This document shows, piece by piece, positions 1 to 64,000 of a stretch of DNA of 64,000 bases (position 1 is the first letter of the stretch; each line of letters opens with the position of its first letter). The notes beneath the pieces were generated by a model. That model ran no database searches, was not told the origin of the DNA, and saw only the letters and a program-made list of their open reading frames with translations. The translations under genes were made by a program, and so were the position numbers. This DNA is from Acetomicrobium sp. S15 = DSM 107314 (GTDB lineage Bacteria; Synergistota; Synergistia; Synergistales; Thermosynergistaceae): the NCBI RefSeq assembly GCF_016125955.1, contig NZ_JADEVE010000073.1, positions 1 through 64,000 on the forward strand. The letters run 5' to 3'.

Positions 1-90
1 CAGCTGCGAGTTCTGCGGGAGCTCGACAAGGCCTTGGCCTCCTACAGGATAGTCGCCCAGGAGCAAAGAGGGTTGGTGCCGAAGGATTGA
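1..90 (+). CDS. C-terminal tail of an unidentified protein (partial)
   Basis: The window opens inside a reading frame that runs without stops from base 1 to a TGA at 88-90, giving 29 residues that end in LVPKD. The fragment is charged and probably helical (QLRVLRELDKAL at its start) but too short to assign. The 5' end lies outside the window. It is convergent with the ferritin/VIT1 gene that ends at 209, and the inverted repeat at 160-205 lies between the two stops. Confidence 0.5.
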   Translation, partial: QLRVLRELDKALASYRIVAQEQRGLVPKD

Positions 91-159
91 CCGAAAAGAA
101 GTACGTGATATGTGATGCGTAAGAAACGTTAAAAATCGTGATGCGTGAAAGACTACAGA

Positions 160-210
160 ACACGATAAGCGATACGTTAGACACATAACGTATCGCTTAT
201 CGTGTGTTTT
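160..210. terminator. Perfect 19-bp inverted repeat between convergent genes
   Basis: Arms at 160-178 and 187-205 are exact reverse complements separated by 8 bases, and the right arm is followed by GTTTT. The position between two convergent stop codons fits a bidirectional terminator. The arms are long and not very GC-rich for a simple terminator. The 9-mer gtgatgcgt also occurs twice just upstream (112-120, 138-146), so a dispersed intergenic repeat is an alternative. Confidence 0.5.
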
Positions 211-1078
211 AGATGTCTACGTTTAAGAGTTTCTTAGCCAAAAGTCCTATGAGGAACGAAACGCCAGCTACGCCGAAAGCTATACCGATCATCTCTAAGA
301 AAGCGGGCTTAAAGGCTTTTTCTCTCACTACAGAGACGAAGAACGTAAAAATCAAGATCACCAGGGCGCCGTTGCCCAGGCACCAGACGAGCGCCATATA
401 CGGGTTGTCCAGCAGGAAATAGGGCATGATTAAGAAGCAGACGGTGAACACATAGGCTATTCCCGTGTAAAGGGCGGCTTTGAGCGGATGTTGAGCCGAT
501 GGGTCCGATTTCTTGGAGAGGTACTCCGAGGCCGACATCGAAAGCGAGGCGGCTATGCCCGTTATTAGTCCAGCCAGACCTACTACATTGCTCTTGGCCA
601 GTGCAAACGTTAAACCAGCGAGCGTACCGCTGAGTTCAACGAGTGCGTCGTTCAGGCCGAGGACCATCGACGATATGTAGCGGAGACGTTCCTCGTCGAT
701 GATCGAAAGCAACTCCCTTTCGTGCTCTTCTTCTTCCTTTTGTATCTCCTTGGCTTCGGGGATGAACTTAGCTAGCCTTTCATAAGCCGACTCGGCCTTC
801 CTCTCTCCCTGTTCCATCAGGTTGGTGGCGAACGTTATGCCGAAGACGGTGGCGGCGAGGAGATAAAGGAAGACCTTTGCTCTGTCGGGCGACACATCCT
901 GTTCAGTATAAAGACTCCATCGTTGGGCATGGCGCCTTTCGTCCTCGGCGATCCTTTGCAATACATCGGCATTTCTGCCCTTCGTCCGCCGCGCCAAGGC
1001 GGAGTAGACGTGATACTCTGTGATCTCATTCCGTTGCAGCGCGAGGATTTCTTCTTTCACTGTCGTGTAATCCTGCAA
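209..1078 (-). CDS. Membrane-bound ferritin: rubrerythrin-like domain fused to VIT1/CCC1 transporter domain
   Basis: This 289-residue protein has an N-terminal four-helix ferritin-like domain (about residues 5-135) with diiron-type carboxylates: E18/E21, then EDERRH (E47, H50), and a second E-rich EExxH stretch near residue 115. The C-terminal half (about 135-289) has several membrane helices and the glycine/serine-rich pattern of the VIT1/CCC1 iron/manganese transporter family (ITGIAASLSMSASEYLS). Proteins of this architecture (MbfA type) bind iron through the ferritin domain and export it across the inner membrane, limiting peroxide stress. The start is a TTG preceded by GGTGA; an ATG just upstream is out of frame. 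It is divergent from another ferritin-like gene, which supports an iron/oxidative-stress role. Transport direction is inferred from the family. Confidence 0.85.
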   Translation of the reverse strand: MQDYTTVKEEILALQRNEITEYHVYSALARRTKGRNADVLQRIAEDERRHAQRWSLYTEQDVSPDRAKVFLYLLAATVFGITFATNLMEQGERKAESAYERLAKFIPEAKEIQKEEEEHERELLSIIDEERLRYISSMVLGLNDALVELSGTLAGLTFALAKSNVVGLAGLITGIAASLSMSASEYLSKKSDPSAQHPLKAALYTGIAYVFTVCFLIMPYFLLDNPYMALVWCLGNGALVILIFTFFVSVVREKAFKPAFLEMIGIAFGVAGVSFLIGLLAKKLLNVDI

Positions 1079-1111
1079 GTTAACGTCACCGCCATTCCTT
1101 CGCGAGACATT

Positions 1112-1140
1112 TTGCTTTTGTTTTTATATGTTAACATAAT
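1112..1140 (+). promoter_or_regulatory. Putative sigma-70-type promoter of the ferritin-like gene
   Basis: TTGCTT (1112-1117), a 17-base spacer and CATAAT (1135-1140), about 100 bases upstream of the start at 1241, in an AT-rich divergent intergenic region. Confidence 0.45.
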
Positions 1141-1240
1141 TTTTAGCAGCACATAAGAGGCAAAGCAACGCATGGTCTTTGTGAGGAATCCGTGGCCATA
1201 TGGCATAACGACTTGTGTTAAAAAAGAGGGAGGGAGACGA

Positions 1241-1747
1241 ATGCGCGCCGAAAGCATGGAGCTCAAAGGTTCTCTGGCATATGCCATCCACGCCGAGATC
1301 CAGGCCGAGGAGTTTTACAGAAATTGGGCAAATTCTGTTTCTCCTGTCACTACCGAGGAGGCTTTGCTCAAAACCGAGCTTGAGAAGTTGGCTGAGTGGG
1401 AAGAGGGCCATGCTAACCAGCTCAAAGAGCTGTACGAGAGGTCCTTTGGGCAGAAGTTCGTGCCTGATCCTGAAGTGGTCGTCGATCCAGCACTAAAGGT
1501 ACGGGCGGATTGGTTTGGGGGCGGCGAAAAAAATCTCGTAGCTTTATCGGTCGCCTACGTTTCGGAGACGTCAGCCGCAGCTTTTTATGATAGGTTGGCG
1601 GAGCGCGTCGACGGCAAGTTGGTCGAGTTGTTTGAAGGCTTAGCCGATATGGAACGCGATCACGCAAAAACGATCCTTAAGCGCTACAGCGAGCTCAGGG
1701 AGATGATCGAGAGGGAAAGCATCTCCAGGATGTTGGGCGAAGGATAA
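1241..1747 (+). CDS. Ferritin-like/rubrerythrin-family protein
   Basis: This 168-residue protein consists of two helical repeats typical of the rubrerythrin/ferritin-like superfamily. Candidate diiron ligands are E and ExxH-type motifs: AEIQAEEFYRNW with WEEGHANQLKEL in the first half, and SETSAAAFYDRL with MERDHAKTIL in the second. No rubredoxin-like CxxC domain is present, so it is an 'erythrin' type rather than a classical rubrerythrin. The frame is open further upstream, but the ATG at 1241 is preceded by a strong GGGAGGGAGA ribosome-binding site. It is divergent from the membrane ferritin gene. Likely role: peroxide reduction or iron handling in an anaerobe; the exact substrate is unknown. 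Confidence 0.75.
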   Translation: MRAESMELKGSLAYAIHAEIQAEEFYRNWANSVSPVTTEEALLKTELEKLAEWEEGHANQLKELYERSFGQKFVPDPEVVVDPALKVRADWFGGGEKNLVALSVAYVSETSAAAFYDRLAERVDGKLVELFEGLADMERDHAKTILKRYSELREMIERESISRMLGEG

Positions 1748-1777
1748 CAGAAAAATTGTCTTGTTAAGTGTTATTCG

Positions 1778-1815
1778 TTCGCCCTCAAATAAAATGGTTC
1801 TTGTAACAGGGCGAA
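1778..1815 (+). terminator. Possible weak terminator after the ferritin-like gene
   Basis: TTCGCCCT (1778-1785) and AGGGCGAA (1808-1815) are exact inverted arms with a 22-base loop, followed by TGCGTTTT. The loop is long, so this is only a weak candidate. Confidence 0.25.
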
Positions 1816-1854
1816 TGCGTTTTCGGCAGGCTTTTGGGCGGGACCGCTCCCATC

Positions 1855-1883
1855 TTGTGAAGCAGGTTCTGTGTCTATATAAT
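1855..1883 (+). promoter_or_regulatory. Strong sigma-70-type promoter for the TRAP operon
   Basis: TTGTGA (1855-1860), exactly 17 bases, then TATAAT (1878-1883). Transcription would start near 1890, leaving a leader of about 50 bases before the GTG at 1944. Confidence 0.7.
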
Positions 1884-1943
1884 GTTTTTCGAAGAGAAGG
1901 CGGATTGACAGTTCGACATCATGTTTAAAGGGAGTGAGGTCGG

Positions 1944-2981
1944 GTGAAGAGGGCTATTTGTATGATGATGGGCATCATGCTTATAGGAGTAATGATGTTG
2001 GTCGGCGTGGCAGAGGCTGAGAGCTTCAAGATGAAGCTGGCCAACGCGGGGCCTGCGGAGTCGTCGGACAGGACGGTCATAGCCGTCGATGTATTCAAAA
2101 ATTATGTCGAAACGAAATCCCAGGGCAGGATAAAGATCGATGCCTTTCACGCCTCGCAGCTCGGCAGCGAGAAGGAAATCTTGGAAGGACTGAAGATGGG
2201 GACGATAGAGCTCGGAACGATCACCACTGGTCCGATTCCGACGCTTTTCAAACCTATCATGGTTTTCGACATCCCTTATCTCTTCCCCAGCGAGTATGTG
2301 GCTTGGCAAGTTTTGGACGGGCCCTTCGGGGATGAACTGATGGAAGCCATGAGGGTCCAAACGGGTGTGCGAAGCCTGGCGGTGAGCGAGAACGGCTATC
2401 GTCACTTCTTCACCGGGAAGAAGGCCATCCATTCCCCCGATGACATGAAGGGGTTGAAGCTGCGCACTATGGAAAACCCCGCCCACATGAAGCTCGTCGA
2501 AGCCTTGGGGGCGTCCCCGACTCCCATAGCCTTTGGGGAGCTGTATATGGCCCTCCAGCAAGGGGTCGTCGACGGGGCGGAGTGTCCTATCACGCTCATA
2601 AATAACATGAAGTTCTATGAGGTGCAGAAGCACGTAGTGCTCGACGGCCACCTCTATAATCCGTTGATCCTTTTCATAAATGACGGCCTGTGGAAAAAGC
2701 TCTCTCCAGAGCTCAGGCAGATCATGTATGAGGGAGCGCAGTTCTACAATATCACCCAGCGAGCTCTGACGCAGAGGCAGATTCAGACGGGGCTTGAGAA
2801 TTTGAAGGCCAACGGTATGGAGGTTTATGTCCCCACACCTGAAGAAATGCGAGCCTTCAGGGATCTTTCGCAATCCGCAGTGCTTCCCTATGTTAAGGAG
2901 CAAGCGGGAGAGGAGTGGGTGGAAAAGATCATGAAGGCCGTCGAGGAAGCTGAAGAAAACCTTGCTTCGAGGGTGAAGTAG
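1944..2981 (+). CDS. dctP: TRAP transporter solute-binding protein, DctP family
   Basis: This 345-residue periplasmic receptor has an N-terminal signal peptide (hydrophobic residues 5-22, AEA-type cleavage near residue 25). The mature protein has DctP-family features: an early LANAGPAESS segment, the conserved substrate-binding region around RTMENPAHMKLVEALGASP, and the LQQGVVDGAE segment that follows the carboxylate-binding arginine. It captures an organic acid or related anion and hands it to the DctQM permease. The start is GTG preceded by AAAGGGAGTGAGG. It is first in the dctPQM operon, with dctQ starting 3 bases after its stop. The substrate cannot be told from sequence alone. Confidence 0.93.
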   Translation: MKRAICMMMGIMLIGVMMLVGVAEAESFKMKLANAGPAESSDRTVIAVDVFKNYVETKSQGRIKIDAFHASQLGSEKEILEGLKMGTIELGTITTGPIPTLFKPIMVFDIPYLFPSEYVAWQVLDGPFGDELMEAMRVQTGVRSLAVSENGYRHFFTGKKAIHSPDDMKGLKLRTMENPAHMKLVEALGASPTPIAFGELYMALQQGVVDGAECPITLINNMKFYEVQKHVVLDGHLYNPLILFINDGLWKKLSPELRQIMYEGAQFYNITQRALTQRQIQTGLENLKANGMEVYVPTPEEMRAFRDLSQSAVLPYVKEQAGEEWVEKIMKAVEEAEENLASRVK

Positions 2982-2984
2982 GTT

Positions 2985-3491
2985 TTGGACAGGCTCCTCC
3001 GTTCTTTGGACAGGTTTGCGACCATCTGCGTGATCTCGCTCATGGGGATCATGAGCGTCATCACCTTTGTGGCGGTGTTTTTTCGTTTTGTGATACACTC
3101 TCCGCTCACTTGGACGGAAGAAGTGGCGCGCTATATGATGGTGTGGGTGACGTTCATGGGAGCGGGGTTAGCCATGGGGAGGGGGAGGCATATAGGAGTG
3201 ACCATGGTCCTTGACCTCCTCCCGCGGCGCCTGCGCATTATAGCGGATACCTTGGCCAGATATATCATGGCGGCTTTCTTCTGTGCCATGATATATTACG
3301 GCGCAAAATTTACGTTGAGCCTGAGGATGCAGATATCGCCAGCCATCGGCCTCCCCATGATATTTCCTTATATAGCGGTGCCGATAGGGTGCTTTTATAT
3401 GCTCCTCCAGGTCTTGCTGCTCGGGCGCGGGAGGAATGACGGGGAAGCCTCCCGCGCGGCCGACTTGAACACGGAGTGTGAAGATCAATGA
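2985..3491 (+). CDS. dctQ: TRAP transporter small permease, DctQ family
   Basis: This 168-residue membrane protein has four predicted transmembrane helices and the DctQ signature (FVIHSPLTWTEEVARYMMVW near residue 40, then MGAGLAMGRGRHIGV). It pairs with DctM to form the sodium-driven membrane part of the TRAP transporter. The start is TTG, three bases after the dctP stop. Its 3' end overlaps dctM by four bases (ATGA), consistent with coupled translation. Confidence 0.92.
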   Translation: MDRLLRSLDRFATICVISLMGIMSVITFVAVFFRFVIHSPLTWTEEVARYMMVWVTFMGAGLAMGRGRHIGVTMVLDLLPRRLRIIADTLARYIMAAFFCAMIYYGAKFTLSLRMQISPAIGLPMIFPYIAVPIGCFYMLLQVLLLGRGRNDGEASRAADLNTECEDQ

Positions 3492-4762
3492 CGTGGGTCA
3501 TTCTAATCTCCTTCGTCGTGACGCTCGTATTTGGCGTACCGCTTGCCGTCGTCTTGGGCGCCACGGGGTTTACAACGCTCATCTTCATGGGCATTCCCTT
3601 AGAGGTGGTGGCGCAGCGCATGTTTACGGGGATAGACTCATTTCCTCTCATGGCGGTGCCGTTTTTCATATTGGCCGGCGACCTCATGAATAGAGGGGGC
3701 ACTACGATCCGATTGATCAATTTCGCCAACAGCCTTGTGGGCCATATCAGGGGCGGGTTGGGCCACGCCAACGTGGTGGCCAACATGTTCATGGCTGGCA
3801 TAAGCGGCTCATCCGTGGCGGATGCGTCGGCCATAGGTTCCATAATGATACCCGCCATGGAGAAAGCCGGATACGATCGTCCCTTTTCGGCAGCCCTGAC
3901 GGCATCAGCGGCGACGATAGGTCCCATAATTCCGCCCAGCATCATCATGGTCATATACGGCGTATCGGTCGGGGTGTCCGTAGGGGGCCTTTTTGCCGCC
4001 GGCTTCATCCCAGGGGTAATGCTCGGCCTCGCCCTGATGCTCATCGTTTACAGGGAATCGCTAAAAAGAAACTACCCGAAGGAAGGGCACTTCTCCTTTG
4101 GTAGGATGCTCAAGAGCCTTTATGGGTCTTTTTGGGCGCTCCTCGCTCCGCTCATAATCTTGGGCGGCATATTGGGAGGGATTTTTACGCCCACGGAGGC
4201 CGCTGCCGTGGCTGTGGTCTATTCCTTTTTTGTCGGCAAGTTCGTCTTCCGCGAGATAAAGTGGCGTGACTTGCCCCGCATCTTGCTCGATAGCGGCATA
4301 ACGACGGCTACTGTATTGTTCATCATATCAACGGCCAACGTCTTTGCTTGGGTCATAGCAGCCAACATGATACCTCTGCGCCTGGCGAACGTTTTTCTCT
4401 CTATAACAGATAATCCAGTCTTGTTTCTCTTGCTTGTGAACGTTTTTCTTCTCATCGTGGGCATGTTTATGGAATCGGGAGCAGCTATTATCCTGCTTGC
4501 CCCGATACTTGCGCCCATAGCGCATAGATTGGGCGTAGATCCGCTGCACTTTGGTTTCGTCATGGTTTTAAACTTGGCTATAGGCATGGCTACCCCGCCG
4601 GTAGGCGTGTGTCTCTTCGTCAGCTGTGGCATAACAGGGCTGTCGCTCGAGGTCATATCCAAAAATGCCATGAAATTTATAGGGGCGGAAATCGCGGTTC
4701 TGCTCGTCGTAACGTATATAGAACCGATATCGATGTGGCTCCCGAAGCTACTGGGCTTTTAG
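3488..4762 (+). CDS. dctM: TRAP transporter large permease, DctM family
   Basis: This 424-residue protein is built almost entirely of membrane helices, with DctM hallmarks: MAVPFFILAGDLMNRGGTT near residue 55, ISGSSVADASAIGSIMIPAM near 105 and IGPIIPPSIIMVIYG near 145. It is the channel-forming, ion-coupled subunit that accepts substrate from DctP. Length is typical of the family. It is the last gene of the operon and convergent with the HD-GYP gene. No clear terminator is visible in the 57 bases between them. Confidence 0.94.
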   Translation: MTWVILISFVVTLVFGVPLAVVLGATGFTTLIFMGIPLEVVAQRMFTGIDSFPLMAVPFFILAGDLMNRGGTTIRLINFANSLVGHIRGGLGHANVVANMFMAGISGSSVADASAIGSIMIPAMEKAGYDRPFSAALTASAATIGPIIPPSIIMVIYGVSVGVSVGGLFAAGFIPGVMLGLALMLIVYRESLKRNYPKEGHFSFGRMLKSLYGSFWALLAPLIILGGILGGIFTPTEAAAVAVVYSFFVGKFVFREIKWRDLPRILLDSGITTATVLFIISTANVFAWVIAANMIPLRLANVFLSITDNPVLFLLLVNVFLLIVGMFMESGAAIILLAPILAPIAHRLGVDPLHFGFVMVLNLAIGMATPPVGVCLFVSCGITGLSLEVISKNAMKFIGAEIAVLLVVTYIEPISMWLPKLLGF

Positions 4763-4819
4763 GGGTGAAGGACAGCAGGGCTTCGTTAACAGACTCGACG
4801 CGGTAGGTGGTAATCCGAG

Positions 4820-6238
4820 TCAGGGATCGCTATCGGGGCCTTTGGCGTTTGCAGGATGCTCAAGCTCAGAGATGGCCATCTGTTCAGGGGAAACGTCACA
4901 GTATGTTTTGAGAGGGATAGTTTCCAGGTCGAACGAAAGACCCTGCAATGCTTTCGAGCGCACAAGAGCTTCTACCGCCGTGCCTGAAATTTTCCCCTCT
5001 GATGCGCTTTTTTTCAGGCTTTCGGTCGCCTTTTCGTGGGGAAATCCCTTACGGTAAGGGCGGTCTTCCCTCATAGCAGCGTATATATCTGCCACTTGGA
5101 GGATGAGTGACAGGAGCGTCAGCTGATCGCCGCTCACCCCCCAAGGGTAGCCGCTGCCATCCAATCTCTCGTGGTGCGTGGCAGCTACGAAGGCGACGTC
5201 GTTTAATTTGTCGAAGTCTTTAAATAACAGATAAGAGAGATAGACATGTTGGCGCATCAATGTCCATTCCTCCGGCGTTAGAGAATGGGCCTTGTGCAGT
5301 ATCGCGTTGGGCGTGGCGATCTTTCCCAGGTCGTGCATGAAGGCTGCGAGGCGCAGTGTTTTTATTTCCCGTTCGGTAAGCCCCATCTCTTTTCCCAGGA
5401 AAACGGCCGTCTGTACTACGTGAAGGGTATGTTTTTTGGTGAAGGGACTTTTGGCGTCTATTACTTGTGACAACGTCTCCATGAAGTGAGACAACTCATC
5501 CAGCGATAGAAAGACTACCTCGTCGGCGATGGAAAGGAGCTCTCTTTGCCACCAGTTGGGGTATGCCATGCTTGACCAGAGGTGATCCCTCTTTTCGAGG
5601 AGCTTCTGGAGCACGGAGACGGTATTAGGGTCCAACTCGCCGCTCGCGGCGAGGGAAGCGAGCATCTTTAGGATACGCTTTCTCGACAATGGGCCGTCCT
5701 CTTTGAGTAGAAACGCTCCCGCTAAGCGGTCACAGGCGTTCATGATGGCCGCAGCAGCTTTTTTCTCCTCTTCCAGATCCAGGTCTTTCAAGATCCTGTA
5801 AGGATGATGATGAAGCAGGATGAGCGGAGCGAGTTTCTCTAAAGTCGGCAATCGCCTTATCAGGTCGTAACCAGTTCTTGCATGACGCGGAATGCCCCCT
5901 CGCTGTGACAGCTCCTCCTGCAGTCCCTCCAGCGCGGAGATGCTTTCCCAGTAGTCGATTGCGGCTTCGTCTTCGTGATCTTCATGTGGTTCATCATCCC
6001 ACCACGGATTGGACAGGAACATGCCCAAATCGTGGACGAGGCTTGCACGCACGAGGACCTTGACGGCTAGGCTTCCAAGCCCCATGTTTGTGGCCACCGC
6101 CCAGGAGAGGACGGCCACTCTCATATGGTGATCGTCTAAAGCTGGCACTAATCTCTCGAGTAGCTGAATAAATTGAAAAACCAGTCTCAACGGGGAAATT
6201 GCGGTGTCCGAAGGGTATGCTCGAACCTTCTCTTTCAA
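4820..6238 (-). CDS. Tandem HD / HD-GYP domain protein (probable cyclic-di-GMP phosphodiesterase)
   Basis: This 472-residue cytoplasmic protein has two metal-dependent HD domains and no membrane segment. The N-terminal one (about residues 30-230) has HHMRV, VHDLG and LHHHP motifs. The C-terminal one (about 255-440) is a canonical HD-GYP domain with KHTLHV, MHDLGKIATP and HHERLDGSGYPWG, ending with ADIYAAMREDRPYRKG. HD-GYP proteins hydrolyse cyclic-di-GMP. No receiver or sensor domain is fused, so input may come through the first HD domain. The start is TTG with a GGGAGAGATGG ribosome-binding site. It lies downstream of the exopolysaccharide export genes on the same strand, which suggests co-regulation of surface polysaccharide and second messenger. 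Confidence 0.87.
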   Translation of the reverse strand: MKEKVRAYPSDTAISPLRLVFQFIQLLERLVPALDDHHMRVAVLSWAVATNMGLGSLAVKVLVRASLVHDLGMFLSNPWWDDEPHEDHEDEAAIDYWESISALEGLQEELSQRGGIPRHARTGYDLIRRLPTLEKLAPLILLHHHPYRILKDLDLEEEKKAAAAIMNACDRLAGAFLLKEDGPLSRKRILKMLASLAASGELDPNTVSVLQKLLEKRDHLWSSMAYPNWWQRELLSIADEVVFLSLDELSHFMETLSQVIDAKSPFTKKHTLHVVQTAVFLGKEMGLTEREIKTLRLAAFMHDLGKIATPNAILHKAHSLTPEEWTLMRQHVYLSYLLFKDFDKLNDVAFVAATHHERLDGSGYPWGVSGDQLTLLSLILQVADIYAAMREDRPYRKGFPHEKATESLKKSASEGKISGTAVEALVRSKALQGLSFDLETIPLKTYCDVSPEQMAISELEHPANAKGPDSDP

Positions 6239-6341
6239 ACGCCATCTCTCCCAACCCGTAGGGGATTTATTTGCATGTCAGCGTTGCGACGGTTATCTTG
6301 CCGGATTCGACTTCCAAACGGCAGCAGTTGTTCTTTGATTT

Positions 6342-7499
6342 TTAAGACGCGGATAGGGCTTTTATTCCGCGGGCCAGGAGCCTTTTCGGCATTTCCTTCG
6401 CGAGGCGAGAGATGATCTGGGCATGCCAGTCGAAGCTGAAAAACGGCGCCGACCGCTCCGCAACCTCATCGTTGAAGACGAGGTTCATCAGAGAGGCGAT
6501 AGCCTCGTCGCTCAAATAGCGGGCGAACTGGCGCAGGCGCAGCCCGGCTTCGATTTCTTTCGAAAGCAACGCTCGCCACCTTTCGTCGTAAGCGGAGAGC
6601 CTCTCGGAGCTCACGTCGTTCTCTTCCAAGGCTTTGGTTAATACGTCTACCGCTATACTCGCGCAAAGCAGGCCGAAGTAAACGCCTCCCCCCGTGGTGG
6701 TCTTTACCTGCCCGGCGGCCTCTCCCACCACAATGACCCCGTTGGAAACGGTTCTTGGCAAGGAGCCCATCGGTATGGAGGCTATAACGGGCGTGGGCGC
6801 CCCCCTCAGGCGCGGTCTTATGCGAGAGTCCTCCAGAAATGAGAAAAAGCGCTCCCTTGGGCGGTCGTAAGATAGAAGTCCCACGCGGGCGCGTCCGGGT
6901 GATGCCGGCACAACCCAGGCGAATGAGCCCGGAGATATGACCCTACCTATATAGACCTCTACCTCTTCTGCGTCGGCAAAGGAAACATCGGCCTGAGCGC
7001 CCCAGATGAAGCGTTTTAAGCGCCCAAGGCCCAGCTTTGTCGTCAGGTTTGATCTTCCACCGCTGGCTATAATCACGCTCCTACTGCGAAAAACCTTCCC
7101 CCCTTGCATAGTTATTGTGCAGTCATTAGAGGAAGCGGAAATGGCAGACACTTTAGAACCTGTTTTAATTTGTGCGCCGCACCTGCGCGCAGAATCGGCC
7201 AAGAGGGCGTCGAAGTGCGGCCGATTTACGACGCGGGCCAATACGCGGTCGGCCGCATAGCGAGTGCTCGTTCCGAGAGGGCCAAAGACACAGAGGGAAG
7301 TTATCGAGCGCTCCACGGCCTCCTCCGGCAGACGGAAACGCCTGAAAGCTTCATCGCCTATTAGGCCGGTGCAGCGAGCTGGCAAGCCAATTTTTTCGTG
7401 CTCTTCGACTACGAGGGTGCGAAAACCCTTCTCAGCGAGGAACCGAGCCGCAAAACAGCCGACCGGCCCACCGCCTACAACGATTACGTCGTAGATCAA
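6342..7499 (-). CDS. FAD-dependent oxidoreductase, geranylgeranyl-reductase-like family
   Basis: This 385-residue flavoprotein opens with an FAD-binding Rossmann motif (DVIVVGGGPVGCFAARFLAE) followed by a glutamate-rich second strand end (VVEEHEKIG) and the ARCTGLIG segment typical of the geranylgeranyl reductase/digeranylgeranylglycerophospholipid reductase group. A second FAD motif, GVIVVGEAAGQVKTTTGGG, lies near residue 270. Such enzymes reduce isoprenoid double bonds, for example of polyprenol or quinone side chains; the substrate here is unknown. The start is TTG preceded by AAGGGGGAT. It lies 17 bases downstream of the Wzz-like gene on the same strand, so a link to lipid-carrier or polysaccharide metabolism is possible but only inferred. 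Confidence 0.8.
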   Translation of the reverse strand: MIYDVIVVGGGPVGCFAARFLAEKGFRTLVVEEHEKIGLPARCTGLIGDEAFRRFRLPEEAVERSITSLCVFGPLGTSTRYAADRVLARVVNRPHFDALLADSARRCGAQIKTGSKVSAISASSNDCTITMQGGKVFRSRSVIIASGGRSNLTTKLGLGRLKRFIWGAQADVSFADAEEVEVYIGRVISPGSFAWVVPASPGRARVGLLSYDRPRERFFSFLEDSRIRPRLRGAPTPVIASIPMGSLPRTVSNGVIVVGEAAGQVKTTTGGGVYFGLLCASIAVDVLTKALEENDVSSERLSAYDERWRALLSKEIEAGLRLRQFARYLSDEAIASLMNLVFNDEVAERSAPFFSFDWHAQIISRLAKEMPKRLLARGIKALSAS

Positions 7500-7516
7500 G
7501 GCGCCATCCCCCTTCG

Positions 7517-8845
7517 CTAAGTTGGCTTAGCGCTGGATTTTCGGAAGCGCAGGTAACTTTTAAGTTGAGCCATTTTTGCGGCGCGCTCGGGGTCGTTGGA
7601 TGCATTGTGGAGAAATTCGAGGAAGAAGGCCAAAAAGATCGAGAGGAATAGTCCCAATACCCCGGCTATAGCCACCATGAGCCTGCGCTTGGGCTTGTAT
7701 TTGAGCTCCGGCGGCACGGCAGGGTCCACGACTTGAACCACCATCGCCTCTTGAGCTTCAGCCATTTTAGCTTGTTCATACTGATTCAATATCATTCTGT
7801 TGAGCGTTTCATAGAAAGACACGTCTCGTAACTTTCGCAGGTACTCGATGCTCGCCTGGGGAAGCTCTTTCAGAGATATCGCGCTCAAGTTTTCCTTGCT
7901 ATTTTCTGCTTGAGTTTCAAGCTTTTTTAATTGGCTTCTGAGTCCTTCTAACTCTGCTTGAAGTCGTTGAATCTCTGGGTTTTGAGTAGTAGCAAAACTT
8001 CGAAGGGCTGTAAGGCGTATCTCCCGTGAACGGATCTCTGCTTGGAGATTTGCTATGGCGCTCATAAGGCTCGAGGCTTGAGCAGGAGCGCTCAGGATAC
8101 CGGTTTCCTCCTGATATCTTTTTAGGTCTTCCTCGGCCTGAATTAAAGAAAGTTGAATCTCCTTGAGTTGTCCCTCTAAAAACAGGCGCTGCTGTGCAGC
8201 AACTGTTATGGCTAAGTCCTGCATGAGACGCTGCAGTTCCTCCACGGCGGCGTTTGCTATTGTTGCGGCAAGCTTGGGATCTTTGTCTTCAACGGAGACA
8301 GTTATAAGGCCCGTTTTAGAGTCCACTTGGGCCGAAAGGGCGTTTGATAGTGTGTCCCTTGCTTCCTGGCGTTTTTCGACCTCGTAGTAAGAAAGGAGAT
8401 CAAATTTATCGATCAATGTATCCATGATGGTCCGGCTATTTATTATCCCTACCATCATGTTGCTAGGTGTAGGTGCCATTCCCATGGCGCCCCTTGCAAA
8501 ATCAGGAATATTTACAATGCTGGCAGAAATGCCTGCCTTAGAAAGGGGCGGGACGAGGCGCGTCTCGGCTCTGTATATAGGAGTCATGATGAGGCTTATG
8601 ACGCCGGTTACAAACGCCACACCCAGCGTGAGCAAGAGTATCAGGCGCTTATGTTTAGCCAGCACCAGAACCAAGTCGAGCAGGTCGATTTCATCTTCTT
8701 CATATTCATATGCATATGGCGGAGCGTATGCGTCGGCCGTATGCGTCGGCCGTGTCTTGGAGGCCGCTCCCACAGCGACCTCGTGACCAGCCCCTCCTGA
8801 AGCGGCGTCGTCATTTGTTGAGTTGGGATGATGTTCTTCAGCCAA
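7517..8845 (-). CDS. Polysaccharide chain-length determinant, Wzz/GumC-like
   Basis: This 442-residue protein has a cytoplasmic, acidic, tyrosine-rich N-terminus (residues 1-65). Transmembrane helix 1 (about 68-90, LILLLTLGVAFVTGVISLIM) leads into the Wzz domain (PIYRAETRLVPP). A long coiled-coil periplasmic region (about 190-370) follows, then helix 2 (about 395-415) and a short cytoplasmic tail. A proline-rich segment PAVPPELKYKPKRRL precedes helix 2, as in Wzz proteins. There is no fused BY-kinase domain. It sets polysaccharide chain length and bridges synthesis and export. Start TTG with AGAGGTGA upstream; the SLBB export gene lies immediately upstream in the same operon. Confidence 0.88.
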   Translation of the reverse strand: MAEEHHPNSTNDDAASGGAGHEVAVGAASKTRPTHTADAYAPPYAYEYEEDEIDLLDLVLVLAKHKRLILLLTLGVAFVTGVISLIMTPIYRAETRLVPPLSKAGISASIVNIPDFARGAMGMAPTPSNMMVGIINSRTIMDTLIDKFDLLSYYEVEKRQEARDTLSNALSAQVDSKTGLITVSVEDKDPKLAATIANAAVEELQRLMQDLAITVAAQQRLFLEGQLKEIQLSLIQAEEDLKRYQEETGILSAPAQASSLMSAIANLQAEIRSREIRLTALRSFATTQNPEIQRLQAELEGLRSQLKKLETQAENSKENLSAISLKELPQASIEYLRKLRDVSFYETLNRMILNQYEQAKMAEAQEAMVVQVVDPAVPPELKYKPKRRLMVAIAGVLGLFLSIFLAFFLEFLHNASNDPERAAKMAQLKSYLRFRKSSAKPT

Positions 8846-8899
8846 TCAATTCACCTCTTATCCCCTCTATTACACATATAATCAAGTAGTATAATTGCT

Positions 8900-11113
8900 T
8901 TAATCGTCAAGGGCGTCCACGACGACAGCGGCGCTTATGGCGACCTTGTACACCATGTCTATAATGTGTGCGGTATCGCGCATACGGCTTGTGACTTGAA
9001 TTTTTTCAGGCACTACCACCGTGTCACCCTCTTCCAAATGCGGCGGCTTTTTCAGGTTGCCCACTCGGACGGCGCTGCCGTCGGCCCTTAGGAGATACAC
9101 GCGCCCTCTGTCAGCATTTACGCCGTAACCGCCCGCCTTCTGGATGTAGTAACTGTGGTAACGGTAAGGTTCAAACACAAAGGAGGTCTCATTCAACACC
9201 GAGCCAACGACCTGCACGGTCTGAGGTTTTTTGGGGATGTGAAGGCGGTCGCCCTCCTCAAGCTCTATGTCGAAGGGCGTGCGCTTTAAAAGCTCAGGCG
9301 GGTCCTCAAGGCGCACGACCACGCGCCCCGTAGCCTTGGTCTTACGGAGCGTATCTAAGAGCCTCCTTTTTTGCTGGGTCCCCCTTTCGACAATCTGGGA
9401 TTCTTCCGCGGTAAAAGAGGTGGCTGCAGCGGTTGTGCTTACGCTGTAAAGCTCCTTTTCAAGGCGATCGACCATCTCGTCGATGCTCTTCTGCTGTTCT
9501 TGTCTTACACTTTCTCTTAAGAAAATAGCCCCTTTTAGGTAGGCCTTGTCTGTGTAACCGCCGGCCCGCTCAATAAGGGAAGACAATGTCTCTCCCTTTC
9601 GGACGGTGTATGTGCCGGGATATTTCACCTCACCCGTCACGGTTACAGTGCGGTATAAAGCCCACTCTGGCACGGTCCTGACGAAGAGGTAGTCGTTGGC
9701 CTGAAGAACGATGTCATGAGACGGATCTTTCTGAAGCGCCTTTTCTAGATTTATGAGAATCCGCTCGGTGATCGGGCCTTCCTGGGTGACGCGTACCCTT
9801 GTCAATTCCGCCTGATTGGAGGCTATGTAGAGCAATCCACCGGCTCGCCCCAATATATCGCTTACCCTAGTCACATTGGGCGTTATGGCAAACTCGCCGG
9901 GCTTTGCCACAGCACCTGACACGCGCACCACTTGCCGTAGCAACGGTACCGTATATACCCTAACAAAATCTCCATCTTGTAGGACATAATTTTTAAGCGG
10001 TTCCCTTTCTAAGTTTATCAAATCGCCCTCAAAGGCGGTGCGGTACATTTTGTTTTCTACTCTCACGATTTGCACCCGCCCTTGGAAAGCGGTACTGGTG
10101 AGACCTCCTGCCAATTCGATGAGGTCGTGTAGCCTGGTGTTGGGAGCGACCTCATAATAAGCAGGGCGTAATACGTTGCCCGAGATCCCCACCACTGTAC
10201 CAACCCTGGGGATAAAGATGACATCTTCAGGCATAAGGCGTACATCCTTGGTCTTATCTCCCTTGAGGAGAAAGTCGTAGAGGTCGAAATGCGTGATGGT
10301 TTTATCTCCTCTCTTCACCTGGATATCACGCAGCGTGCCAGTATATGACGGCCCGCCAGACGCTACCAAGGCATTGATCAGCGTGGAAAGGGAAGAGATA
10401 GAGTAAGTCCCCGGACGCCGCGCCTCGCCCACCACATATACGGTGATAGAGCGTAGACGCCCCATTGTGACGTTGATCTCGAAGTTTGTGTAGTAACGAC
10501 TGTAGGCTTTTTCTATAGCATCTTGAAGTTGAGCAAATGTAAGGCCAGCGGCGCCGATGACGCCGGCGCGTGGCAAGCGCAAATTTCCATCTCGGTCGAT
10601 GACGATACTCCATTGCCCTTCCACCATCCCCCAAATGGTTATGCGTACTTCATCGCCAGGGCCCATGACGTAGTCAGGCCCTACCGGTATCTGATCTATC
10701 GGGGCGAACGTGGACGGAGGCCTCCTGAACAAATCGTAGCCAAACCGGCCTAAGCGACCAGCTCTCTCCGGGAGTGCGCCAGTCTTGGCCTCCTCCTCTT
10801 CTGTAGGCGGAGGTGCTATTTCGGGAGGCGTCTCTTCCTCGCCCAATTGGGTGGGGAAGATATCCTCAGGCCCTATTTCAACGTCCGAAACCCCTTCAGA
10901 TGGTCCACCTTCCTGGCCAGCTGGGATTTCAAAGCCAGGGTAGGCCCCTTCTCCAGGAGCACCGCCAGCGGGGGCTTCGGGAGCAGCCCCTGCGCCTGAA
11001 GCCCCAGAACCGCCAGGAGCCTGCGATGGTCCTGTTTGAGCCAATGCAGTTTGACTTAAAAAAGATAGCAAAATGATGACGACTAACATACGAAACTGAA
11101 AAGACTTCTTCAC
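8900..11113 (-). CDS. Polysaccharide export protein with Poly_export and multiple SLBB domains (Wza-like)
   Basis: About 737 residues. The likely start is GTG at 11113, preceded by GGGAGGAATAG; the frame is open upstream but without a better start. A signal peptide (FRMLVVIILLSFLSQTALAQ) is followed by a low-complexity Pro/Gly/Glu-rich segment (about residues 25-110). Next comes a Poly_export domain (YVMGPGDEVRITIWG near residue 145) and then a series of SLBB repeats (for example VYVVGEARRPGTYSISS, VRVSGAVAKPGEFAI, VTVTGEVKYPGTYTVRKG). These form periplasmic/outer-membrane channels for capsule or exopolysaccharide. It is first gene of the minus-strand operon. No lipobox is obvious. No glycosyltransferases or flippase are present in the window. 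Confidence 0.88.
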   Translation of the reverse strand: MKKSFQFRMLVVIILLSFLSQTALAQTGPSQAPGGSGASGAGAAPEAPAGGAPGEGAYPGFEIPAGQEGGPSEGVSDVEIGPEDIFPTQLGEEETPPEIAPPPTEEEEAKTGALPERAGRLGRFGYDLFRRPPSTFAPIDQIPVGPDYVMGPGDEVRITIWGMVEGQWSIVIDRDGNLRLPRAGVIGAAGLTFAQLQDAIEKAYSRYYTNFEINVTMGRLRSITVYVVGEARRPGTYSISSLSTLINALVASGGPSYTGTLRDIQVKRGDKTITHFDLYDFLLKGDKTKDVRLMPEDVIFIPRVGTVVGISGNVLRPAYYEVAPNTRLHDLIELAGGLTSTAFQGRVQIVRVENKMYRTAFEGDLINLEREPLKNYVLQDGDFVRVYTVPLLRQVVRVSGAVAKPGEFAITPNVTRVSDILGRAGGLLYIASNQAELTRVRVTQEGPITERILINLEKALQKDPSHDIVLQANDYLFVRTVPEWALYRTVTVTGEVKYPGTYTVRKGETLSSLIERAGGYTDKAYLKGAIFLRESVRQEQQKSIDEMVDRLEKELYSVSTTAAATSFTAEESQIVERGTQQKRRLLDTLRKTKATGRVVVRLEDPPELLKRTPFDIELEEGDRLHIPKKPQTVQVVGSVLNETSFVFEPYRYHSYYIQKAGGYGVNADRGRVYLLRADGSAVRVGNLKKPPHLEEGDTVVVPEKIQVTSRMRDTAHIIDMVYKVAISAAVVVDALDD

Positions 11114-11245
11114 ACCTATTCCTCCCTCGCCACATAAAGACTTTGCGTCGGTGCTCAAATTCACTATCCTTTAAGACAAAGAAGACACGATTAAACATAA
11201 TCAAACGGCATCATAAACACAAGAACACGCATCCTAATGCCACCT

Positions 11246-11275
11246 ATTATTCCGCATTCGCCAATGGCAAGTCAA
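11246..11275 (-). promoter_or_regulatory. Putative promoter of the polysaccharide export operon
   Basis: On the minus strand: TTGACT (11275-11270), an 18-base spacer and AATAAT (11251-11246), about 130 bases upstream of the GTG at 11113. The rest of 11114-11404 holds no gene that I can support. Confidence 0.45.
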
Positions 11276-11404
11276 GCGTAATTCCGATGCTGCCGTTACA
11301 AAATCATGTAAGCGGCACAGGCTTTGGAGTCGTGCCTCAGGTTTTGTGTCACATCTTTCCCTCGTCACCTCCGCCTTGCTGCTCGAGACTGGCCGCTTTT
11401 TGAG

Positions 11405-11433
11405 TTGACCGTATCTGTGGCATGGGATAAAAT
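11405..11433 (+). promoter_or_regulatory. Putative sigma-70-type promoter of the TAXI receptor gene
   Basis: TTGACC (11405-11410), 17 bases, TAAAAT (11428-11433). It lies 45 bases upstream of the ATG at 11478, whose ribosome-binding site is GGGAGGAGGGA. Confidence 0.65.
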
Positions 11434-11477
11434 GTAAAAGCTAAATCAGTACCATATCTTAGGGAGGAGGGATAGAA

Positions 11478-12437
11478 ATGGGCAAATATTTGAAAGTTGT
11501 GGGAGTTTTGAGTGCGATCTTGCTTTTGGGGTTCAGCGCGGCTTCTGCCGCGGATGTGGTGCAGCTCACGCTGGCTACCGGCGGGACAGCAGGTACATAC
11601 TATCCTTTGGGCGGTGCCATAGGGCAGATAATAAGCCAGAAAACGGGCGTGGTTAATATCACCGCTCAGGCCACAGGCGCCTCTGTGGAGAACATGAACC
11701 TCCTCGCCGCAGGCGACGTGGACCTGGCGTTAGTTCAGAACGACATAGCAGATTATGCCTGGAACGGCACAGAGTTCTTCAAGAAGCCTATAAAGAACTT
11801 CCGTGCCATAGCTCGCCTTTACCCTGAACATATCCAGGTGGTGACCTATGCCGATAGTCCCATCAACTCCATAGCGGACTTCAAGGGGCGCAAGATCTCT
11901 GTCGGCGCTCCTGGCAGCGGCAACGAAGCCAACGCAAGGCAAATTTTTGAGGTCTATGGCGTTACCTACAAAGATATTCAACCATTTTTTCTCTCTTATG
12001 CAGAAACGGCTGACCATTTCAAGGATAGGATGATAGATGCCTTCCAGTTTACGACCGGCGCGCCCAACTCCGCTATTCAGGACATCTGCTCGCTCATAAA
12101 GATAAAGTTTATCGAAATTAAGGGCGAAAAACGCGAAGAACTGATGAAGAAATATCCCTTCTTTGCCAAAGAAGTGATAAAGGCCGGCACATATCAGGGG
12201 CAGACTGAAGATGTAGAAACTGTGGCCGTCCAGGCCATCCTCGTGGTGAGGGAAGATCTGCCCGAAGACGTCGTTTATAATGTCACTAAGGGGCTCTTTG
12301 AGAACCTGAACGAAATAAGGCAGGCTCACTATAAGGCCAACGATACTACGCTCGAGAGGGCGACCGAAGCCATAACCGTCCCCTTCCATCCAGGGGCCAT
12401 CAAATATTACAAAGAGGCGGGCATCTGGAAGGAGTAA
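11478..12437 (+). CDS. TAXI-family TRAP transporter solute-binding protein
   Basis: This 319-residue periplasmic binding protein has a clear signal peptide (residues 1-26, ending SAASAA). TAXI-family landmarks are LATGGTAGTYYPLGGAIGQI at the mature N-terminus, the ATGASVENMNLLAAGDVDLA region and VGAPGSGNEANARQIFEVYG near residue 140. TAXI receptors normally deliver substrates to a fused DctQM-type permease, but none is encoded next to it. The gene stands alone between its own promoter (11405) and a strong terminator (12464-12500). It may feed a permease encoded elsewhere. The ligand is unknown; characterised family members bind glutamate or dicarboxylates. Confidence 0.92.
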   Translation: MGKYLKVVGVLSAILLLGFSAASAADVVQLTLATGGTAGTYYPLGGAIGQIISQKTGVVNITAQATGASVENMNLLAAGDVDLALVQNDIADYAWNGTEFFKKPIKNFRAIARLYPEHIQVVTYADSPINSIADFKGRKISVGAPGSGNEANARQIFEVYGVTYKDIQPFFLSYAETADHFKDRMIDAFQFTTGAPNSAIQDICSLIKIKFIEIKGEKREELMKKYPFFAKEVIKAGTYQGQTEDVETVAVQAILVVREDLPEDVVYNVTKGLFENLNEIRQAHYKANDTTLERATEAITVPFHPGAIKYYKEAGIWKE

Positions 12438-12463
12438 CAAACCTGCCATCGACGTCTAAACTG

Positions 12464-12500
12464 TTGGGGGGAGGTTGTTAAATCTCCCCCCAATTTTTTT
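12464..12500 (+). terminator. Strong rho-independent terminator
   Basis: A perfect 10-bp GC-rich stem (12464-12473 and 12484-12493) with a 10-base loop is followed directly by seven T residues. It ends the monocistronic TAXI receptor transcript. Confidence 0.92.
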
Positions 12501-12565
12501 ACATCTGACTTATAATAAGAGCGAGATAACCGCAGAATAGCTCGTCATTTTAAGGAGGTTGCGAC

Positions 12566-13384
12566 ATGGACAAAGGAGGCTCAATCGGCATATTCGATTC
12601 AGGTTTGGGAGGCTTGACCGTAGCGAGGCAGGTTATGAAGGTCCTGCCTAAAGAGAATATCGTATATTTCGGCGATAACGGTAGGGTTCCCTACGGGGAA
12701 AGGCCGAGAGAGGTCATTATCGATTTTTCCAAGCAGATCTCCCGCTTTCTTATTAAAAAGGGAGCCAAAATGATCATCATTGCCTGCAACACCGCCACTG
12801 CAGCCGCATTGGATGCGTTGAAAGAGGAATTCGATCTGCCCATAATCGGCGTTATAAGCGCAGGTGCCAGGATGGCCGTCAGCGCCACAAAGAACGGGAA
12901 AATCGGCGTGATAGGGACTACGTATACGATAAAGAGCGAAGCCTATCATAAAAAGATCAAAGAGCTGCGCCACGATGTGGAAGTCTACGGCTCGCCGTGC
13001 CCCAAGTTTACTCCTTTGATAGAGGGCGGCAAGCAAGATTCGCGGGAGCTCATTGAGGCAGCCCAAGAGTATCTCGCTCCATTGAAGGAAAAGGGTGTAG
13101 ACGTATTGGTGTTGGGGTGCACTCACTATCCTATTGTGGCAAAGCACCTGCAGAAGATCATGGGAGAGGGCGTGACGTTGGTAGACCCGGCCATAGCGAC
13201 AGCCGAAGAGGCAAAGGCTTTGCTCGATGAAAGGGGCGGCCACAACGAAGGTAACCTGTCGCCGACATATCTCTTCTATACGACTGGCGATGCCTCGACG
13301 TTCGCAAATTTCGCGAAACAGATCGTAGGGCTCGGGGAAGTGGACGTCACGCACGTTCCCGTTTCGGAGCTTGAAAGGAGCTAA
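12566..13384 (+). CDS. murI: Glutamate racemase
   Basis: This 272-residue cytoplasmic enzyme converts L- to D-glutamate for peptidoglycan synthesis. It has the family signature IGIFDSGLGGLTVARQV at the N-terminus, VYFGDNGRVPYGER (about 33-46), and the two catalytic cysteines in IIIACNTATAA (C74) and LVLGCTHYPI (C185). Length is normal. The ribosome-binding site AAGGAGG is well placed before the ATG. A -10-like TATAAT (12511-12516) lies upstream without a convincing -35 element. It starts a run of close-packed genes that ends in nrdJ. Confidence 0.96.
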   Translation: MDKGGSIGIFDSGLGGLTVARQVMKVLPKENIVYFGDNGRVPYGERPREVIIDFSKQISRFLIKKGAKMIIIACNTATAAALDALKEEFDLPIIGVISAGARMAVSATKNGKIGVIGTTYTIKSEAYHKKIKELRHDVEVYGSPCPKFTPLIEGGKQDSRELIEAAQEYLAPLKEKGVDVLVLGCTHYPIVAKHLQKIMGEGVTLVDPAIATAEEAKALLDERGGHNEGNLSPTYLFYTTGDASTFANFAKQIVGLGEVDVTHVPVSELERS

Positions 13385-13393
13385 CGAAGTTTC

Positions 13394-14395
13394 ATGAAGG
13401 TGCTCTTTGCCGACAGATCTTTTGAAAGGTTGCTCGACGTCCTCTGTCCGATATTTCAAGGCCACGACATCCGCGCGGCCAGTGTAAAGGAAGACGACGG
13501 TGCGCTTTCCTGGGCCGAGGTGCTGGTGGTGGGGCCGCCGATTCCGGTCGATGACTCGATCCTCGATCGCGCGCCTGAACTCAAGCTGGTTCACCAGTGG
13601 GGCGTGGGCACCGAGGCCATTGATGTGGAAGCGTGCACCCGCAGGGGTTTACCGGTCTGCAACGTTCCATCCAGAGGCACTGGGAATGCCGAAGGCGTAG
13701 CCGAAATAGCCCTCCTCCACATGCTCCTCTTGGCCAAGCGCTACTACAGATGCTGCGAAAACATCAAAAAGCGGCGCGCCTTCGCCCCAAGGGGTATGAC
13801 GCTATGGGGCAAAAAGGCCTGCGTCGTCGGCCTCGGTGGCGTCGGCCTCGCGATAGCCGAGCGCTTGTCCGGCCTGGGAATGTCCGTAGTGGGGGTGAAC
13901 CGCACACTGAGACCCGAGCTCGAAGGGTTCGGGTTTGAATCCCTCTATCGCTTAACCCAGCTGAAAGAGGCTGTGAAGGGGTGTCATTTTGTGATCCTCG
14001 CTCTGTCTCTGACGCCTGAGACAGAGGGCATCATAGACGAGGATGTGCTGTCTTCTATGGAGCGGTATTCCTTTTTGATCAACGTGGCTAGGGCAGACTT
14101 GGTGCGGCGATCTGCGCTGGAAAAGGCCCTCGACGAAGGGTGGATAGCAGGGGCCGGCCTCGATGTCTTTTGGGATGAACCGGTTTCGCCGGACGATCCT
14201 TTCCTGAATAAGCAAAACGTGACTTTAACCCCTCATGTGGGAGGTACAAACGATGCCGCCCAAGAGAAGATCCCAGCCTTTATTGCGGAGAACGTCAATC
14301 GCTTAGAGCGCGGCGAACCGTTGAAGTCTTGCCTGAATTGCGGGAAGCTCATCCGGGGCTGGGATCGAGAGCGTTCGTCTGCGGAGACAGGGTAA
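13394..14395 (+). CDS. D-isomer-specific 2-hydroxyacid dehydrogenase
   Basis: This 333-residue NAD(P)-dependent dehydrogenase has the family's two-domain layout. A substrate domain contains LVHQWGVGTEAIDVEAC. The Rossmann fold has ACVVGLGGVGLAIAERL near residue 145. The catalytic Arg is in INVARADLVRR, the Glu in FWDEPVSPDDP and the His in TLTPHVGGTND. It resembles the phosphoglycerate/glyoxylate/hydroxypyruvate reductase group, but the substrate is not determinable. A cysteine-containing tail (SCLNCGKLIRGW) follows the catalytic domain. The downstream HAD gene begins directly after its stop codon, consistent with a shared function in organic-acid metabolism or repair. Confidence 0.85.
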   Translation: MKVLFADRSFERLLDVLCPIFQGHDIRAASVKEDDGALSWAEVLVVGPPIPVDDSILDRAPELKLVHQWGVGTEAIDVEACTRRGLPVCNVPSRGTGNAEGVAEIALLHMLLLAKRYYRCCENIKKRRAFAPRGMTLWGKKACVVGLGGVGLAIAERLSGLGMSVVGVNRTLRPELEGFGFESLYRLTQLKEAVKGCHFVILALSLTPETEGIIDEDVLSSMERYSFLINVARADLVRRSALEKALDEGWIAGAGLDVFWDEPVSPDDPFLNKQNVTLTPHVGGTNDAAQEKIPAFIAENVNRLERGEPLKSCLNCGKLIRGWDRERSSAETG

Positions 14396-15067
14396 ATGTG
14401 CATTGCTAAGGGAGTGCTGTTTGATTTCGACATGACGTTGGTCGACAGCAGTTGGGGAATAACCAGGGCTATGAACGCGTTGGCGAGGGTCGTGGGTCTT
14501 CCGCGAGTGTCGCGGAGGAGGGTATTGCGCACCATAGGCCTTCCCCTCGAGCGGGCCTGGTTTGAGCTTTGGGGGCGCATGGAATCTGAATGGGCGAACA
14601 TCTATAGGGAGCGGTTCGTGAATGTGGAGTCCAAGTGTTTAAAACCGTTGCCGGGGGTCATCGCGACCTTGGAGGAGCTGATGACAGCCGGCTTGAAATT
14701 GGGAGTGGTCACCAACAGACGTTTTGCTTCCAAGGTCGTATCGCTCACAGGGCTTGACCGTTATTTTGTCGCAGTTATCGGGCTTGAGCGCGTGAATAAC
14801 CCCAAACCCCACCCGGAGGCATTGGAAGAGGGCTTAAGATGCCTGGGATTGACCTCGGAAGAGGTGGCCTTCGTAGGGGACTCCGAGATCGACATGGAGA
14901 CTGCCAGGAGGGCCAACATTCGTGGCATCGGAGTGACCACCGGCGCCTTCGACGCCGAAGCCTTATTGAAGGCCGGAGCCTGGCGCGTCATAAACGACTT
15001 GAGCGAGCTCCCTTGCATATTGAAGCTTGACTCGTGCGGGCATGTATTGGAACAGGATCGGGGGTGA
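14396..15067 (+). CDS. HAD-superfamily hydrolase, phosphoglycolate phosphatase-like
   Basis: This 223-residue protein has all four HAD motifs: GVLFDFDMTLVDS (nucleophile Asp in DFD), LGVVTNRRF, the NPKPHPE lysine region, and EVAFVGDSEIDMETA for metal binding. A helical cap lies between motifs I and II. It resembles Gph/PpaX-type phosphatases acting on small phosphorylated compounds. The ATG follows the previous stop (TAA) without any gap, so translation is probably coupled. The specific substrate is unknown. Confidence 0.85.
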   Translation: MCIAKGVLFDFDMTLVDSSWGITRAMNALARVVGLPRVSRRRVLRTIGLPLERAWFELWGRMESEWANIYRERFVNVESKCLKPLPGVIATLEELMTAGLKLGVVTNRRFASKVVSLTGLDRYFVAVIGLERVNNPKPHPEALEEGLRCLGLTSEEVAFVGDSEIDMETARRANIRGIGVTTGAFDAEALLKAGAWRVINDLSELPCILKLDSCGHVLEQDRG

Positions 15068-15074
15068 AGAGGGT

Positions 15075-18000
15075 TTGAGCGAGTTGCCGCGCCCTTCGTT
15101 CACGGATAATGCCATTCGCATATTGGAGCGCCGTTATCTGCGCAAGGACTCTCAAGGAAGAGTTTGCGAGACGCCCGAAGAGATGCTGTGGCGCGTCGCT
15201 CGGGCGGTAGCCTCTGCAGAAGAGAAGTGGAGTGAGAATCCAGCACGGTGGGAAGCGAGCTTTTATGAGATGATGGCGCGCTTGGATTTCCTCCCCAACT
15301 CTCCGACTCTGATGAATGCCGGCACCGGTGTGGGTCAGCTTTCGGCGTGTTTCGTACTGCCAGTGGGGGACAGCATGGAGGAGATATTTGACGCCCTCAA
15401 ATACACGGCGTTGATACACAAATCGGGTGGAGGAACCGGGTTTAATTTTTCATCTCTGCGCCCTGCGGGCGACGTGGTAAGGAGCACTATGGGAGTTGCG
15501 TCAGGGCCGGTTTCTTTTATGGAGCTTTTTGACCATACTACTGAAGTGGTAAAACAAGGCGGAATGAGGCGCGGTGCCAACATGGGCATCCTGAACTGCA
15601 ATCACCCCGACATCGAGCGCTTCATCTCGGCCAAGTCTGAGGAGGGTCGCCTTTCCAACTTCAACATCTCTGTGGGTGCCACCGATACCTTCATAGAGGC
15701 GATAAAAAAGGGAGACCTCTTGGCGTTGATTAACCCCCGCACCGGGAGCGAGATCTCTAAAATCTCGGCGAGAGATCTCTTTGAGGAAATAGCTGGGGCA
15801 GCGTGGATGAGCGGCGATCCGGGCATGATCTTTCTCGACAAACTCGAGGCCACGAATCCCACGCCCCACCTCGGCCGCATCGACGCGACCAACCCCTGCG
15901 TGCCGGCCGATACCTTTGTCATGACCGATGCAGGCCCTCGTCTCGTCAAGGACCTTATCGGCAAAAGGGCCACCCTCATCGTCGACGGAAAACCCTTCGA
16001 CACCACTGAGGCGGGTTTCTTTAAGACGGGAGTCAGGCCATTGTTGTCTATCAGGACGAAGGAAGGCTACTCCTTCCGCGCCACAGCGGAGCACCCCGTT
16101 TTACGGGTCACAAAGAAGACACGACACACCCTGCAAAAGGAATGGACCGTCGTCTCCTACCTCAAGCCCGGCGACGAGATTATGTTGCACGATCACAGGG
16201 AACTTGTCGGCTGGAAAGGCCTCTACGGAGAAAAAGAAGGCTACCTGATGGGGCTTCTGGTGGGCGACGGAACGCTCAAGTCGGACGAAGCGGTCCTTTC
16301 CGTGTGGTCTTACGGGAAAGCCTGTGGTGACGAAACAAATGGCATCATGGAGAGGGCTTTTGAGGTTGCGGAAGCGATGCCCCACAGGAGCGATTTCCGG
16401 GGCTGGTGGAAGGTTTCGGGAAGAGACGAATATCGCGTGAGTCTCGCGGCGCTGCGGGAACTCGCATTTTCATTGGGCATGAAGCCCGGCGAAAAGACCG
16501 TTACGCCTCATCTGGAAACCATGACTTCCTCGCAGTTTGCCCGTGGTTTCCTCCAGGGCTTCTTTGACTCCGACGGTTCCATTCAAAGCTCACAGGAAAA
16601 AGGCATCTCCATCCGTTTAGCCCAAAGCGATGTGGAACAGCTTGAAGCCGTGCAGAGGATGCTCGCCCGTTTCGGCATTGTTAGCGTTATCTATAAAAAC
16701 AGGCGGTCCTCGAAAATCACATCCCTTCCCAATGGGAAAAACGGAGCCGATTCCTATAAAACCAGGCCGCAGCATGAACTGGTCATCTCCCGGGATAACG
16801 TGCGCCTCTTCGCCGAACGGGTCGGTTTCTGCGACAGCGCGAAGAGCACGAAGCTCTCTTTGTGTTTGTCCTCTTACAGGAGGACTCTCAACAGCGAACG
16901 CTTCACGGCTACTGTAGAATCCATTTCAAGCGCGGGAACGGAGGACGTCTATGACGTCCAGGTGCCGGGCGCAAACGCCTTCGATGCCAACGGCGTCGTG
17001 GTCCACAACTGTGGCGAGCAACCGCTTCTGCCATACGAAAGTTGTAATTTGGGATCTATTAATCTTGTAAATATGTTAGATGAAAAGGGCAGCATCGATT
17101 GGGATAGGCTGCTTGCGACGACCAGACTTGCCGTGCGCTTCCTTGACAACGTCATCGAGATCAACAATTTTATCATCCCTCAGATAAAAGATGCCACATT
17201 GGGCAACCGGAAGATAGGTCTCGGTGTAATGGGATGGGCAGACCTGCTCTTCAAGCTTGGCATTCCCTACGATAGCGACGAGGCTCTTGATCTGGCGCGC
17301 AAGGTGATGTCGTTCATTCAAAAGGCCGGTCACGACGAGAGCTCTAAGCTCGCCGCATCGAGAGGTCCTTTCCCCAATTGGAAGGGAAGCAGGTGGGAAG
17401 AAAGAGGTTTGTCTATGAGGAATGCCACCGTGACGACGATCGCTCCCACCGGCACCATTTCGCTCATAGCTGAGTGTTCGAGCGGGATCGAACCGGTCTT
17501 CGCTTTGGTGCACCGCCGTAAGGCCTTCGGGGGTTCAGACGTCTTAACTTACACAAATGACATTTTGATGGAAGCCTTGCGCAAAAACGGACTCGCTGAC
17601 ACGAAAGTGATCGAGGCCATCATGGAAAAGGGATCTTTGAAAGAAATCGATTTGCCAGAAGAGATCAAGAGGGTCTTCGTGGTGGCTCATGACATCCAAT
17701 TTGAATGGCATGTGAGGATGCAAGCTGCCTTTCAGGAATTCACCGACAACGCTGTGAGCAAGACGATAAACATGCCTCGCGAAGCCACCGTAGACGATGT
17801 GAAAAAGGCCTATTTTTTGGCTTATGAGCTCGGGTGCAGGGGTATTACCATCTTCAGGGATGGGTGTAAGGAGGACCAAGTACTCCACGTCGGCGCCCGT
17901 GCCGAAAAGAAGAAAACCGCAGCGGAAGAGACGATTGAAACCGGAGAATATGTGAAGCCGAAGAAAAGGCCAGCGATTTTGTCCGGCAAAACGACGAAGA

Positions 18001-18392
18001 TCGGGACGAGCTTCGGCAAACTCTATCTCACGGTCAACTTCCTCGACGGCAAACCTTTTGAGGTCTTCGCTACGCTCGGCAAGTCGGGCAGAGATACGCA
18101 GGCTCATACAGAGGCTTTGGGCAGGTTGATCTCTTTGGCCTTGAGGAGTGGCGTGCCCGTCGATGACATTATAAGACAACTCAAGGGCATAGGCGGTGGC
18201 ACGCCCTTTTTGGAGGACAATGACCTCATTTTGAGCCTTCCGGATGCGATTGCGCGCGGTCTCGAGAGGGCTTTGGGGAGATCCGTAGAAGTCAAGGGCA
18301 GCGGCGATATGTGCCCTGTCTGTGGCGCTCCAGTAGTGTATTCTGAAGGGTGTGAGCGATGCACTGTTTGCGACTACTCGCGCTGCAGTTGA
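15075..18392 (+). CDS. nrdJ: Adenosylcobalamin-dependent (class II) ribonucleoside-diphosphate reductase, intein-containing
   Basis: The precursor is about 1105 residues, of which 371 are an intein, leaving an extein of about 734, normal for NrdJ. Extein motifs include [18 protein letters not shown], a first redox cysteine in [20 protein letters not shown], the active-site [20 protein letters not shown] (rebuilt after splicing) and a Cys-rich C-terminus (CPVCGAP, CERCTVC) that relays electrons. It makes deoxyribonucleotides with a B12-generated thiyl radical, oxygen-independent. The frame is open from a TTG at 15027 and an ATG at 15042, both inside the upstream gene. I prefer the TTG at 15075, which follows the previous stop and is preceded by GGGGTGAAGAGGG. 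Confidence 0.93.
   Translation: [1105 protein letters not shown]
15897..17009 (+). other. Intein with LAGLIDADG homing endonuclease in NrdJ
   Basis: This 371-residue insertion begins with Cys1 ([13 protein letters not shown], block A) and ends with the block F/G sequence [12 protein letters not shown] and GVVVHN; the next residue is Cys+1. Block B is ATAEHPVL (T63, H66 of the intein). Two LAGLIDADG-type motifs, LMGLLVGDG (residues 117-125) and [10 protein letters not shown] (218-227), keep their acidic residues, so the endonuclease looks intact. All splicing residues (C1, TxxH, H370, N371, C+1) are present, so it should be active. The insertion lies between ATNP and CGEQP, directly before the catalytic thiyl-radical cysteine. 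Confidence 0.95.
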
Positions 18393-18421
18393 AGTGAATA
18401 AAAGACGCACTTCGTTTGTCC

Positions 18422-19351
18422 ATGAGAGAGAGACGCGGCTTCGGTTTGGTTTATTTGTTTGCAGTGGTGCTCGTTATGCTCGTTGCGCTATCTGCCTATA
18501 TAGCATGGTGGTTTCACTATCGAGAGGTTAACCCTAAAGTCGTGGCAGCGATTCCCACTGTTTACGCAGAGGAAATTCTTTCTGAGGGGTGGCTTTTGTG
18601 GCACGAAGAGATATTGGCGACGCCGTATGCGGGTAAAATCATTTATTCAAGGCCTCGCGAAGCTCATCGTGTCTCCAAGGGAGAGACGGTGGCAGTTATC
18701 GATGCCGGCAGAGAGCGCGTTCGTCTCGCCTCACACAGGGCTGGGTACTTTGTGCCAGGGTTGGATGGTGCGGAGGGGGCGTGGCGATTTTCCGAGATAT
18801 GGCTTGGCTCCGGGTCGCCGAAGATTAAGACAGCTTTTAATTGGTTTGAAAATGGTCGCGCGCTCAAGCGCGGCGATCCCATAGGCAAGGTCGTACCAAT
18901 GCCGCAAAACTTGCGTTGTGTGGCCTTTATCGCGGCTACTCCCGATGTGCGGAGAACCATTGAATCCGGACGCCTGTCCATCAAGCTGAGACGTGAGGGG
19001 TTGCCGCTTTCAACGGAGGTTTTGGCCAGTGAGGAGCTCGTGGGAGTGTATAAAGTCTATCTCTCCCTCTCCCCTTATTTCCCGCCATCCGTCTTGACGT
19101 CCCGAAAACTTTCCTTCTATGTTTTTGTGGGGGAGCGCTCCGGGGTCGAGGTTCCCGAAAGCTCCGTCGTGATGAGAAATGGAAGACAAGGGGTTTGGGT
19201 CGTCGAGAGCGGCGTTACGACCTTTAGAAGTGTTCATGGGATGCCCGTCTCCTCGGGTCGCTTCGTGGTTACGGAAGGCTTGAAGGCCGGAGAGATAGTT
19301 ATCGAGGAGGGCAACAAGGCGAAAGAGGGGGGGCGAGTCCTTCTTTGGTAG
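18422..19351 (+). CDS. HlyD-like membrane-anchored protein
   Basis: This 309-residue protein has one N-terminal membrane helix (about residues 8-30) and a barrel-sandwich/HlyD-like extracytoplasmic part. That part includes YAGKIIYSRPREAHRVSKGE (lipoyl-like half), a second hairpin region and a C-terminal beta-rich domain with VPESSVVMRNGRQGVWVVE resembling the membrane-proximal domain of efflux adaptors. No transporter partner is encoded nearby. In many Clostridia-type genomes a similar HlyD-like gene precedes yggS-sepF-divIVA, as here. Function is not established; a cell-envelope or division role is suggested only by context. The in-frame TTG at 18416 is an alternative start. Confidence 0.65.
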   Translation: MRERRGFGLVYLFAVVLVMLVALSAYIAWWFHYREVNPKVVAAIPTVYAEEILSEGWLLWHEEILATPYAGKIIYSRPREAHRVSKGETVAVIDAGRERVRLASHRAGYFVPGLDGAEGAWRFSEIWLGSGSPKIKTAFNWFENGRALKRGDPIGKVVPMPQNLRCVAFIAATPDVRRTIESGRLSIKLRREGLPLSTEVLASEELVGVYKVYLSLSPYFPPSVLTSRKLSFYVFVGERSGVEVPESSVVMRNGRQGVWVVESGVTTFRSVHGMPVSSGRFVVTEGLKAGEIVIEEGNKAKEGGRVLLW

Positions 19352-19365
19352 GTTTAGTTGCAGAC

Positions 19366-20058
19366 ATGAAAGATCGGGTGAACGCCGTGCGCGAACGCAT
19401 AGCCTTGGCTGCGCAAAAAGCAGGGCGCAAGCCTCATGAGGTTCGCCTCGTGGCCGTCTCAAAGGGTCGAAGCGTGGAGGAGATGATCGAAGTTGTGCGC
19501 GCCGGCGTGGATGCGATAGGCGAAAACCGCGTTCAGGAGGCTGCGCAAAAGCGCGCCCTTTGGCCGGCGTCTATGGCGGTTCCGTGGCACATGGTCGGGC
19601 ACTTGCAGCGGAACAAGGCCTCAAAGGCGCTCGATCTCTTCGATATCATTCAAAGCGTGGACAGCATTCCCCTTGCGTATGTGCTTTCGTGCCTGGCCGC
19701 TCGGAGGGGAAAGATCCTCCCGATCCTCCTCGAGGTCAACGCTTCGCGCGAAGGGTCTAAATACGGATTTCCGCCTGAAGAGGCAGTAAATGCCGCGGAA
19801 GCTATCGCCGAGCTTTCAAATCTCAGCCTGCTCGGGTTGATGACCATAGGACCGCTTACGGACGATCGGGTGCAAGTGCGCAGCGCTTTCGAGCTTTTGC
19901 GCGAGTTGAGGGATAAAATAAACGAGACGCTTAAGTTGAATTTAAGCGAGCTTTCCATGGGTATGAGCGACGACTTCGAGATGGCCGTGGAAGAGGGAAG
20001 CACTATGGTGCGGATAGGACGCGCCATATTCGACCTCAAAAGGCCCTTTGAGGGGTGA
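19366..20058 (+). CDS. PLP homeostasis protein, YggS/YlmE family
   Basis: About 230 residues, a single-domain PLP-binding TIM barrel. Family motifs are VRLVAVSKGRSVEEM with the PLP lysine in SK, IGENRVQEA, WHMVGHLQRNKAS near residue 80, and the C-terminal LSMGMSDDFEMAVEEGSTMVR that binds the phosphate. It buffers pyridoxal phosphate and affects amino-acid metabolism; it has no known enzymatic reaction. The TTG at 19345 is an alternative start. It is placed directly before sepF and divIVA, the same order as ylmE-ylmF-divIVA in Firmicutes. Confidence 0.92.
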   Translation: MKDRVNAVRERIALAAQKAGRKPHEVRLVAVSKGRSVEEMIEVVRAGVDAIGENRVQEAAQKRALWPASMAVPWHMVGHLQRNKASKALDLFDIIQSVDSIPLAYVLSCLAARRGKILPILLEVNASREGSKYGFPPEEAVNAAEAIAELSNLSLLGLMTIGPLTDDRVQVRSAFELLRELRDKINETLKLNLSELSMGMSDDFEMAVEEGSTMVRIGRAIFDLKRPFEG

Positions 20059-20066
20059 GAAATATC

Positions 20067-20465
20067 ATGATAAGACGCCTTTTTTATCTCTTGGGGCTTG
20101 CCCCGTCGCCAGAGGAAGAAGAGGTAGACGAAGCGGATTACGATCAGATCGAGGAGCGGCGCACTCGCCTCCTTCAAAGCCCGGCGCCCCAGGCGAAAGT
20201 GATAATCTGCCAGGGTGATCTGTGCGCCGAGAAAAAGGAGGAACTCGCCGAGGCGCTTCACAGGGGCCAAATTATTTTCCTCGATTTGCGCCACTCCGAC
20301 CCTTCCTTGGGACAAAGCACCCTCGATTTCGTATGCGGCGTGGCTTACGCCATGAAGGGACATGTTATGCGTCTGTCGCCTGGTATATTTTTGGCCGCGC
20401 CTCGGAAAGGCCTGTTGGAAGTGTGGGAGGAAAAAGAGGAAGAAGAGGAGGAGGCCGGTGACTGA
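20067..20465 (+). CDS. sepF: Cell division protein SepF
   Basis: 132 residues. An amphipathic N-terminus (MIRRLFYLLGLAP) can act as a membrane-targeting helix, followed by an acidic linker. The SepF core then contains GQIIFLDLRHSDPSLGQSTLDFVCGVAYA with the conserved glycine and the LSPGIFLAAP strand. An acidic tail ends the protein. SepF polymerises and links FtsZ to the membrane. The ATG at 20067 is preceded by GAGGGGTGAG, better than the GTG at 20055. It overlaps divIVA by eight bases. Confidence 0.93.
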   Translation: MIRRLFYLLGLAPSPEEEEVDEADYDQIEERRTRLLQSPAPQAKVIICQGDLCAEKKEELAEALHRGQIIFLDLRHSDPSLGQSTLDFVCGVAYAMKGHVMRLSPGIFLAAPRKGLLEVWEEKEEEEEEAGD

Positions 20466-20916
20466 ACTGCTGAAGGCCTTGGATGTGATAAACCAGACGT
20501 TCAAGCGAGCGCTTCGCGGTTACGATCCCGTAGAGGTAGATGAGTTCCTGGACAGGGTGGCCGACTCGCTCCAGGCGTATGCTGAACGTTGCGTGGAGCT
20601 CGAGCGAGAGCTCGAACGCCTCAAAGAACAGATTCGAGAGTACAAAGGGATGAGGGATTCCCTTCAGGAAGCGCTCCTGATGGCCCAAAAGAGCGCCGAT
20701 GAGAGAGTGAGAGCCGCGGAAAAGCAGGCCGAAGCGATTGTGGCCGAAGCGCGCGCCCAAGCCGAACGTCTTCTAAAAGAGGCGGAAGACCACTCAAACG
20801 TCATAAAAGAAGAGATGTCCCGCCTTCAGCGAACCAAGCAAGACTTTGTCGCTGAATTTCGAGCCCTCCTCACCCGGTACCAGAACCTCATCGATTACGA
20901 GGGGGAGGGGAGTTGA
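20458..20916 (+). CDS. divIVA: DivIVA-domain protein
   Basis: 152 residues, starting at a GTG with AGGAGGAGG just upstream. The N-terminal DivIVA signature (FKRALRGYDPVEVDEFLDRV, about residues 15-34) binds curved membrane. Continuous coiled coil follows (about 35-140), rich in Glu/Arg/Ala. DivIVA-family proteins mark poles and septa and recruit division or envelope enzymes. It overlaps sepF and recG (TTGA overlap), so all three genes are probably translationally coupled. Confidence 0.92.
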   Translation: MTELLKALDVINQTFKRALRGYDPVEVDEFLDRVADSLQAYAERCVELERELERLKEQIREYKGMRDSLQEALLMAQKSADERVRAAEKQAEAIVAEARAQAERLLKEAEDHSNVIKEEMSRLQRTKQDFVAEFRALLTRYQNLIDYEGEGS

Positions 20917-22985
20917 CCTCTGCTCTCGCCCTCTCTTCTCCCGTGCGGTACATTAAAGGCGTAGGTCCCAAAAGGGCCGCGTTGCTGTCGCGATTGGGGG
21001 TAAACAGGGTCGATGACCTCCTCTTCCTCATCCCGAGACGTTACGAAGACAGAAGACACCTTACGCCGCTGCGCTCCACGATGGCAGGCGGCTTTGCTAC
21101 TGTTTTGGCCAGGGTGGTCGGCGTAGAGCGAAAAAGGGCACAAAAAGGGAATTTAGAGATCGTTACTGCGCTAATCACTGACGGCAACAGTTTTGCCAAG
21201 GCTATATGGTTCAACAGAAAAGGGATTGAAAAACTCCTCAAGCCCGGATGTAGCGTGGCGTTTTATGGGAAAGTGGAAGTGCGTTACGGTTGGCTTCAGA
21301 TCGCAAATCCCGAGTTTGAGATCTTAGAGGGAGAAGCCTCACCCGAAGAGATGGGAAAGATAGTGCCGGTGTATCCTTCCACTGAAGGGTTGAACCAACG
21401 GTGGCTTCGTCGTAAGGTGAGGGAAGTCCTCGAACAGTTTCTCCCTTCTATAGAAGACCCTTTACCGCAGAGCCTTTTGGCCAAAAGAAACCTCCTGCCG
21501 CTGAGGGAGGCATTGAGCGGTATCCATTACCCCGAAAGTGAGGATCACTGGAGGAAAAGCAGGACCCGCCTCGCATATGACGAGCTCTTTCTGCTTCAGC
21601 TCGGCCTCGCCATGAGACGGAAGAGGTATGAAAGAGATCACAAAGCGCCGAGGCTCCTCTGGTCCGGTTCGCTGCAGAGGACATTTTTGAAAAACCTTCC
21701 ATTCTCCTTGACCTCCGCTCAGGAGCGCGTCCTCGGCGAGATCGGTTCTGATGTAGAAAAGGATGTTCCCATGAATCGCCTCCTTCAGGGGGATGTGGGA
21801 TCGGGCAAGACGCTCATAGCCATAGCCTCCATGCTTTCCGCGGTCGATAGCGGTTATCAGGCAGCACTCATGGCTCCGACGGAGGTGCTGGCCAGACAGC
21901 ATTATATTAGGGTAAAAGAGACATTGGGTCGCATGGGCATCCGCTGCGCTCTGCTCACGAGCGGATTCAGCCAACCCGAGCGCGAGGCACGTCTGAAGGG
22001 CATAGCCTCGGGTGAGGTCGATGTGGTCATCGGAACACATGCCCTCATCCAGGAAGATGTGACCTTCTTTAAACTCGGGCTCGTGGTAATAGACGAACAA
22101 CACCGGTTCGGTGTGCTTCAGAGGCAGACGCTCACCTCTAAAGGCCTTCACCCTCATGTATTGGTCATGACGGCCACGCCAATACCGCGCACGCTGGCCA
22201 TATCCGTCTATGGGGATCTCTCGGTGTCGGTCTTGGACGAGTTCCCTCCAGGGCGAAAAGACGTGACCACTCGCTGGGTGCGCCGCAAGGAATTGGCAAA
22301 GCTTTATGACTTCATCCGCACTGAAGCAATGGCGGGACGCCAGATCTATTGGGTTTGCCCAGTAATAGAGGAAAGCGAGTCTCAAAACGTCACATCCGTC
22401 CTCGAACGGTATGAAAACCTAAAAGAAACCTTCGCCGATCTGAGGGTTGGACTCATGCACGGCCAGCTGAAAAGCGGCGACAAAGACGAGGTCTACGAGG
22501 ACTTCGTCGGAGGCAAACTGGACATATTGGTCTCCACGTCTGTCATAGAGGTGGGCATAGACGTGCCTAACGCCACCACAATGGTGATAGAAGACGCCCA
22601 TAGGTTTGGCCTGTCTCAATTGCATCAGTTACGCGGGCGCGTCGGCCGTGGCAGCCATAAGAGTTACTGCTTTTTGTTAGGTGAGCCATCTACGCCGGAG
22701 GGAGTGGAGCGGCTCAAGGTTTTGTGCGCCACGCAGAGCGGTTTTGACATAGCCGAATCCGATTTGCGATTGCGCGGACCTGGCGAGATATGCGGCACCC
22801 GTCAGCACGGCATCACCGACTTTCGAGTGGCCGACCTGTTGCGCGATGCCTCGCTTTTGGAGATGGCAAGGGAAGATGCAAACGAACTCATCTCGCTGGA
22901 CCCGAACCTCGAGGAATTTCCCTCCCTAAAGGCCAAGTTGCTCGCAAGTCTCGGAGAAGGCCTGAGCTTGGCCCTTACGGGATGA
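20913..22985 (+). CDS. recG: ATP-dependent DNA helicase RecG
   Basis: 690 residues, standard RecG length. An N-terminal wedge/OB domain begins with VRYIKGVGPKRAALLSRLGV. The helicase core has Walker A QGDVGSGKT near residue 295, DEQHRFG (motif II), MTATPIPRTLA (motif III), STSVIEVGIDVPNA and LRGRVGRG (motif VI), followed by the TRG-type region. RecG regresses stalled replication forks and branch-migrates Holliday junctions. The start is TTG overlapping the divIVA stop (TTGA) with GGGGGAGGGGAG before it. Confidence 0.97.
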   Translation: MTSALALSSPVRYIKGVGPKRAALLSRLGVNRVDDLLFLIPRRYEDRRHLTPLRSTMAGGFATVLARVVGVERKRAQKGNLEIVTALITDGNSFAKAIWFNRKGIEKLLKPGCSVAFYGKVEVRYGWLQIANPEFEILEGEASPEEMGKIVPVYPSTEGLNQRWLRRKVREVLEQFLPSIEDPLPQSLLAKRNLLPLREALSGIHYPESEDHWRKSRTRLAYDELFLLQLGLAMRRKRYERDHKAPRLLWSGSLQRTFLKNLPFSLTSAQERVLGEIGSDVEKDVPMNRLLQGDVGSGKTLIAIASMLSAVDSGYQAALMAPTEVLARQHYIRVKETLGRMGIRCALLTSGFSQPEREARLKGIASGEVDVVIGTHALIQEDVTFFKLGLVVIDEQHRFGVLQRQTLTSKGLHPHVLVMTATPIPRTLAISVYGDLSVSVLDEFPPGRKDVTTRWVRRKELAKLYDFIRTEAMAGRQIYWVCPVIEESESQNVTSVLERYENLKETFADLRVGLMHGQLKSGDKDEVYEDFVGGKLDILVSTSVIEVGIDVPNATTMVIEDAHRFGLSQLHQLRGRVGRGSHKSYCFLLGEPSTPEGVERLKVLCATQSGFDIAESDLRLRGPGEICGTRQHGITDFRVADLLRDASLLEMAREDANELISLDPNLEEFPSLKAKLLASLGEGLSLALTG

Positions 22986-22997
22986 GTGATAAAATTG

Positions 22998-23026
22998 TTG
23001 TTAAAGTCGGTCATTATTTGTAAAAT
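22998..23026 (+). promoter_or_regulatory. Putative sigma-70-type promoter of rny-ymdB
   Basis: TTGTTA (22998-23003), 17 bases, TAAAAT (23021-23026), just after the recG stop. This leaves a leader of about 110 bases before the rny ATG at 23141. Confidence 0.65.
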
Positions 23027-23140
23027 ATATATGACAGGCGAGGTTTGTGTTCTTGCGAGCAACGTGTGATAATTAGCAACTATTATTACCAGATAGCATT
23101 TCGAATGAACCTTGACAATAGGATAGGGAGTGACTGCGTC

Positions 23141-24670
23141 ATGGAAATCGTATTGCTTATAGGTAGCACAGGCATAGGCATTGCGGCTGGCTTTGTCATA
23201 TGCAAGATTATTGAACAAAAGAGGCTCAAGGGAACGAAGAAGCTGGCCGAGCAATTGTTACAGGAGGCTCAGAAGGAGGCAGAGCGTAAAAAGCGGGAGA
23301 TCCTTACAGAGGCCAAGGAGGCGGCATTGCAGATACGCCAAGACCTTGAGCGCGAGATAAAGGATCGCAGAGCAGAACTACAGCGGGCGGAACGACGCAT
23401 TGAGCAAAAAGAGGAGAGCCTCGACAAGAGGCTCGAAAACTTGAACCGCAAAGATGAGGAGATGCGAAACCGCCTGGCGGCGATAGAAAAACAAAAGCGA
23501 GAAATAGAACGCCTTCATGAGGAGGAATTGGCTCGCCTTCAAGAGATAGCTCAGATGTCCTGCGAAGAAGCCAGGCAGCATCTTTTGGCCAGGGCCGAAG
23601 AGGAAGCTGCCAGCGAGATCGGCCTGCGCATCAAAGAAATCGAAGAGAAGGTGCGACGCGAGGCGGCACGCAGGGCTCGAGAGATCATAGCTACGGCCAT
23701 TCAGCGGTGCGCTGTGGATCATACTTCAGAAGCCACGGTGAGCGTCGTGAATTTGCCGTCCGACGAAATGAAGGGAAGGATCATAGGTCGCGAAGGTCGC
23801 AATATCAGGGCATTTGAGATGCTCACCGGCGTGGATTTAATAGTGGACGATACGCCGGAAGCCGTCACGCTCAGCAGTTTTGATCCAGTCAGACGCGAGG
23901 TGGCGCGCATATCGTTGGAGCGCCTGATAATGGACGGGCGCATTCATCCGGCCCGTATAGAAGAGATCGTGGAAAAAGTCAGCAATGAAGTGGAAGAGAC
24001 GATCATCGAAGCGGGCGAGGAAGCGCTCCTCGAGGCCAACGTCAAGGGTGTGCACCCCGAGCTGGTAAAAGTTCTTGGGCAATTACGCTTTCGCGCGAGC
24101 TTCGGGCAGAATACGCTGGTGCACAGCTTAGAGGTGGCTAAGGTTGCAGGCCTTATGGCGGCCGAACTGGGAGTGGAGGAAAGCACGGCCAGAAGGGCAG
24201 GCTTGCTTCATGATATAGGTAAGGCGATAGATCATAATACAGAGGGATCTCACGCCCTCATAGGCGCTGACCTGGCCAAGCGCTATGGCGAATCGGATGA
24301 GATAGTAAATGCCATCGCCTCTCATCACGAGGAAGTGGAGCCGCAGAGCATCTACGCTGTGCTCATCGCAGCGGCCGACGCCGTGAGCGCTTCTCGTCCG
24401 GGTGCCCGCAAGGAAGACTTGGATGCCTACATCAAGCGCCTGGAGAAGCTGGAACAGATCGCGAAGACTTTTAAGGGCGTCGATAAGGCCTTTGCGATTC
24501 AGGCAGGACGAGAGGTGCGCGTCATGGTCTCCCCTACGGTGGCTGATGACGGGGCGGTTTACAAATTGTGTTACGAGATAGCCAAGAAGGTGGAGAATGA
24601 GATGAAGTATCCCGGTCAGATAAAGATCACGGTGATTCGCGAGATGCGCGCCGTGGAATACGCCAAGTGA
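23141..24670 (+). CDS. rny: Ribonuclease Y
   Basis: 509 residues: an N-terminal membrane anchor (residues 2-22), a long charged coiled coil (about 28-190), a KH domain with MKGRIIGREGRNIRAFEMLTG, and an HD domain with HSLEVAKVAGLMA, LLHDIGKAID and the DAVSASRPGARKE signature. RNase Y is the membrane-bound endoribonuclease that starts mRNA decay in many bacteria lacking RNase E. The frame is open upstream, but ATG 23141 with GGGAGTGA before it matches the family N-terminus. It is followed directly by ymdB, a conserved pairing. Confidence 0.96.
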   Translation: MEIVLLIGSTGIGIAAGFVICKIIEQKRLKGTKKLAEQLLQEAQKEAERKKREILTEAKEAALQIRQDLEREIKDRRAELQRAERRIEQKEESLDKRLENLNRKDEEMRNRLAAIEKQKREIERLHEEELARLQEIAQMSCEEARQHLLARAEEEAASEIGLRIKEIEEKVRREAARRAREIIATAIQRCAVDHTSEATVSVVNLPSDEMKGRIIGREGRNIRAFEMLTGVDLIVDDTPEAVTLSSFDPVRREVARISLERLIMDGRIHPARIEEIVEKVSNEVEETIIEAGEEALLEANVKGVHPELVKVLGQLRFRASFGQNTLVHSLEVAKVAGLMAAELGVEESTARRAGLLHDIGKAIDHNTEGSHALIGADLAKRYGESDEIVNAIASHHEEVEPQSIYAVLIAAADAVSASRPGARKEDLDAYIKRLEKLEQIAKTFKGVDKAFAIQAGREVRVMVSPTVADDGAVYKLCYEIAKKVENEMKYPGQIKITVIREMRAVEYAK

Positions 24671-24672
24671 CC

Positions 24673-25455
24673 ATGAAAATCTTATTTCTCGGCGACATTG
24701 TGGGAAAGCCGGGAAGGAAGTCGGTGAAGGAACTCCTGCCGAAGATAAAAGAGGAGAAGGGCCCCTTCGACTTCATCTTGGCCAACGGTGAAAACGGGGC
24801 CGGTGGTTTCGGTCTCACGGCCAAAGTCTTGGACGAGATGATGGGGATGGGCCTCGATTGCCTTACCAGCGGCAATCACATATGGGATAAGAAGGAGTTC
24901 GTTCCGAGACTGGCCGAGGAGATGTCTCTCCTCCGGCCGGCCAACTATCCGCCGCTCTGTCCGGGCAGGGGGGCTCTGACGCTGGAAAAAAAGGGGAAGC
25001 GCCTCGCGGTTTTGAACCTCCAAGGGAGGATTTTTATGCCGCCCATCGATTGCCCCTTCAGGTGCGCTGACGCCTTGCTGGAAGAAATAGACACCCCTTT
25101 TGTGCTGGTCGACTTTCACGCAGAGGCCACCTCTGAGAAGCAAGCCCTGGGCCTTTACCTGGATGGCAGGGTTTCTGCGGTTGTAGGCACACATACTCAC
25201 GTGCAGACCGCGGATGAGCGCATACTTCCAGGCGGCACGGCGTACATTACGGATGTCGGAATGACCGGAGGGCACGACGGCGTGATCGGTATGAGGCCAG
25301 AGAGCGTCCTGTCTCGGTTTTTGACGGGCATGCCGTCCAAGTTTGAAGCCTGCGAAAGCCGTCTCATTTTGAGCGCTCTCTCTGTGCTGCTCGACGATGC
25401 GGGAAGGGCCGTATCGCTGGAGCGCTTGCAATATTCGCTGTCAGAAAAGCTATGA
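24673..25455 (+). CDS. ymdB: YmdB-family metallophosphoesterase
   Basis: 260 residues with calcineurin-like metal-binding motifs: ILFLGDIVGKPGR at the N-terminus, NGENGAGGFGLT, SGNHIWDKKE (GNH motif) and the later DFHAEATSEK, GTHTHVQTAD and DVGMTGGHDGVIG. Members of this family hydrolyse cyclic nucleotides and phosphodiesters. It is typically found next to rny, as here, suggesting joint control of RNA turnover. The GTG at 24667 is an alternative start that overlaps rny. Confidence 0.93.
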   Translation: MKILFLGDIVGKPGRKSVKELLPKIKEEKGPFDFILANGENGAGGFGLTAKVLDEMMGMGLDCLTSGNHIWDKKEFVPRLAEEMSLLRPANYPPLCPGRGALTLEKKGKRLAVLNLQGRIFMPPIDCPFRCADALLEEIDTPFVLVDFHAEATSEKQALGLYLDGRVSAVVGTHTHVQTADERILPGGTAYITDVGMTGGHDGVIGMRPESVLSRFLTGMPSKFEACESRLILSALSVLLDDAGRAVSLERLQYSLSEKL

Positions 25456-25541
25456 AGCGTGAGAAGCAACATAACGCTGGGAAAGCAGTCTTCGTCTTAC
25501 CGAGTTTGTTCGCTTCAGGGCTGAAGTTTGTGGCTGAATTA

Positions 25542-25575
25542 CAAAAGAGCGAGGCCTCGAGGTCTCGCTCTTTTG
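25542..25575. terminator. Bidirectional hairpin terminator between ymdB and hypC
   Basis: Perfect 12-bp arms (25542-25553 and 25564-25575) around a 10-base loop; the stem runs from A/T-rich ends into GAGCGAG/CTCGCTC with TTTT on the descending arm. It separates the rny-ymdB transcript from hypCDE. Confidence 0.75.
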
Positions 25576-25595
25576 CGTGATTGGGGGGATAAAAG

Positions 25596-25826
25596 TTGTG
25601 TTTGGCTGTACCGCATAAAGTGGTAGAGATAATGGATGAAAATCGCGCGCTCGTGAGCACGGGCGGTGTGGAGCTGGAGGTGCGCACAGACCTGATCGAA
25701 GGCCTGCAGGTGGGCGATGTAGTCTTGGTCCACGCCGGATTTGTGATAGAAAAATATAACCAGGATGAGGGGGAGGAACTGGAATCCCTGTGGGAAGAGG
25801 TGATGCAATTTGCCTCAGGTCGGTGA
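25596..25826 (+). CDS. hypC: Hydrogenase maturation chaperone HypC
   Basis: 76 residues with the HypC/HupF signature MCLAVPHKVVEI and a small beta barrel. HypC escorts the Fe(CN)2CO precursor with HypD during [NiFe]-hydrogenase assembly. The family's essential cysteine is residue 2 after the initiator Met, which fixes the start at the TTG at 25596; GGGGGG lies about 5 bases upstream. It overlaps hypD by 17 bases. Confidence 0.95.
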   Translation: MCLAVPHKVVEIMDENRALVSTGGVELEVRTDLIEGLQVGDVVLVHAGFVIEKYNQDEGEELESLWEEVMQFASGR

Positions 25827-26910
25827 CCTAAGGGCAAAGATGTCATCACTTTTGGAGGCACTCAACAAATGGTTGTGCGGTCCGATTACGGTAATGGAGG
25901 TGTGCGGCACCCATACCGTATCGATCTTCCGGTCTGGGATTAGGACGATGCTTCCTAAGGATGTGCGCTTGCTTTCCGGTCCAGGATGTCCCGTGTGCGT
26001 CACCGACCAGGCGGAGGTGGACGCAATGGTGAGCCTTGCCAAAAAGCCCGGTGTCGTGCTTGCGACATATGGCGACATGGTGCGCGTACCAGGGAGTTGC
26101 GGATCCTTGGCTGAGGCGAGATCTTGTGGTGCTGAAGTGGCGGTGGTGGGTTCTGCCATTCAAGCCTTGGCTTTGGCAGAGTCGATGCAAGACAAAGAGG
26201 TCGTCTTCGCCGGGATAGGGTTTGAGACCACCGCGCCGGCGACTGCGGTGCTGCTTCGCGAGGCTCGCAGAAAGAATGTAAAAAACCTTTCCGTGCTTTC
26301 ACTGCATAAGCTCGTTCCTCCCGTGCTCCGCCTCCTCGCTTCCGACCCGACGCTTGTCATAGACGGCTTTCTTCTACCTGGCCACGTGAGCACCATAATC
26401 GGAACGGCCCCGTACGCGTTTTTGGCGGAAGAGTACGGCAAGGCCTGTGCCGTGGCCGGATTTGAGCCGCTCGACATAATGGCCGGCATAGTCGAGATCG
26501 CGCGCCAAATATGCGGGGGGCGTCCCGCGGTGAGGTGCCTTTATGGCAGAGTCGTGCGCCACGAGGGCAACGTGAAGGCCCAAGAGTTGTTGGGAGAGGT
26601 CTTCCGCCCGGCGTCCGTCAGGTGGCGAGGAATCGGAGTCGTGGAAGCTTCCGGCCTCGTCTTGGCCGATGATTATAGCGACTTCGACGCCTACTCTCGC
26701 TTCGGCATAACTCTGGAAGAGGTGAATCCACCGGCTGGATGTAGGTGCGGCGATGTGCTGGCCGGCAGGATCGCACCTCTGGAATGTCCTCTCTTCGGAG
26801 GGTCTTGCACTCCACAATTTCCCGTGGGACCGTGCATGGTGTCGTCAGAGGGGAGCTGTTCCGCATACTACAAATACAGCTCGAAGGGGGTATCGCCGTG
26901 GGGCGCTTGA
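25810..26910 (+). CDS. hypD: Hydrogenase maturation protein HypD
   Basis: 366 residues. HypD is the iron-sulfur scaffold on which the Fe(CN)2CO group is built. Motifs seen: VMEVCGTHTVSIF, LLSGPGCPVCVTDQ, FAGIGFETTAPATAVLL, and the C-terminal cysteine cluster (PPAGCRCGDV, LECPLFGGSCTP, VGPCMVSSEGSC) that ligates a [4Fe-4S] cluster. The start is TTG with AAGAGGTGA upstream, inside the hypC 3' end; ATG at 25840 is an alternative. It is in operon with hypC and hypE. Confidence 0.96.
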   Translation: MPQVGDLRAKMSSLLEALNKWLCGPITVMEVCGTHTVSIFRSGIRTMLPKDVRLLSGPGCPVCVTDQAEVDAMVSLAKKPGVVLATYGDMVRVPGSCGSLAEARSCGAEVAVVGSAIQALALAESMQDKEVVFAGIGFETTAPATAVLLREARRKNVKNLSVLSLHKLVPPVLRLLASDPTLVIDGFLLPGHVSTIIGTAPYAFLAEEYGKACAVAGFEPLDIMAGIVEIARQICGGRPAVRCLYGRVVRHEGNVKAQELLGEVFRPASVRWRGIGVVEASGLVLADDYSDFDAYSRFGITLEEVNPPAGCRCGDVLAGRIAPLECPLFGGSCTPQFPVGPCMVSSEGSCSAYYKYSSKGVSPWGA

Positions 26911-27887
26911 GCTTGGGACATGGAAGCGGCGGAAGGCTCACGAATGATCTCGTAAAGAAAATAGCCTCAGCGTTCGCTCGCGAGTCCGGCATGCTGGAAT
27001 TCGAAGATTGTGCCCTCCTTCCAGGAGGGTGGGGTGTCACCATAGATGGCTTCACTGTATCGCCACTGTCTTTCCCTGGCGGAGATATAGGCAAGCTCGC
27101 AGTCTGCGGCAGCGCTAACGATCTGGCGGTGCGCGGCGTGCGCCCCCTGTGGCTTGCCATGAGTCTGTTGGCCGAAGAGGGGCTCGACGAGGAAGAACTC
27201 TTCACGTACATGAGGAGCGCTGCGTCCGTGTGCGCTGAGCTTGGCGTGCAACTCGTAGCCGGCGACACGAAGGTCCTGCCCAAGGGTCAGGCAGACCGCC
27301 TCTATATCGCCACCTGCGCCATGGGGAAAAACGAAGCGATATCGCCGTGGGGGATCAAAGAGATCTCTCCCGGCGACACAGTGATAGTAAGTGGCCCCGT
27401 AGGCCGTCACGGAGCGGTCATAGCTTCTTTGCGATATGACATCAAGCTGCGTGAACTCGAGAGCGACTGCGCTCCTCTATGGCCGCTCATAGAGCCATTG
27501 ACGCGCCTCCTTGGCGTGCACGCCGCCAGGGATTGCACGAGAGGGGGACTTGGGACGGTCCTCTGCGAATGGGCCGAAGTGGCCAACGTGGGGATCGAAA
27601 TCGATGAAGAGGCCATTCCAGCGGACGGAGACGTGTCGGCCGTTTCAGATATCCTGGGCTTTGACCCTCTGTATCTTGCCTGCGAGGGGACAGCGGTCTT
27701 CGCCGTGGCTTCGGAATGGACGGAGACGGTCCTTGAGACTATGCGTTCTCACCCTCTCGGGAGATCTGCAGCGGCGATAGGAAAGGTGACAGAGGCTCAC
27801 CCTGGCCTTGTGGGCCTTCGCACCTCAGCGGGCGGTATGCGCGTGGTAGATATGCAGGGGGGTGAACTCCTCCCTCGAATCTGCTGA
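26898..27887 (+). CDS. hypE: Hydrogenase maturation carbamoyl dehydratase HypE
   Basis: 329 residues, beginning at a GTG (26898) that overlaps hypD and has AAGGGGG upstream. The frame is open further upstream, but this start gives the typical LGHGSGGRLTNDLV N-terminus. HypE is a PurM-like ATPase that dehydrates a thiocarbamate on its C-terminal cysteine to the thiocyanate used for the cyanide ligands; the ending LLPRIC supplies that cysteine. Other landmarks are GSANDLAVRG, GDTKVLPKG and DCTRGGLGTVL. HypF, HypA/B and hydrogenase structural genes are not in the window. Confidence 0.96.
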   Translation: MGRLSLGHGSGGRLTNDLVKKIASAFARESGMLEFEDCALLPGGWGVTIDGFTVSPLSFPGGDIGKLAVCGSANDLAVRGVRPLWLAMSLLAEEGLDEEELFTYMRSAASVCAELGVQLVAGDTKVLPKGQADRLYIATCAMGKNEAISPWGIKEISPGDTVIVSGPVGRHGAVIASLRYDIKLRELESDCAPLWPLIEPLTRLLGVHAARDCTRGGLGTVLCEWAEVANVGIEIDEEAIPADGDVSAVSDILGFDPLYLACEGTAVFAVASEWTETVLETMRSHPLGRSAAAIGKVTEAHPGLVGLRTSAGGMRVVDMQGGELLPRIC

Positions 27888-28124
27888 TAAACTGGGCAGA
27901 TCTTCGGTTTAGAAGGCTCGCCAACTTGTTTTTTGATGAGGGACTCTGTAGAGTAGGACGTGAGGGTGAGGGTGAATGAGAGGTTAGTGGAGGCTAAAAA
28001 CACAAAAGACAAAAAATTAGACTCAAAGTCCTGGCCGTTTAACCTGGCTGTTTAAGAGGAAGCTTATTATAAAGATTATTTCACATAGGAGTAATTATAT
28101 GAAGGCGAGTGGGAGGTTGTATTC

Positions 28125-29195
28125 ATGATGAATTATGATCATCATAGACAAAGACTCCCAAAGAGTAAAGCTTATACTATAAATTGGTATAGTTTTCAAA
28201 CTCTATTATTGTTGTTAGGCTTTCTTTGTGTTGTGGCGGCAGGAGTAGTTCTTCGTTCCGCGAGAAGTGTTGTCATGCCTTTGGTGATAGCGTGGTTGTT
28301 CTCGTTTATATTTAAACCGGCGATACACAAATTGGAAGAAAAAAGAATACCCAGAGGTCTTGCTGTATCTTTGCTTCTTACGCTCTTTTTTATTATTTGT
28401 TTATTGGTATTTGCCATACTTTACAGACAATTATTGCCCTTTGTGAATGCGTTTCCGGGCTACTATAGCCGTCTGATAAATATCATAGAAGAGGTTGGCC
28501 AAAGAACGGACTTGCCAACGGACTTTTTGGTGGAACTCAACTTGGGAAGGCGATTGACCTCGTTACTTTTTGCACTCCCTGGCAAAACTATCTCCCTTGT
28601 GAGTAGCTTTTTCCTAATTATCGTGTTTTTGGTTTTCATATTGCTTGGGACGCCAGCCTTCGCTGAAAAACTTAAGCGTGCCTTTTCTACGACGACAGCA
28701 GAGCGAGCCCAACAGATCATTAACGACATATCGCGCCAAATAGGCCGCTATCTGTTTACAACTGTTATTATTAGCGCTTCGACTGGTTTGGCTGTTTGGG
28801 CAGCTTTGGTTGTCATAGGTGTCGATTTTGCCGTTAACTGGGGAGTGCTTGCTTTTATATTGAATTTCATTCCCTATATTGGGTCGTTTCTGGCTTCCAT
28901 CCCACCGATTTTGGTGGCAATCGTGAAGTTTTATCCTGACCTCAAACCTGCAATTACGACGTCCATCACTCTTTTGCTGATACAAGTGAGCATCGGGAAC
29001 TTCCTAGCTCCTAAGGTCGTGGGAGATGCCCTTAATATCAACCCTATTGTGGTCCTGTTGTCATTGCTTTTTTGGGGTTGGCTGTGGGGCGGAGTTGGAG
29101 CTGTATTGGCCGTTCCCATTGCCGTCATTATCAAGATTATTTGTGAAAATATACCTATTCTTCGGCCAATAGCAATTTTCATGGAATCAAGATAA
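28125..29195 (+). CDS. AI-2E family (PerM/YhhQ-type UPF0118) membrane transporter
   Basis: 356 residues with seven to eight membrane helices in the pattern of the AI-2 exporter superfamily: an N-terminal pair of helices ending VIAWLFSFIFKP, a long amphipathic soluble segment (about 115-200) and C-terminal helices with FILNFIPYIGSFLASIPPILVA and GNFLAPKVVGDALNINPIVVLLS. Substrates of the family vary (autoinducer-2, ions); none can be assigned. The coding region is visibly more AT-rich than its neighbours. The start is the first of two ATGs after GGGAGG. The preceding 27888-28124 stretch holds no supported gene. Confidence 0.88.
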   Translation: MMNYDHHRQRLPKSKAYTINWYSFQTLLLLLGFLCVVAAGVVLRSARSVVMPLVIAWLFSFIFKPAIHKLEEKRIPRGLAVSLLLTLFFIICLLVFAILYRQLLPFVNAFPGYYSRLINIIEEVGQRTDLPTDFLVELNLGRRLTSLLFALPGKTISLVSSFFLIIVFLVFILLGTPAFAEKLKRAFSTTTAERAQQIINDISRQIGRYLFTTVIISASTGLAVWAALVVIGVDFAVNWGVLAFILNFIPYIGSFLASIPPILVAIVKFYPDLKPAITTSITLLLIQVSIGNFLAPKVVGDALNINPIVVLLSLLFWGWLWGGVGAVLAVPIAVIIKIICENIPILRPIAIFMESR

Positions 29196-29223
29196 CGGAA
29201 TTGCCATGGTTTATTGGACGCTT

Positions 29224-29379
29224 TTAAGCTTGGTCTTTAGGCTGCTTTTGCTCTTTATGTTCACTAAACCACTTCCGTTCAAATTCATCTGGACTTAAGC
29301 GCTTGAGCGTTGAACGTCGCCTACCTCCTATACAATTTGCCCTGAAGTATTTGAAAATGGCGTTTTGAGGCCTCTTCAT
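29224..29379 (-). pseudogene. Remnant of an IS3-family transposase (OrfB C-terminus)
   Basis: A 52-codon open stretch on the minus strand ends in TAA (29226-29224). It encodes AIFKYFRANCIGGRRRSTLK followed by RLSPDEFERKWFSEHKEQ. This matches the end of IS3-family OrfB proteins, where a helix of the type A-I-F-x-Y is followed by R-R-R-x-S-x-L and L-S-P-x-E-F-E. Nothing of the DDE catalytic core is recognisable upstream, so only the tail survives. It shows past insertion and decay in the 29.2-29.7 kb gap. Confidence 0.65.
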
Positions 29380-29667
29380 GTTGGTTAATTATTCATGCTC
29401 GAAGTGACCCGCGTCTGAGAAAAGCCGGAGAGCAGTGTCTGGATTACAAGGTCTTCCTGTTGTTACCCCTGGAACAGGTAGCTCAACAGAGGAACGAAAA
29501 AGATTGCAACCTAAGAGAAATGGCTCAATTTAAATGAGCACGCGGCTCGGTTTTAGGTGAACATATAGCTCTCGGCTTTATATTGACATTCACAGTATGA
29601 TATGAGAATGTCGAAAAGCGGCATAGAAAGATGCTTTTCTATTGCCGGTGGGTTTGAAGTTAAAATA
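29380..29667. other. Gene-poor intergenic stretch beside the transposase remnant
   Basis: No gene that I can name. A plus-strand open stretch at about 29401-29537 encodes DPRLRKAGEQCLDYKVF and QQRNEKDCNLREMAQFK, which looks protein-like but has no start and no recognisable family. It may be another decayed gene fragment. A TTGACA hexamer at 29583-29588 lacks a good -10 element at normal spacing. Confidence 0.3.
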
Positions 29668-29703
29668 TTGGCAATTCCATACACCTGTGATATAAGATAT
29701 AAT
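29668..29703 (+). promoter_or_regulatory. Putative promoter(s) of the NSS symporter gene
   Basis: Two overlapping options: TTGGCA (29668-29673) with TATAAG (29691-29696) at 17 bases, or TTCCAT (29675-29680) with TATAAT (29698-29703) at 17 bases. Both lie about 50-60 bases upstream of the start. Confidence 0.5.
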
Positions 29704-29755
29704 CACTGCTTATGGTATTTGATATGTGTCTTTTATATCAAGGAGGTGGATGAGG

Positions 29756-31117
29756 GTGGTAGAGAGGGAAAGTTTAGCGACGCGTCTCGGTTTTATTTTA
29801 GTCTCTGCGGGTTGCGCCATAGGGCTTGGGAACGTCTGGCGCTTCCCCTTTATCACAGGTCGTTATGGAGGGGCTGCTTTTGTCATCATGTATCTGGTCT
29901 TTCTCGCCATATTGGGTTTCCCCGTGATGGTGGCGGAGTTTGCCATGGGCAGGGCCAGCAGACGGAACCTGGCAGGGGCCATGCTCGCTTTGGAACCGAA
30001 GGGGACGAAATGGCACATCTACGGCTATATCGGCGTATTGGGGAACTTAATCCTTATGATGTTTTATACTGTGGTATCGGGTTGGTTTTTCGCCTACTTC
30101 TTCCGTATAGCGATGGGTAGATTTGTGGGTTTAACGCCCGATCAGGTAGGAGCAACCTTTGGCGCGTTTTTAGGCAACACGACGGAGCTCATCGTTTGGA
30201 CGATCGTTGTAATAGCTCTTGGCTATGGCATATGTGCTATAGGTTTGAGGGCCGGCGTGGAGCGGGCAGCGAAGTTTTTGATGACCGGGCTTTTCTTATT
30301 GATGATAGTTCTTGTCGTGAGGGCAATCGCTCTACCCGGCGCTGGGAAGGGTTTGGCCTTTTACCTGAAGCCGGATTTCAGCAAATTCACCTGGGAGGCG
30401 GCGTATGCTGCTATGGGCCAGGCATTTTTCACGCTGAGTTTAGGCATAGGCAGCATGCTCATCTTTGGCAGCTATATCGGCAGGGAGCGGTCACTCGCGG
30501 GGGAATCCGTTTATGTCATACTCATTGACACGACCGTGGCGCTCTTAGCTGGTTTCATCATATTTCCCACCTGCTTCGCCTTCGGCGTCGATCCGGGCGC
30601 AGGGCCGGGCCTGATATTCGTGTCGCTGCCCAACATATTTAACGCTATGGCCGGCGGTCGCTTTTGGGGTTCACTCTTCTTTCTCTTCATGATATTTGCC
30701 ACCATGACGACGGTCATCGCAGTCTTTGAACACCTCGTGGCCTTCATCATGGACGAATGGCGTTGGAGCAGGGGGAAGGCTTGCCTGGCGTTGAGCATCA
30801 TAACCTTCATAGCTGCCCTTCCTTGTGCCTTGGGCTTTGGTCCATGGAGCGGCTTTGCCCCCTTGGGCCCCGGCACTGTAGTCCTGGACCTGGAGGATTT
30901 CATCGTGAGCTCCAATCTGTTGCCTATAGGCTCGCTCTTGTTCGTCATATTTTGCACGGCGAGATATGGCTGGGGTTGGGACAACTTCATTAAGGAAGCG
31001 AACGCCGGCTCCGGCATGAAGTTTCCGATGTGGCTTCGCGGTTACATGACTTACGTTTTGCCCATAGTGATATTAGTGCTGTTGATTATGGGCTACATAG
31101 ATTTCTTCTCCAAATAG
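29756..31117 (+). CDS. Sodium-dependent transporter, NSS/SNF family
   Basis: About 453 residues with 11-12 membrane helices. The first helix carries the sodium/substrate-binding signature SAGCAIGLGNVWRFPFITGR and GGAAFVIMYLVF, characteristic of LeuT-fold neurotransmitter:sodium symporters. Prokaryotic members take up amino acids such as leucine, tryptophan, tyrosine or alanine with Na+. The start is uncertain: GTG 29756 has AGGAGG at optimal spacing, while ATG 29750 lies only three bases after it. It is a single gene between the transposase remnant and the liv operon, and fits an amino-acid-consuming lifestyle. Confidence 0.92.
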   Translation: MVERESLATRLGFILVSAGCAIGLGNVWRFPFITGRYGGAAFVIMYLVFLAILGFPVMVAEFAMGRASRRNLAGAMLALEPKGTKWHIYGYIGVLGNLILMMFYTVVSGWFFAYFFRIAMGRFVGLTPDQVGATFGAFLGNTTELIVWTIVVIALGYGICAIGLRAGVERAAKFLMTGLFLLMIVLVVRAIALPGAGKGLAFYLKPDFSKFTWEAAYAAMGQAFFTLSLGIGSMLIFGSYIGRERSLAGESVYVILIDTTVALLAGFIIFPTCFAFGVDPGAGPGLIFVSLPNIFNAMAGGRFWGSLFFLFMIFATMTTVIAVFEHLVAFIMDEWRWSRGKACLALSIITFIAALPCALGFGPWSGFAPLGPGTVVLDLEDFIVSSNLLPIGSLLFVIFCTARYGWGWDNFIKEANAGSGMKFPMWLRGYMTYVLPIVILVLLIMGYIDFFSK

Positions 31118-31152
31118 TGCGGTTTACTTATTAGAGTGTTGCCTTGAACTGC

Positions 31153-31181
31153 TTGACTTTCTTTGCGGTGGGCGTTATATA
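31153..31181 (+). promoter_or_regulatory. Putative promoter of the liv-grd operon
   Basis: TTGACT (31153-31158), 17 bases, TATATA (31176-31181; TATACT two bases later is an alternative). A leader of about 110 bases precedes the livK ATG at 31300. Confidence 0.6.
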
Positions 31182-31299
31182 CTCTCGTTTAAGAGAAATG
31201 CGTAAGGTAACATACATGAGTGAGGGGGTGGGAGACGGCGAAAAAATAGGTTAGAATATTGTCAAATGAGACCAATACGCAAAGGGGGTTTGAGAAGAG

Positions 31300-32433
31300 A
31301 TGAAAAGGATGATAGGTGTACTCATCTGCGCGGCGTTTCTATTGTGTGGTGGAGGATTTGCGCTGGCGGCAGATCAGGAGCCGATAGTCATCGGTTTCAA
31401 CTTGGAGATGACCGGGCAGGTAGCGGCTTACGGCCAGGCCGCGTGGGAGGGTGCCAACCTCATCAAGGATATCGTAAAGCCCGAAGTCCTCGGCAGGCCT
31501 GTTGTATTCAGGCTTCTGGATAACAAGTCGGATCGGGTAGAGGCCGCAAATGCTGCAGCCAGGCTCATCGAACACGATAAGGCTGTAGCCATCATCGGCA
31601 CTACGATAAGCGGCAACATGCTCGCTGCTGGTGAGGTCTGCGAAAAGAACAAGGTTCCCATCATCGGACCTACCACTACAAATCCGCTGACCACGCAGGG
31701 CAAAAAATATGTCTTTAGAGCTTGTTTCATCGACCCCTTCCAGGCCAGGATTGCTGCGACCTATTGCTATCGCGATTTGGGAGCTAAGACTGCTGCGATC
31801 CTCTCCGATATATCGAACGACTACTGCGTGGCGCTGGGCAAGTTCTTCCAGGAGCAATTCGAGGCCCTCGGCGGCAAGGTCGTATCAGTGACCTATTGCA
31901 AGGCAGGCGACCAAGACTACAGTGCACAACTGACCGAGATCAAGTCCAAGAACCCTGATGTCATTTATATACCTAATTATTATACAGAGGCTGCTCTTGC
32001 CATACGCCAGGCGAGAGACCTCGGCATTACTCAGCCTGTCTTCGGTGCCGATGGCATTGCTACCGAGGAGTTCCTTGCGATCGGCGGCTCGGCTGTTGAG
32101 GGCGTCCAGCACACCACCTTCTGGCATGAGAAGGCTGCGGTGACCGAGATAGGCAAGAAGTATGTTGAGCTTTACAAGCAGAAGTTCGGCCAGGATAAGG
32201 AAGTCAACGTCTTCGGCGCCCTTGCTGCCGATTGCTACCTCATAGTGATGGACGCCATTAGAAGGGCCGGCAGCGCCGATCCTACCGCCGTAGCTCAGGC
32301 TATAGAGGATACGGAAAACCTCGAGGTCGTAACCGGGCCGGTAACGATTGAAAATGGCGACGCCATAAAACCCGTGGTCTTCCGAGTGGTCAAAAACGGC
32401 AGGTGGGAGTACAGCTCCATCGTATACCCGTAA
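31300..32433 (+). CDS. livK: Branched-chain-amino-acid-type ABC transporter substrate-binding protein
   Basis: 377 residues with a signal peptide (residues 1-23, ending ALAA) and a type I periplasmic-binding (Peripla_BP_6) fold: IVIGFNLEMTGQVAAYGQAA, VAAIIGTTISGNMLAAGEV-type ligand-loop segment, then PNYYTEAALAIRQARDLG and VFGADGIATEEFLAIGG. LivK-like proteins bind branched-chain or other amino acids, amides and related ligands; specificity is not predictable here. It is first gene of an operon with livH, livM::livG, livF, grdA and grdC, which makes amino-acid or betaine-type substrates plausible. The inverted repeat after it may keep receptor expression above that of the permease genes. Confidence 0.93.
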   Translation: MKRMIGVLICAAFLLCGGGFALAADQEPIVIGFNLEMTGQVAAYGQAAWEGANLIKDIVKPEVLGRPVVFRLLDNKSDRVEAANAAARLIEHDKAVAIIGTTISGNMLAAGEVCEKNKVPIIGPTTTNPLTTQGKKYVFRACFIDPFQARIAATYCYRDLGAKTAAILSDISNDYCVALGKFFQEQFEALGGKVVSVTYCKAGDQDYSAQLTEIKSKNPDVIYIPNYYTEAALAIRQARDLGITQPVFGADGIATEEFLAIGGSAVEGVQHTTFWHEKAAVTEIGKKYVELYKQKFGQDKEVNVFGALAADCYLIVMDAIRRAGSADPTAVAQAIEDTENLEVVTGPVTIENGDAIKPVVFRVVKNGRWEYSSIVYP

Positions 32434-32470
32434 ACTCATCTTTTTTCAAGGGAGCTTTGGCTTGGAGATG

Positions 32471-32508
32471 GGGCAAGGAGGGCTGGGGGTTACTCCTTGC
32501 CCTTTGTT
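32471..32508 (+). terminator. Attenuator-like hairpin between livK and livH
   Basis: GGGCAAGGAG (32471-32480) and CTCCTTGCCC (32493-32502) form a perfect 10-bp stem with a 12-base loop, followed by TTTGTTGATT. A partial terminator here would raise binding-protein levels relative to downstream genes. Confidence 0.6.
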
Positions 32509-32536
32509 GATTATCTTAGGAAGAAGGTGAACGTGA

Positions 32537-33430
32537 GTGAACTTGGAGGCCCTCATACAACAACTTATGAATGGCCTGTCGTTGGGTAGTCTTTATGCGC
32601 TTATCGCCATAGGATATACGATGGTGTATGGCATACTTCGGCTGATAAATTTTGCCCATGGCGATATATTTATGGTAGGAGCTTATTGCGCATTCTTTTT
32701 TGTGGCGATTTTTCGCCTTCCATGGTTTTTGTCTGCCCTTCTGGCCATAGGGCTCACTGCGCTGGTCGGCATGTCCGTCGAGAGGATAGCCTACCGCCCG
32801 GTGAGAAATGCTCCGAGGATTTCTGCTCTAATAACAGCTCTCGGCGTGTCGTTTTTTATAGAGAACCTGGGCCTCGTAACCGTCGGCGCTCGTCCAAAGG
32901 CCTTCGCGAGGCCGGAAATCATGGCGAAAGTCGTAAAGATAGGGCCTGCCGCCGTTTCTGCTGTCTCGATATGGGTGCCCATATTGAGCGTACTCCTTCT
33001 TTTGGCTTTGATGTATGTGGTCTATCGGACCAAGGCCGGCATGGCAATGAGGGCTGTATCCACCGACATCGAGACCACTCGCCTAATGGGGGCGGATGTG
33101 GACAGGATAATCTCTTTTACTTTTGCTTTAGGGTCTGCCTTGGCTGCAGCCGGAGGGATAATGTGGGCGTGCAAATATCCTCAAATAAACCCTCTAATGG
33201 GCATCTACCCTGGGTGGAAGGCCTTCACCGCTGCGGTGGTCGGCGGCATAGGCAACATAACCGGAGCCATGTTGGGAGGACTGTTGATCGGCATGGTTGA
33301 GATAATGACCGTAGCATTTTTCCCAGGCCTTTCGGGTTACCGTGACGGCATAATCTTCACGCTCCTTTTGGTGTTTTTGCTCGTCAAGCCCACGGGCATC
33401 CTTGGCGAATCCTTGAAGGAAAAGGTGTAA
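32537..33430 (+). CDS. livH: Branched-chain-amino-acid-type ABC transporter permease LivH
   Basis: 297 residues and about eight membrane helices. LivH features: QQLMNGLSLGSLYALIAIGY and GILRLINFAHGDIFMVGAY at the N-terminus, then the cytoplasmic coupling loop with AMRAVSTDIETTRLMGADVD near residue 180 (an EAA-like loop) and the FTAAVVGGIGNITGAMLGG region. The start is GTG at 32537. It forms the membrane channel together with the LivM part of the next gene, whose start is only four bases away. Confidence 0.93.
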   Translation: MNLEALIQQLMNGLSLGSLYALIAIGYTMVYGILRLINFAHGDIFMVGAYCAFFFVAIFRLPWFLSALLAIGLTALVGMSVERIAYRPVRNAPRISALITALGVSFFIENLGLVTVGARPKAFARPEIMAKVVKIGPAAVSAVSIWVPILSVLLLLALMYVVYRTKAGMAMRAVSTDIETTRLMGADVDRIISFTFALGSALAAAGGIMWACKYPQINPLMGIYPGWKAFTAAVVGGIGNITGAMLGGLLIGMVEIMTVAFFPGLSGYRDGIIFTLLLVFLLVKPTGILGESLKEKV

Positions 33431-33434
33431 CGGC

Positions 33435-35333
33435 ATGGAGAACAGACGATTGTCAAACCTGCTCACGGCCGTGTCGGTGGGAGTGCTCTTCGTATTTTTG
33501 TGGTGGGCCAATAATAATCTCGACCAGTTTACGTTGAGGGTCATGCGCACTGGTGCTGTTTATATAGTAGCTGCGGTGGCATATAATTTGGTTAACGGAA
33601 TAACTGGACAATTTTCGCTGGGGCCAAACGGTTTCATGGCCATAGGCGGGTATGCCATGGCACTTTTAATGCTTCCGCTGGAACAGAAGAAATTCGTCTG
33701 GTTTTTGGAGCCTCAAATGTGGCCCTTCAACTCCTTTTCCCTCTCCGGGGAATTCTTCATTGTGGCGCTCATCGTGGGTGGCCTCTTAGGTGCCTTAGGT
33801 GCGTTAACAGTGGGCATACCTTCGTTCCAGTTGCGCGGCGATTATTTGGCCATAGCCACGTTCGGCTTCGGCGAGATCATATTTGTCTTGGCCAACAACC
33901 TCATCCCCTTTACCAACGGTCCCCTGGGGATAAAGGGGATACCGGAGTATGCCAATATATATTGGTGCTTCGGTTCCGCCGTGGTGGCTACCCTCTTTGT
34001 AAAGAACTTGGTCAATTCAAGCTATGGAAGGGCAATGAAAGGCATAAGAGAGGATGAAATAGCCGCTGAAGCTATGGGCGTGGACATCTTTCGCACGAAG
34101 ATGCAAGCTTTCCTCGTGAGCGGTTTCTTCGCCGCTGTGGCCGGCGGCCTCCTCGGGGCTCTGGTCACTACGGTTTCTCCCAGCCTCTTCACTTTTATGA
34201 TGACTTTTAACCTCCTAATAATCATAGTCCTTGGAGGATTGGGCAGTATAACCGGTTCGGTGATAACCGCTTTCGGTTTTGCCGTGGCGATGGAACTGCT
34301 GCGAGTTATGGAGGCCCCGATAAACATCGGCCCGATCCACCTGCCTGGCATAGCCGGTATGCGGATGGTCATCTTTTCCATTCTCCTCATAGTGCTCATG
34401 ATCTTCTGGAGGCGGGGTCTTTTTGGCCAATGGGATTTTTCGTGGAATTGGCTGCTCTCTAAGATTGGCATAACGTCAAAGGCTGCAGAGGCTATTTCGC
34501 CAGTCGAACAGAGTGGTTCGTCGGGGTCAACTGTCACTTCCGTTGGAGCGGAGATCCACGAGGATGGAGTGTTAATGAGCCTTCAAAATCTCACAATACG
34601 CTTCGGCGGCTTGGTGGCCGTGAGCGATTTTTCCTTGGATATCAAAAAAGGCGAGATAGTGGGGCTAATAGGCCCGAACGGGGCTGGCAAGACGACCATA
34701 TTCAACATGATAACTGGCCAGTATACTCCGGATTCTGGGCGCATATTCTTTGATGGCAGTGATATAACCGGATGGCGTCCGAATCTCATCGCCAAAGTGG
34801 GGATAGCGCGCACCTTCCAGAACATTCGCCTCTTTGGAGAACTGTCCGTGTTGGACAACGTCCTGGTCTCAGAGCACTTAGGGATCAAATCCTCCCTATT
34901 GACTGCCGCCCTCGGGCTTCCCAAGTATCTCTCTGAGGAAAAGGAAGCGAGATCGCGGGCCATGGCGCTTTTGAGGCTGGTCGGCTTGGCGGATCTTTAC
35001 GATGTACAGGCAGGGGCGCTGCCTTACGGTCAGCAGAGGCAGCTGGAGATCGCCAGGGCCTTGGCTACCCATCCGAAGCTGCTGCTCTTGGACGAGCCTG
35101 CTGCAGGCATGAACCCGGAGGAAACCAAGAGGCTCATGGCCTTCATACGAGAGTTGCGCGATCGATTTTCCTTGACTATCTTCCTGATCGAACATCATAT
35201 GGAAGTGGTGATGGGCATATGCGAGCGGATAAGAGTCCTGGATTATGGCGTATCGATCGCGGAGGGCACACCTAAAGAAATACAGACCAATCCGCGGGTC
35301 ATCGCGGCTTACTTGGGGGAGGAAGAGGGATGA
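33435..35333 (+). CDS. Fused permease-ATPase of a branched-chain-type ABC transporter (LivM-LivG fusion)
   Basis: 632 residues. Residues 1 to about 350 are a LivM permease ([37 protein letters not shown], coupling loop [17 protein letters not shown]). A Ser/Gly/Glu-rich linker (about 350-380) follows, and residues 381-632 are a complete LivG ATPase: Walker [10 protein letters not shown] at 413-421, [16 protein letters not shown] signature, [13 protein letters not shown] Walker B and the IEHHMEVVM switch. These are separate genes in most bacteria, including the second set at 61.8-64 kb in this window. An internal ATG at 34575 with GGAG five bases upstream could also give free LivG. No frameshift is needed. 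Confidence 0.93.
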
Positions 35334-36037
35334 TGCTCGCGATAGAAAACCTTCATGTCTACTACGGGGGCATTCATGCCCTTAAAGGGATTTCCATGGA
35401 GGTGCCGGAGGGCTCCATCGTTACCCTCATAGGGGCCAATGGGGCCGGGAAGAGTACGACGCTTCGGGCTATAACGGGTCTGATTAGGCCTCGGCAGGGT
35501 TCGGTAAAGCTGAAAGGAAGGGACATAAACAGGCTCCCCACACATCAGATTGTTCAGTCCGGCGTGGCTATGGTGCCGGAGGGGAGGAAAATCTTTCGGA
35601 ACCTCACCGTCAGAGAGAACCTGATGATGGGCGCTTACCATCGCAGCGATGCGTCTGCCGTGCAAAGGGACTTTGAATACGTCATCAGCCTCTTTCCGAG
35701 GCTCGAAGAGCGTTTGTCCCAAAAGGGCGGGACCCTTTCAGGTGGAGAGCAGCAGATGCTTGCCATTGGCAGAGCCCTCATGTCTGGACCGTCGCTTTTA
35801 TGCCTCGATGAACCATCGCTCGGCCTTGCGCCGCTCCTCGTGCGTGAAGTCTTTAAGGCCCTGGAGAACGTTCATGATGAGGGGCGCACCATCTTGCTGA
35901 TAGAGCAGAATGCGAGGGCAGCTCTAAAGTTAGCCGACTATGCCTATGTCCTCGAGACCGGCGTCATAAAGATGCAGGGAAAGGCGAGCAATCTCTTGGA
36001 GAACGAAGATGTCCGCAAGGCTTACTTAGGCGGTTAG
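35330..36037 (+). CDS. livF: Branched-chain-amino-acid-type ABC transporter ATPase LivF
   Basis: 235 residues, a typical LivF. Walker A is IGANGAGKST, the signature TLSGGEQQMLAIGRALM, Walker B LLCLDEPSLGLAP, and the tail has the LivF-specific GKASNLLENEDVRKAYLGG ending. It is the second ATPase of the heteromeric pair with the LivG domain of the preceding fusion. The ATG overlaps the previous stop by four bases (ATGA). A run of six G residues downstream serves the next gene, grdA. Confidence 0.94.
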   Translation: MMLAIENLHVYYGGIHALKGISMEVPEGSIVTLIGANGAGKSTTLRAITGLIRPRQGSVKLKGRDINRLPTHQIVQSGVAMVPEGRKIFRNLTVRENLMMGAYHRSDASAVQRDFEYVISLFPRLEERLSQKGGTLSGGEQQMLAIGRALMSGPSLLCLDEPSLGLAPLLVREVFKALENVHDEGRTILLIEQNARAALKLADYAYVLETGVIKMQGKASNLLENEDVRKAYLGG

Positions 36038-36054
36038 TGAAGGGGGGATAGGCC

Positions 36055-36525
36055 GTGAAAGACCTGCGCGGCAAGAAGCTCATACTCTTGGGAGATAGCG
36101 ACGGCGTTGCTTCCTCTCTTATGGAAGAGTGCTTTGCCGGTGAAGGAGAGGTCGCCTTTTCTGCGACGGAGTGCTTCCTCTGACGCGGCCTTTTGGCCAT
36201 GGACTGGCAGGTGCAGTCGAAGGTAAAAGAGATCGCATCCGCCTGCGGCGCCGAAAACGTCGTGGTGGTTTTGGGCGTCCGCGATCCCGAGGCGGCTAAA
36301 ACTTATGCGGAGACCGTGACTGCAGGCGATCCCACCTTTGTCGGTCCCTTGGCCGGGGTCCCGTTGGGACTCACCGTCTGTCACATCCTGGAACCGGAGG
36401 TTATGGAGAGAATTGAACCTTCCCTGAGAGAGAGGCTCGAGGCACTAAAGGGGAGCGAAAGCGCAAGGAGCGCGGCAGATGCCGTAAGGAGGGTCAGAGA
36501 GCGATCTGGCCGCCGCGATCCATGA
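36055..36525 (+). CDS. grdA: Glycine/sarcosine/betaine reductase complex selenoprotein A (in-frame UGA = Sec)
   Basis: 156 residues if the TGA at 36181-36183 is read as selenocysteine (residue 43). Before it lies LRGKKLILLGDSDGVASS and FSATECFL; after it, AMDWQVQSKVKEIASACG, the strand VVVVLGVRDPEAAKTYAETV, then TAGDPTFVGPLAGVPLGLTV and HILEPEVMERIEP. This is the GrdA family, whose redox motif is CFxU. Length matches the family (about 155-160). GrdA carries the carboxymethyl-selenoether in reductive (Stickland) deamination and passes it to protein C as ketene. The residues after Sec (RGLLAMD) differ from the usual TAAGAMD. Start GTG with GGGGGG upstream, 17 bases after livF. An ordinary gene caller would truncate or lose it. 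Confidence 0.92.
36202..36218 (+). promoter_or_regulatory. Candidate bacterial SECIS hairpin for grdA
   Basis: GACTG (36202-36206) and CAGTC (36214-36218) pair around a 7-base loop GCAGGTG, which contains the GGU typical of SelB-binding apical loops. The hairpin starts 18 bases after the TGA at 36181, within the usual window. A second self-complementary segment GGCC-TTTT-GGCC (36187-36198) lies between them and could stack below or compete. Confidence 0.5.
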
Positions 36526-37907
36526 GCGACGTAGAGGTGGCGGGGTTTGCCTTCTGCCTCGCCCATGTGCCGGACCTCGTCAAAGGAGACAATTGCCCCA
36601 TAGGAGACGCGGTATGGGATTACGATCAGGTTTGCGCCTATGTCCCCAATCAAGCGTGCATAGGCGGCATAGATCTCGAGGCATTGGCGCTACATCCGCG
36701 TCCCTGGCGCGAAAACCCCATCTGTAACGCGGGTAGGTGGGGCAAGTTCGGAGAGATTATGCCTCAGGAGGAGTTTCTGGCCCTCTTACAGATATGTGAT
36801 TCCTTCGGTTTCGTCTCTCTGGAAGAGGTGTTTGCGCAGCGCTCTTTCGAGAAGCTCGCCGCTCATCCGCTAATGAGTGGAAACCTGTTGGCTAAGCTCA
36901 GGGATGGGTGTCAGGCGGCAGAAATAGAAGAAAGGGTTCGAAAGGGAGCTCTTCCGATCCGCTCTCGTGGCGAGGTGGTAGGATGTGTACGCGATGGCGG
37001 CGATCCTTTTCTTTCCCCGCTCCTTTTGCTCGAAAATCTCTCTTGCAAGGCTATCGGCGCATTGGCCCTCCTGCACCTGCTGTCCGCCGCAGGCCTTTCG
37101 CCCGATGATTTGGATTACGCGATCGAATCTTCCATGTGTGCCGCCGGAGACGGGGTCGCCAGAGGATGCGGCGGCTTTGCCAGGGCTTGTGCTGAGGTGC
37201 TGGGCTGCAGCAACGCCGGCGGCTGCGATATCAGGGCTTCCGAAGCTGGTCCAGCTGCCGGTGTGATAGCCGGCGCCGCTCAGGTTGCCTGTGGGCTGCG
37301 GCGCAATGTGGCTATCATAGCCGGTAGCTCCTTCTCCGAACTACACCGTAGCAGCTTTGAGCTGCGCAAAAAGGGGTTGCCGATGGCGTGTGATTGCATC
37401 GGAGGCGTCGCCATCCTCTTAACGCCGGCGGGCGGGAGGTCTCCTATTTTGCGCCTCGACGCCGTCGGCAGGCTTCCTATAGGCGTGGGATCTTCGCCGA
37501 GGGTGCTCGTCTCGCACCTGGTCTTTGACCCGCTCGATAGGGCTGGTCTTTCTGCGTCGTCGGTGGACAAATACGCCGTATGTTTGAGCAATCCTGAAAT
37601 ATGCGCCCCGCTCGGGCTTGGCGATCCGGCGGAAGATAGTGTTAAAATGATCGCGGCTTCGGCTTCGATGAGGGGGGAAATCGAGAGAGGAGAGGTGGAG
37701 GGTTTTGTAAAGCGACACGGCACCCATGGTTTCATCTCCTGTGGCGGACCGCTCGCCTCCGGCGTCTCCTATCTGGGGCACTTTGCTGAAGCTGCAAGCA
37801 AGGGGAAGGCGCGCATCGCAATGGTAGTTGGCAAGGGAAGCCTTTTCCCATCTCGTCTGACAAATCAGGTTGAGGGCGTTTCCTTCATCGTGGAATTTCC
37901 TGCGTGA
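36522..37907 (+). CDS. grdC: Glycine/sarcosine/betaine reductase component C, GrdC-like (beta) subunit
   Basis: 461 residues of the GrdC family, distantly related to ketoacyl-ACP synthase III. Family features include the N-terminal AFCLAHVPDLVKGD, the AYVPNQACIGGIDLEAL segment, and the thiolase-like SSMCAAGDGVARGCGGFARA region with a candidate nucleophile cysteine. KRHGTHGFISCGGPLASGVS near the C-terminus may hold the His partner. In the described complex GrdC pairs with GrdD to form protein C, which turns carboxymethyl-selenocysteine of GrdA into acetyl phosphate. The ATG overlaps grdA by four bases, so the pair is translationally coupled. GrdD is not adjacent. It is somewhat shorter than typical GrdC (about 510). 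Confidence 0.82.
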   Translation: MSDVEVAGFAFCLAHVPDLVKGDNCPIGDAVWDYDQVCAYVPNQACIGGIDLEALALHPRPWRENPICNAGRWGKFGEIMPQEEFLALLQICDSFGFVSLEEVFAQRSFEKLAAHPLMSGNLLAKLRDGCQAAEIEERVRKGALPIRSRGEVVGCVRDGGDPFLSPLLLLENLSCKAIGALALLHLLSAAGLSPDDLDYAIESSMCAAGDGVARGCGGFARACAEVLGCSNAGGCDIRASEAGPAAGVIAGAAQVACGLRRNVAIIAGSSFSELHRSSFELRKKGLPMACDCIGGVAILLTPAGGRSPILRLDAVGRLPIGVGSSPRVLVSHLVFDPLDRAGLSASSVDKYAVCLSNPEICAPLGLGDPAEDSVKMIAASASMRGEIERGEVEGFVKRHGTHGFISCGGPLASGVSYLGHFAEAASKGKARIAMVVGKGSLFPSRLTNQVEGVSFIVEFPA

Positions 37908-37974
37908 GTAGGTCAGATGAGCCTTTATCTTACTGTCAAAGTTGAATAATATAAGAAAAGAGGGATTCGTCATC

Positions 37975-39921
37975 GTGGTTAATAAGCTATTGTTGTTGGA
38001 GGGCTTCCCCAAAGAGAGGCTTTCGGAAGGTGATATCGCCGAGTTCGGCGAAGCTGCGCGCTTGGCGAGGCAGTGGGTTTTAACCATGACCACAGCAGCC
38101 AACAGCGGGCACCCAGCAGGGTCGCTCTCAAGTATGGAGATGTATTTGGTTACCTACGCTGTCTCCAGCTTGCGCCCTCACAATGCCGACTCGCTGGATC
38201 GCGACTTCATCGTAATAAGCCATGGCCACACATCACCCGGGGCATATGCGGCGTTGGCATACTATGGCTTCTTATCCCCCGAAGAGCTGTTGGGGAATTT
38301 CAGGCGCGCCGGCAGCCCTTTTGAGGGGCACGTGGAGAGGGGGTGCCCTGGCGTAGATTGGGGGACTGGCAACTTAGGCCAGGGCTTGGCCGCCGGCGTC
38401 GGTTTTGCCCTCGCCATGAGGGCCAGGGGGGCCAAAAACCACGTCTATGTCCTCATGGGCGATGGCGAACAAGTGAAGGGACAGGTAGCTGAAGCAAGGC
38501 GCATCGCTAACAAGGAAAAGTTGGGCTCGATCACTGCCCTTATAGATTATAACCACATCCAGATATCCGGACGAGTGGAAGAGATCATGCCGGCCGATAT
38601 AGCAACTTTGTGGAAAGCCGACGGCTGGCTCGTCTATGAGTGCGATGGCCACGATGTCGATGCCATCTACAGGGCGCTTCGCGGCGCTGTCTTCGATGGG
38701 AGACCTTCTGTCATCCTGTGCCATACGCTCATGGGCAAGGGCGTTTCCTTCATGGAGGGCAGTCCTGAGTTTCATGGGAAGGCCGCCACCAAAGATTTAT
38801 ATATAAAAGCCATGGAGGAGCTGGGTGGCTCTCCCGAGCTGTTGGAGAGGGCGCTCGCAGCGCGCCGCGGGCCCTTGCCCAAAAAGAAGCGCATACCTTC
38901 CCCGGCGGTTGCGATCGATACAGGAGAGGTACGCGCCTATGCCGCCGGGGAGAAACTGGACAATAGATCTGCCTTCGGCAACGCCTTGGTCGATGTCGGC
39001 TCCTTAAATTATGACAAGGAAGGCCATGCGCCCATCTTGGTCTTCGACTGCGATCTCGCCGGCTCGGTGAAGACGGAGGAGTTCGCAAAGAGGTGCCCCG
39101 ACTGGTTCATCGAGGCCGGCATCCAAGAGCACGCCACTGCAACGGCATCTGGTGCTGCGTCATGCGCCGGCGTTGTGAGCTGCTTTGCCGATTTCGGTGT
39201 CTTCGGCTTGGGCGAGGCTTACAACCAACAGCGGCTGAACGACATAAATGGGGCGAACTTGAAACTCTTTTTGACCCATGTAGGGCTGGATGTGGGCGAA
39301 GACGGCGCTACGCACCAATGTATAGACTACGTCGGCCTGCTGCGCAATACCTTCGGCTGGAGGCTCGTCGTTCCGGCCGATCCAAACCAGACGGATCGGG
39401 CCGTGCGCTGGGCCCTTTCGGCCGGCGGCAATGTCTGCGTCGCCATGGGGCGCAGCAAAGTTCCCGTCGTCGTGCGAGAGGACGGGTCGCCGTTTTTCGC
39501 AGGCGACTATGCCTTCCGCTACGGCGCCATGGAGCTGTTACGCGACGGCTCCGATGGGGCGATCCTCGCTATGGGGGCTATGGTCCACAAGGCCATCGAG
39601 GCATGGGAGAGCTTGCGCGCCTCCGGTTGCAGCGTCAAGGTGTATAGCGTATCATGCCCGCTTGAGCTCGACGATTCGGCCTTAAAAGATGCCGCAAAGA
39701 CGGGCCTGATTGTCACCTATGAGGATCACCATGTAAGAAGCGGTATGGGGTCGCTCGTGGCGTTTCGTTTGGCCGAGATGGGCATAACCCCTCCGCTCTT
39801 TAAAGCCTTGGGTGTTCATCGCTACGGCGATTCGGGCGCTGCCCCTGAAGTCCTCTCCGCGATGGGGCTTTCCGTAGAACACCTGGTCGAGGCCATTAGG
39901 GGGCTCACGATTCAAGGGTGA
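37975..39921 (+). CDS. tkt: Transketolase
   Basis: About 648 residues covering both transketolase halves in one chain. The N-terminal TPP-binding part has NSGHPAGSLSSMEMY, VISHGHTSPGAYAAL, GNLGQGLAAGVGFALAMRA and MGDGEQVKGQ. The pyrimidine-binding part begins around DNRSAFGNAL, with the catalytic Glu in AGIQEHATATASG. A C-terminal regulatory domain follows. It interconverts pentose-phosphate sugars and supplies ribose and erythrose phosphates. The GTG at 37975 with AGAGGG upstream is my choice; an in-frame TTG lies at 37942. It follows grdC by 67 bases and may share its transcript. Confidence 0.93.
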   Translation: MVNKLLLLEGFPKERLSEGDIAEFGEAARLARQWVLTMTTAANSGHPAGSLSSMEMYLVTYAVSSLRPHNADSLDRDFIVISHGHTSPGAYAALAYYGFLSPEELLGNFRRAGSPFEGHVERGCPGVDWGTGNLGQGLAAGVGFALAMRARGAKNHVYVLMGDGEQVKGQVAEARRIANKEKLGSITALIDYNHIQISGRVEEIMPADIATLWKADGWLVYECDGHDVDAIYRALRGAVFDGRPSVILCHTLMGKGVSFMEGSPEFHGKAATKDLYIKAMEELGGSPELLERALAARRGPLPKKKRIPSPAVAIDTGEVRAYAAGEKLDNRSAFGNALVDVGSLNYDKEGHAPILVFDCDLAGSVKTEEFAKRCPDWFIEAGIQEHATATASGAASCAGVVSCFADFGVFGLGEAYNQQRLNDINGANLKLFLTHVGLDVGEDGATHQCIDYVGLLRNTFGWRLVVPADPNQTDRAVRWALSAGGNVCVAMGRSKVPVVVREDGSPFFAGDYAFRYGAMELLRDGSDGAILAMGAMVHKAIEAWESLRASGCSVKVYSVSCPLELDDSALKDAAKTGLIVTYEDHHVRSGMGSLVAFRLAEMGITPPLFKALGVHRYGDSGAAPEVLSAMGLSVEHLVEAIRGLTIQG

Positions 39922-39963
39922 CGTTAAAGAGCGCAAATTACCCATAAGCAAGAGGAGTGAAAT

Positions 39964-41055
39964 ATGCGCAAGGTCTTGGTTGTATTGCTTCTGACAGCGC
40001 TGATATCGGCAGGGGTTGTTTTCGTCGTTCGGCCGTGGAAAAGTGTGACTGTGGCTGTCCTTTTTCCGGCTTCTGGCGTCGGCGCCCCTTTAGGTCTTTC
40101 ACTGACACAATCCCTTCTTTGGGCCTTCGATTACTTTAACGAACGGTCTTTTGTCCCCGAATACCGCCCCGTCGTCATAAAGACTGACGACGTAGAGGAG
40201 GGTATAAAAGAAGCCATCAATTCCGGTGCCGTCGTCATTGTGGGCGCCTCCACATCCACTTATGCCTCGCGCCTTCAGAAAGCCGCGGACGAAGCCGGAC
40301 TTTCCGTCATATCGGTGGGCGCGCTTTCGCAGGCGCTGGCCGAAAAGGATAACCTCTTTCGCCCTCACAGCGGAACGGACGAGGCCTTTGTAATGGGCGA
40401 AATATTGTGCAAATCCGTTTCGCGCTACGCCGTTTTCGCCTCGGCGCAAAATCCCATATACGTGGTGTCGTTCCTCGATGCACTAACAGCCGGCATGGGT
40501 GGCGTGCGGCCGTATGTCTACTTGAGTGCTGACGGCGGGGCGAGCAGAGAGATGCTCTTTTCTGCCTTAGCTGAGATAATGGAAAGCGATGCGGTTGTTT
40601 TGGTGCTGCCGGACTTTTCGTCGGCCGTGGTCGTGAGACAGTTACGTTATCTTTACCTCGACATGCCCATTTGGATAGCAAGCTGGGGTGCTACGGCGCG
40701 CTTCGCCGAAATCGCCGGGTCGATGGGCGAGGGCGTATGCACGATCGCCTCCTGGAGGCCGGATGCCTTGGAAGCTTCGCATCCTTTCGTACAATACGTC
40801 AGGAGGCTTTATGGAGACGAATTGGACCCGTTCCCTCTTACGTTGGCTTATGACGCCGTAGCCATGCTCGACGAGGCTATAAGCAGAGGAGAAATCGACA
40901 AAGTCAGCATAGCGAAAGAGCTCGGCGAGATTCGCAGCGTAGTTGGCATAAATGGCCCCTTTGTGGTGGACGAAAACGGCGATGGTCATCCTCCCCTCTA
41001 TCTCCAAGAGGTTTCAAAAAGGCGCTGGCGCCTTTTGGAGGTCTTATCGCCATGA
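39964..41055 (+). CDS. Periplasmic type I ligand-binding protein, putative sensor partner of the HD-GYP protein
   Basis: 363 residues with an N-terminal signal anchor (about residues 3-22) and a Peripla_BP_6/LivK-like fold: VAVLFPASGVGAPLGLS, the VVIVGASTSTYASRLQKAAD ligand loop, VISVGALSQALAEKDNLFR and SHPFVQYVRRLYGDELDPFP near the C-terminus. The anchor lacks a lipobox and a clean cleavage site, so the protein may stay tethered. It is not beside a permease; its stop overlaps by four bases (ATGA) the start of a membrane HD-GYP sensor. This arrangement suggests ligand-binding input to a signalling protein rather than transport. Confidence 0.8.
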   Translation: MRKVLVVLLLTALISAGVVFVVRPWKSVTVAVLFPASGVGAPLGLSLTQSLLWAFDYFNERSFVPEYRPVVIKTDDVEEGIKEAINSGAVVIVGASTSTYASRLQKAADEAGLSVISVGALSQALAEKDNLFRPHSGTDEAFVMGEILCKSVSRYAVFASAQNPIYVVSFLDALTAGMGGVRPYVYLSADGGASREMLFSALAEIMESDAVVLVLPDFSSAVVVRQLRYLYLDMPIWIASWGATARFAEIAGSMGEGVCTIASWRPDALEASHPFVQYVRRLYGDELDPFPLTLAYDAVAMLDEAISRGEIDKVSIAKELGEIRSVVGINGPFVVDENGDGHPPLYLQEVSKRRWRLLEVLSP

Positions 41056-43220
41056 GCTTGCGGCGCCTGATACGCATCACCCTTTGTGTGTCTTTGATCG
41101 TCCTGTCTTTGGCCTTCGCCTTTTCGCTCTATAACACTATCAGGCGGTTCGGCGTCGCGGCGGAGGAGGCGATGGAAGCCACGGGTATGCTCGTCCTTTC
41201 CAACTCCGAAGCCCTGCTGTCGAGAGTGGAAGGCATTGTCTCCTTTCTTAACGAGGATGAGGAGTTGCCTTCGCATATGCTCCCTGAGGTGCGGCTGCTC
41301 CTATCGACCAACGGGCGGCTCATTGATCGCGTTTACAGGGGGTATCTGCCTGCGGTCTTGCATCTGCCCCAGTCACTATTCGCGGATGAGTGGCAGGCCA
41401 CAGACCTGGTTTCTTTCGATGGGCGCGTACTTTTGGTCCGTTCGCTCCAGACGCCGCTCGATGAGTTCATCGTAGGGGTTGACCCCGCCGAGCTTCTCGG
41501 AGACCTCCAGCGCTTTGATCTCCCCTTCAGATTTCATTTGGCCGTCGTTGACCAGAGAGGCCGCGTCTTATGGGTCCACCGAGCCAAAGCCACCGAGGCG
41601 CTCGCCCTAAGGGGCGCAGTTCCTGTGGGTATATTGGAAGGCGGTAGCTGGAGACAATTTCGCCCTGCGGGAGGGGAAGGCCTATTGTTGAAGGCAAAAA
41701 CCGTGGGGAACGGCTTGGTCTTGATCTCTGTGGTCCCTTTTAGCGGGCTCTTCGTATGGCTCGCCAGGCTCGCTTTCCCCTTCGTCATCGCTGCTTCAGG
41801 CTTAGCCCTACTCTTGTTTTTCTTGGGGCGCTTTTTGAGGCGGAGTCTCTTCTTTCCGCTCTTCGAAGTCGCAGCCCTGGCCAAAGCCTTTGGACAAGCC
41901 TTGAGGAACAGCGACCCCCTCGATATTGCCGGAAAGACGGAGGAGCTATCTGTGCGTATAAGCGAGAGGCATTCCGGCGCCGTAGTAGAGGAGTTGCAAA
42001 ACTTCATCGAGGGTTTGGCCGAAGCCCTCGAGGTTATGACGGCCCAACAGGAGGAGCTCGCCGCATATAGTGAGGAAGTAAAGGCGGTAAACGCCTCCCT
42101 GACCGAGGCTAACGAGCTCTTGAGGCGAAGGGAAGAGGCATGGCGAAGGGCGCTCGAAGCGACGCATTTGGCGACCGGCGGAGTCGACATCAAGGAGAAT
42201 CTGCGGAGCATCGCTGGGGTGGTTCGCTCTGCCTGCGACGCCTTCGGCGTGATCATAAGTCGCGTCGAAGGCGAAGAGGTGCGCGTCTTCACATGGAGCG
42301 GTTTCGGTGCGGATGGATTGACGATCGATAAAATACCGGCCAAAGAATCGTCGGTGGCTCAGGCATTGGAGGAAGCACGGCCCATTTGGATTGAGGACGC
42401 TGCGGCGGCGGGACGCTATACGTCGGCTCATCCGGCCGTAAGAAGCGAGTTGAACCTACCGTTGATGCATGGCGGAAAAGGCGTAGGAGGGCTTACGGTC
42501 TGCTTCGAAGAATGCCGCACCGCGGATAGCGAGCTCGTTGAGATGATTTCTCCCATCGCTTTGGCCGTATCGGGGCTCTTAGCTTCTTTCGAGGCTCAGG
42601 AAGAGTTGCGCGAGTCGTATTACTATACGGCGTCGAGGCTCCAAGTTGCTACTGCATATTATCACGACGAGACGGCAGAGCACTTGGAGAGAATGGGCGC
42701 GTATTCGAGCCTCTTGGCAAGAGCTTTAGGGCGCTCATCTGAAGAGGTCGAAACGATAGGCCATTTTTCCAAACTCCACGATATAGGGAAGATTAAGATT
42801 CCACTCGACATATTATCCAAGCCAGGGCCGCTTTCTGACGATGAGTTTGAAATAATTAAATTGCATACTATCTGGGGCGCTGAGATCATAGGCCCTTCTG
42901 ATTGGCTTGCCGTTGCCAGAAAGATTTGTCTCTATCACCATGAGCGCTATGATGGAAGCGGCTATCCCTATGGTCTTTTGGGCGAAGATATTCCCTGGGA
43001 AGCGCAAGTTGTGGCCATAGCTGACGTCTACGACGCCTTGCGGTCGAAGAGGGCCTATAAACCTCCCTTTGACCACGAGAGAGCCTGCCGGATAATCCTC
43101 GATGGGGACGAGCGCCTGCGATCCGGCGCCTTCGGCCCCAAAATGCTTGACATCTTTAGGGCGCTACATAAAGAGATGGCCGAGATCTACGACCTCCACG
43201 CCGAAGACGATGCGCTATAA
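41052..43220 (+). CDS. Membrane sensor with GAF and HD-GYP domains (probable cyclic-di-GMP phosphodiesterase)
   Basis: 722 residues. Helix 1 (about 8-28) and helix 2 (about 238-262) flank a periplasmic sensing domain. Then come a HAMP-like linker, a coiled coil (about 320-365), a GAF domain (about 385-525) and a C-terminal HD-GYP domain (about 545-710) with HFSKLHDIGKIKIP, LYHHERYDGSGYPYG and ADVYDALRSKRAYKPPFDHE. All key HD-GYP residues are present, so it should hydrolyse cyclic-di-GMP. Its start overlaps the preceding binding-protein gene, so the two are likely coupled like a receptor-sensor pair. Confidence 0.9.
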   Translation: MSLRRLIRITLCVSLIVLSLAFAFSLYNTIRRFGVAAEEAMEATGMLVLSNSEALLSRVEGIVSFLNEDEELPSHMLPEVRLLLSTNGRLIDRVYRGYLPAVLHLPQSLFADEWQATDLVSFDGRVLLVRSLQTPLDEFIVGVDPAELLGDLQRFDLPFRFHLAVVDQRGRVLWVHRAKATEALALRGAVPVGILEGGSWRQFRPAGGEGLLLKAKTVGNGLVLISVVPFSGLFVWLARLAFPFVIAASGLALLLFFLGRFLRRSLFFPLFEVAALAKAFGQALRNSDPLDIAGKTEELSVRISERHSGAVVEELQNFIEGLAEALEVMTAQQEELAAYSEEVKAVNASLTEANELLRRREEAWRRALEATHLATGGVDIKENLRSIAGVVRSACDAFGVIISRVEGEEVRVFTWSGFGADGLTIDKIPAKESSVAQALEEARPIWIEDAAAAGRYTSAHPAVRSELNLPLMHGGKGVGGLTVCFEECRTADSELVEMISPIALAVSGLLASFEAQEELRESYYYTASRLQVATAYYHDETAEHLERMGAYSSLLARALGRSSEEVETIGHFSKLHDIGKIKIPLDILSKPGPLSDDEFEIIKLHTIWGAEIIGPSDWLAVARKICLYHHERYDGSGYPYGLLGEDIPWEAQVVAIADVYDALRSKRAYKPPFDHERACRIILDGDERLRSGAFGPKMLDIFRALHKEMAEIYDLHAEDDAL

Positions 43221-43255
43221 TGCCTTAAGAGTTGCAATCTCGTGGGGTGGTTATT

Positions 43256-44035
43256 TTGCTTAAAGCCGGCGATATAGTATACCTTTGGTCCTCAAAGCTC
43301 GAAGACGGATTCTTGCTCTCTTTGGTCCCCGGCAGGAGGTTGGGTTCTCACGTAGGGGTCATCGGTCATGATGACATATTGGCTTCCGATTACGGCAAGG
43401 CCGTCATGACCCATACCGGCCATTCGTTTTATATACTTAAGCCGATGCTCGGGGAATATACCAGAAAGCTCAAGCGCAAGACTCAGATAGTATTCCCCAA
43501 AGAAACGGGCTTCATCCTCCTCTATTTGGACATTTTCCCTGGGGCTACTGTCGTGGAGTGCGGCACCGGTTCCGGTAGTCTGACGGCAACACTCGCTCAT
43601 TTCGTGGGAGACGGGGGAAGGGTCATATCCTATGACAGGAGAGGCGAGTTCTCGAAGCTCGCCGAAGAAAATTGTAAGCTTTGGAAGGTTGCCCACAGGG
43701 TGACATTCAAGGTGCGCGATATAGCTGAGGGCTTCGACGAACGGGAGGCGGATGCTGTCTTTCTCGACCTGCCAGACCCGTGGAATTATCTCCATCATGC
43801 GATTTTAGCTTTGGCGCCTGGCCGCAGACTCGGCATGATCCTGCCCACAACGAATCAGGTGCAGCGAGCGTTGGCCGCACTGAAAGAGCAGCGCTTTGCA
43901 GACATCCAGGTTATCGAGGTAATGCACAGATATTGGAAAACAGACCCTGAGAGGTTGCGCCCCGAGGACATGATGGTGGGGCACACCGGATATCTGATCT
44001 TTGCAGCTCGCGTCGAGGCTCAAGAGGCGCAGTGA
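43256..44035 (+). CDS. trmI: tRNA (adenine-N1)-methyltransferase, TrmI family
   Basis: About 259 residues with a TrmI-type N-terminal beta domain (LKAGDIVYLW) and a class I SAM-binding fold: VVECGTGSGSLTATLAHFVG (motif I), GRVISYDRRGEF, and DAVFLDLPDPWNYLHHA (motif IV region with DLPDP). TrmI forms m1A at position 58 (and often 57) of the tRNA T-loop, a stability modification common in thermophiles. The preferred start is the TTG at 43256 (GGGGTGG upstream), which gives the usual short N-terminus; the frame is open from 43232. Its stop overlaps queH (GTGA). Confidence 0.9.
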   Translation: MLKAGDIVYLWSSKLEDGFLLSLVPGRRLGSHVGVIGHDDILASDYGKAVMTHTGHSFYILKPMLGEYTRKLKRKTQIVFPKETGFILLYLDIFPGATVVECGTGSGSLTATLAHFVGDGGRVISYDRRGEFSKLAEENCKLWKVAHRVTFKVRDIAEGFDEREADAVFLDLPDPWNYLHHAILALAPGRRLGMILPTTNQVQRALAALKEQRFADIQVIEVMHRYWKTDPERLRPEDMMVGHTGYLIFAARVEAQEAQ

Positions 44036-44583
44036 CCCCTGAGAAGGCGCTTCTGCACGCATGCTGCGCACCCGATGCCATCGTCCCCTGGAGAGTTCTC
44101 GTCGATGAAGGGTTGGACGTCGTTGGATATTTCTACGGTTCCAACATCCACCCGGCGGATGAGTACAGCAAAAGGCGCGAAGCCGTAGAGAGGTTGGCCC
44201 GCGAGATGGGCGGCTCTGTTGTTTTTGCGCCTTACGAACCTGAGACATGGATGGCCAAGGTGCGACATCTGGCTGGCGAGCCCGAGGGTGGGAAGAGGTG
44301 CGCCCTATGTTTTGCCTTGCAGCTCGAATCCGCCCTTGCAGAAGCCCTCATAAGGCGATGTGACGCGATGGCGACAAGCCTTACGGTAAGCCCCCACAAA
44401 GATCCCGATATGATAAACGCCCTTGGGCGTGCGCTATGTCGGGCGGCGGGGATCGAGTGGGTGGATCGAATCTGGCGGAAAGGGGGAGGTTTCGCCCTCT
44501 CCGTCGAAGAGAGCCGTCGCCTTGGACTTTACAGGCAAAAGTATTGCGGCTGCATCTATAGCATTCCAAAGAAAGAGGGATAG
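44032..44583 (+). CDS. queH: Epoxyqueuosine reductase QueH
   Basis: 183 residues with the QueH (DUF208) pattern: LLHACCAPDAIVPWRVL at the N-terminus, FYGSNIHPADEYSKRREAV, GGKRCALCFALQLESAL with a CxxC pair, SLTVSPHKD, and LYRQKYCGCIYS at the end. The conserved cysteines bind an iron-sulfur cluster and metal. QueH carries out the last step of queuosine synthesis in tRNA, as an alternative to QueG. The start is a GTG overlapping the trmI stop, so two tRNA-modification genes are coupled. Confidence 0.9.
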   Translation: MTPEKALLHACCAPDAIVPWRVLVDEGLDVVGYFYGSNIHPADEYSKRREAVERLAREMGGSVVFAPYEPETWMAKVRHLAGEPEGGKRCALCFALQLESALAEALIRRCDAMATSLTVSPHKDPDMINALGRALCRAAGIEWVDRIWRKGGGFALSVEESRRLGLYRQKYCGCIYSIPKKEG

Positions 44584-44586
44584 GCC

Positions 44587-45576
44587 ATGAACGCAAAAAG
44601 GGGCCGTGTCGGCAAGCTGCCGCCTCCGGTCTTGGAGAGATTGGTGTTGGGGTTGCGGGGTTTTGAGAGGCGAGAGGTGATGATCGGTCCCTCTGTAGGC
44701 GAGGACGCGGCCGTCATAGGCTGGCCGGCTGGGAGGTTTTTGCTGGCGGCATCCGATCCGATCGTAGGGGCTAAGGCCGGGGCCGGCAGGCTTTTAGTGC
44801 ACGTGAACGCCAACGACATCGCTGCCAAAGGGGGAGAGCCGGCATATTTTCTGGCCACGTTGATATTCCCATCCTATGGCGACGAGGGCGATATCGCGCT
44901 TCTCATGAAAGAGATGGATGAAGCGTGCCGCGAGATCGGCGTGGCCATAGTCGGTGGACATACAGAGTTCGGCATGGGGTACGAAAAACCGGTGATCGTG
45001 GGTACCATGTTGGGCCAAGGCAGAAGAGTCCTCAGGGCGGAGTCGATAAGGCCTCGCGACGTCATCATCGTCACCAAGCACGTTGGCCTCGAGGGTATGA
45101 CGATATTGGCGAGCGACAGGCCCGATCTTTTAAAGGAGATCTTGAGCGACGAAGAGATGGCAGAGGCGTTGCGCTGGAAGGAAGGGCTTTCAGTCCTTCC
45201 TGAATCACGTCTCTTGAGGGACGTGGCGCGCTTCATGCACGATCCTACAGAGGGGGGCTTTCAGGGCGCCCTTCAGGAGGTGCTGCGCACCGCTCGCCTC
45301 GCCGCCGAAATAGACAGCGATGCTGTGCCGGTTCATCCTATAACGGCTAAGGTCGCATCCCTCCTCGGCTTCGATCCGTTGCGCCTTATATCTTCCGGGG
45401 CGCTCCTTGCGGTCTTGCCGCCGGAGTGCGCTGACGAGGCGATAGCGAGCCTGCGGGCGCAGGGGATAGAGGTGTCCGCCGTCGGCTGCGTTACAGATGA
45501 GGCATATGTGGAGGAAGAGCCGGCACAGGAGGAGCTGTGGCGGCTGCTCGAGCTTCCTGGCGGTGAAAGAGCGTGA
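44587..45576 (+). CDS. AIR-synthase (PurM/HypE-like) family protein of unknown substrate
   Basis: 329 residues with the two-domain PurM/HypE/ThiL-like fold: GPSVGEDAAVIG (N-terminal nucleotide strand), HVNANDIAAKGGEPAYFLAT, VAIVGGHTEFGMG, a second domain starting VIIVTKHVGLEGM, and FMHDPTEGGFQGALQEVL. These are ATP-dependent enzymes that activate an amide or carboxylate. It differs from the hypE at 26.9 kb in lacking the C-terminal cysteine motif, so it is not a second HypE. Close spacing to queH (3 bases) and overlap with the M24 gene suggest co-expression. The reaction is unknown. Confidence 0.8.
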   Translation: MNAKRGRVGKLPPPVLERLVLGLRGFERREVMIGPSVGEDAAVIGWPAGRFLLAASDPIVGAKAGAGRLLVHVNANDIAAKGGEPAYFLATLIFPSYGDEGDIALLMKEMDEACREIGVAIVGGHTEFGMGYEKPVIVGTMLGQGRRVLRAESIRPRDVIIVTKHVGLEGMTILASDRPDLLKEILSDEEMAEALRWKEGLSVLPESRLLRDVARFMHDPTEGGFQGALQEVLRTARLAAEIDSDAVPVHPITAKVASLLGFDPLRLISSGALLAVLPPECADEAIASLRAQGIEVSAVGCVTDEAYVEEEPAQEELWRLLELPGGERA

Positions 45577-46676
45577 CATACCGGCATGCGGCCGAGCGCC
45601 TCGAAGGTTTGCGGGCGCAGCTTCGCGATCAAGTCCTGGATGGCTTTGTGCTATTCGTGACGGAGGGGTCCAATTGGGAGGGGGCCTACTACGTATCGGG
45701 GTTTCGTGGTTCAAGTGCTACCCTCCTCATCACCCACGACGAGGAGATTTTGATCACCGATGGGCGATACACGGTTCAAGCCGAGGAGCAGTCGCGTTTT
45801 AAGGTGGTGGATCAGGGTCAAAGGCAAACCCTGGAAGTATTGAAGGATCTCATTGATGCAAGGCGATTGCGCCGCATAGGCTTCGAGGGGGAGCGCATAA
45901 GCTACGCTCTGTTCAAGAAGCTCGAGGATATGGATGTAAAGTGGATCGATTCCTCGTTCATTATCCCGTCGCTTCGACGGTGCAAGGACCCACTTGAGGT
46001 ATCTTATATCAGAAAGGCCGCCGCTTTTGCCGCATCTGCGCTGGAGGAAGCCCTCGACTCCTTCGTGCCGGGCGATGCGGAAGTGAAGCTTTCTGCGCTT
46101 TTGGAGTTTCGCCTCCGCATGAGTGGGGCCGAAGGGGGATGGAAAAGTCACGAATTCATCGTCGCTTCGGGAGAGCGGAGCGCCCTCCCCCACGGCGCTC
46201 CCACCGACAGGCGCCTGATGCCGGGCGAATGGCTCACATTGGACTACGGCGCCAGATATGAGGGTTACGTGTGCGACATAACGCGCAACGTGGCGGCCAA
46301 AAGGCGCTATGCCTGGGCCTATGACGTTCATAATTTGCTCTCCGAGGCGCAAAAGGCGGCACTCGAAGTGATGAAGCCGAATGTAGCCGCCAGGGATGTC
46401 GACGCTGCTGCGCGAGCCGTTATACAGAGGGCCGGTTTTGGTGCGTATTTTACCCACGGCCTCGGTCACGGCATAGGGCTCGAGTTGCACGAAGCTCCTC
46501 GGCTTTCGCCTAGTTCCGACGACGTCCTCAAAGAAGGCGACGTGGTGACCGTCGAGCCGGGGGTCTACGTTAAGGGGCGAGGGGGGTTGCGCCTGGAAGA
46601 CGATTATTTGATAACGGCCGATGGCTCCATTTGTCTAACGGAAGGAGTCCCAAAGGAGTTCTTTCTCATCGGCTGA
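45573..46676 (+). CDS. Xaa-Pro aminopeptidase-type M24 metallopeptidase
   Basis: 367 residues with an N-terminal creatinase-like domain (about 1-125: YYVSGFRGSSATLLIT, EILITDGRYTVQAEEQ) and a pita-bread catalytic domain. The two-metal ligands are recognisable: Asp in LTLDYGARYEGYVCD and CDITRN, His in HGLGHGIGLELHE, Glu in VTVEPGVYVKG and in GLRLEDDYLIT. It removes N-terminal residues before proline from peptides, fitting a proteolytic amino-acid fermenter. The GTG start overlaps the upstream stop by four bases. Its 3' end overlaps the convergent galE by 11 bases, leaving no room for a terminator. Confidence 0.92.
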   Translation: MTYRHAAERLEGLRAQLRDQVLDGFVLFVTEGSNWEGAYYVSGFRGSSATLLITHDEEILITDGRYTVQAEEQSRFKVVDQGQRQTLEVLKDLIDARRLRRIGFEGERISYALFKKLEDMDVKWIDSSFIIPSLRRCKDPLEVSYIRKAAAFAASALEEALDSFVPGDAEVKLSALLEFRLRMSGAEGGWKSHEFIVASGERSALPHGAPTDRRLMPGEWLTLDYGARYEGYVCDITRNVAAKRRYAWAYDVHNLLSEAQKAALEVMKPNVAARDVDAAARAVIQRAGFGAYFTHGLGHGIGLELHEAPRLSPSSDDVLKEGDVVTVEPGVYVKGRGGLRLEDDYLITADGSICLTEGVPKEFFLIG

Positions 46677-47643
46677 ACCTGCGACGGTGCCATTCCCAGG
46701 CAGTAGCGACGATTTCTTCGAGCTCCGGGTGAGCCCTTCGCCAGCCGAGATCTTTTTGCGCCCTATCTGACGAGGCTACCAACACCGCCGGATCGCCGGG
46801 CCGCCTGGGGCCAGCGCTCGCCGGTATAGGTTTACTCGTAACGCGCCTCGCCACGTCTATAACATCCTTGACGGAATACCCCATGCCGTTGCCCAAGTTG
46901 TAGGCGGAACAACGAGCCTTGCCCTGGATAAGGCTTTTTAGGGCGAGGACGTGCGCGGAGGCGAGGTCCGTGACGTGGATGTAGTCGCGAATGCAGCTGC
47001 CGTCAGGCGTTGGGTAGTCCGTGCCGAAGATCGCGATCTCCTTCCTGCGTCCCAACGCCACGTCCAATACCAAGGGGATGAGGTGAGTCTCTGGATCGTG
47101 ATCCTCGCCGCTTCGGCCTTCGGGATCGGCCCCCGCCGCGTTGAAGTACCTGAGCGAAACGCTGTTGAGCCCGTATGCTTCGTGGTAACGGCGCAGCATC
47201 GACTCTATGAACAGTTTGGTCTCGCCATAGACGTTGGTAGGGCGCAGTTCGTCTTCTTCCGATATGGGCGTTCGCTCCGGCTCTCCATAGACTGCGGCTG
47301 AGGAGGAAAAGACCAGGGCATTCACGCCGCGATCCCGCATGACAGACAGGAGCGAAAGCGTCCCGTTTACGTTAACGTCGTAATAGACTTCAGGCTCTCG
47401 CATTGATTCGCCCACAAGGCTTCTGGCGGCGAAATGGAGAACCGCTTCGATGGGAAAGCGAGCGAAAGCGCTGCCTACCGCTTCGCGGTCGCGGATATCG
47501 CACTGCACGAAGTTGGGCGAAAAGATCAAGTCCTCATGTCCACGGCTCAGGTCGTCCAATACGACTACTTCGTGGCCCATTTCGCGCAGAGACAGCACTA
47601 CGTGGCTTCCTATATAACCCGCGCCTCCGGTTACCAGTATCAT
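46666..47643 (-). CDS. galE: UDP-glucose 4-epimerase
   Basis: 325 residues, an extended short-chain dehydrogenase. NAD motif VTGGAGYIGSHVVLSLRE at the N-terminus, LDDLSRGHEDL, the catalytic Ser in FSSSAAVYGEPE, Tyr/Lys in YGETKLFIES, and the galactose-nucleotide region RYFNAAGADPEG with GSCIRDYIHVTDLA and AYNLGNGMGYSV. It interconverts UDP-glucose and UDP-galactose for surface polysaccharide. It is a single gene by spacing, with dapF upstream on the same strand (82-base gap). Confidence 0.94.
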   Translation of the reverse strand: MILVTGGAGYIGSHVVLSLREMGHEVVVLDDLSRGHEDLIFSPNFVQCDIRDREAVGSAFARFPIEAVLHFAARSLVGESMREPEVYYDVNVNGTLSLLSVMRDRGVNALVFSSSAAVYGEPERTPISEEDELRPTNVYGETKLFIESMLRRYHEAYGLNSVSLRYFNAAGADPEGRSGEDHDPETHLIPLVLDVALGRRKEIAIFGTDYPTPDGSCIRDYIHVTDLASAHVLALKSLIQGKARCSAYNLGNGMGYSVKDVIDVARRVTSKPIPASAGPRRPGDPAVLVASSDRAQKDLGWRRAHPELEEIVATAWEWHRRRFSR

Positions 47644-47725
47644 TTTCCTACCTCGTCTTTCATTTTAATTGATGATCAATGGCCGGCGCAAAAATCCACC
47701 CCATTCGATAGTTGAAGTCAACGAC

Positions 47726-48580
47726 TTAAGGAGTGTCCGCTAAAGCCTCTTCGAAGACCTCAAGCTGAGCTACGAAAGTGGTCTTGCCGGCGAGCGCCGG
47801 GAGCACGCGGCCTTTCTCTAAAAAGGAGAGAGAAACTGTATTTATACCTCCTGGATTGCGGACATCCGTTTTTTCGCCGCTTTTGCCGAGAAGGTGGGAT
47901 ATTATGGCACTGGCCACAGAGCCGGTGCCGCATGAGGAAGTGATAGCTTCGACGCCTCTTTCGTAGGTTATGCAGCAAAGCCCTTCTCCCTCGAGGGCCA
48001 CAAAGTCTACGTTGGTCCCTTGAGGGAAGAGATCCATCCTATAGCGTATCTCCCTTCCTAACCGGGTCAATTCCTCCATCGTCCTCTTTGAGAGATCGTC
48101 CAAGAAGACCACGACGTGGGGGACTCCGACCGCTACGAAAGAATAGCGCAGCTTTAGGCCCACCACTTCGAGCGCTTCGTCGAGGATGACTTGGCTTAAG
48201 TCCACCTCGGGCATTATGAGCGCTACCATCGGAGGGTCGACACAGGCCTTCACGTCTCCGGCGAGCGTTTCAAAGGCTATTTCGCGCGGGGCTATCCCCA
48301 TTTCGAAGGCATATCTGGCGATGCACCTGGCGCCGTTGCCGCACATTTCTCCCTCGGAGCCATCGGAGTTGAAGAGGCGCATCCCGAAATGAAGCCTCGA
48401 GGAAGATTCCATAACCAGGATTCCGTCGGCTCCTAAGGCCTCGCGGCGCCTGCAGAGGGATCGGCTGATCCTCGAAAGCTCCGATGCGGTCCAACGGGAG
48501 CTTCGGTTGTCGATTACTATAAAGTCGTTTCCGTTGCCGTTCAACTTGGCGCACTTGACCACAATATCAGAAGTTAACAT
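47726..48580 (-). CDS. dapF: Diaminopimelate epimerase
   Basis: 284 residues with the two catalytic cysteine motifs of DapF: EMCGNGARCIARYA in the N-terminal half and TSSCGTGSVASAI in the C-terminal half. The N-terminus has the KLNGNGNDFIVIDNRSS segment. It converts LL- to meso-diaminopimelate for lysine and peptidoglycan, complementing murI in this window. The start at ATG 48580 has only a weak ribosome-binding site; alternatives within the first residues (GTG codons) are possible. Confidence 0.94.
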   Translation of the reverse strand: MLTSDIVVKCAKLNGNGNDFIVIDNRSSRWTASELSRISRSLCRRREALGADGILVMESSSRLHFGMRLFNSDGSEGEMCGNGARCIARYAFEMGIAPREIAFETLAGDVKACVDPPMVALIMPEVDLSQVILDEALEVVGLKLRYSFVAVGVPHVVVFLDDLSKRTMEELTRLGREIRYRMDLFPQGTNVDFVALEGEGLCCITYERGVEAITSSCGTGSVASAIISHLLGKSGEKTDVRNPGGINTVSLSFLEKGRVLPALAGKTTFVAQLEVFEEALADTP

Positions 48581-48600
48581 TTTTGTTCATCTTCATGAAA

Positions 48601-48660
48601 GGCTTCATTCATTAGCCCTCGGCGATTGCGAAAACACCGAGGGCTAATGAGAGCGAAGCC
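48601..48660 (-). terminator. Long near-perfect palindrome between the amidohydrolase gene and dapF
   Basis: A 14-bp perfect stem (48609-48622 with 48637-48650) around a 14-base loop is extended by a second pairing of GGCTTC (48601-48606) with GAAGCC (48655-48660). On the minus strand it follows the amidohydrolase stop directly and is followed by TTTCATG. It probably acts as terminator or mRNA end-protector. Confidence 0.6.
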
Positions 48661-50361
48661 TTAGCGAGAATAGAGCACTTCGCCGGCTACGACGGTAAGG
48701 AGCGCGTTAATGTCTTTTATCTCCATTTCCGGGCAGCTCATGTAATCCTTATCTATGACGACGAAGTCGGCCCGTTTGCCCTTTTCTATGGAGCCCAAAG
48801 CGGCTTCTTTGAAGTCGGCGTAGGCCCCCCATATAGTATAAGATTTCAGAGCCTCTTCGCGGGTCATCTTTTCCTCGGGATACCAACCGCCTTGGGGTTG
48901 TCCTTCTGTGTCCATTCGCGTTACGGCAGCGAAGAGGTTTTGATAGGGGTTAACGAGTTCAACCGGCGCGTCTGTGCCGTTCGGAATGATCGAACCGGCG
49001 TTTATCAATTTGCGCCAGGCGTAAGCGCCCTTGATCCTTTCTGGGCCCACACGGGATTCTGCCATGTTTTTATCGGACGTGGCGTGACACGTCTGCATGC
49101 TCGGCAGGACGCCGAGCGCAGCAAAGCGCGGTATATCTTCAAGCGAAATGACCTGCGCGTGTTCGATCCTAAAACGATGGTCCCTCGGCTCGGGAATCTC
49201 GTTGAGAACCCTCTCGTAAACATTTAAAACTTGGTGATTGGCGGCGTCGCCTATAGCATGGGTTGCGGCCTGGAAGCCCGCCTTGCGGGCGGCAAGCACC
49301 ATGGCGTAAAGCGATTCATCGGTTTCGCGGGGGTTACCGAGATGCCCCGGACGGTCTGAATATTCTTCCTTTAGCCATGCGCTGCGAGCGCCTAAGGATC
49401 CGTCGGCGTAGAACTTTAACCCGCCCAACGTGAGGCGGTCGTCGTAAAGCTCCTTTTGCGGGCCCATCTCTAAAAACGGAGCATACGACGCGGCATCGGC
49501 TTTACCGTAACTGCCAGACGCACCATAGGCATAGATGCGGATCTTGAGCTTGCCTTCTTCGTATAGCTCTTTCATCAGATTAAACGTCTCAAGGCTCGTT
49601 CCCATATCGTTGGCGGTCGTAATGCCGTAGGAAAGCAGGTTTTCTTGGGCCGCAAGCAGCGCTCTCCTCTGCTGGTCTTTTGTGAGGGGCGGGATTTTTT
49701 GGCTCACTAACTTCATTGCCGTATCGGTGAGGATCCCGGTAGGTTGGCCTTTTTCGTCGCGATAAATTTCACCGCCCTCTGGATCCGGAGTATCGGCGGT
49801 GATCCCGGCCACTTCAAGGGCTTTGCTGTTGACCCAGGCGGCGTGCCCACAGGTGCGCACTAAATAGACCGGCACGTCTGGGGCTATTGCATCGAGCTCT
49901 GCTCGGGTTGGAAATTGCGGCGGGTTCCAAACCTCCTGGTTCCAGCCCCTTCCCAAAATCCACTCGCCCTTCTCCTTGGCCGAAGGGTAGGCCTTTTTGA
50001 CGGCTTCGAGAATTTCCTCCTTCGGGCGCCAGTGCGCTTGAATTTGCATCTGTAGCGCGCCATAGGAAGCGTAGTGCATGTGAGATTCGATGAGCCCGGG
50101 AAGGACGGTTTTCCCCTCGAGGTCTACGACTTTAGTGTCGCTTCCGATGTAAGCCTTTACTTCCTCATTGCTGCCGACGAAGATAAACTTCCCTTCTTTG
50201 ATGGCTACGGCTTCTGCCTTGGGTATCTGTTCGCTTACGGTATAGAAATTCCCATTGCGGTAAACACTGTCGGCCACTTCGGCAGCGGAGACAGGCAGCT
50301 TGACGAATAAAAGGTTTAAGAAAACCAAAAACGAAACGACTGTCACCCTTAAGCTACGCAT
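48661..50361 (-). CDS. Exported amidohydrolase, YtcJ-like metal-dependent hydrolase
   Basis: About 566 residues with a signal peptide (VTVVSFLVFLNLLFVKLPVS region, cleavage near AEV). The amidohydrolase barrel has LPGLIESHMHYASYG (HxH metal motif), RGWNQEVWNPPQFP, GGLKFYADGSLGARSAWL with the carboxylated-Lys region, THAIGDAANHQVLNVYE and RIEHAQVIS (His ligands) and PNGTDAPVELVNPYQ (catalytic Asp). YtcJ-type enzymes cleave amides, carbamates or formyl groups; the substrate is unknown. Export to the periplasm suggests a scavenging role. Two adjacent ATGs follow AAAGGAGGAAG; the second (50361) has better spacing. Confidence 0.88.
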   Translation of the reverse strand: MRSLRVTVVSFLVFLNLLFVKLPVSAAEVADSVYRNGNFYTVSEQIPKAEAVAIKEGKFIFVGSNEEVKAYIGSDTKVVDLEGKTVLPGLIESHMHYASYGALQMQIQAHWRPKEEILEAVKKAYPSAKEKGEWILGRGWNQEVWNPPQFPTRAELDAIAPDVPVYLVRTCGHAAWVNSKALEVAGITADTPDPEGGEIYRDEKGQPTGILTDTAMKLVSQKIPPLTKDQQRRALLAAQENLLSYGITTANDMGTSLETFNLMKELYEEGKLKIRIYAYGASGSYGKADAASYAPFLEMGPQKELYDDRLTLGGLKFYADGSLGARSAWLKEEYSDRPGHLGNPRETDESLYAMVLAARKAGFQAATHAIGDAANHQVLNVYERVLNEIPEPRDHRFRIEHAQVISLEDIPRFAALGVLPSMQTCHATSDKNMAESRVGPERIKGAYAWRKLINAGSIIPNGTDAPVELVNPYQNLFAAVTRMDTEGQPQGGWYPEEKMTREEALKSYTIWGAYADFKEAALGSIEKGKRADFVVIDKDYMSCPEMEIKDINALLTVVAGEVLYSR

Positions 50362-50499
50362 CATCTTCCTCCTTTTGCAAACGTACGATTTGTCTTTTCC
50401 TTATTGCGACTTGTTAGGGTTTTCGGTTTGTCTTGTTTGTATTTTTCCCCTCGCGCATCACCGCCTCTTTGGAAGAACTTGAAGAGCAGCTAAAACATG

Positions 50500-50524
50500 A
50501 TTGGTTTTTTTACGGTAAACCAAT
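50500..50524 (-). terminator. Weak A/T-rich inverted repeat after the ArsM-like fusion gene
   Basis: ATTGGTTT (50500-50507) and AAACCAAT (50517-50524) with a 9-base loop. On the minus strand it lies about 70 bases past the stop at 50594 and is followed by a short T run (CATGTTTTAG). Low GC makes it a weak candidate. Confidence 0.3.
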
Positions 50525-50593
50525 TTTACCCACTCGCATATAGGTGTCAACGGTATGTTGAATGTGTTGAGTGCTATCTGTGGCGGCAATATC

Positions 50594-51730
50594 CTAAGGC
50601 AAGGACAAACGCATGGCGGTGGCAGATCTTGGGCATGCCCCTTGGAGCTCTTTAGATGCTCGCAATTCCTCGGGCAACTCGCCCCACGAGATCTCCTTAA
50701 AGCCCAGGCGGCTAAAGAAGTCGTTGGCCGTAGTCGTCAATAGATACACTCGCTTTATCTCAGGAAGCTTTGACATAAGGGTGTCGACCAGTCGGCGTCC
50801 CAAACCGCATCCGCGCCACCTGGGGAGCACGACCACCGATCGCAGAAGCGCGTAAACGCCGTATCTTTCCATGCCAGCGATGCCAGCTATTCCCGTATGC
50901 GTTTGTGCTACGATGAAATTGTCTATCCAATCGGCGACGCCGTCGGTGGGGAGGTCCGCCGCCTCGAGGATCCGCAATACAACGGCGAGATCCTCTGGCT
51001 TTGCCTGTCGGATTTCTGCGGCCTCGTCAGGTTTTTTGGGTTTTCTGGCCGTGATCAAGGCGCTGGAGGGTTTTATCGAGACGCTGCCGGCATTGAAGGG
51101 AGAGAGGATCTTTATGTCTATCGCCTCGAATCCCGCCCGTTTCAGGAGCTGTTCGTAATCTCGCACCTCTAATGCACCGCCGAAGCACATAGCCCAGGCT
51201 TCCGGGTCTTTTCTCACTTCCGCCGGCGGGGTTTGAAGCCACACGACGTCGGCTATGACCAGCCTGCCTCCGGGGCGGAGCACCCTCGCTACCCCTTCGA
51301 CGACCGATTCCTTTTTCGAGGCCAGGTTGACTGCGCAGTTCGAGACGACCACGTCCACCGACTCATCCTCCAGAGGGATCTCTTCCATAGAGCCTGTGAG
51401 AAATCGGACGTTCGACACTCCTGCCCTCTTCGCGTTCTCTTCGGCCTTTTTTACCATGGCGGGGGATTGGTCTAACCCAAAAGCAATTGCTGGTTCTATG
51501 CGCCTCGCCAGCGCTATCGTCTCTAAACCTGGTCCGCTGCCCAGGTCTAAAAGGACCTCCCCGGGAAAGAGTTGCACTATCCCGGCTAAATTTGCGCATC
51601 CTAAACCGCTCTCGTTTAGTCCTTGGCCGCACGAGAAGCCTTCACAGCAGGACTTGTCCTTGCCATCCGATTTTGAGGCTATGGCGTCGTAACGACGCTT
51701 TATCTCCTGACTTATCGCTTTTTCCTTCAT
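50594..51730 (-). CDS. Arsenite methyltransferase-like domain fused to an ArsN2-like N-acetyltransferase
   Basis: 378 residues. Residues 1 to about 230 are a SAM methyltransferase of the ArsM type: Cys-rich SCCEGFSCGQ, LGCAN, motif I LLDLGSGPGLETIALA, VVVSNCAVNLASKKESV, LRPGGRLVIADVV and AWAMCFGGALEV, with cysteines where ArsM binds arsenite. Residues about 240-378 are a GNAT domain resembling ArsN2: IRQAKPEDLAVVLRILEAAD, VVLPRWRGCGLGRRLVDTL (acetyl-CoA loop), TTTANDFFSRLGFKEIS and a CPRSATAMRLSL end. Both families belong to arsenic detoxification; the fusion links them in one chain. No arsR, arsB or arsC is adjacent. Activity on arsenic is inferred. Confidence 0.82.
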   Translation of the reverse strand: MKEKAISQEIKRRYDAIASKSDGKDKSCCEGFSCGQGLNESGLGCANLAGIVQLFPGEVLLDLGSGPGLETIALARRIEPAIAFGLDQSPAMVKKAEENAKRAGVSNVRFLTGSMEEIPLEDESVDVVVSNCAVNLASKKESVVEGVARVLRPGGRLVIADVVWLQTPPAEVRKDPEAWAMCFGGALEVRDYEQLLKRAGFEAIDIKILSPFNAGSVSIKPSSALITARKPKKPDEAAEIRQAKPEDLAVVLRILEAADLPTDGVADWIDNFIVAQTHTGIAGIAGMERYGVYALLRSVVVLPRWRGCGLGRRLVDTLMSKLPEIKRVYLLTTTANDFFSRLGFKEISWGELPEELRASKELQGACPRSATAMRLSLP

Positions 51731-51855
51731 AATGCAATGAACCCCCTCGAGGTGAGTGTCATATCCGCTTCTGCTCGCATTTTAGCATAGTTCATGGGGT
51801 TGCTCATATGTCCTTGGTAGCGTAGCGTCCGACGGCTCGGCGGTGGTCGCGCCAG

Positions 51856-51884
51856 TTGCAATGAGATTGACTGGGTGGTATAAT
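51856..51884 (+). promoter_or_regulatory. Strong sigma-70-type promoter of the rimP-nusA-infB operon
   Basis: TTGCAA (51856-51861), exactly 17 bases, TATAAT (51879-51884). The start would be near 51891, giving a leader of about 145 bases that contains the hairpin at 51915-51943. The rest of 51731-51855 holds no supported gene. Confidence 0.7.
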
Positions 51885-51914
51885 TCTATGCAGGAAATGT
51901 ATGAGTGGAGAGTT

Positions 51915-51943
51915 AAGAAGAGTGGGCGTCGCCCACTCTTCTT
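51915..51943 (+). terminator. Leader hairpin/attenuator candidate upstream of rimP
   Basis: A perfect 13-bp stem (51915-51927 with 51931-51943) and 3-base loop, just after the predicted transcription start and about 90 bases before rimP, followed by TGTT. Its position in a nusA operon leader suggests transcription attenuation, possibly NusA autoregulation, though the T tract is poor. Confidence 0.5.
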
Positions 51944-52035
51944 TGTTAGGTGCGCTCGGGATACCTGTGCGGTTAGGGGAGCGGAGCGCTATGATATTTG
52001 AAGGCCGTATATAGCCGGTGCGAGGGTGATGCCTG

Positions 52036-52539
52036 ATGCAGCTGGATGAGGCGACAAGAGGACTTTTGGCCTCGTTGGCCAAAAGGGGCACCGAAGAATT
52101 GGGATACGAGTTTGTGGGCATGGAGATCGTGGTAGAGCAGGGGAGGCCCACGTTGCGCATCTACATAGACAGCTTGGGCGGCATCAACGTAAAGGATTGC
52201 GAGCTGGTATCCAGGAGGATCAGCGCCATCCTCGACGAGGAGGACGACGGCGGCCCGTTCGCTGGGCGCTATTTTCTCGAGGTCAGCTCCCCTGGGATCG
52301 AAAGGCCGCTCTTTTCCGTGGACGACTATCGCCGTTTTGTGAATAAGAAGGTAAGGCTCAAAACTCGCCGACCCGTGGAAGGAAGGCGCAGTTTCACGGG
52401 CTTGCTCGCGGGCGTTACGGATTGCGACGAGATCCTTTTGTCTGCGGATGAGGGCGATCGGGTAACCGTTATCCCCTTTGACCTTATCGACAAAGCTCAC
52501 CTGATTTACGAGGAAGGAGTTCCAAAGAGAAAGAAGTGA
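52036..52539 (+). CDS. rimP: Ribosome maturation factor RimP
   Basis: 167 residues. The N-terminal RimP domain has GYEFVGMEIVVEQGRPTLRI and YIDSLGGINVKDCELVSRR (VDH-like second helix), then FLEVSSPGIERPLFSVDDYR, the family signature, and a C-terminal SH3-like domain (VTVIPFDLIDKAHLIYE). RimP assists 30S subunit assembly. It is first gene of the conserved rimP-nusA-ylxR-infB operon. Confidence 0.95.
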   Translation: MQLDEATRGLLASLAKRGTEELGYEFVGMEIVVEQGRPTLRIYIDSLGGINVKDCELVSRRISAILDEEDDGGPFAGRYFLEVSSPGIERPLFSVDDYRRFVNKKVRLKTRRPVEGRRSFTGLLAGVTDCDEILLSADEGDRVTVIPFDLIDKAHLIYEEGVPKRKK

Positions 52540-52555
52540 GAGGAAAAGCGCTTTT

Positions 52556-52583
52556 GGCCATCGGTCAGCTGTGTCCGATGGCC
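52556..52583 (+). repeat. GC-rich stem-loop between rimP and nusA
   Basis: GGCCATCGG (52556-52564) and CCGATGGCC (52575-52583) with a 10-base loop, preceded by the palindrome AAAAGCGCTTTT (52545-52556). It is followed by A rather than T residues, so it is not a rho-independent terminator. An RNA-processing or stabilising structure is possible. Confidence 0.45.
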
Positions 52584-52620
52584 GCTTAAAAAAGAAGGTT
52601 CGCTTAAGGAGGAAAAGTTC

Positions 52621-53721
52621 ATGCTTTTGGGGCGAGATTTCATGAGGGCAGTGCGCCAGATAGAACAAGAGAAAGGGCTTCCCATGGATCTGATCATATC
52701 CAGCTTGGAAGCTGCCCTGGTCTCGGCATATAAGAAGTATAAGGGCTCAAGCAGAGACATGAAGGTAGAGATAGACCCTGCCGGGGAAGGGGTTTTCGTG
52801 TATGAGCTGCGAAAGGTTGTGGAGCAGCCGAGCGAAAACGCTCCTGAGATTTCTTTGGAAGCCGCCAGGCGCCTCGGACACGACGACGCGAAGATCGGCG
52901 ACGAGATCTGGGTGGAGATCGCGCCGGAGGAGTTCGGCCGCATCGCTGCGCAGACTGCCCGTCAGGTCATCATTCAGCGCCTCAGGGATGCCGAAAGGCA
53001 GATAGTCTACGACGAGTTCGCAGACCGCGTGGGCGATCTCGTTACGGGAATCGTTTTTAAGTCCGAAGACTCGCAGGTGTTGGTGCGCATAAACGACCGC
53101 ACAGACGCTATGTTGCCTCCCGAGGAGCGCATGCCGGGCGAGAAGTATCATCCCGGGGCACGCATGAAGTTCTATCTGTTGAACGTCAGGCAGACGACGC
53201 GAGGGCCTCGCATAGTCCTTTCCAGGACCCATCCTGGCCTCGTAAAACGGCTCATGGAGTTGGAGATCCCGGAAATAAGGGAAGGCGTGGTAGAGATAAA
53301 GGGCATCGTGCGAGAGGCAGGAGCCCGCTCCAAAGTGGCCGTGGCAAGCCTCGACCCAAACGTGGATCCTGTAGGGGCTTGTGTGGGGAACAAGGGGCAA
53401 AGGATCAAGTCCATAAGCGAAGAACTGGCTGGAGAGCGGTTAGACATAGTCGTATGGAGCAACAATCCTCTGCAGTTTATAAAGAACGCCCTATCGCCAG
53501 CCAAAGTGGTGAAAGTGGAACCGAATCTGGAGCAGGATAAGGCCGTTCATGCCTATGTGAGGCCGGATCATCATTCCCTTGCTATTGGTAAGGGAGGGCA
53601 AAACGTAAGGCTTGCAGCGAAGTTGACCGGTTGGAAAATAGACGTCAAAGTCTTGGAACCGGAACGCATGCCTACGCTGCATGACCTGTTCGCGGATATA
53701 ATTAAAAAGGGCAACGATTGA
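52621..53721 (+). CDS. nusA: Transcription termination/antitermination factor NusA
   Basis: 366 residues, the short Firmicutes/Synergistota-type NusA without C-terminal acidic repeats. An N-terminal RNA-polymerase-binding domain (LGRDFMRAVRQIEQEKGLPM) precedes an S1 domain (GDLVTGIVFKSEDSQVLVRI). Two KH domains follow, with DPVGACVGNKGQRIKSISEE and HSLAIGKGGQNVRLAAKLTG. It binds nascent RNA and RNA polymerase. The ATG follows AAGGAGG. ylxR starts three bases after its stop. Confidence 0.96.
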   Translation: MLLGRDFMRAVRQIEQEKGLPMDLIISSLEAALVSAYKKYKGSSRDMKVEIDPAGEGVFVYELRKVVEQPSENAPEISLEAARRLGHDDAKIGDEIWVEIAPEEFGRIAAQTARQVIIQRLRDAERQIVYDEFADRVGDLVTGIVFKSEDSQVLVRINDRTDAMLPPEERMPGEKYHPGARMKFYLLNVRQTTRGPRIVLSRTHPGLVKRLMELEIPEIREGVVEIKGIVREAGARSKVAVASLDPNVDPVGACVGNKGQRIKSISEELAGERLDIVVWSNNPLQFIKNALSPAKVVKVEPNLEQDKAVHAYVRPDHHSLAIGKGGQNVRLAAKLTGWKIDVKVLEPERMPTLHDLFADIIKKGND

Positions 53722-53724
53722 TCC

Positions 53725-54033
53725 ATGAAAGAAGCGACAGGTTCGAGGAGGAAAAGACCGCGTACGTGCGTGGGTTGCAGAGAGGAGTTTTCCAAGAAGG
53801 GCCTGTTGCGGGTGGTAAGGAGCCCTAAGGGTGAGGTAGTGATTGATCCTACGGGCAGGATGCCTGGCCGCGGTGCGTATGTATGCGCGAAGAGGGAGTG
53901 CGTGACGGTCGCCAAGAAGAGGGATGCCCTTTCGCGCGCTCTGAAGGCTCGCGTTCCTGAGGAAATTTATGAGGAACTCCTTTCGCTCTGCGGGGAGAAC
54001 CCTGGCGATGGTGATGATTTAAGCATTGAGTAA
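53725..54033 (+). CDS. ylxR: YlxR family RNA-binding protein
   Basis: 102 residues (DUF448). It has the characteristic RTCVGCREEFSKKGLLRVVR and GRMPGRGAYVCAKRECVTVA segments with paired cysteines, and is strongly basic, consistent with nucleic-acid binding. Location between nusA and infB is the conserved one. The YlxQ (L7Ae-like) gene often found next to it is absent. Confidence 0.92.
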   Translation: MKEATGSRRKRPRTCVGCREEFSKKGLLRVVRSPKGEVVIDPTGRMPGRGAYVCAKRECVTVAKKRDALSRALKARVPEEIYEELLSLCGENPGDGDDLSIE

Positions 54034-54069
54034 TCAGCTTTTACGCGGTTTGCCGAGGAGGGATGTCGT

Positions 54070-56049
54070 CTGAGCAAAATTAGAGTTTATGAGTTGGCCA
54101 AGATGTTGGGCTTGTCAAACAAAGAGCTGGTAAATTTTTTGAGGGAGCTGGGTGTCGATGTTAAAACGCACATGAGTTCCATCGACACAGAGACAGCTCA
54201 GCTCGTGGAGGAGGCGTTCCGCAGCGAGCGGGCTCCTTCTGCAAAAATAGCAGAAGAGGGAGCCGCAAAGGTTGAGGAAGTGATCGTACCGGAAAATGCC
54301 ACCGTAGGGGAATTGGCGGAACGTTTGAATATGCCGGTTGCCGATGTGGTTAAGACGTTAGTGCAAAAGGGGCTCATGGTGCCGGCTGATTCTCCCGTCG
54401 ACGAAAAGGTGCTCAAGGCCTTGTCCGAGGCTTACGGGAAAGAGTTTTCGTTGTCGCGCGGAGGACATGAAGAGAAGGTCTCAGCCGTTGCGCTTAAGTT
54501 TAAACCGAAGCCCAAAGGGGAGAATTTGAAACCCAGACCGCCAGTTGTAACAGTTATGGGGCATGTGGATCACGGCAAGACGACGCTCTTGGATTACATT
54601 CGCCACACAAACGTCACTGCTCGCGAAGCCGGGGGCATCACGCAACATATCGGTGCCTCAGTGGTGGAACATCAAGGGCAGAAGATAGTATTCCTCGATA
54701 CTCCCGGACACGAAGCTTTTACCGCCATGCGGGCACGCGGGGCGCAGGTGACCGACATAGTGGTTCTGGTTGTAGCTGCCGATGACGGCGTGATGCCTCA
54801 GACCCTCGAGGCTATAAACCATGCCAATGCGGCGGGGGTTCCCATCATCGTGGCTGTAAACAAGGTTGACAAACCGAACGCAAGGCCCGAGGTGATCAGG
54901 CGGCAGTTGGCGGATCTGGGCTTGATTCCAGAAGAGTGGGGCGGAGATACCGTGATGGTCGATATCTCGGCCAAGACAGGCCAAGGCGTCGACCACCTAT
55001 TGGAAATGATCCTCTTGGTGGCAGAACTCGCCGAGCTGAAAGCCGACCCCACCGTCGACGCCGAGGGAGCAGTCGTCGAAGCCAGGCTTGACAAGGGGAA
55101 GGGGCCGGTGGCTACGGTTATCGTGCAACAAGGTACCCTTCGCCAAGGGGATGTCGTGCTTTTTGATAGCACCTGGGGACGGATAAGGGCCATGCAGGAT
55201 GATAAGGGAAGGAGCGTCAAAGAGGCTACCCCCAGCATGCCCGTGGAGATAACGGGCTTGAACGATGTGCCCCAGGCCGGGGAGCTATTTCGTAAGGTAG
55301 ACAGCGAAAGAGAAGCTCGGGACGCAATAGAGCGCAAGAAGATCGAAAGAGAGATCGAAGTCGAGCATCCCAGACGATTGACCCTCGAAGAGTTTTATGA
55401 GCGCATCGAAATGGGAGAAAAACAGCAGCTCAACATCGTCTTGAAGTGCGATGTGAGGGGTTCCCTTGAAGCCCTTAAGGCTTCACTATTGAATCTGGCT
55501 ACCGAAGAAGTTGGAATAAGCATTGTACATGAGGGCGTGGGCAACATTTCGGAGTCGGATATCATGCTGGCCTCTGCATCGAATGCCGTAATACTGGGTT
55601 TCGACGTCAAGCTCAGCAGCGACGTCAAGAAGATAGCCGAAAGAGAAGGAGTGCAGGTGCGCTTATACCGCGTGATCTACGACCTTATCGACGACGTGAA
55701 GGCTGCTTTGGAAGGGATGTTGGCCCCGAGGCTCAAGGAGAACGTGACAGGACACGCGGAGATACGGGCCGTATTCAGCGTTCCCAATCTCGGCAGCGTA
55801 GCCGGCTGTTATGTGTTGGATGGGGTTATTAGAAGGAACGCCAAGGTTCGCGTCTTGAGGAGTGGCGCTGCTGTATGGGAAGGTGCCATATCGAGCCTTA
55901 AGCGATTCAAAGACGACGTGCGCGAAGTGTCCGCCGGATATGAATGCGGCATAGGTTTCGCAGATTATCATGATTTCAGAGAAGGTGATATAATAGAAGC
56001 CTTCGAAGTAGTTGAAGAAAAACGCAGGCTTGAAGATGCGAAGAGATGA
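54070..56049 (+). CDS. infB: Translation initiation factor IF-2, probable CTG start
   Basis: About 659 residues. An N-terminal IF2_N helix ([20 protein letters not shown]) precedes a linker, a second IF2_N-like motif ([20 protein letters not shown]), and the G domain with [31 protein letters not shown] and [12 protein letters not shown]-2 domains II-IV follow. IF-2 delivers fMet-tRNA to the 30S subunit. The conserved N-terminus begins before the first conventional start (TTG 54094). The only codon that captures it is CTG at 54070, with AGGAGG (54056-54061) eight bases upstream. An ATG at 54063 is out of frame and hits a stop after six codons. Confidence 0.9.
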
Positions 56050-56375
56050 GCCAAATGAGCTCTTTTTTCATAGGGGTCCTCGTAGTGGAATTATGCTTAT
56101 CCGCTGCCGACAGCCTGAAAGACCGGCGCCAGGTTATTCGCTCCTTGCTCGATCAGGCGCATCGGCGTTGGAACGTATCGGTCGCCGATCTGGGGCCGGA
56201 TGGTTCGTGGAAAAGGGCCGTATTAGCCTTTTCGGTCGTCAATTCGTCTTTGAAACATATCGATTCGCTTCTTATGTCGGTAGAGAGGTTTCTGGAAAAG
56301 GCTGAGGACAATGCGGACTTTGAGATCGTGCGGCGGGAGAGGGTGATCAAACCGCATGACGAGTTTTCATATTGA
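56046..56375 (+). CDS. ylxP: YlxP family (DUF503) protein
   Basis: 109 residues, a small alpha/beta protein with the DUF503 features FIGVLVVELCLSAADSLKDR, RRQVIRSLLDQAHRRWNVSV and AVLAFSVVNSSLKHIDSLL. Family function is not established, though members are consistently found between infB and rbfA and are suspected to act in ribosome assembly. The ATG overlaps infB (ATGA); a second ATG lies at 56055. The 3' end overlaps rbfA by 20 bases. Confidence 0.88.
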   Translation: MSQMSSFFIGVLVVELCLSAADSLKDRRQVIRSLLDQAHRRWNVSVADLGPDGSWKRAVLAFSVVNSSLKHIDSLLMSVERFLEKAEDNADFEIVRRERVIKPHDEFSY

Positions 56376-56712
56376 GAGGATAAACAAAGAGCTTGCCAAG
56401 GAGATCTCTCTTTTTATTCAACGTCGCATCAAAGATGAAAACGTCAAGAAGGCGGTCATCCTCGGCGTTGAGTGCTCCAAAGACATGAGTCGCGCGAAGG
56501 TTTATTTTACGACGCTCGATCGCGACGATAGAGAAAAGGTGACCTTGGCGCTTGAAAAGTCGTCGGGCCTCATGAGAAGTGTTTTGAGCAAAGAGATGCA
56601 CGTGAGGAGCATGCCGGCGTTCTGTTTTATATTTGACGAAAGCGAAGACAGAGCGAGGCGAATGGAAGCTCTGTTAGATAGGATCTCGGGTAAGGACGAG
56701 AACGGTGGGTAA
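56356..56712 (+). CDS. rbfA: Ribosome-binding factor A
   Basis: 118 residues with the single KH-like RbfA fold: ERINKELAKEISLFIQRRI at the N-terminus, VKKAVILGVECSKDMSRAKV and VRSMPAFCFIFDESEDRARR. RbfA helps mature the 16S rRNA 5' end in 30S assembly. It overlaps ylxP and is followed without a gap by the DHH phosphoesterase gene. Confidence 0.93.
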   Translation: MTSFHIERINKELAKEISLFIQRRIKDENVKKAVILGVECSKDMSRAKVYFTTLDRDDREKVTLALEKSSGLMRSVLSKEMHVRSMPAFCFIFDESEDRARRMEALLDRISGKDENGG

Positions 56713-56715
56713 GTG

Positions 56716-57717
56716 ATGTCAAAGGCGTCCGGCTTAGCGCGTCTGGCTCGTACCTTAGCGCTTTTTCCCTGCTGGCGCATACTGGTTCACGAAAGGCCGG
56801 ACGGGGATGCCTTGGGCGGGGGAAGTGCGCTCGTCTGTTGGGGCAAGGCCTTGGGCAAGGACGTGTCGTGGGGAGGGCCCGACCCGATCTCTCCTCCCTA
56901 TGATGCGTTCCTCTCCATGTCTTGCGAATACAGGGCTTATAAAGAGCTTCCGATGGAGTGGCTCAGGGATGATACCGCAATTATCGTAATCGATACGAGC
57001 GCGCCGTCTCGTTCCGTCAAGGGAATAGAAAATGGTGTTTCGCCGGCTACCCTTATAAATATAGACCATCACGGCGACAACACGAGATTCGGCGATGTGG
57101 TCTACGTAAACGATGAAGCCTCCGCCACATCGGAGATATTGTGGGACTTGGCCGAAGCAGGGGAGTGGCGGCCGTGCATAGAGGCGTGCATAGGTATCTA
57201 CACCGGCATTGTCACCGATTGCGGTCATTTTACTTATGCCAATACGACGCCCAATGCCCACCGCGTGGCCGCAAGGCTGCTCGAGCTCGGAGTGAAACCG
57301 CAGGAGCTGGACGAGCGCATAAATTCCAAGAGCAGCGTTGAAGAGCTGCATCTGTGGGGCAAAGCCTACAGCAGGGTTGCCCTGATGGCCGGAGGCCGTG
57401 TGGCCTTTACGTGGCTCAGCGACGACGACTTTCAGGAGCTCGGAGTCTCCCGTTACTCCACAGAAGGGTTGGCGAATGAGCTCGTCAAGGTTAACGGGGT
57501 CGATGTGGGGATGCTTCTGACGGAGGAGGGCGACGACGTCAGGGTGAGTTTTCGTGCCAAGGGCAAGACCTCCGTCCGAGAATTGGCGCAGCGCCTCGGA
57601 GGCGGGGGGCATCCCCAAGCCGCTGCTTGCAGGCTCCACCTCTCCCTCTCCGATGCCATCGATTTGATAAAGGAAGAGGTTGAGCACCTTTATGCGCGCC
57701 CGTTTGCTTCTAATTGA
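56716..57717 (+). CDS. nrnA: DHH/DHHA1 phosphoesterase, NrnA-like oligoribonuclease
   Basis: 333 residues with DHH-family metal motifs: ILVHERPDGDALGGGSALV, AIIVIDTSAPSR, LINIDHHGDNTRFGDVVYV and GIVTDCGHFTYANTTPNA. The C-terminal DHHA1 domain ends with RLGGGGHPQAAACRL, the nucleotide-binding GGGH motif. NrnA degrades short RNA oligonucleotides and, in some species, pAp. A GTG at 56713 directly before the ATG is an alternative start. It sits in the usual place between rbfA and truB. Confidence 0.92.
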   Translation: MSKASGLARLARTLALFPCWRILVHERPDGDALGGGSALVCWGKALGKDVSWGGPDPISPPYDAFLSMSCEYRAYKELPMEWLRDDTAIIVIDTSAPSRSVKGIENGVSPATLINIDHHGDNTRFGDVVYVNDEASATSEILWDLAEAGEWRPCIEACIGIYTGIVTDCGHFTYANTTPNAHRVAARLLELGVKPQELDERINSKSSVEELHLWGKAYSRVALMAGGRVAFTWLSDDDFQELGVSRYSTEGLANELVKVNGVDVGMLLTEEGDDVRVSFRAKGKTSVRELAQRLGGGGHPQAAACRLHLSLSDAIDLIKEEVEHLYARPFASN

Positions 57718-58624
57718 TAAAGAACCTGGATTGCGCAGTACTCGCTGTGTAGAGATAGTGAGATCGCGCCTGGGAAGAAACGTCAAAGTCGGCCATGCCG
57801 GGACCCTGGACGGGCCGGCCAGCGGTTTGCTCCTCATCTTGCTCGGAAGCGCCACGCGTTTGAGCGACTACGCCATGAAACTTCCTAAGGCTTACCGAGT
57901 CGTGCTGAAGCTCGGCATCGAGACCACCACCGGCGATATCACAGGATCGGTGACGCGAACTACGCCAGTGGGCGGAGATGTCGAGGAGCGCCTGAGGCGC
58001 GCAACGTGCGCTTTTTTGGGCATGAGGCTCCAAAAGCCGCCTGCCTTTTCGGCGGTGCGCGTGAACGGCGAAAGGGCACACAGGCTGGCTAGAAAAGGCA
58101 AGGCGCCCTCGCTTGAGGCGAGGCCGATTTTCATTCGCTCGATCCGTGTGACCTCTCCGGTCGACGAGGACGGTTGTGTATCCATGGTCGTAGAGTGCCA
58201 TAAGGGGACATATATCAGGAGCCTCGCCTTCGACATCGGAAGGCAAATAGGCTGCGGCGCCACCGTCTCTTCGCTGCGGCGCATAGCCTTGGGTTCGCTG
58301 ATCGAGGCGCAGAGCTTGAGTTCACACCTCTTGCCTCATATGGATAGGGAAACCCTCTTGAAACACCTTCTTCCTGTTGAGCGACTGTTGGACCACTTTA
58401 CTGCTTACGAGATAGATCGGCATGTCGAAGAGGCGTGCTGGCACGGCCAGGTGATCAAAGATTGCCCCGGCAGGCGACTAAGCTGGGGTATATTGCCTAC
58501 AAAAGAAGGCGTGGCTCTTGTCGGCGGGAGGGGCGTCACTTTTTGCGAAGTTGTCCTCTCGTCCGGAGGGGCCTCCTTTTATCCCAAGGTCAACGTGCCG
58601 CTCGAGGGGGAAATCACAGGGTGA
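57692..58624 (+). CDS. truB: tRNA pseudouridine(55) synthase TruB
   Basis: About 310 residues. N-terminal LLLIDKEPGLRSTRCVEIVR, catalytic Asp in VKVGHAGTLDGPASGLLLIL, then AYRVVLKLGIETTTGDITG, LQKPPAFSAVRVNGERAHRL and the CHKGTYIRSLAFDIGR region. It makes pseudouridine 55 in the T-loop of tRNAs. The motif after the catalytic Asp (GPASG) differs slightly from the usual PLATG. An in-frame TTG at 57680 with AGGA upstream is an alternative start. The C-terminal extension is PUA-like. It overlaps ribF (GTGA). Confidence 0.92.
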   Translation: MRARLLLIDKEPGLRSTRCVEIVRSRLGRNVKVGHAGTLDGPASGLLLILLGSATRLSDYAMKLPKAYRVVLKLGIETTTGDITGSVTRTTPVGGDVEERLRRATCAFLGMRLQKPPAFSAVRVNGERAHRLARKGKAPSLEARPIFIRSIRVTSPVDEDGCVSMVVECHKGTYIRSLAFDIGRQIGCGATVSSLRRIALGSLIEAQSLSSHLLPHMDRETLLKHLLPVERLLDHFTAYEIDRHVEEACWHGQVIKDCPGRRLSWGILPTKEGVALVGGRGVTFCEVVLSSGGASFYPKVNVPLEGEITG

Positions 58625-59565
58625 TCGCATGTATAGGTGCCTTTGACGGTTTTCACAAAGGACATCAGCGCCTTTTCTTAGAGGCTCAAGATATGGCTGA
58701 ACGCATCGGGGATAGCTGGTGTGCGGTGACGTTCATCCCTCATCCTCAGCGCTTCTTCAAGGGCGACTCCTTTAAGCTCCTCTTCTCTTATGACGAAAGG
58801 ATTTTGCTCGCCAAATATTTAAAGATCCCAGATCTGGTGGAACTTCCTTTCGATAAAATAGCTCACATGGAACCCGAAGAGTTCCTCGCATTCCTCAACG
58901 ATGACTTTGGGATCGACGGCATCGTGGTCGGCGAGGATTTCCGCTTCGGGCGCAATAGAAAAGGCAACTTGACCATGTTGCAGGAAGAGTGCAAAACTAT
59001 GGGATGGCATTGTTCGGCCCTTCCGCACCTCATTATCGACGGGGAGCCCGTAAGCAGTTCCCGCATCCGGGAATTATTGTTGGAGGGCCAAAGCGAGATG
59101 GCCGAGGTACTGTTGGGGTACCCCTTTATGATCAAAAGCAGGGTAACCCGTGGAAAGGGCCGCGGTCGACTTTTGGGCTTCCCCACGGCCAACCTAAAAA
59201 TTCCTGCCGAAAAGATGATCCCCAAAAGGGGCGTCTATTGCGCCGCTGCTCGGGTCAATCGAAGATGGTGGGCGGGAGCCTTGAATATAGGCTTAAACCC
59301 CACCTTCGAAAAGGAGGATAAAAACATGAGCGTGGAGATCCACCTTCCCGACCTCGAGGGAGAACTTTACGGGCACGATGTGGCAGTCTTTCTGATCAAG
59401 CGTCTCCGCGACGAAAAAGCCTTCCCTTCGCCTCAAGCTCTGACCGAGCAGGTGAAAAAAGATATTGAAGAATGTTGCCGCCGTTACGAAGAATGGGCTT
59501 CAGCCTCGAGCGTTTTCATGAAGGAGTGGGCCGCAATTTTGGAAGAGGCGCCTTCACTTGGGTAG
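58621..59565 (+). CDS. ribF: Bifunctional riboflavin kinase/FAD synthetase
   Basis: 314 residues. The N-terminal FAD-synthetase nucleotidyltransferase domain has IGAFDGFHKGHQRLFLEA, VTFIPHPQRFFKGD, DGIVVGEDFRFGRNRKGN and SSSRIRELL. The C-terminal riboflavin kinase domain has TRGKGRGRLLGFPTANL and the KRGVYCAAARV and ALNIGLNPTF segments. It makes FMN and FAD. The start is GTG at 58621, overlapping the truB stop; the open frame extends far upstream inside truB, but the family N-terminus begins here. Confidence 0.95.
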   Translation: MIACIGAFDGFHKGHQRLFLEAQDMAERIGDSWCAVTFIPHPQRFFKGDSFKLLFSYDERILLAKYLKIPDLVELPFDKIAHMEPEEFLAFLNDDFGIDGIVVGEDFRFGRNRKGNLTMLQEECKTMGWHCSALPHLIIDGEPVSSSRIRELLLEGQSEMAEVLLGYPFMIKSRVTRGKGRGRLLGFPTANLKIPAEKMIPKRGVYCAAARVNRRWWAGALNIGLNPTFEKEDKNMSVEIHLPDLEGELYGHDVAVFLIKRLRDEKAFPSPQALTEQVKKDIEECCRRYEEWASASSVFMKEWAAILEEAPSLG

Positions 59566-59748
59566 CCCGCACCTTCAGATGTGCATGGGACTAAATCTGA
59601 CGTGGGCGCCGATGTCTATTTTTGCCAAAACAAAGCTGTGGCCAGGGAGAGCGACCGGCCGGCAGGGCGCCTGTGGGTTAAGAATGATGGGCGATGTATA
59701 ATATCAAGCGTAAGATCTCAGTCTTGCCATGTAGGTGGAGGAATAGGT

Positions 59749-60234
59749 ATGAGTTTGGATCCCTGGGGCCCGAGAATGCCCCGATGGTTTGTAAACGTGA
59801 TGATGGTCTTGGCTGTGGCGGTCGTGGCGATGTGGGCCGTGAGAGCCTTCCTTTTCATGCGCTCCGGTCCGGGGAGTGCTTATTACAATGGCGGTTACAG
59901 ATGGCACTTCGGATGGGGCATGTCCATGATGTTTTTGCCAGGTATGCTGTTTGCTGCTATTGTTATGGTGCTCTTGGGGGTGGGCCTGTGGTGGCTTTTG
60001 AACTCGCTTTTTTGGAGGAAATACTTTCCCACGAGTGCCCCTTATCCTCCTCCCCCTTTGACTCGAACCCCACAGGGCGGCAGCAACGCCTCGAGCACCA
60101 CCTCAAGCAGAAGGGAAGAGCTAAAAAAGAGGCTCGATGCCCTGGAAGAGGCATTACTTTCGGGCCGCATCAGCGAGGAGACATATAAAGAGCTAAAAGG
60201 CAAATATGAGGCTGAGCTGTCGGGCCGAACATAA
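59749..60234 (+). CDS. Small membrane protein with C-terminal SHOCT domain
   Basis: 161 residues. Two membrane helices (about 16-36 and 58-83) are separated by an aromatic/glycine-rich stretch (GSAYYNGGYRWHFGWG). A proline- and serine-rich linker is followed by a SHOCT motif (LKKRLDALEEALLSGRIS and EETYKELK). SHOCT domains are short oligomerisation modules found at protein ends. Function is unknown. The ATG is preceded by GGTGGAGGAATAGGT. A TATAAT at 59697-59702 lies upstream, with a poor -35 element. Confidence 0.75.
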   Translation: MSLDPWGPRMPRWFVNVMMVLAVAVVAMWAVRAFLFMRSGPGSAYYNGGYRWHFGWGMSMMFLPGMLFAAIVMVLLGVGLWWLLNSLFWRKYFPTSAPYPPPPLTRTPQGGSNASSTTSSRREELKKRLDALEEALLSGRISEETYKELKGKYEAELSGRT

Positions 60235-60307
60235 AGGTTATCGGAAGGTCTTTACGGCCTGCATCCGCTGCTTCGTATCGAGACGAGCCCTGCGATGAGT
60301 TTTTGGC

Positions 60308-60325
60308 AAAAGGGATTACCCTTTT
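60308..60325. terminator. Possible bidirectional terminator between convergent genes
   Basis: AAAAGGG (60308-60314) and CCCTTTT (60319-60325) with a 4-base loop ATTA, T-rich on the plus-strand exit side. It lies between the SHOCT gene and the convergent GNAT gene, overlapping the GNAT stop codon. Confidence 0.5.
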
Positions 60326-60843
60326 TTGGTCAACCCCATCCAAACGAGATCGAAGTATCGCCCGTTCCTGTATACGACTTCCTTGAGCCTGCCTTCGACT
60401 TCAAATCCAACCTTCATGTAGCTCCTTATTGCCCTCTCGTTGAAACTGCAGACACAAAGGCAAGCTTTTCTCATGTTAAACTGGTCAAACGATATCTCTA
60501 AGAGTGCATTCATGACCTCCGTGCCATAGCCCTGACCCCAGAACTCGGGCGAGAGGCATATGGATATGAAGCTCACCCTGTTCGTCATGTAGGGTTTTAT
60601 GGCGGCAAAGCCTATGGGCTTGTTCGTCTCTCGATGTTCCACGCAAAGGGCAAACCAATTCCCCTGTTTGAAATAGTCCACCAACCCCTCGACCTCGGCC
60701 TTAGTGGCCGGGAACACCGGCTCGTGGGGGAAGAGAAAGCCCTCCAAGAGCTCTCTATTGTTGTAGAAATCGGCTATGATCTTGCAGTCTTCCCTTTCGA
60801 GCCCTCGCAAAAGCGTGCGCGGCGTGCTGAATGTGTATTCCAA
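60316..60843 (-). CDS. GNAT family N-acetyltransferase, RimJ/RimL-like
   Basis: 175 residues when started at the TTG at 60843, which has GGGAGGT six bases upstream (the open frame extends to a GTG at 60876). It has the Acetyltransf_3 layout: TLLRGLEREDCKIIADFYNN at the start, VSFISICLSPEFWGQGYGTE (acetyl-CoA binding) with VMNALLEISFDQF, and CSFNERAIRSYMKVGFEVEG near the end. Such enzymes acetylate protein N-termini, ribosomal proteins or small molecules; the substrate is unknown. It lies directly downstream of the broken MoaD-like gene on the same strand. Confidence 0.87.
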   Translation of the reverse strand: MEYTFSTPRTLLRGLEREDCKIIADFYNNRELLEGFLFPHEPVFPATKAEVEGLVDYFKQGNWFALCVEHRETNKPIGFAAIKPYMTNRVSFISICLSPEFWGQGYGTEVMNALLEISFDQFNMRKACLCVCSFNERAIRSYMKVGFEVEGRLKEVVYRNGRYFDLVWMGLTKKG

Positions 60844-60868
60844 GGCATTACCTCCCATTGTTAATATA

Positions 60869-61147
60869 CTAATCACATGTAACAGGCGGAAATAACTCTA
60901 TAGCGTCTTCATCCTTGAGCGGCGTCTCGAGCCCTTGGAGGTGTAACATATTTTTGTCGTTTACCGAGAACATCACTCCCTTGGCCAGTCCTTTTCTCTC
61001 ATCCGTCAATAGTCCCTCGAATTCGGCGTAGTATTATGGATCGATCAGGCGCTTTAACAATTCCTCCGCAACAGTTTCCGATAGTGTAATTTCTACTTCC
61101 TTGCGCTGAGTCGCCTTGCGCAGCGTGGCGTAAAGTTTAACTTTCAT
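60869..61147 (-). pseudogene. MoaD/ThiS-like ubiquitin-fold gene interrupted by an in-frame TAA
   Basis: The frame begins at ATG 61147 (AGGGGG upstream) with MKVKLYATLRKATQRKEVEI and TLSETVAEELLKRLIDP, then meets TAA (61036-61034). It continues in the same frame with YYAEFEGLLTDERKGLAKG, VMFSVNDKNMLHLQGLETPL and KDEDAIELFPPVTCD to TAG at 60871-60869. Together the halves make a complete MoaD-family beta-grasp protein of about 92 codons. A single C-to-T change from CAA would explain the stop. The C-terminus ends VTCD instead of the catalytic Gly-Gly, so even the repaired protein could not form a thiocarboxylate. Confidence 0.75.
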
Positions 61148-61316
61148 GACATTGCCCCCTTTTCTTTGCGGGATAGTTGCCTTATATTTACAATTGCTCC
61201 GGAGGCCGAACGAAACCCGCCTCGCCATTAAGCAATTATACCTATGGACTGTGCGGCTCTCTTGAGTTAGAGTAATAGTTCAAGCGGCATGATCTGTATT
61301 GTGGGAGGTATGTGTG

Positions 61317-61760
61317 ATGGTTTTGCGTAAAAGTATCCTGTTTTTGGTGTTTGCGGCTTGTGCTTTGGCCTTGATCGGAGGTGCGGCTTTCGCTGAAGAA
61401 AAGATAGGGGTTCTCGATCCTCAGGAGGTTCTCCTCAATCACCCAAAATTTCAAGACACGCAAAAGCAGATCCAGCAAGTGGTCCAAAGCAAGCAAAATG
61501 AAGCCAAGATGGCTATAGATGCTACATCGAACAAGGACGAGCAAGCCAAAATTTACCGCACGAAGCGTCAAGAAGCAGCTGCTGAGGAACAGAAGTTGAT
61601 GCAGCCGCTATTTAAAGACATAGACTTAGCTATCCGAACCGTTGCCAAAGCGAAGGGCTTGACGATAGTCTTGGATAAGAACCAGGTCTTCTTCGGCGGC
61701 ATGGACATAACGAACGACGTAATACAGGAGCTCAAGAAGCAGTCTGCCACGAAAAAGTGA
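61317..61760 (+). CDS. Skp/OmpH-like periplasmic chaperone
   Basis: 147 residues. A signal peptide (LRKSILFLVFAACALALIGG, cleavage after AFA) precedes the OmpH/Skp region EEKIGVLDPQEVLLNHPKFQ, then a helical, Gln/Lys-rich coiled coil (about 50-115) and the closing strands GLTIVLDKNQVFFGGMDIT with DVIQELKK. Skp holds unfolded outer-membrane proteins during transit through the periplasm. Its presence supports a two-membrane envelope. The ATG at 61317 has GGGAGG eight bases upstream; an earlier in-frame codon at 61299 has no such site. It is convergent with livF (gap of 10 bases). Confidence 0.87.
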   Translation: MVLRKSILFLVFAACALALIGGAAFAEEKIGVLDPQEVLLNHPKFQDTQKQIQQVVQSKQNEAKMAIDATSNKDEQAKIYRTKRQEAAAEEQKLMQPLFKDIDLAIRTVAKAKGLTIVLDKNQVFFGGMDITNDVIQELKKQSATKK

Positions 61761-61770
61761 GGTACTCGAC

Positions 61771-62511
61771 TTATCCTCTTAACGTCTTGAGGGTACCGAG
61801 GTATGCCGCTTTTACGTCAGGGTTAGAAAGCAGGTCTGCTGAAGGGCCGTGCATTACGATGCGGCCGGTTTGTAGCACGTATCCTCTGTGAGATAGCATA
61901 AGGGCTTGCCTTGCGTTCTGTTCCACGAGCAGAACGGTAACGCCTTCGCGGTTGATGCGCGCGAGCTCTTTGAAGATCTCCCTGATGAGGATGGGGGCGA
62001 GCCCCAACGAAGGCTCGTCCAAGAGCAGCACCCTTGGGCGCGACATTAGAGCCCTTCCTATAGAGAGCATCTGCTGTTCTCCGCCGGAGAGCGTGCCAGC
62101 ATATTGACCTTTCCTTTCTTTCAGGCGTGGGAAGAGCGTATATACCCACTCCAGGTCTTCTTTGACCTGGAGTTTGTCTTTCCTTGGGAAGGCTCCTATC
62201 GTCAAGTTTTCGTCGACCGTCAAGGGGGCGAAGATCTTGCGCCCCTCGGGCACCAAGGATACCCCTTGGGCCACAACCTGATGGCTTTTCTTCGCCAACG
62301 GCTTACCCTCTAAGTATATTTCGCCCGATTCCGGACGGACCATCCCCATTACGGCATTGAGGAGCGTGGATTTGCCGGCGCCGTTGGCTCCTATGACACA
62401 GGCTATTTCCCCTTCGTAAACCTCCATAGAAATCCCGTGAAGGGCTTTGATGGCGCCGTACCTTACGGAGAGATCTCGTACAGACAGAATGGGCCGCGGC
62501 GAGCTGGTCAT
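61771..62511 (-). CDS. livF: Branched-chain-amino-acid-type ABC transporter ATPase LivF (second set)
   Basis: 246 residues, with Walker A IGANGAGKSTLLNAVMGM, LSGGEQQMLSIGRALMSR signature, LLLDEPSLGLAPILIREIF Walker B and the LivF-type end VKAAYLGTLKTLRG. It is the last gene of a minus-strand livM-livG-livF set that is distinct from the one at 31-36 kb. Here LivM and LivG are separate proteins. The ATG lies two bases after the livG stop region. Confidence 0.94.
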   Translation of the reverse strand: MTSSPRPILSVRDLSVRYGAIKALHGISMEVYEGEIACVIGANGAGKSTLLNAVMGMVRPESGEIYLEGKPLAKKSHQVVAQGVSLVPEGRKIFAPLTVDENLTIGAFPRKDKLQVKEDLEWVYTLFPRLKERKGQYAGTLSGGEQQMLSIGRALMSRPRVLLLDEPSLGLAPILIREIFKELARINREGVTVLLVEQNARQALMLSHRGYVLQTGRIVMHGPSADLLSNPDVKAAYLGTLKTLRG

Positions 62512-62512
62512 G

Positions 62513-63274
62513 TTAAACCTCCTCTCCCAAGTAGGCGGCGAGCACCCCAGGGTGGTTTTGGATCTCTTGCGGAGATCCCTCTGCTATCTTTGCTCCGAAG
62601 TTCATGCATACGATGCGAGGACATATCTCCATGACGAGCTCCATATGGTGCTCGATTACCACGATAGTTACGCCCAATTCTGCGGTGATCCTCTTTATCG
62701 TGGCATTCAGTCCTTCCACCTCTTCTGCGTTCATACCCGCGGCGGGCTCGTCCAACAGCAGAAGTTCGGGCTCTAATGCGAGCGCTCGCGCTATCTCAAC
62801 TCTTCTCTGATGACCGTAGGGAAGTGTGCCTGCGGGTTGGTCCGCCCTATCTGCTATGCCCACGAGATCGAGTAGCTCCATGCCGCGCGCTTTTGCCTCT
62901 TCTTCGGTCTTCTTCCACCTACCCACATGGCACAGAGCTTCCATGAAAGAGTAGATGCCCTTTCGGTAGGCCGTCATGACGTTTTCCAGGGCCGAAGATC
63001 TTGCAAATAACCGCAGGTTCTGAAAGGTGCGAGCTATACCCTTCGGCACTATCTCGTGCGGCTTTAGCGGCGCTATGTCTTCTCCTCGAAAGAGGATCTG
63101 CCCGCCTTCTGACGGATAAAGCCCCGTTACGATGTTGAATACGGTGGTCTTTCCAGCGCCGTTAGGCCCTATAAGCCCCACCAATTCGCCTTTTTCTACC
63201 GTGAGCGAAAAGCGGTCTACCGCCTTTACACCGCCGAAGGACTTGCTCACATCCACGAGCTCAAGGAGCGCCAT
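62513..63274 (-). CDS. livG: Branched-chain-amino-acid-type ABC transporter ATPase LivG (second set)
   Basis: 253 residues. Walker [21 protein letters not shown], the LivG-specific [20 protein letters not shown] loop, LPYGHQRRVEIARALALEPE signature, [19 protein letters not shown] and VIEHHMELVMEICPRI. The end (HPGVLAAYLGEEV) is typical of LivG. The ATG at 63274 (AAAGAGGTG upstream) overlaps the livM 3' end; the GTG at 63283 is an alternative. Confidence 0.94.
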   Translation of the reverse strand: MALLELVDVSKSFGGVKAVDRFSLTVEKGELVGLIGPNGAGKTTVFNIVTGLYPSEGGQILFRGEDIAPLKPHEIVPKGIARTFQNLRLFARSSALENVMTAYRKGIYSFMEALCHVGRWKKTEEEAKARGMELLDLVGIADRADQPAGTLPYGHQRRVEIARALALEPELLLLDEPAAGMNAEEVEGLNATIKRITAELGVTIVVIEHHMELVMEICPRIVCMNFGAKIAEGSPQEIQNHPGVLAAYLGEEV

Positions 63275-64000
63275 CGATGCCACCTCTTTGGTTTTTGGAG
63301 CGCAGGGATGCGGTCTTTTTAAAGAGCCCCCATATCTCCCTGGAACCCATGATCCCTTCGGGCCTCAAGACCATGGTTGCCACAAGAACTCCTCCGTATA
63401 TGAGCATGCGGTATTGCGATATGGGGCGGAACAGTTCGGTCACGAGAGTTATCGCTACAGAAGCCAGAAGCGTGCCGCTGAGCGATCCTAGCCCACCGAA
63501 AACTACGACGGAGGTGAGTTCAGTGGATTTCGTCATGTCAAACATCACAGGCTGAATGAACGTCATAAATCCGGCCAACAGCGCGCCGGCAATGCCGCAG
63601 TAAAACCCCGATACGGCGAGGCTTAAAACCCTGTAGTGAGCCGTGTTGTACCCTAAGAGCGAGGCCGCGAGGTAGTCGTCGCGACATGCCTTGAAAGCTC
63701 TGCCGTAGCGGCTGTTGATGAGGTTTACCATCGCTACGGCCATGACTACGAAGAAGGCCAAGGCCATCGGAAGGGTGGTGAACCCCTCTATTCCCGGATA
63801 ACCCCTGGCGCCGCGCGTCACCGACTGCCAGTTTTCCAGGATGAGCCTGATCGATTCGACGAGGCCTATGGAGGCGATGGCGTAATAATCTCCCATAAGC
63901 TTGAGGGTCGGAATGCCTATCAGGTATGCCACGACCATGGATAGGAGCCCTCCGGCTATGACGGCCAAAAACCAGTGGGCGCCATGCTGGACGGTCAATA
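63261..64000 (-). CDS. livM: Branched-chain-amino-acid-type ABC transporter permease LivM (second set, partial)
   Basis: At least 245 residues; the 5' end lies beyond the window, so the N-terminal helices are missing. LivM features visible: AYLIGIPTLKLMGDYYAIAS and IGLVESIRLILENWQSVTRG, the coupling loop GRAFKACRDDYLAASLLGYN, and STELTSVVVFGGLGSLSGTL. It forms the inner-membrane channel with a LivH that presumably lies further right. The 3' end overlaps livG. Confidence 0.92.
   Translation of the reverse strand, partial: LTVQHGAHWFLAVIAGGLLSMVVAYLIGIPTLKLMGDYYAIASIGLVESIRLILENWQSVTRGARGYPGIEGFTTLPMALAFFVVMAVAMVNLINSRYGRAFKACRDDYLAASLLGYNTAHYRVLSLAVSGFYCGIAGALLAGFMTFIQPVMFDMTKSTELTSVVVFGGLGSLSGTLLASVAITLVTELFRPISQYRMLIYGGVLVATMVLRPEGIMGSREIWGLFKKTASLRSKNQRGGIDGAP

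Follow-up and report, generated by a model that had tools for sequence, protein, structure and literature searches.

What does a glycine reductase selenoprotein do in a genome that appears unable to build glycine reductase? GrdA is a component of the glycine, sarcosine and betaine reductases, in which it takes over the fragment of the substrate from protein B and hands it to protein C. The question is raised by a 64,000-nucleotide stretch of DNA from Acetomicrobium sp. S15 = DSM 107314 (hereafter the window; its genome is termed G000), in which two open stretches separated only by a TGA codon had been predicted to encode a single full-length GrdA.

A divergent grdA gene with an in-frame UGA

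Translation of positions 36055-36525 (forward strand, GTG start) with TGA read as selenocysteine (Sec) yields a 156-residue protein that ends at a TGA stop at 36523. The in-frame TGA (36181-36183) becomes residue 43, and C40-F-L-U43 corresponds to the C-x-x-U redox pair of GrdA, at a position that aligns with the GrdAs of the phylum. The readthrough product scored 146 bits over residues 4-124 with the Pfam GRDA family PF04723 (cut-off 22) and 148 bits with the NCBIfam equivalog model NF040748, reduct_selen_A (cut-off 130), placing it above the curated cut-offs of both. A search of the whole genome recovered this single GrdA, with one TGA within it. Thus, the two open stretches do form one gene, and these matches confirm, at the level of sequence, that 36055-36525 is a genuine GrdA selenoprotein gene encoding a divergent member of the family, which the in-frame UGA hides from plain gene calling.

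The motifs AGDPT and GPLAG are retained in the window GrdA, and 32 of the 74 positions that are invariant among canonical Synergistales GrdAs are changed. The original prediction was also right in calling the protein divergent on account of the residues after Sec, RGLL in place of the usual TAAG. In the canonical Synergistales GrdAs that were read, as in those of Peptoclostridium, Enterococcus and Acetoanaerobium, Sec is followed by TAAG, and in Photobacterium by TSAG; RGLL is identical in a sister genome (G001). A fold search with the confidently predicted GrdA model (pLDDT 90) found nothing with an E value of 0.001 or lower, and no solved structure related to the predicted fold was found that points to a partner.

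Predicted decoding of the UGA codon

If the UGA is read as Sec, the organism should encode SelA, SelB, SelD and tRNA-Sec, and searches of the genome found all four. The tRNA-Sec scored 77.6 bits and was called by ARAGORN as tRNA-SeC with anticodon tca, SelB scored 369 bits, SelA, whose gene directly adjoins that of SelB, 569 bits, and SelD 346 bits. The selD gene has its own in-frame TGA, within the active-site motif AGUAAK (locus L073, G000:C388:123188-124117), making SelD a second selenoprotein. A search for FdhA gave nothing over the cut-off, the weak FdhA-like matches being free of TGA. Among the families searched (GrdA, SelD, FdhA and PF07355), GrdA and SelD were the only selenoproteins found, and, SelD aside, no client of the Sec machinery other than GrdA came to light. 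The window itself also encodes an AIR-synthase-family protein (44587-45576) that resembles HypE and SelD and falls below every cut-off.

Homologues ending at the UGA position, which were named at the outset as a sign of a pseudogene, were not seen; the listed GrdA matches spanning the region, from a survey of 188 phylum genomes, have one internal TGA. These matches bear on whether translation might instead stop at the UGA, with a Sec-less 3' part restarting at TTG 36193 or ATG 36199. Such starts do open a 110-residue ORF, but the part before the UGA is conserved and includes C40, which is invariant, the sister genome has the same UGA, the genome encodes the Sec machinery and none of the phylum homologues seen was without the UGA, rendering a split gene extremely improbable. 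As judged from homology, from conservation and from the decoding genes in the genome, the grdA UGA is predicted to be decoded as Sec, whereby SelA, SelB, SelD and tRNA-Sec would produce the 156-residue selenoprotein.

A nearby SECIS-like hairpin had also been proposed. A candidate bSECIS hairpin, GACUG-GCAGGUG-CAGUC (36202-36218, forward strand), starts 18 bases past the TGA and contains GGU in its loop, which begins after a 23-nt spacer past the UGA. The hairpin fits the bSECIS model of PMC13188914 (Fig. 2) and also forms in the sister genome, with one loop change. Its position and loop are therefore as predicted, but the hairpin alone proves little because 416 of the 1865 window TGAs (22%) fit the same model. 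The model is also matched by 24 of 47 GrdAs, and hence does not discriminate; the fold z-scores of the hairpin are about -1. An Rfam scan of 30000-46000 gave chance-level matches only, and scans for promoters and terminators scored no better than shuffled sequence.

The grdA locus and its counterpart in a sister genome

The genes around grdA all lie on the forward strand. An SLC6-type Na+ symporter (29726-31117) is followed by an amino-acid ABC transporter operon (livK, livH, fused livM-livG and livF; 31300-36037) that ends 17 bases before grdA. Downstream, a grdC-like gene (36522-37907), the ATG of which overlaps the grdA stop, is followed by a transketolase gene (37942-39921). Within Synergistales, the usual gene order of a grd locus is SLC6 symporter, grdX (labelled by position only), grdE, grdA, grdB, grdC and grdD, with transketolase further on. 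Because both ends of this locus are kept together with grdA and grdC, the window locus, with the liv operon between symporter and grdA, looks like a derived grd locus as judged from gene order. Transketolase was considered as a new metabolic partner and dropped, since the same gene is found beside the canonical grd operons of relatives (L068, L070 and L072) and represents ordinary synteny. A single 632-residue ORF of the liv operon (33435-35333) encodes the LivM permease joined to the LivG ATPase, a fusion also present in the sister genome.

The GrdA contig of G001 matches Synergistales bacterium 54_24 (LGFQ01000029.1), the only contig found by contig search. It carries the SLC6 symporter, livKHMGF, grdA, grdC and transketolase as an uninterrupted block that aligns without gaps and in which the TGA codon is unchanged, and its GrdA orthologue is 85% identical, again gapless. 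The comparison within the genus rests on these two genomes.

Absence of the other glycine reductase components

Neither G000 nor G001 gave a match to PF07355 or PF09338 (GrdB and GrdE, component B), nor to NF040747 (GrdD, component C alpha) at E 0.001. Canonical relatives searched alongside were positive for GrdB, GrdE and GrdD. The window genome is 99.87% complete. Both genomes are drafts (438 contigs for the window genome and about 150 for the sister), and grdB, grdE and grdD might be imagined to lie in assembly gaps; this is, however, very improbable given that neither assembly contains any of the three, that no break interrupts the locus in either and that the GrdC still present is without active-site residues.

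The GrdC-like protein is probably a pseudoenzyme

The protein encoded next to GrdA is of the thiolase/KAS III fold and matches the GrdC model NF040746 with 435 bits, under the equivalog cut-off of 450. It is 44-46% identical to canonical Synergistales GrdC. An alignment of 20 canonical sequences has 131 invariant columns; the GrdC-like protein conforms at 84 of these, for the most part Gly, Pro and other structural residues, and has lost the remaining 47. The lost residues include C203, H160, C241, H281, H318 and H410, with C241 replaced by Glu (Met in the sister), H318 by Leu, H410 by Pro and C203 by Ser. C241, which lies in the motif FCAGP of canonical GrdC, aligns with the catalytic cysteine of KAS III, and C241, H318 and H410 are invariant also in the GrdCs of Enterococcus, Acetoanaerobium and Photobacterium. 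Compared to canonical GrdC, the protein lacks a segment close to the N-terminus as well as the C-terminal tail. It contains 20 cysteines, compared with 5-16 in other GrdCs; eleven of these are new, at positions where canonical GrdC seldom or never has Cys, and both genomes share the full eleven. The model of the protein (mean pLDDT 60) matches the folds of KAS III, SpoVAD, thiolases, PqsBC and an SCP2-thiolase-like protein, and its low confidence limits any placement of the putative Cys-rich site. Thus, the GrdC-like protein is probably a pseudoenzyme from which the KAS III-type nucleophile and the invariant histidines have gone.

With no GrdB, GrdE or GrdD and a GrdC without catalytic motifs, an ordinary glycine reductase cannot, as judged from gene content, be made in this genus, and GrdA cannot be serving one. 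The open-access literature searched yielded no description of GrdA lacking GrdB, nor of the variant seen here, in which GrdA occurs next to a probable pseudoenzyme GrdC in a genome devoid of component B.

A different reductive pathway would be one in which an unrelated enzyme replaces GrdB and GrdE as the donor of a carboxymethyl or other group, and the altered GrdC handles the Se-bound intermediate by other chemistry. The retention in GrdA of the Sec pair, AGDPT and GPLAG agrees with such a pathway, as does the continued coupling of grdA and grdC as overlapping genes. Against this, GrdD is missing, GrdC retains neither the KAS III-type nucleophile nor the histidines and the operon holds no candidate replacement, the transketolase being syntenic with canonical grd operons too. 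We therefore consider a variant pathway quite unlikely.

Purifying selection on grdA and grdC

Comparison of the two genomes gave a dN/dS of 0.153 (0.10-0.22) for grdC, with 52 nonsynonymous and 93 synonymous changes (P 2e-23 against neutrality), and of 0.35 (0.18-0.71) for grdA (P 0.0014 against neutrality). Neither gene has an indel or a stop between the two genomes, at a dS of about 0.2-0.3. Both genes have been held by purifying selection since the split of the two genomes. The neighbouring genes have dN/dS values of 0.015-0.08, below those of grdA and grdC, and the constraint on these two is therefore looser than on their neighbours. The C-terminal part of GrdA is the least conserved between the two genomes. 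In trees, the window pair sits on very long stems, of about 3.4 (GrdA) and 5 (GrdC) changes per site.

The main rival explanation is slow decay, whereby glycine reductase was lost and grdA and grdC are relics on their way to becoming pseudogenes, kept temporarily by their operon. Three partner genes and the catalytic residues of GrdC are indeed gone, and the long stems, the raised dN/dS and the poorly conserved C-terminal part of GrdA also count in favour of decay. However, decay is weakened by the selection tests, with their strong synonymous excess, and by the complete lack of indels and stops, both as seen in two genomes. C40, U43, AGDPT and GPLAG are kept, moreover, and the new cysteines of GrdC are common to both genomes. 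Decay is, on balance, unlikely.

Around the UGA, in 36055-36260, synonymous change is low, affecting 3 of 44.5 sites, whereas elsewhere in the block it reaches 28.5% (binomial P 4e-4). Because livH holds a comparably quiet synonymous stretch and the region was picked after looking, this finding supports but does not prove constraint at the RNA level.

GrdA without GrdB elsewhere in Synergistota

Among the 188 Synergistota genomes surveyed, 132 have GrdA and 134 have GrdB; comparison of the two lists shows that seven of the 132 GrdA-bearing genomes are without GrdB. Two of the seven are G000 and G001. Another four (G030, G185, G155 and G182) belong to a different Synergistales family and include genomes that are 66% (G182) and 89% (G185) complete. 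The seventh, G083, is 82% complete with a canonical GrdA, and its missing GrdB is likely a gap. In the other family, one full locus (L103) has grdE and grdB before grdA, while L059, L081 and L082 are without both in a similar neighbourhood, and no GrdC was found in the genomes of these three. Their stand-alone grdA genes (L059 6902-7375, L081 6402-6857 and L082 around 2626) all encode C-x-x-U, two of them as ECPxUS. The Sec contexts are ECPDUSAAG, ECPTUSAIP and ECFVUTATG, such that C and U are retained while their surroundings drift. These independent orphans count in favour of the reuse of GrdA proposed below. The survey also revealed a natural GrdC-GrdD fusion, an 837-residue ORF (L085 4006-6519, genome G154) that matches both GrdC and GrdD.

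Discussion

We favour, with a probability of roughly 60%, the explanation that GrdA persisted after its complex was lost and was co-opted, together with a GrdC-like partner that no longer catalyses, into a selenol/thiol redox module, a function that is inferred. With the surrounding complex lost, no carboxymethyl group would be loaded on the selenol in the absence of GrdB and GrdE, and no acetyl phosphate would be made without GrdD and with a GrdC devoid of its nucleophile. The operon pair that remains, GrdA and a Cys-rich pseudo-GrdC, would have been reused as the redox module and would be expressed together with the amino-acid ABC transporter. GrdA could cycle via C40 and U43 with thioredoxin as reductant, the arrangement described for glycine reduction (PMC3091704). 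The GrdC-like protein, which we infer to act jointly with GrdA, may serve it as a docking, substrate-binding or thiol-relay partner. The broader proposal, that GrdA is active outside glycine reductase, as a new Se-dependent redox system with a Cys-rich GrdC here and as GrdA alone retained in a second family, stands at about even odds.

If the favoured explanation is true, GrdA would have a role of its own, having been kept with Sec and the decoding machinery after the loss of B and a catalytic C, and the locus would be a case of a selenoprotein operon rebuilt around a pseudoenzyme. For such genomes, pipelines that annotate glycine reduction on the strength of only grdA or grdC would be mistaken.

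How does this arrangement compare with known systems? The window GrdA resembles the GrdAs of glycine, sarcosine and betaine reductases over residues 4-126, in the place of C-x-x-U, in AGDPT and GPLAG and in its UGA codon. It differs from the canonical proteins in having RGLL where they have TAAG, in its C-terminus and in residing in a genome without GrdB, GrdE and GrdD. The GrdC-like protein shares the fold class of canonical GrdC (NF040746) and the same kind of operon neighbours, whereas its catalytic Cys and His residues are replaced, eleven cysteines are new, the score is below the cut-off and the GrdD partner is absent. Thiolase-fold proteins of the SpoVAD, PqsB and SCP2-thiolase-like kind can be without thiolase catalysis; these fold matches of the model are remote from it in sequence and have other roles. 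The orphan GrdAs of L059, L081 and L082 likewise keep C-x-x-U in genomes without GrdB and GrdC, but they have no GrdC-like neighbour, occupy a different locus and in two cases carry ECPxUS. Glycine reductase variation within Synergistota is represented by the fluoroacetate reductase farACEB of Cloacibacillus, in which B is varied while GrdA and C form the common part that is kept (PMC10838667). By contrast, in the window locus B is gone and the active site of C is lost.
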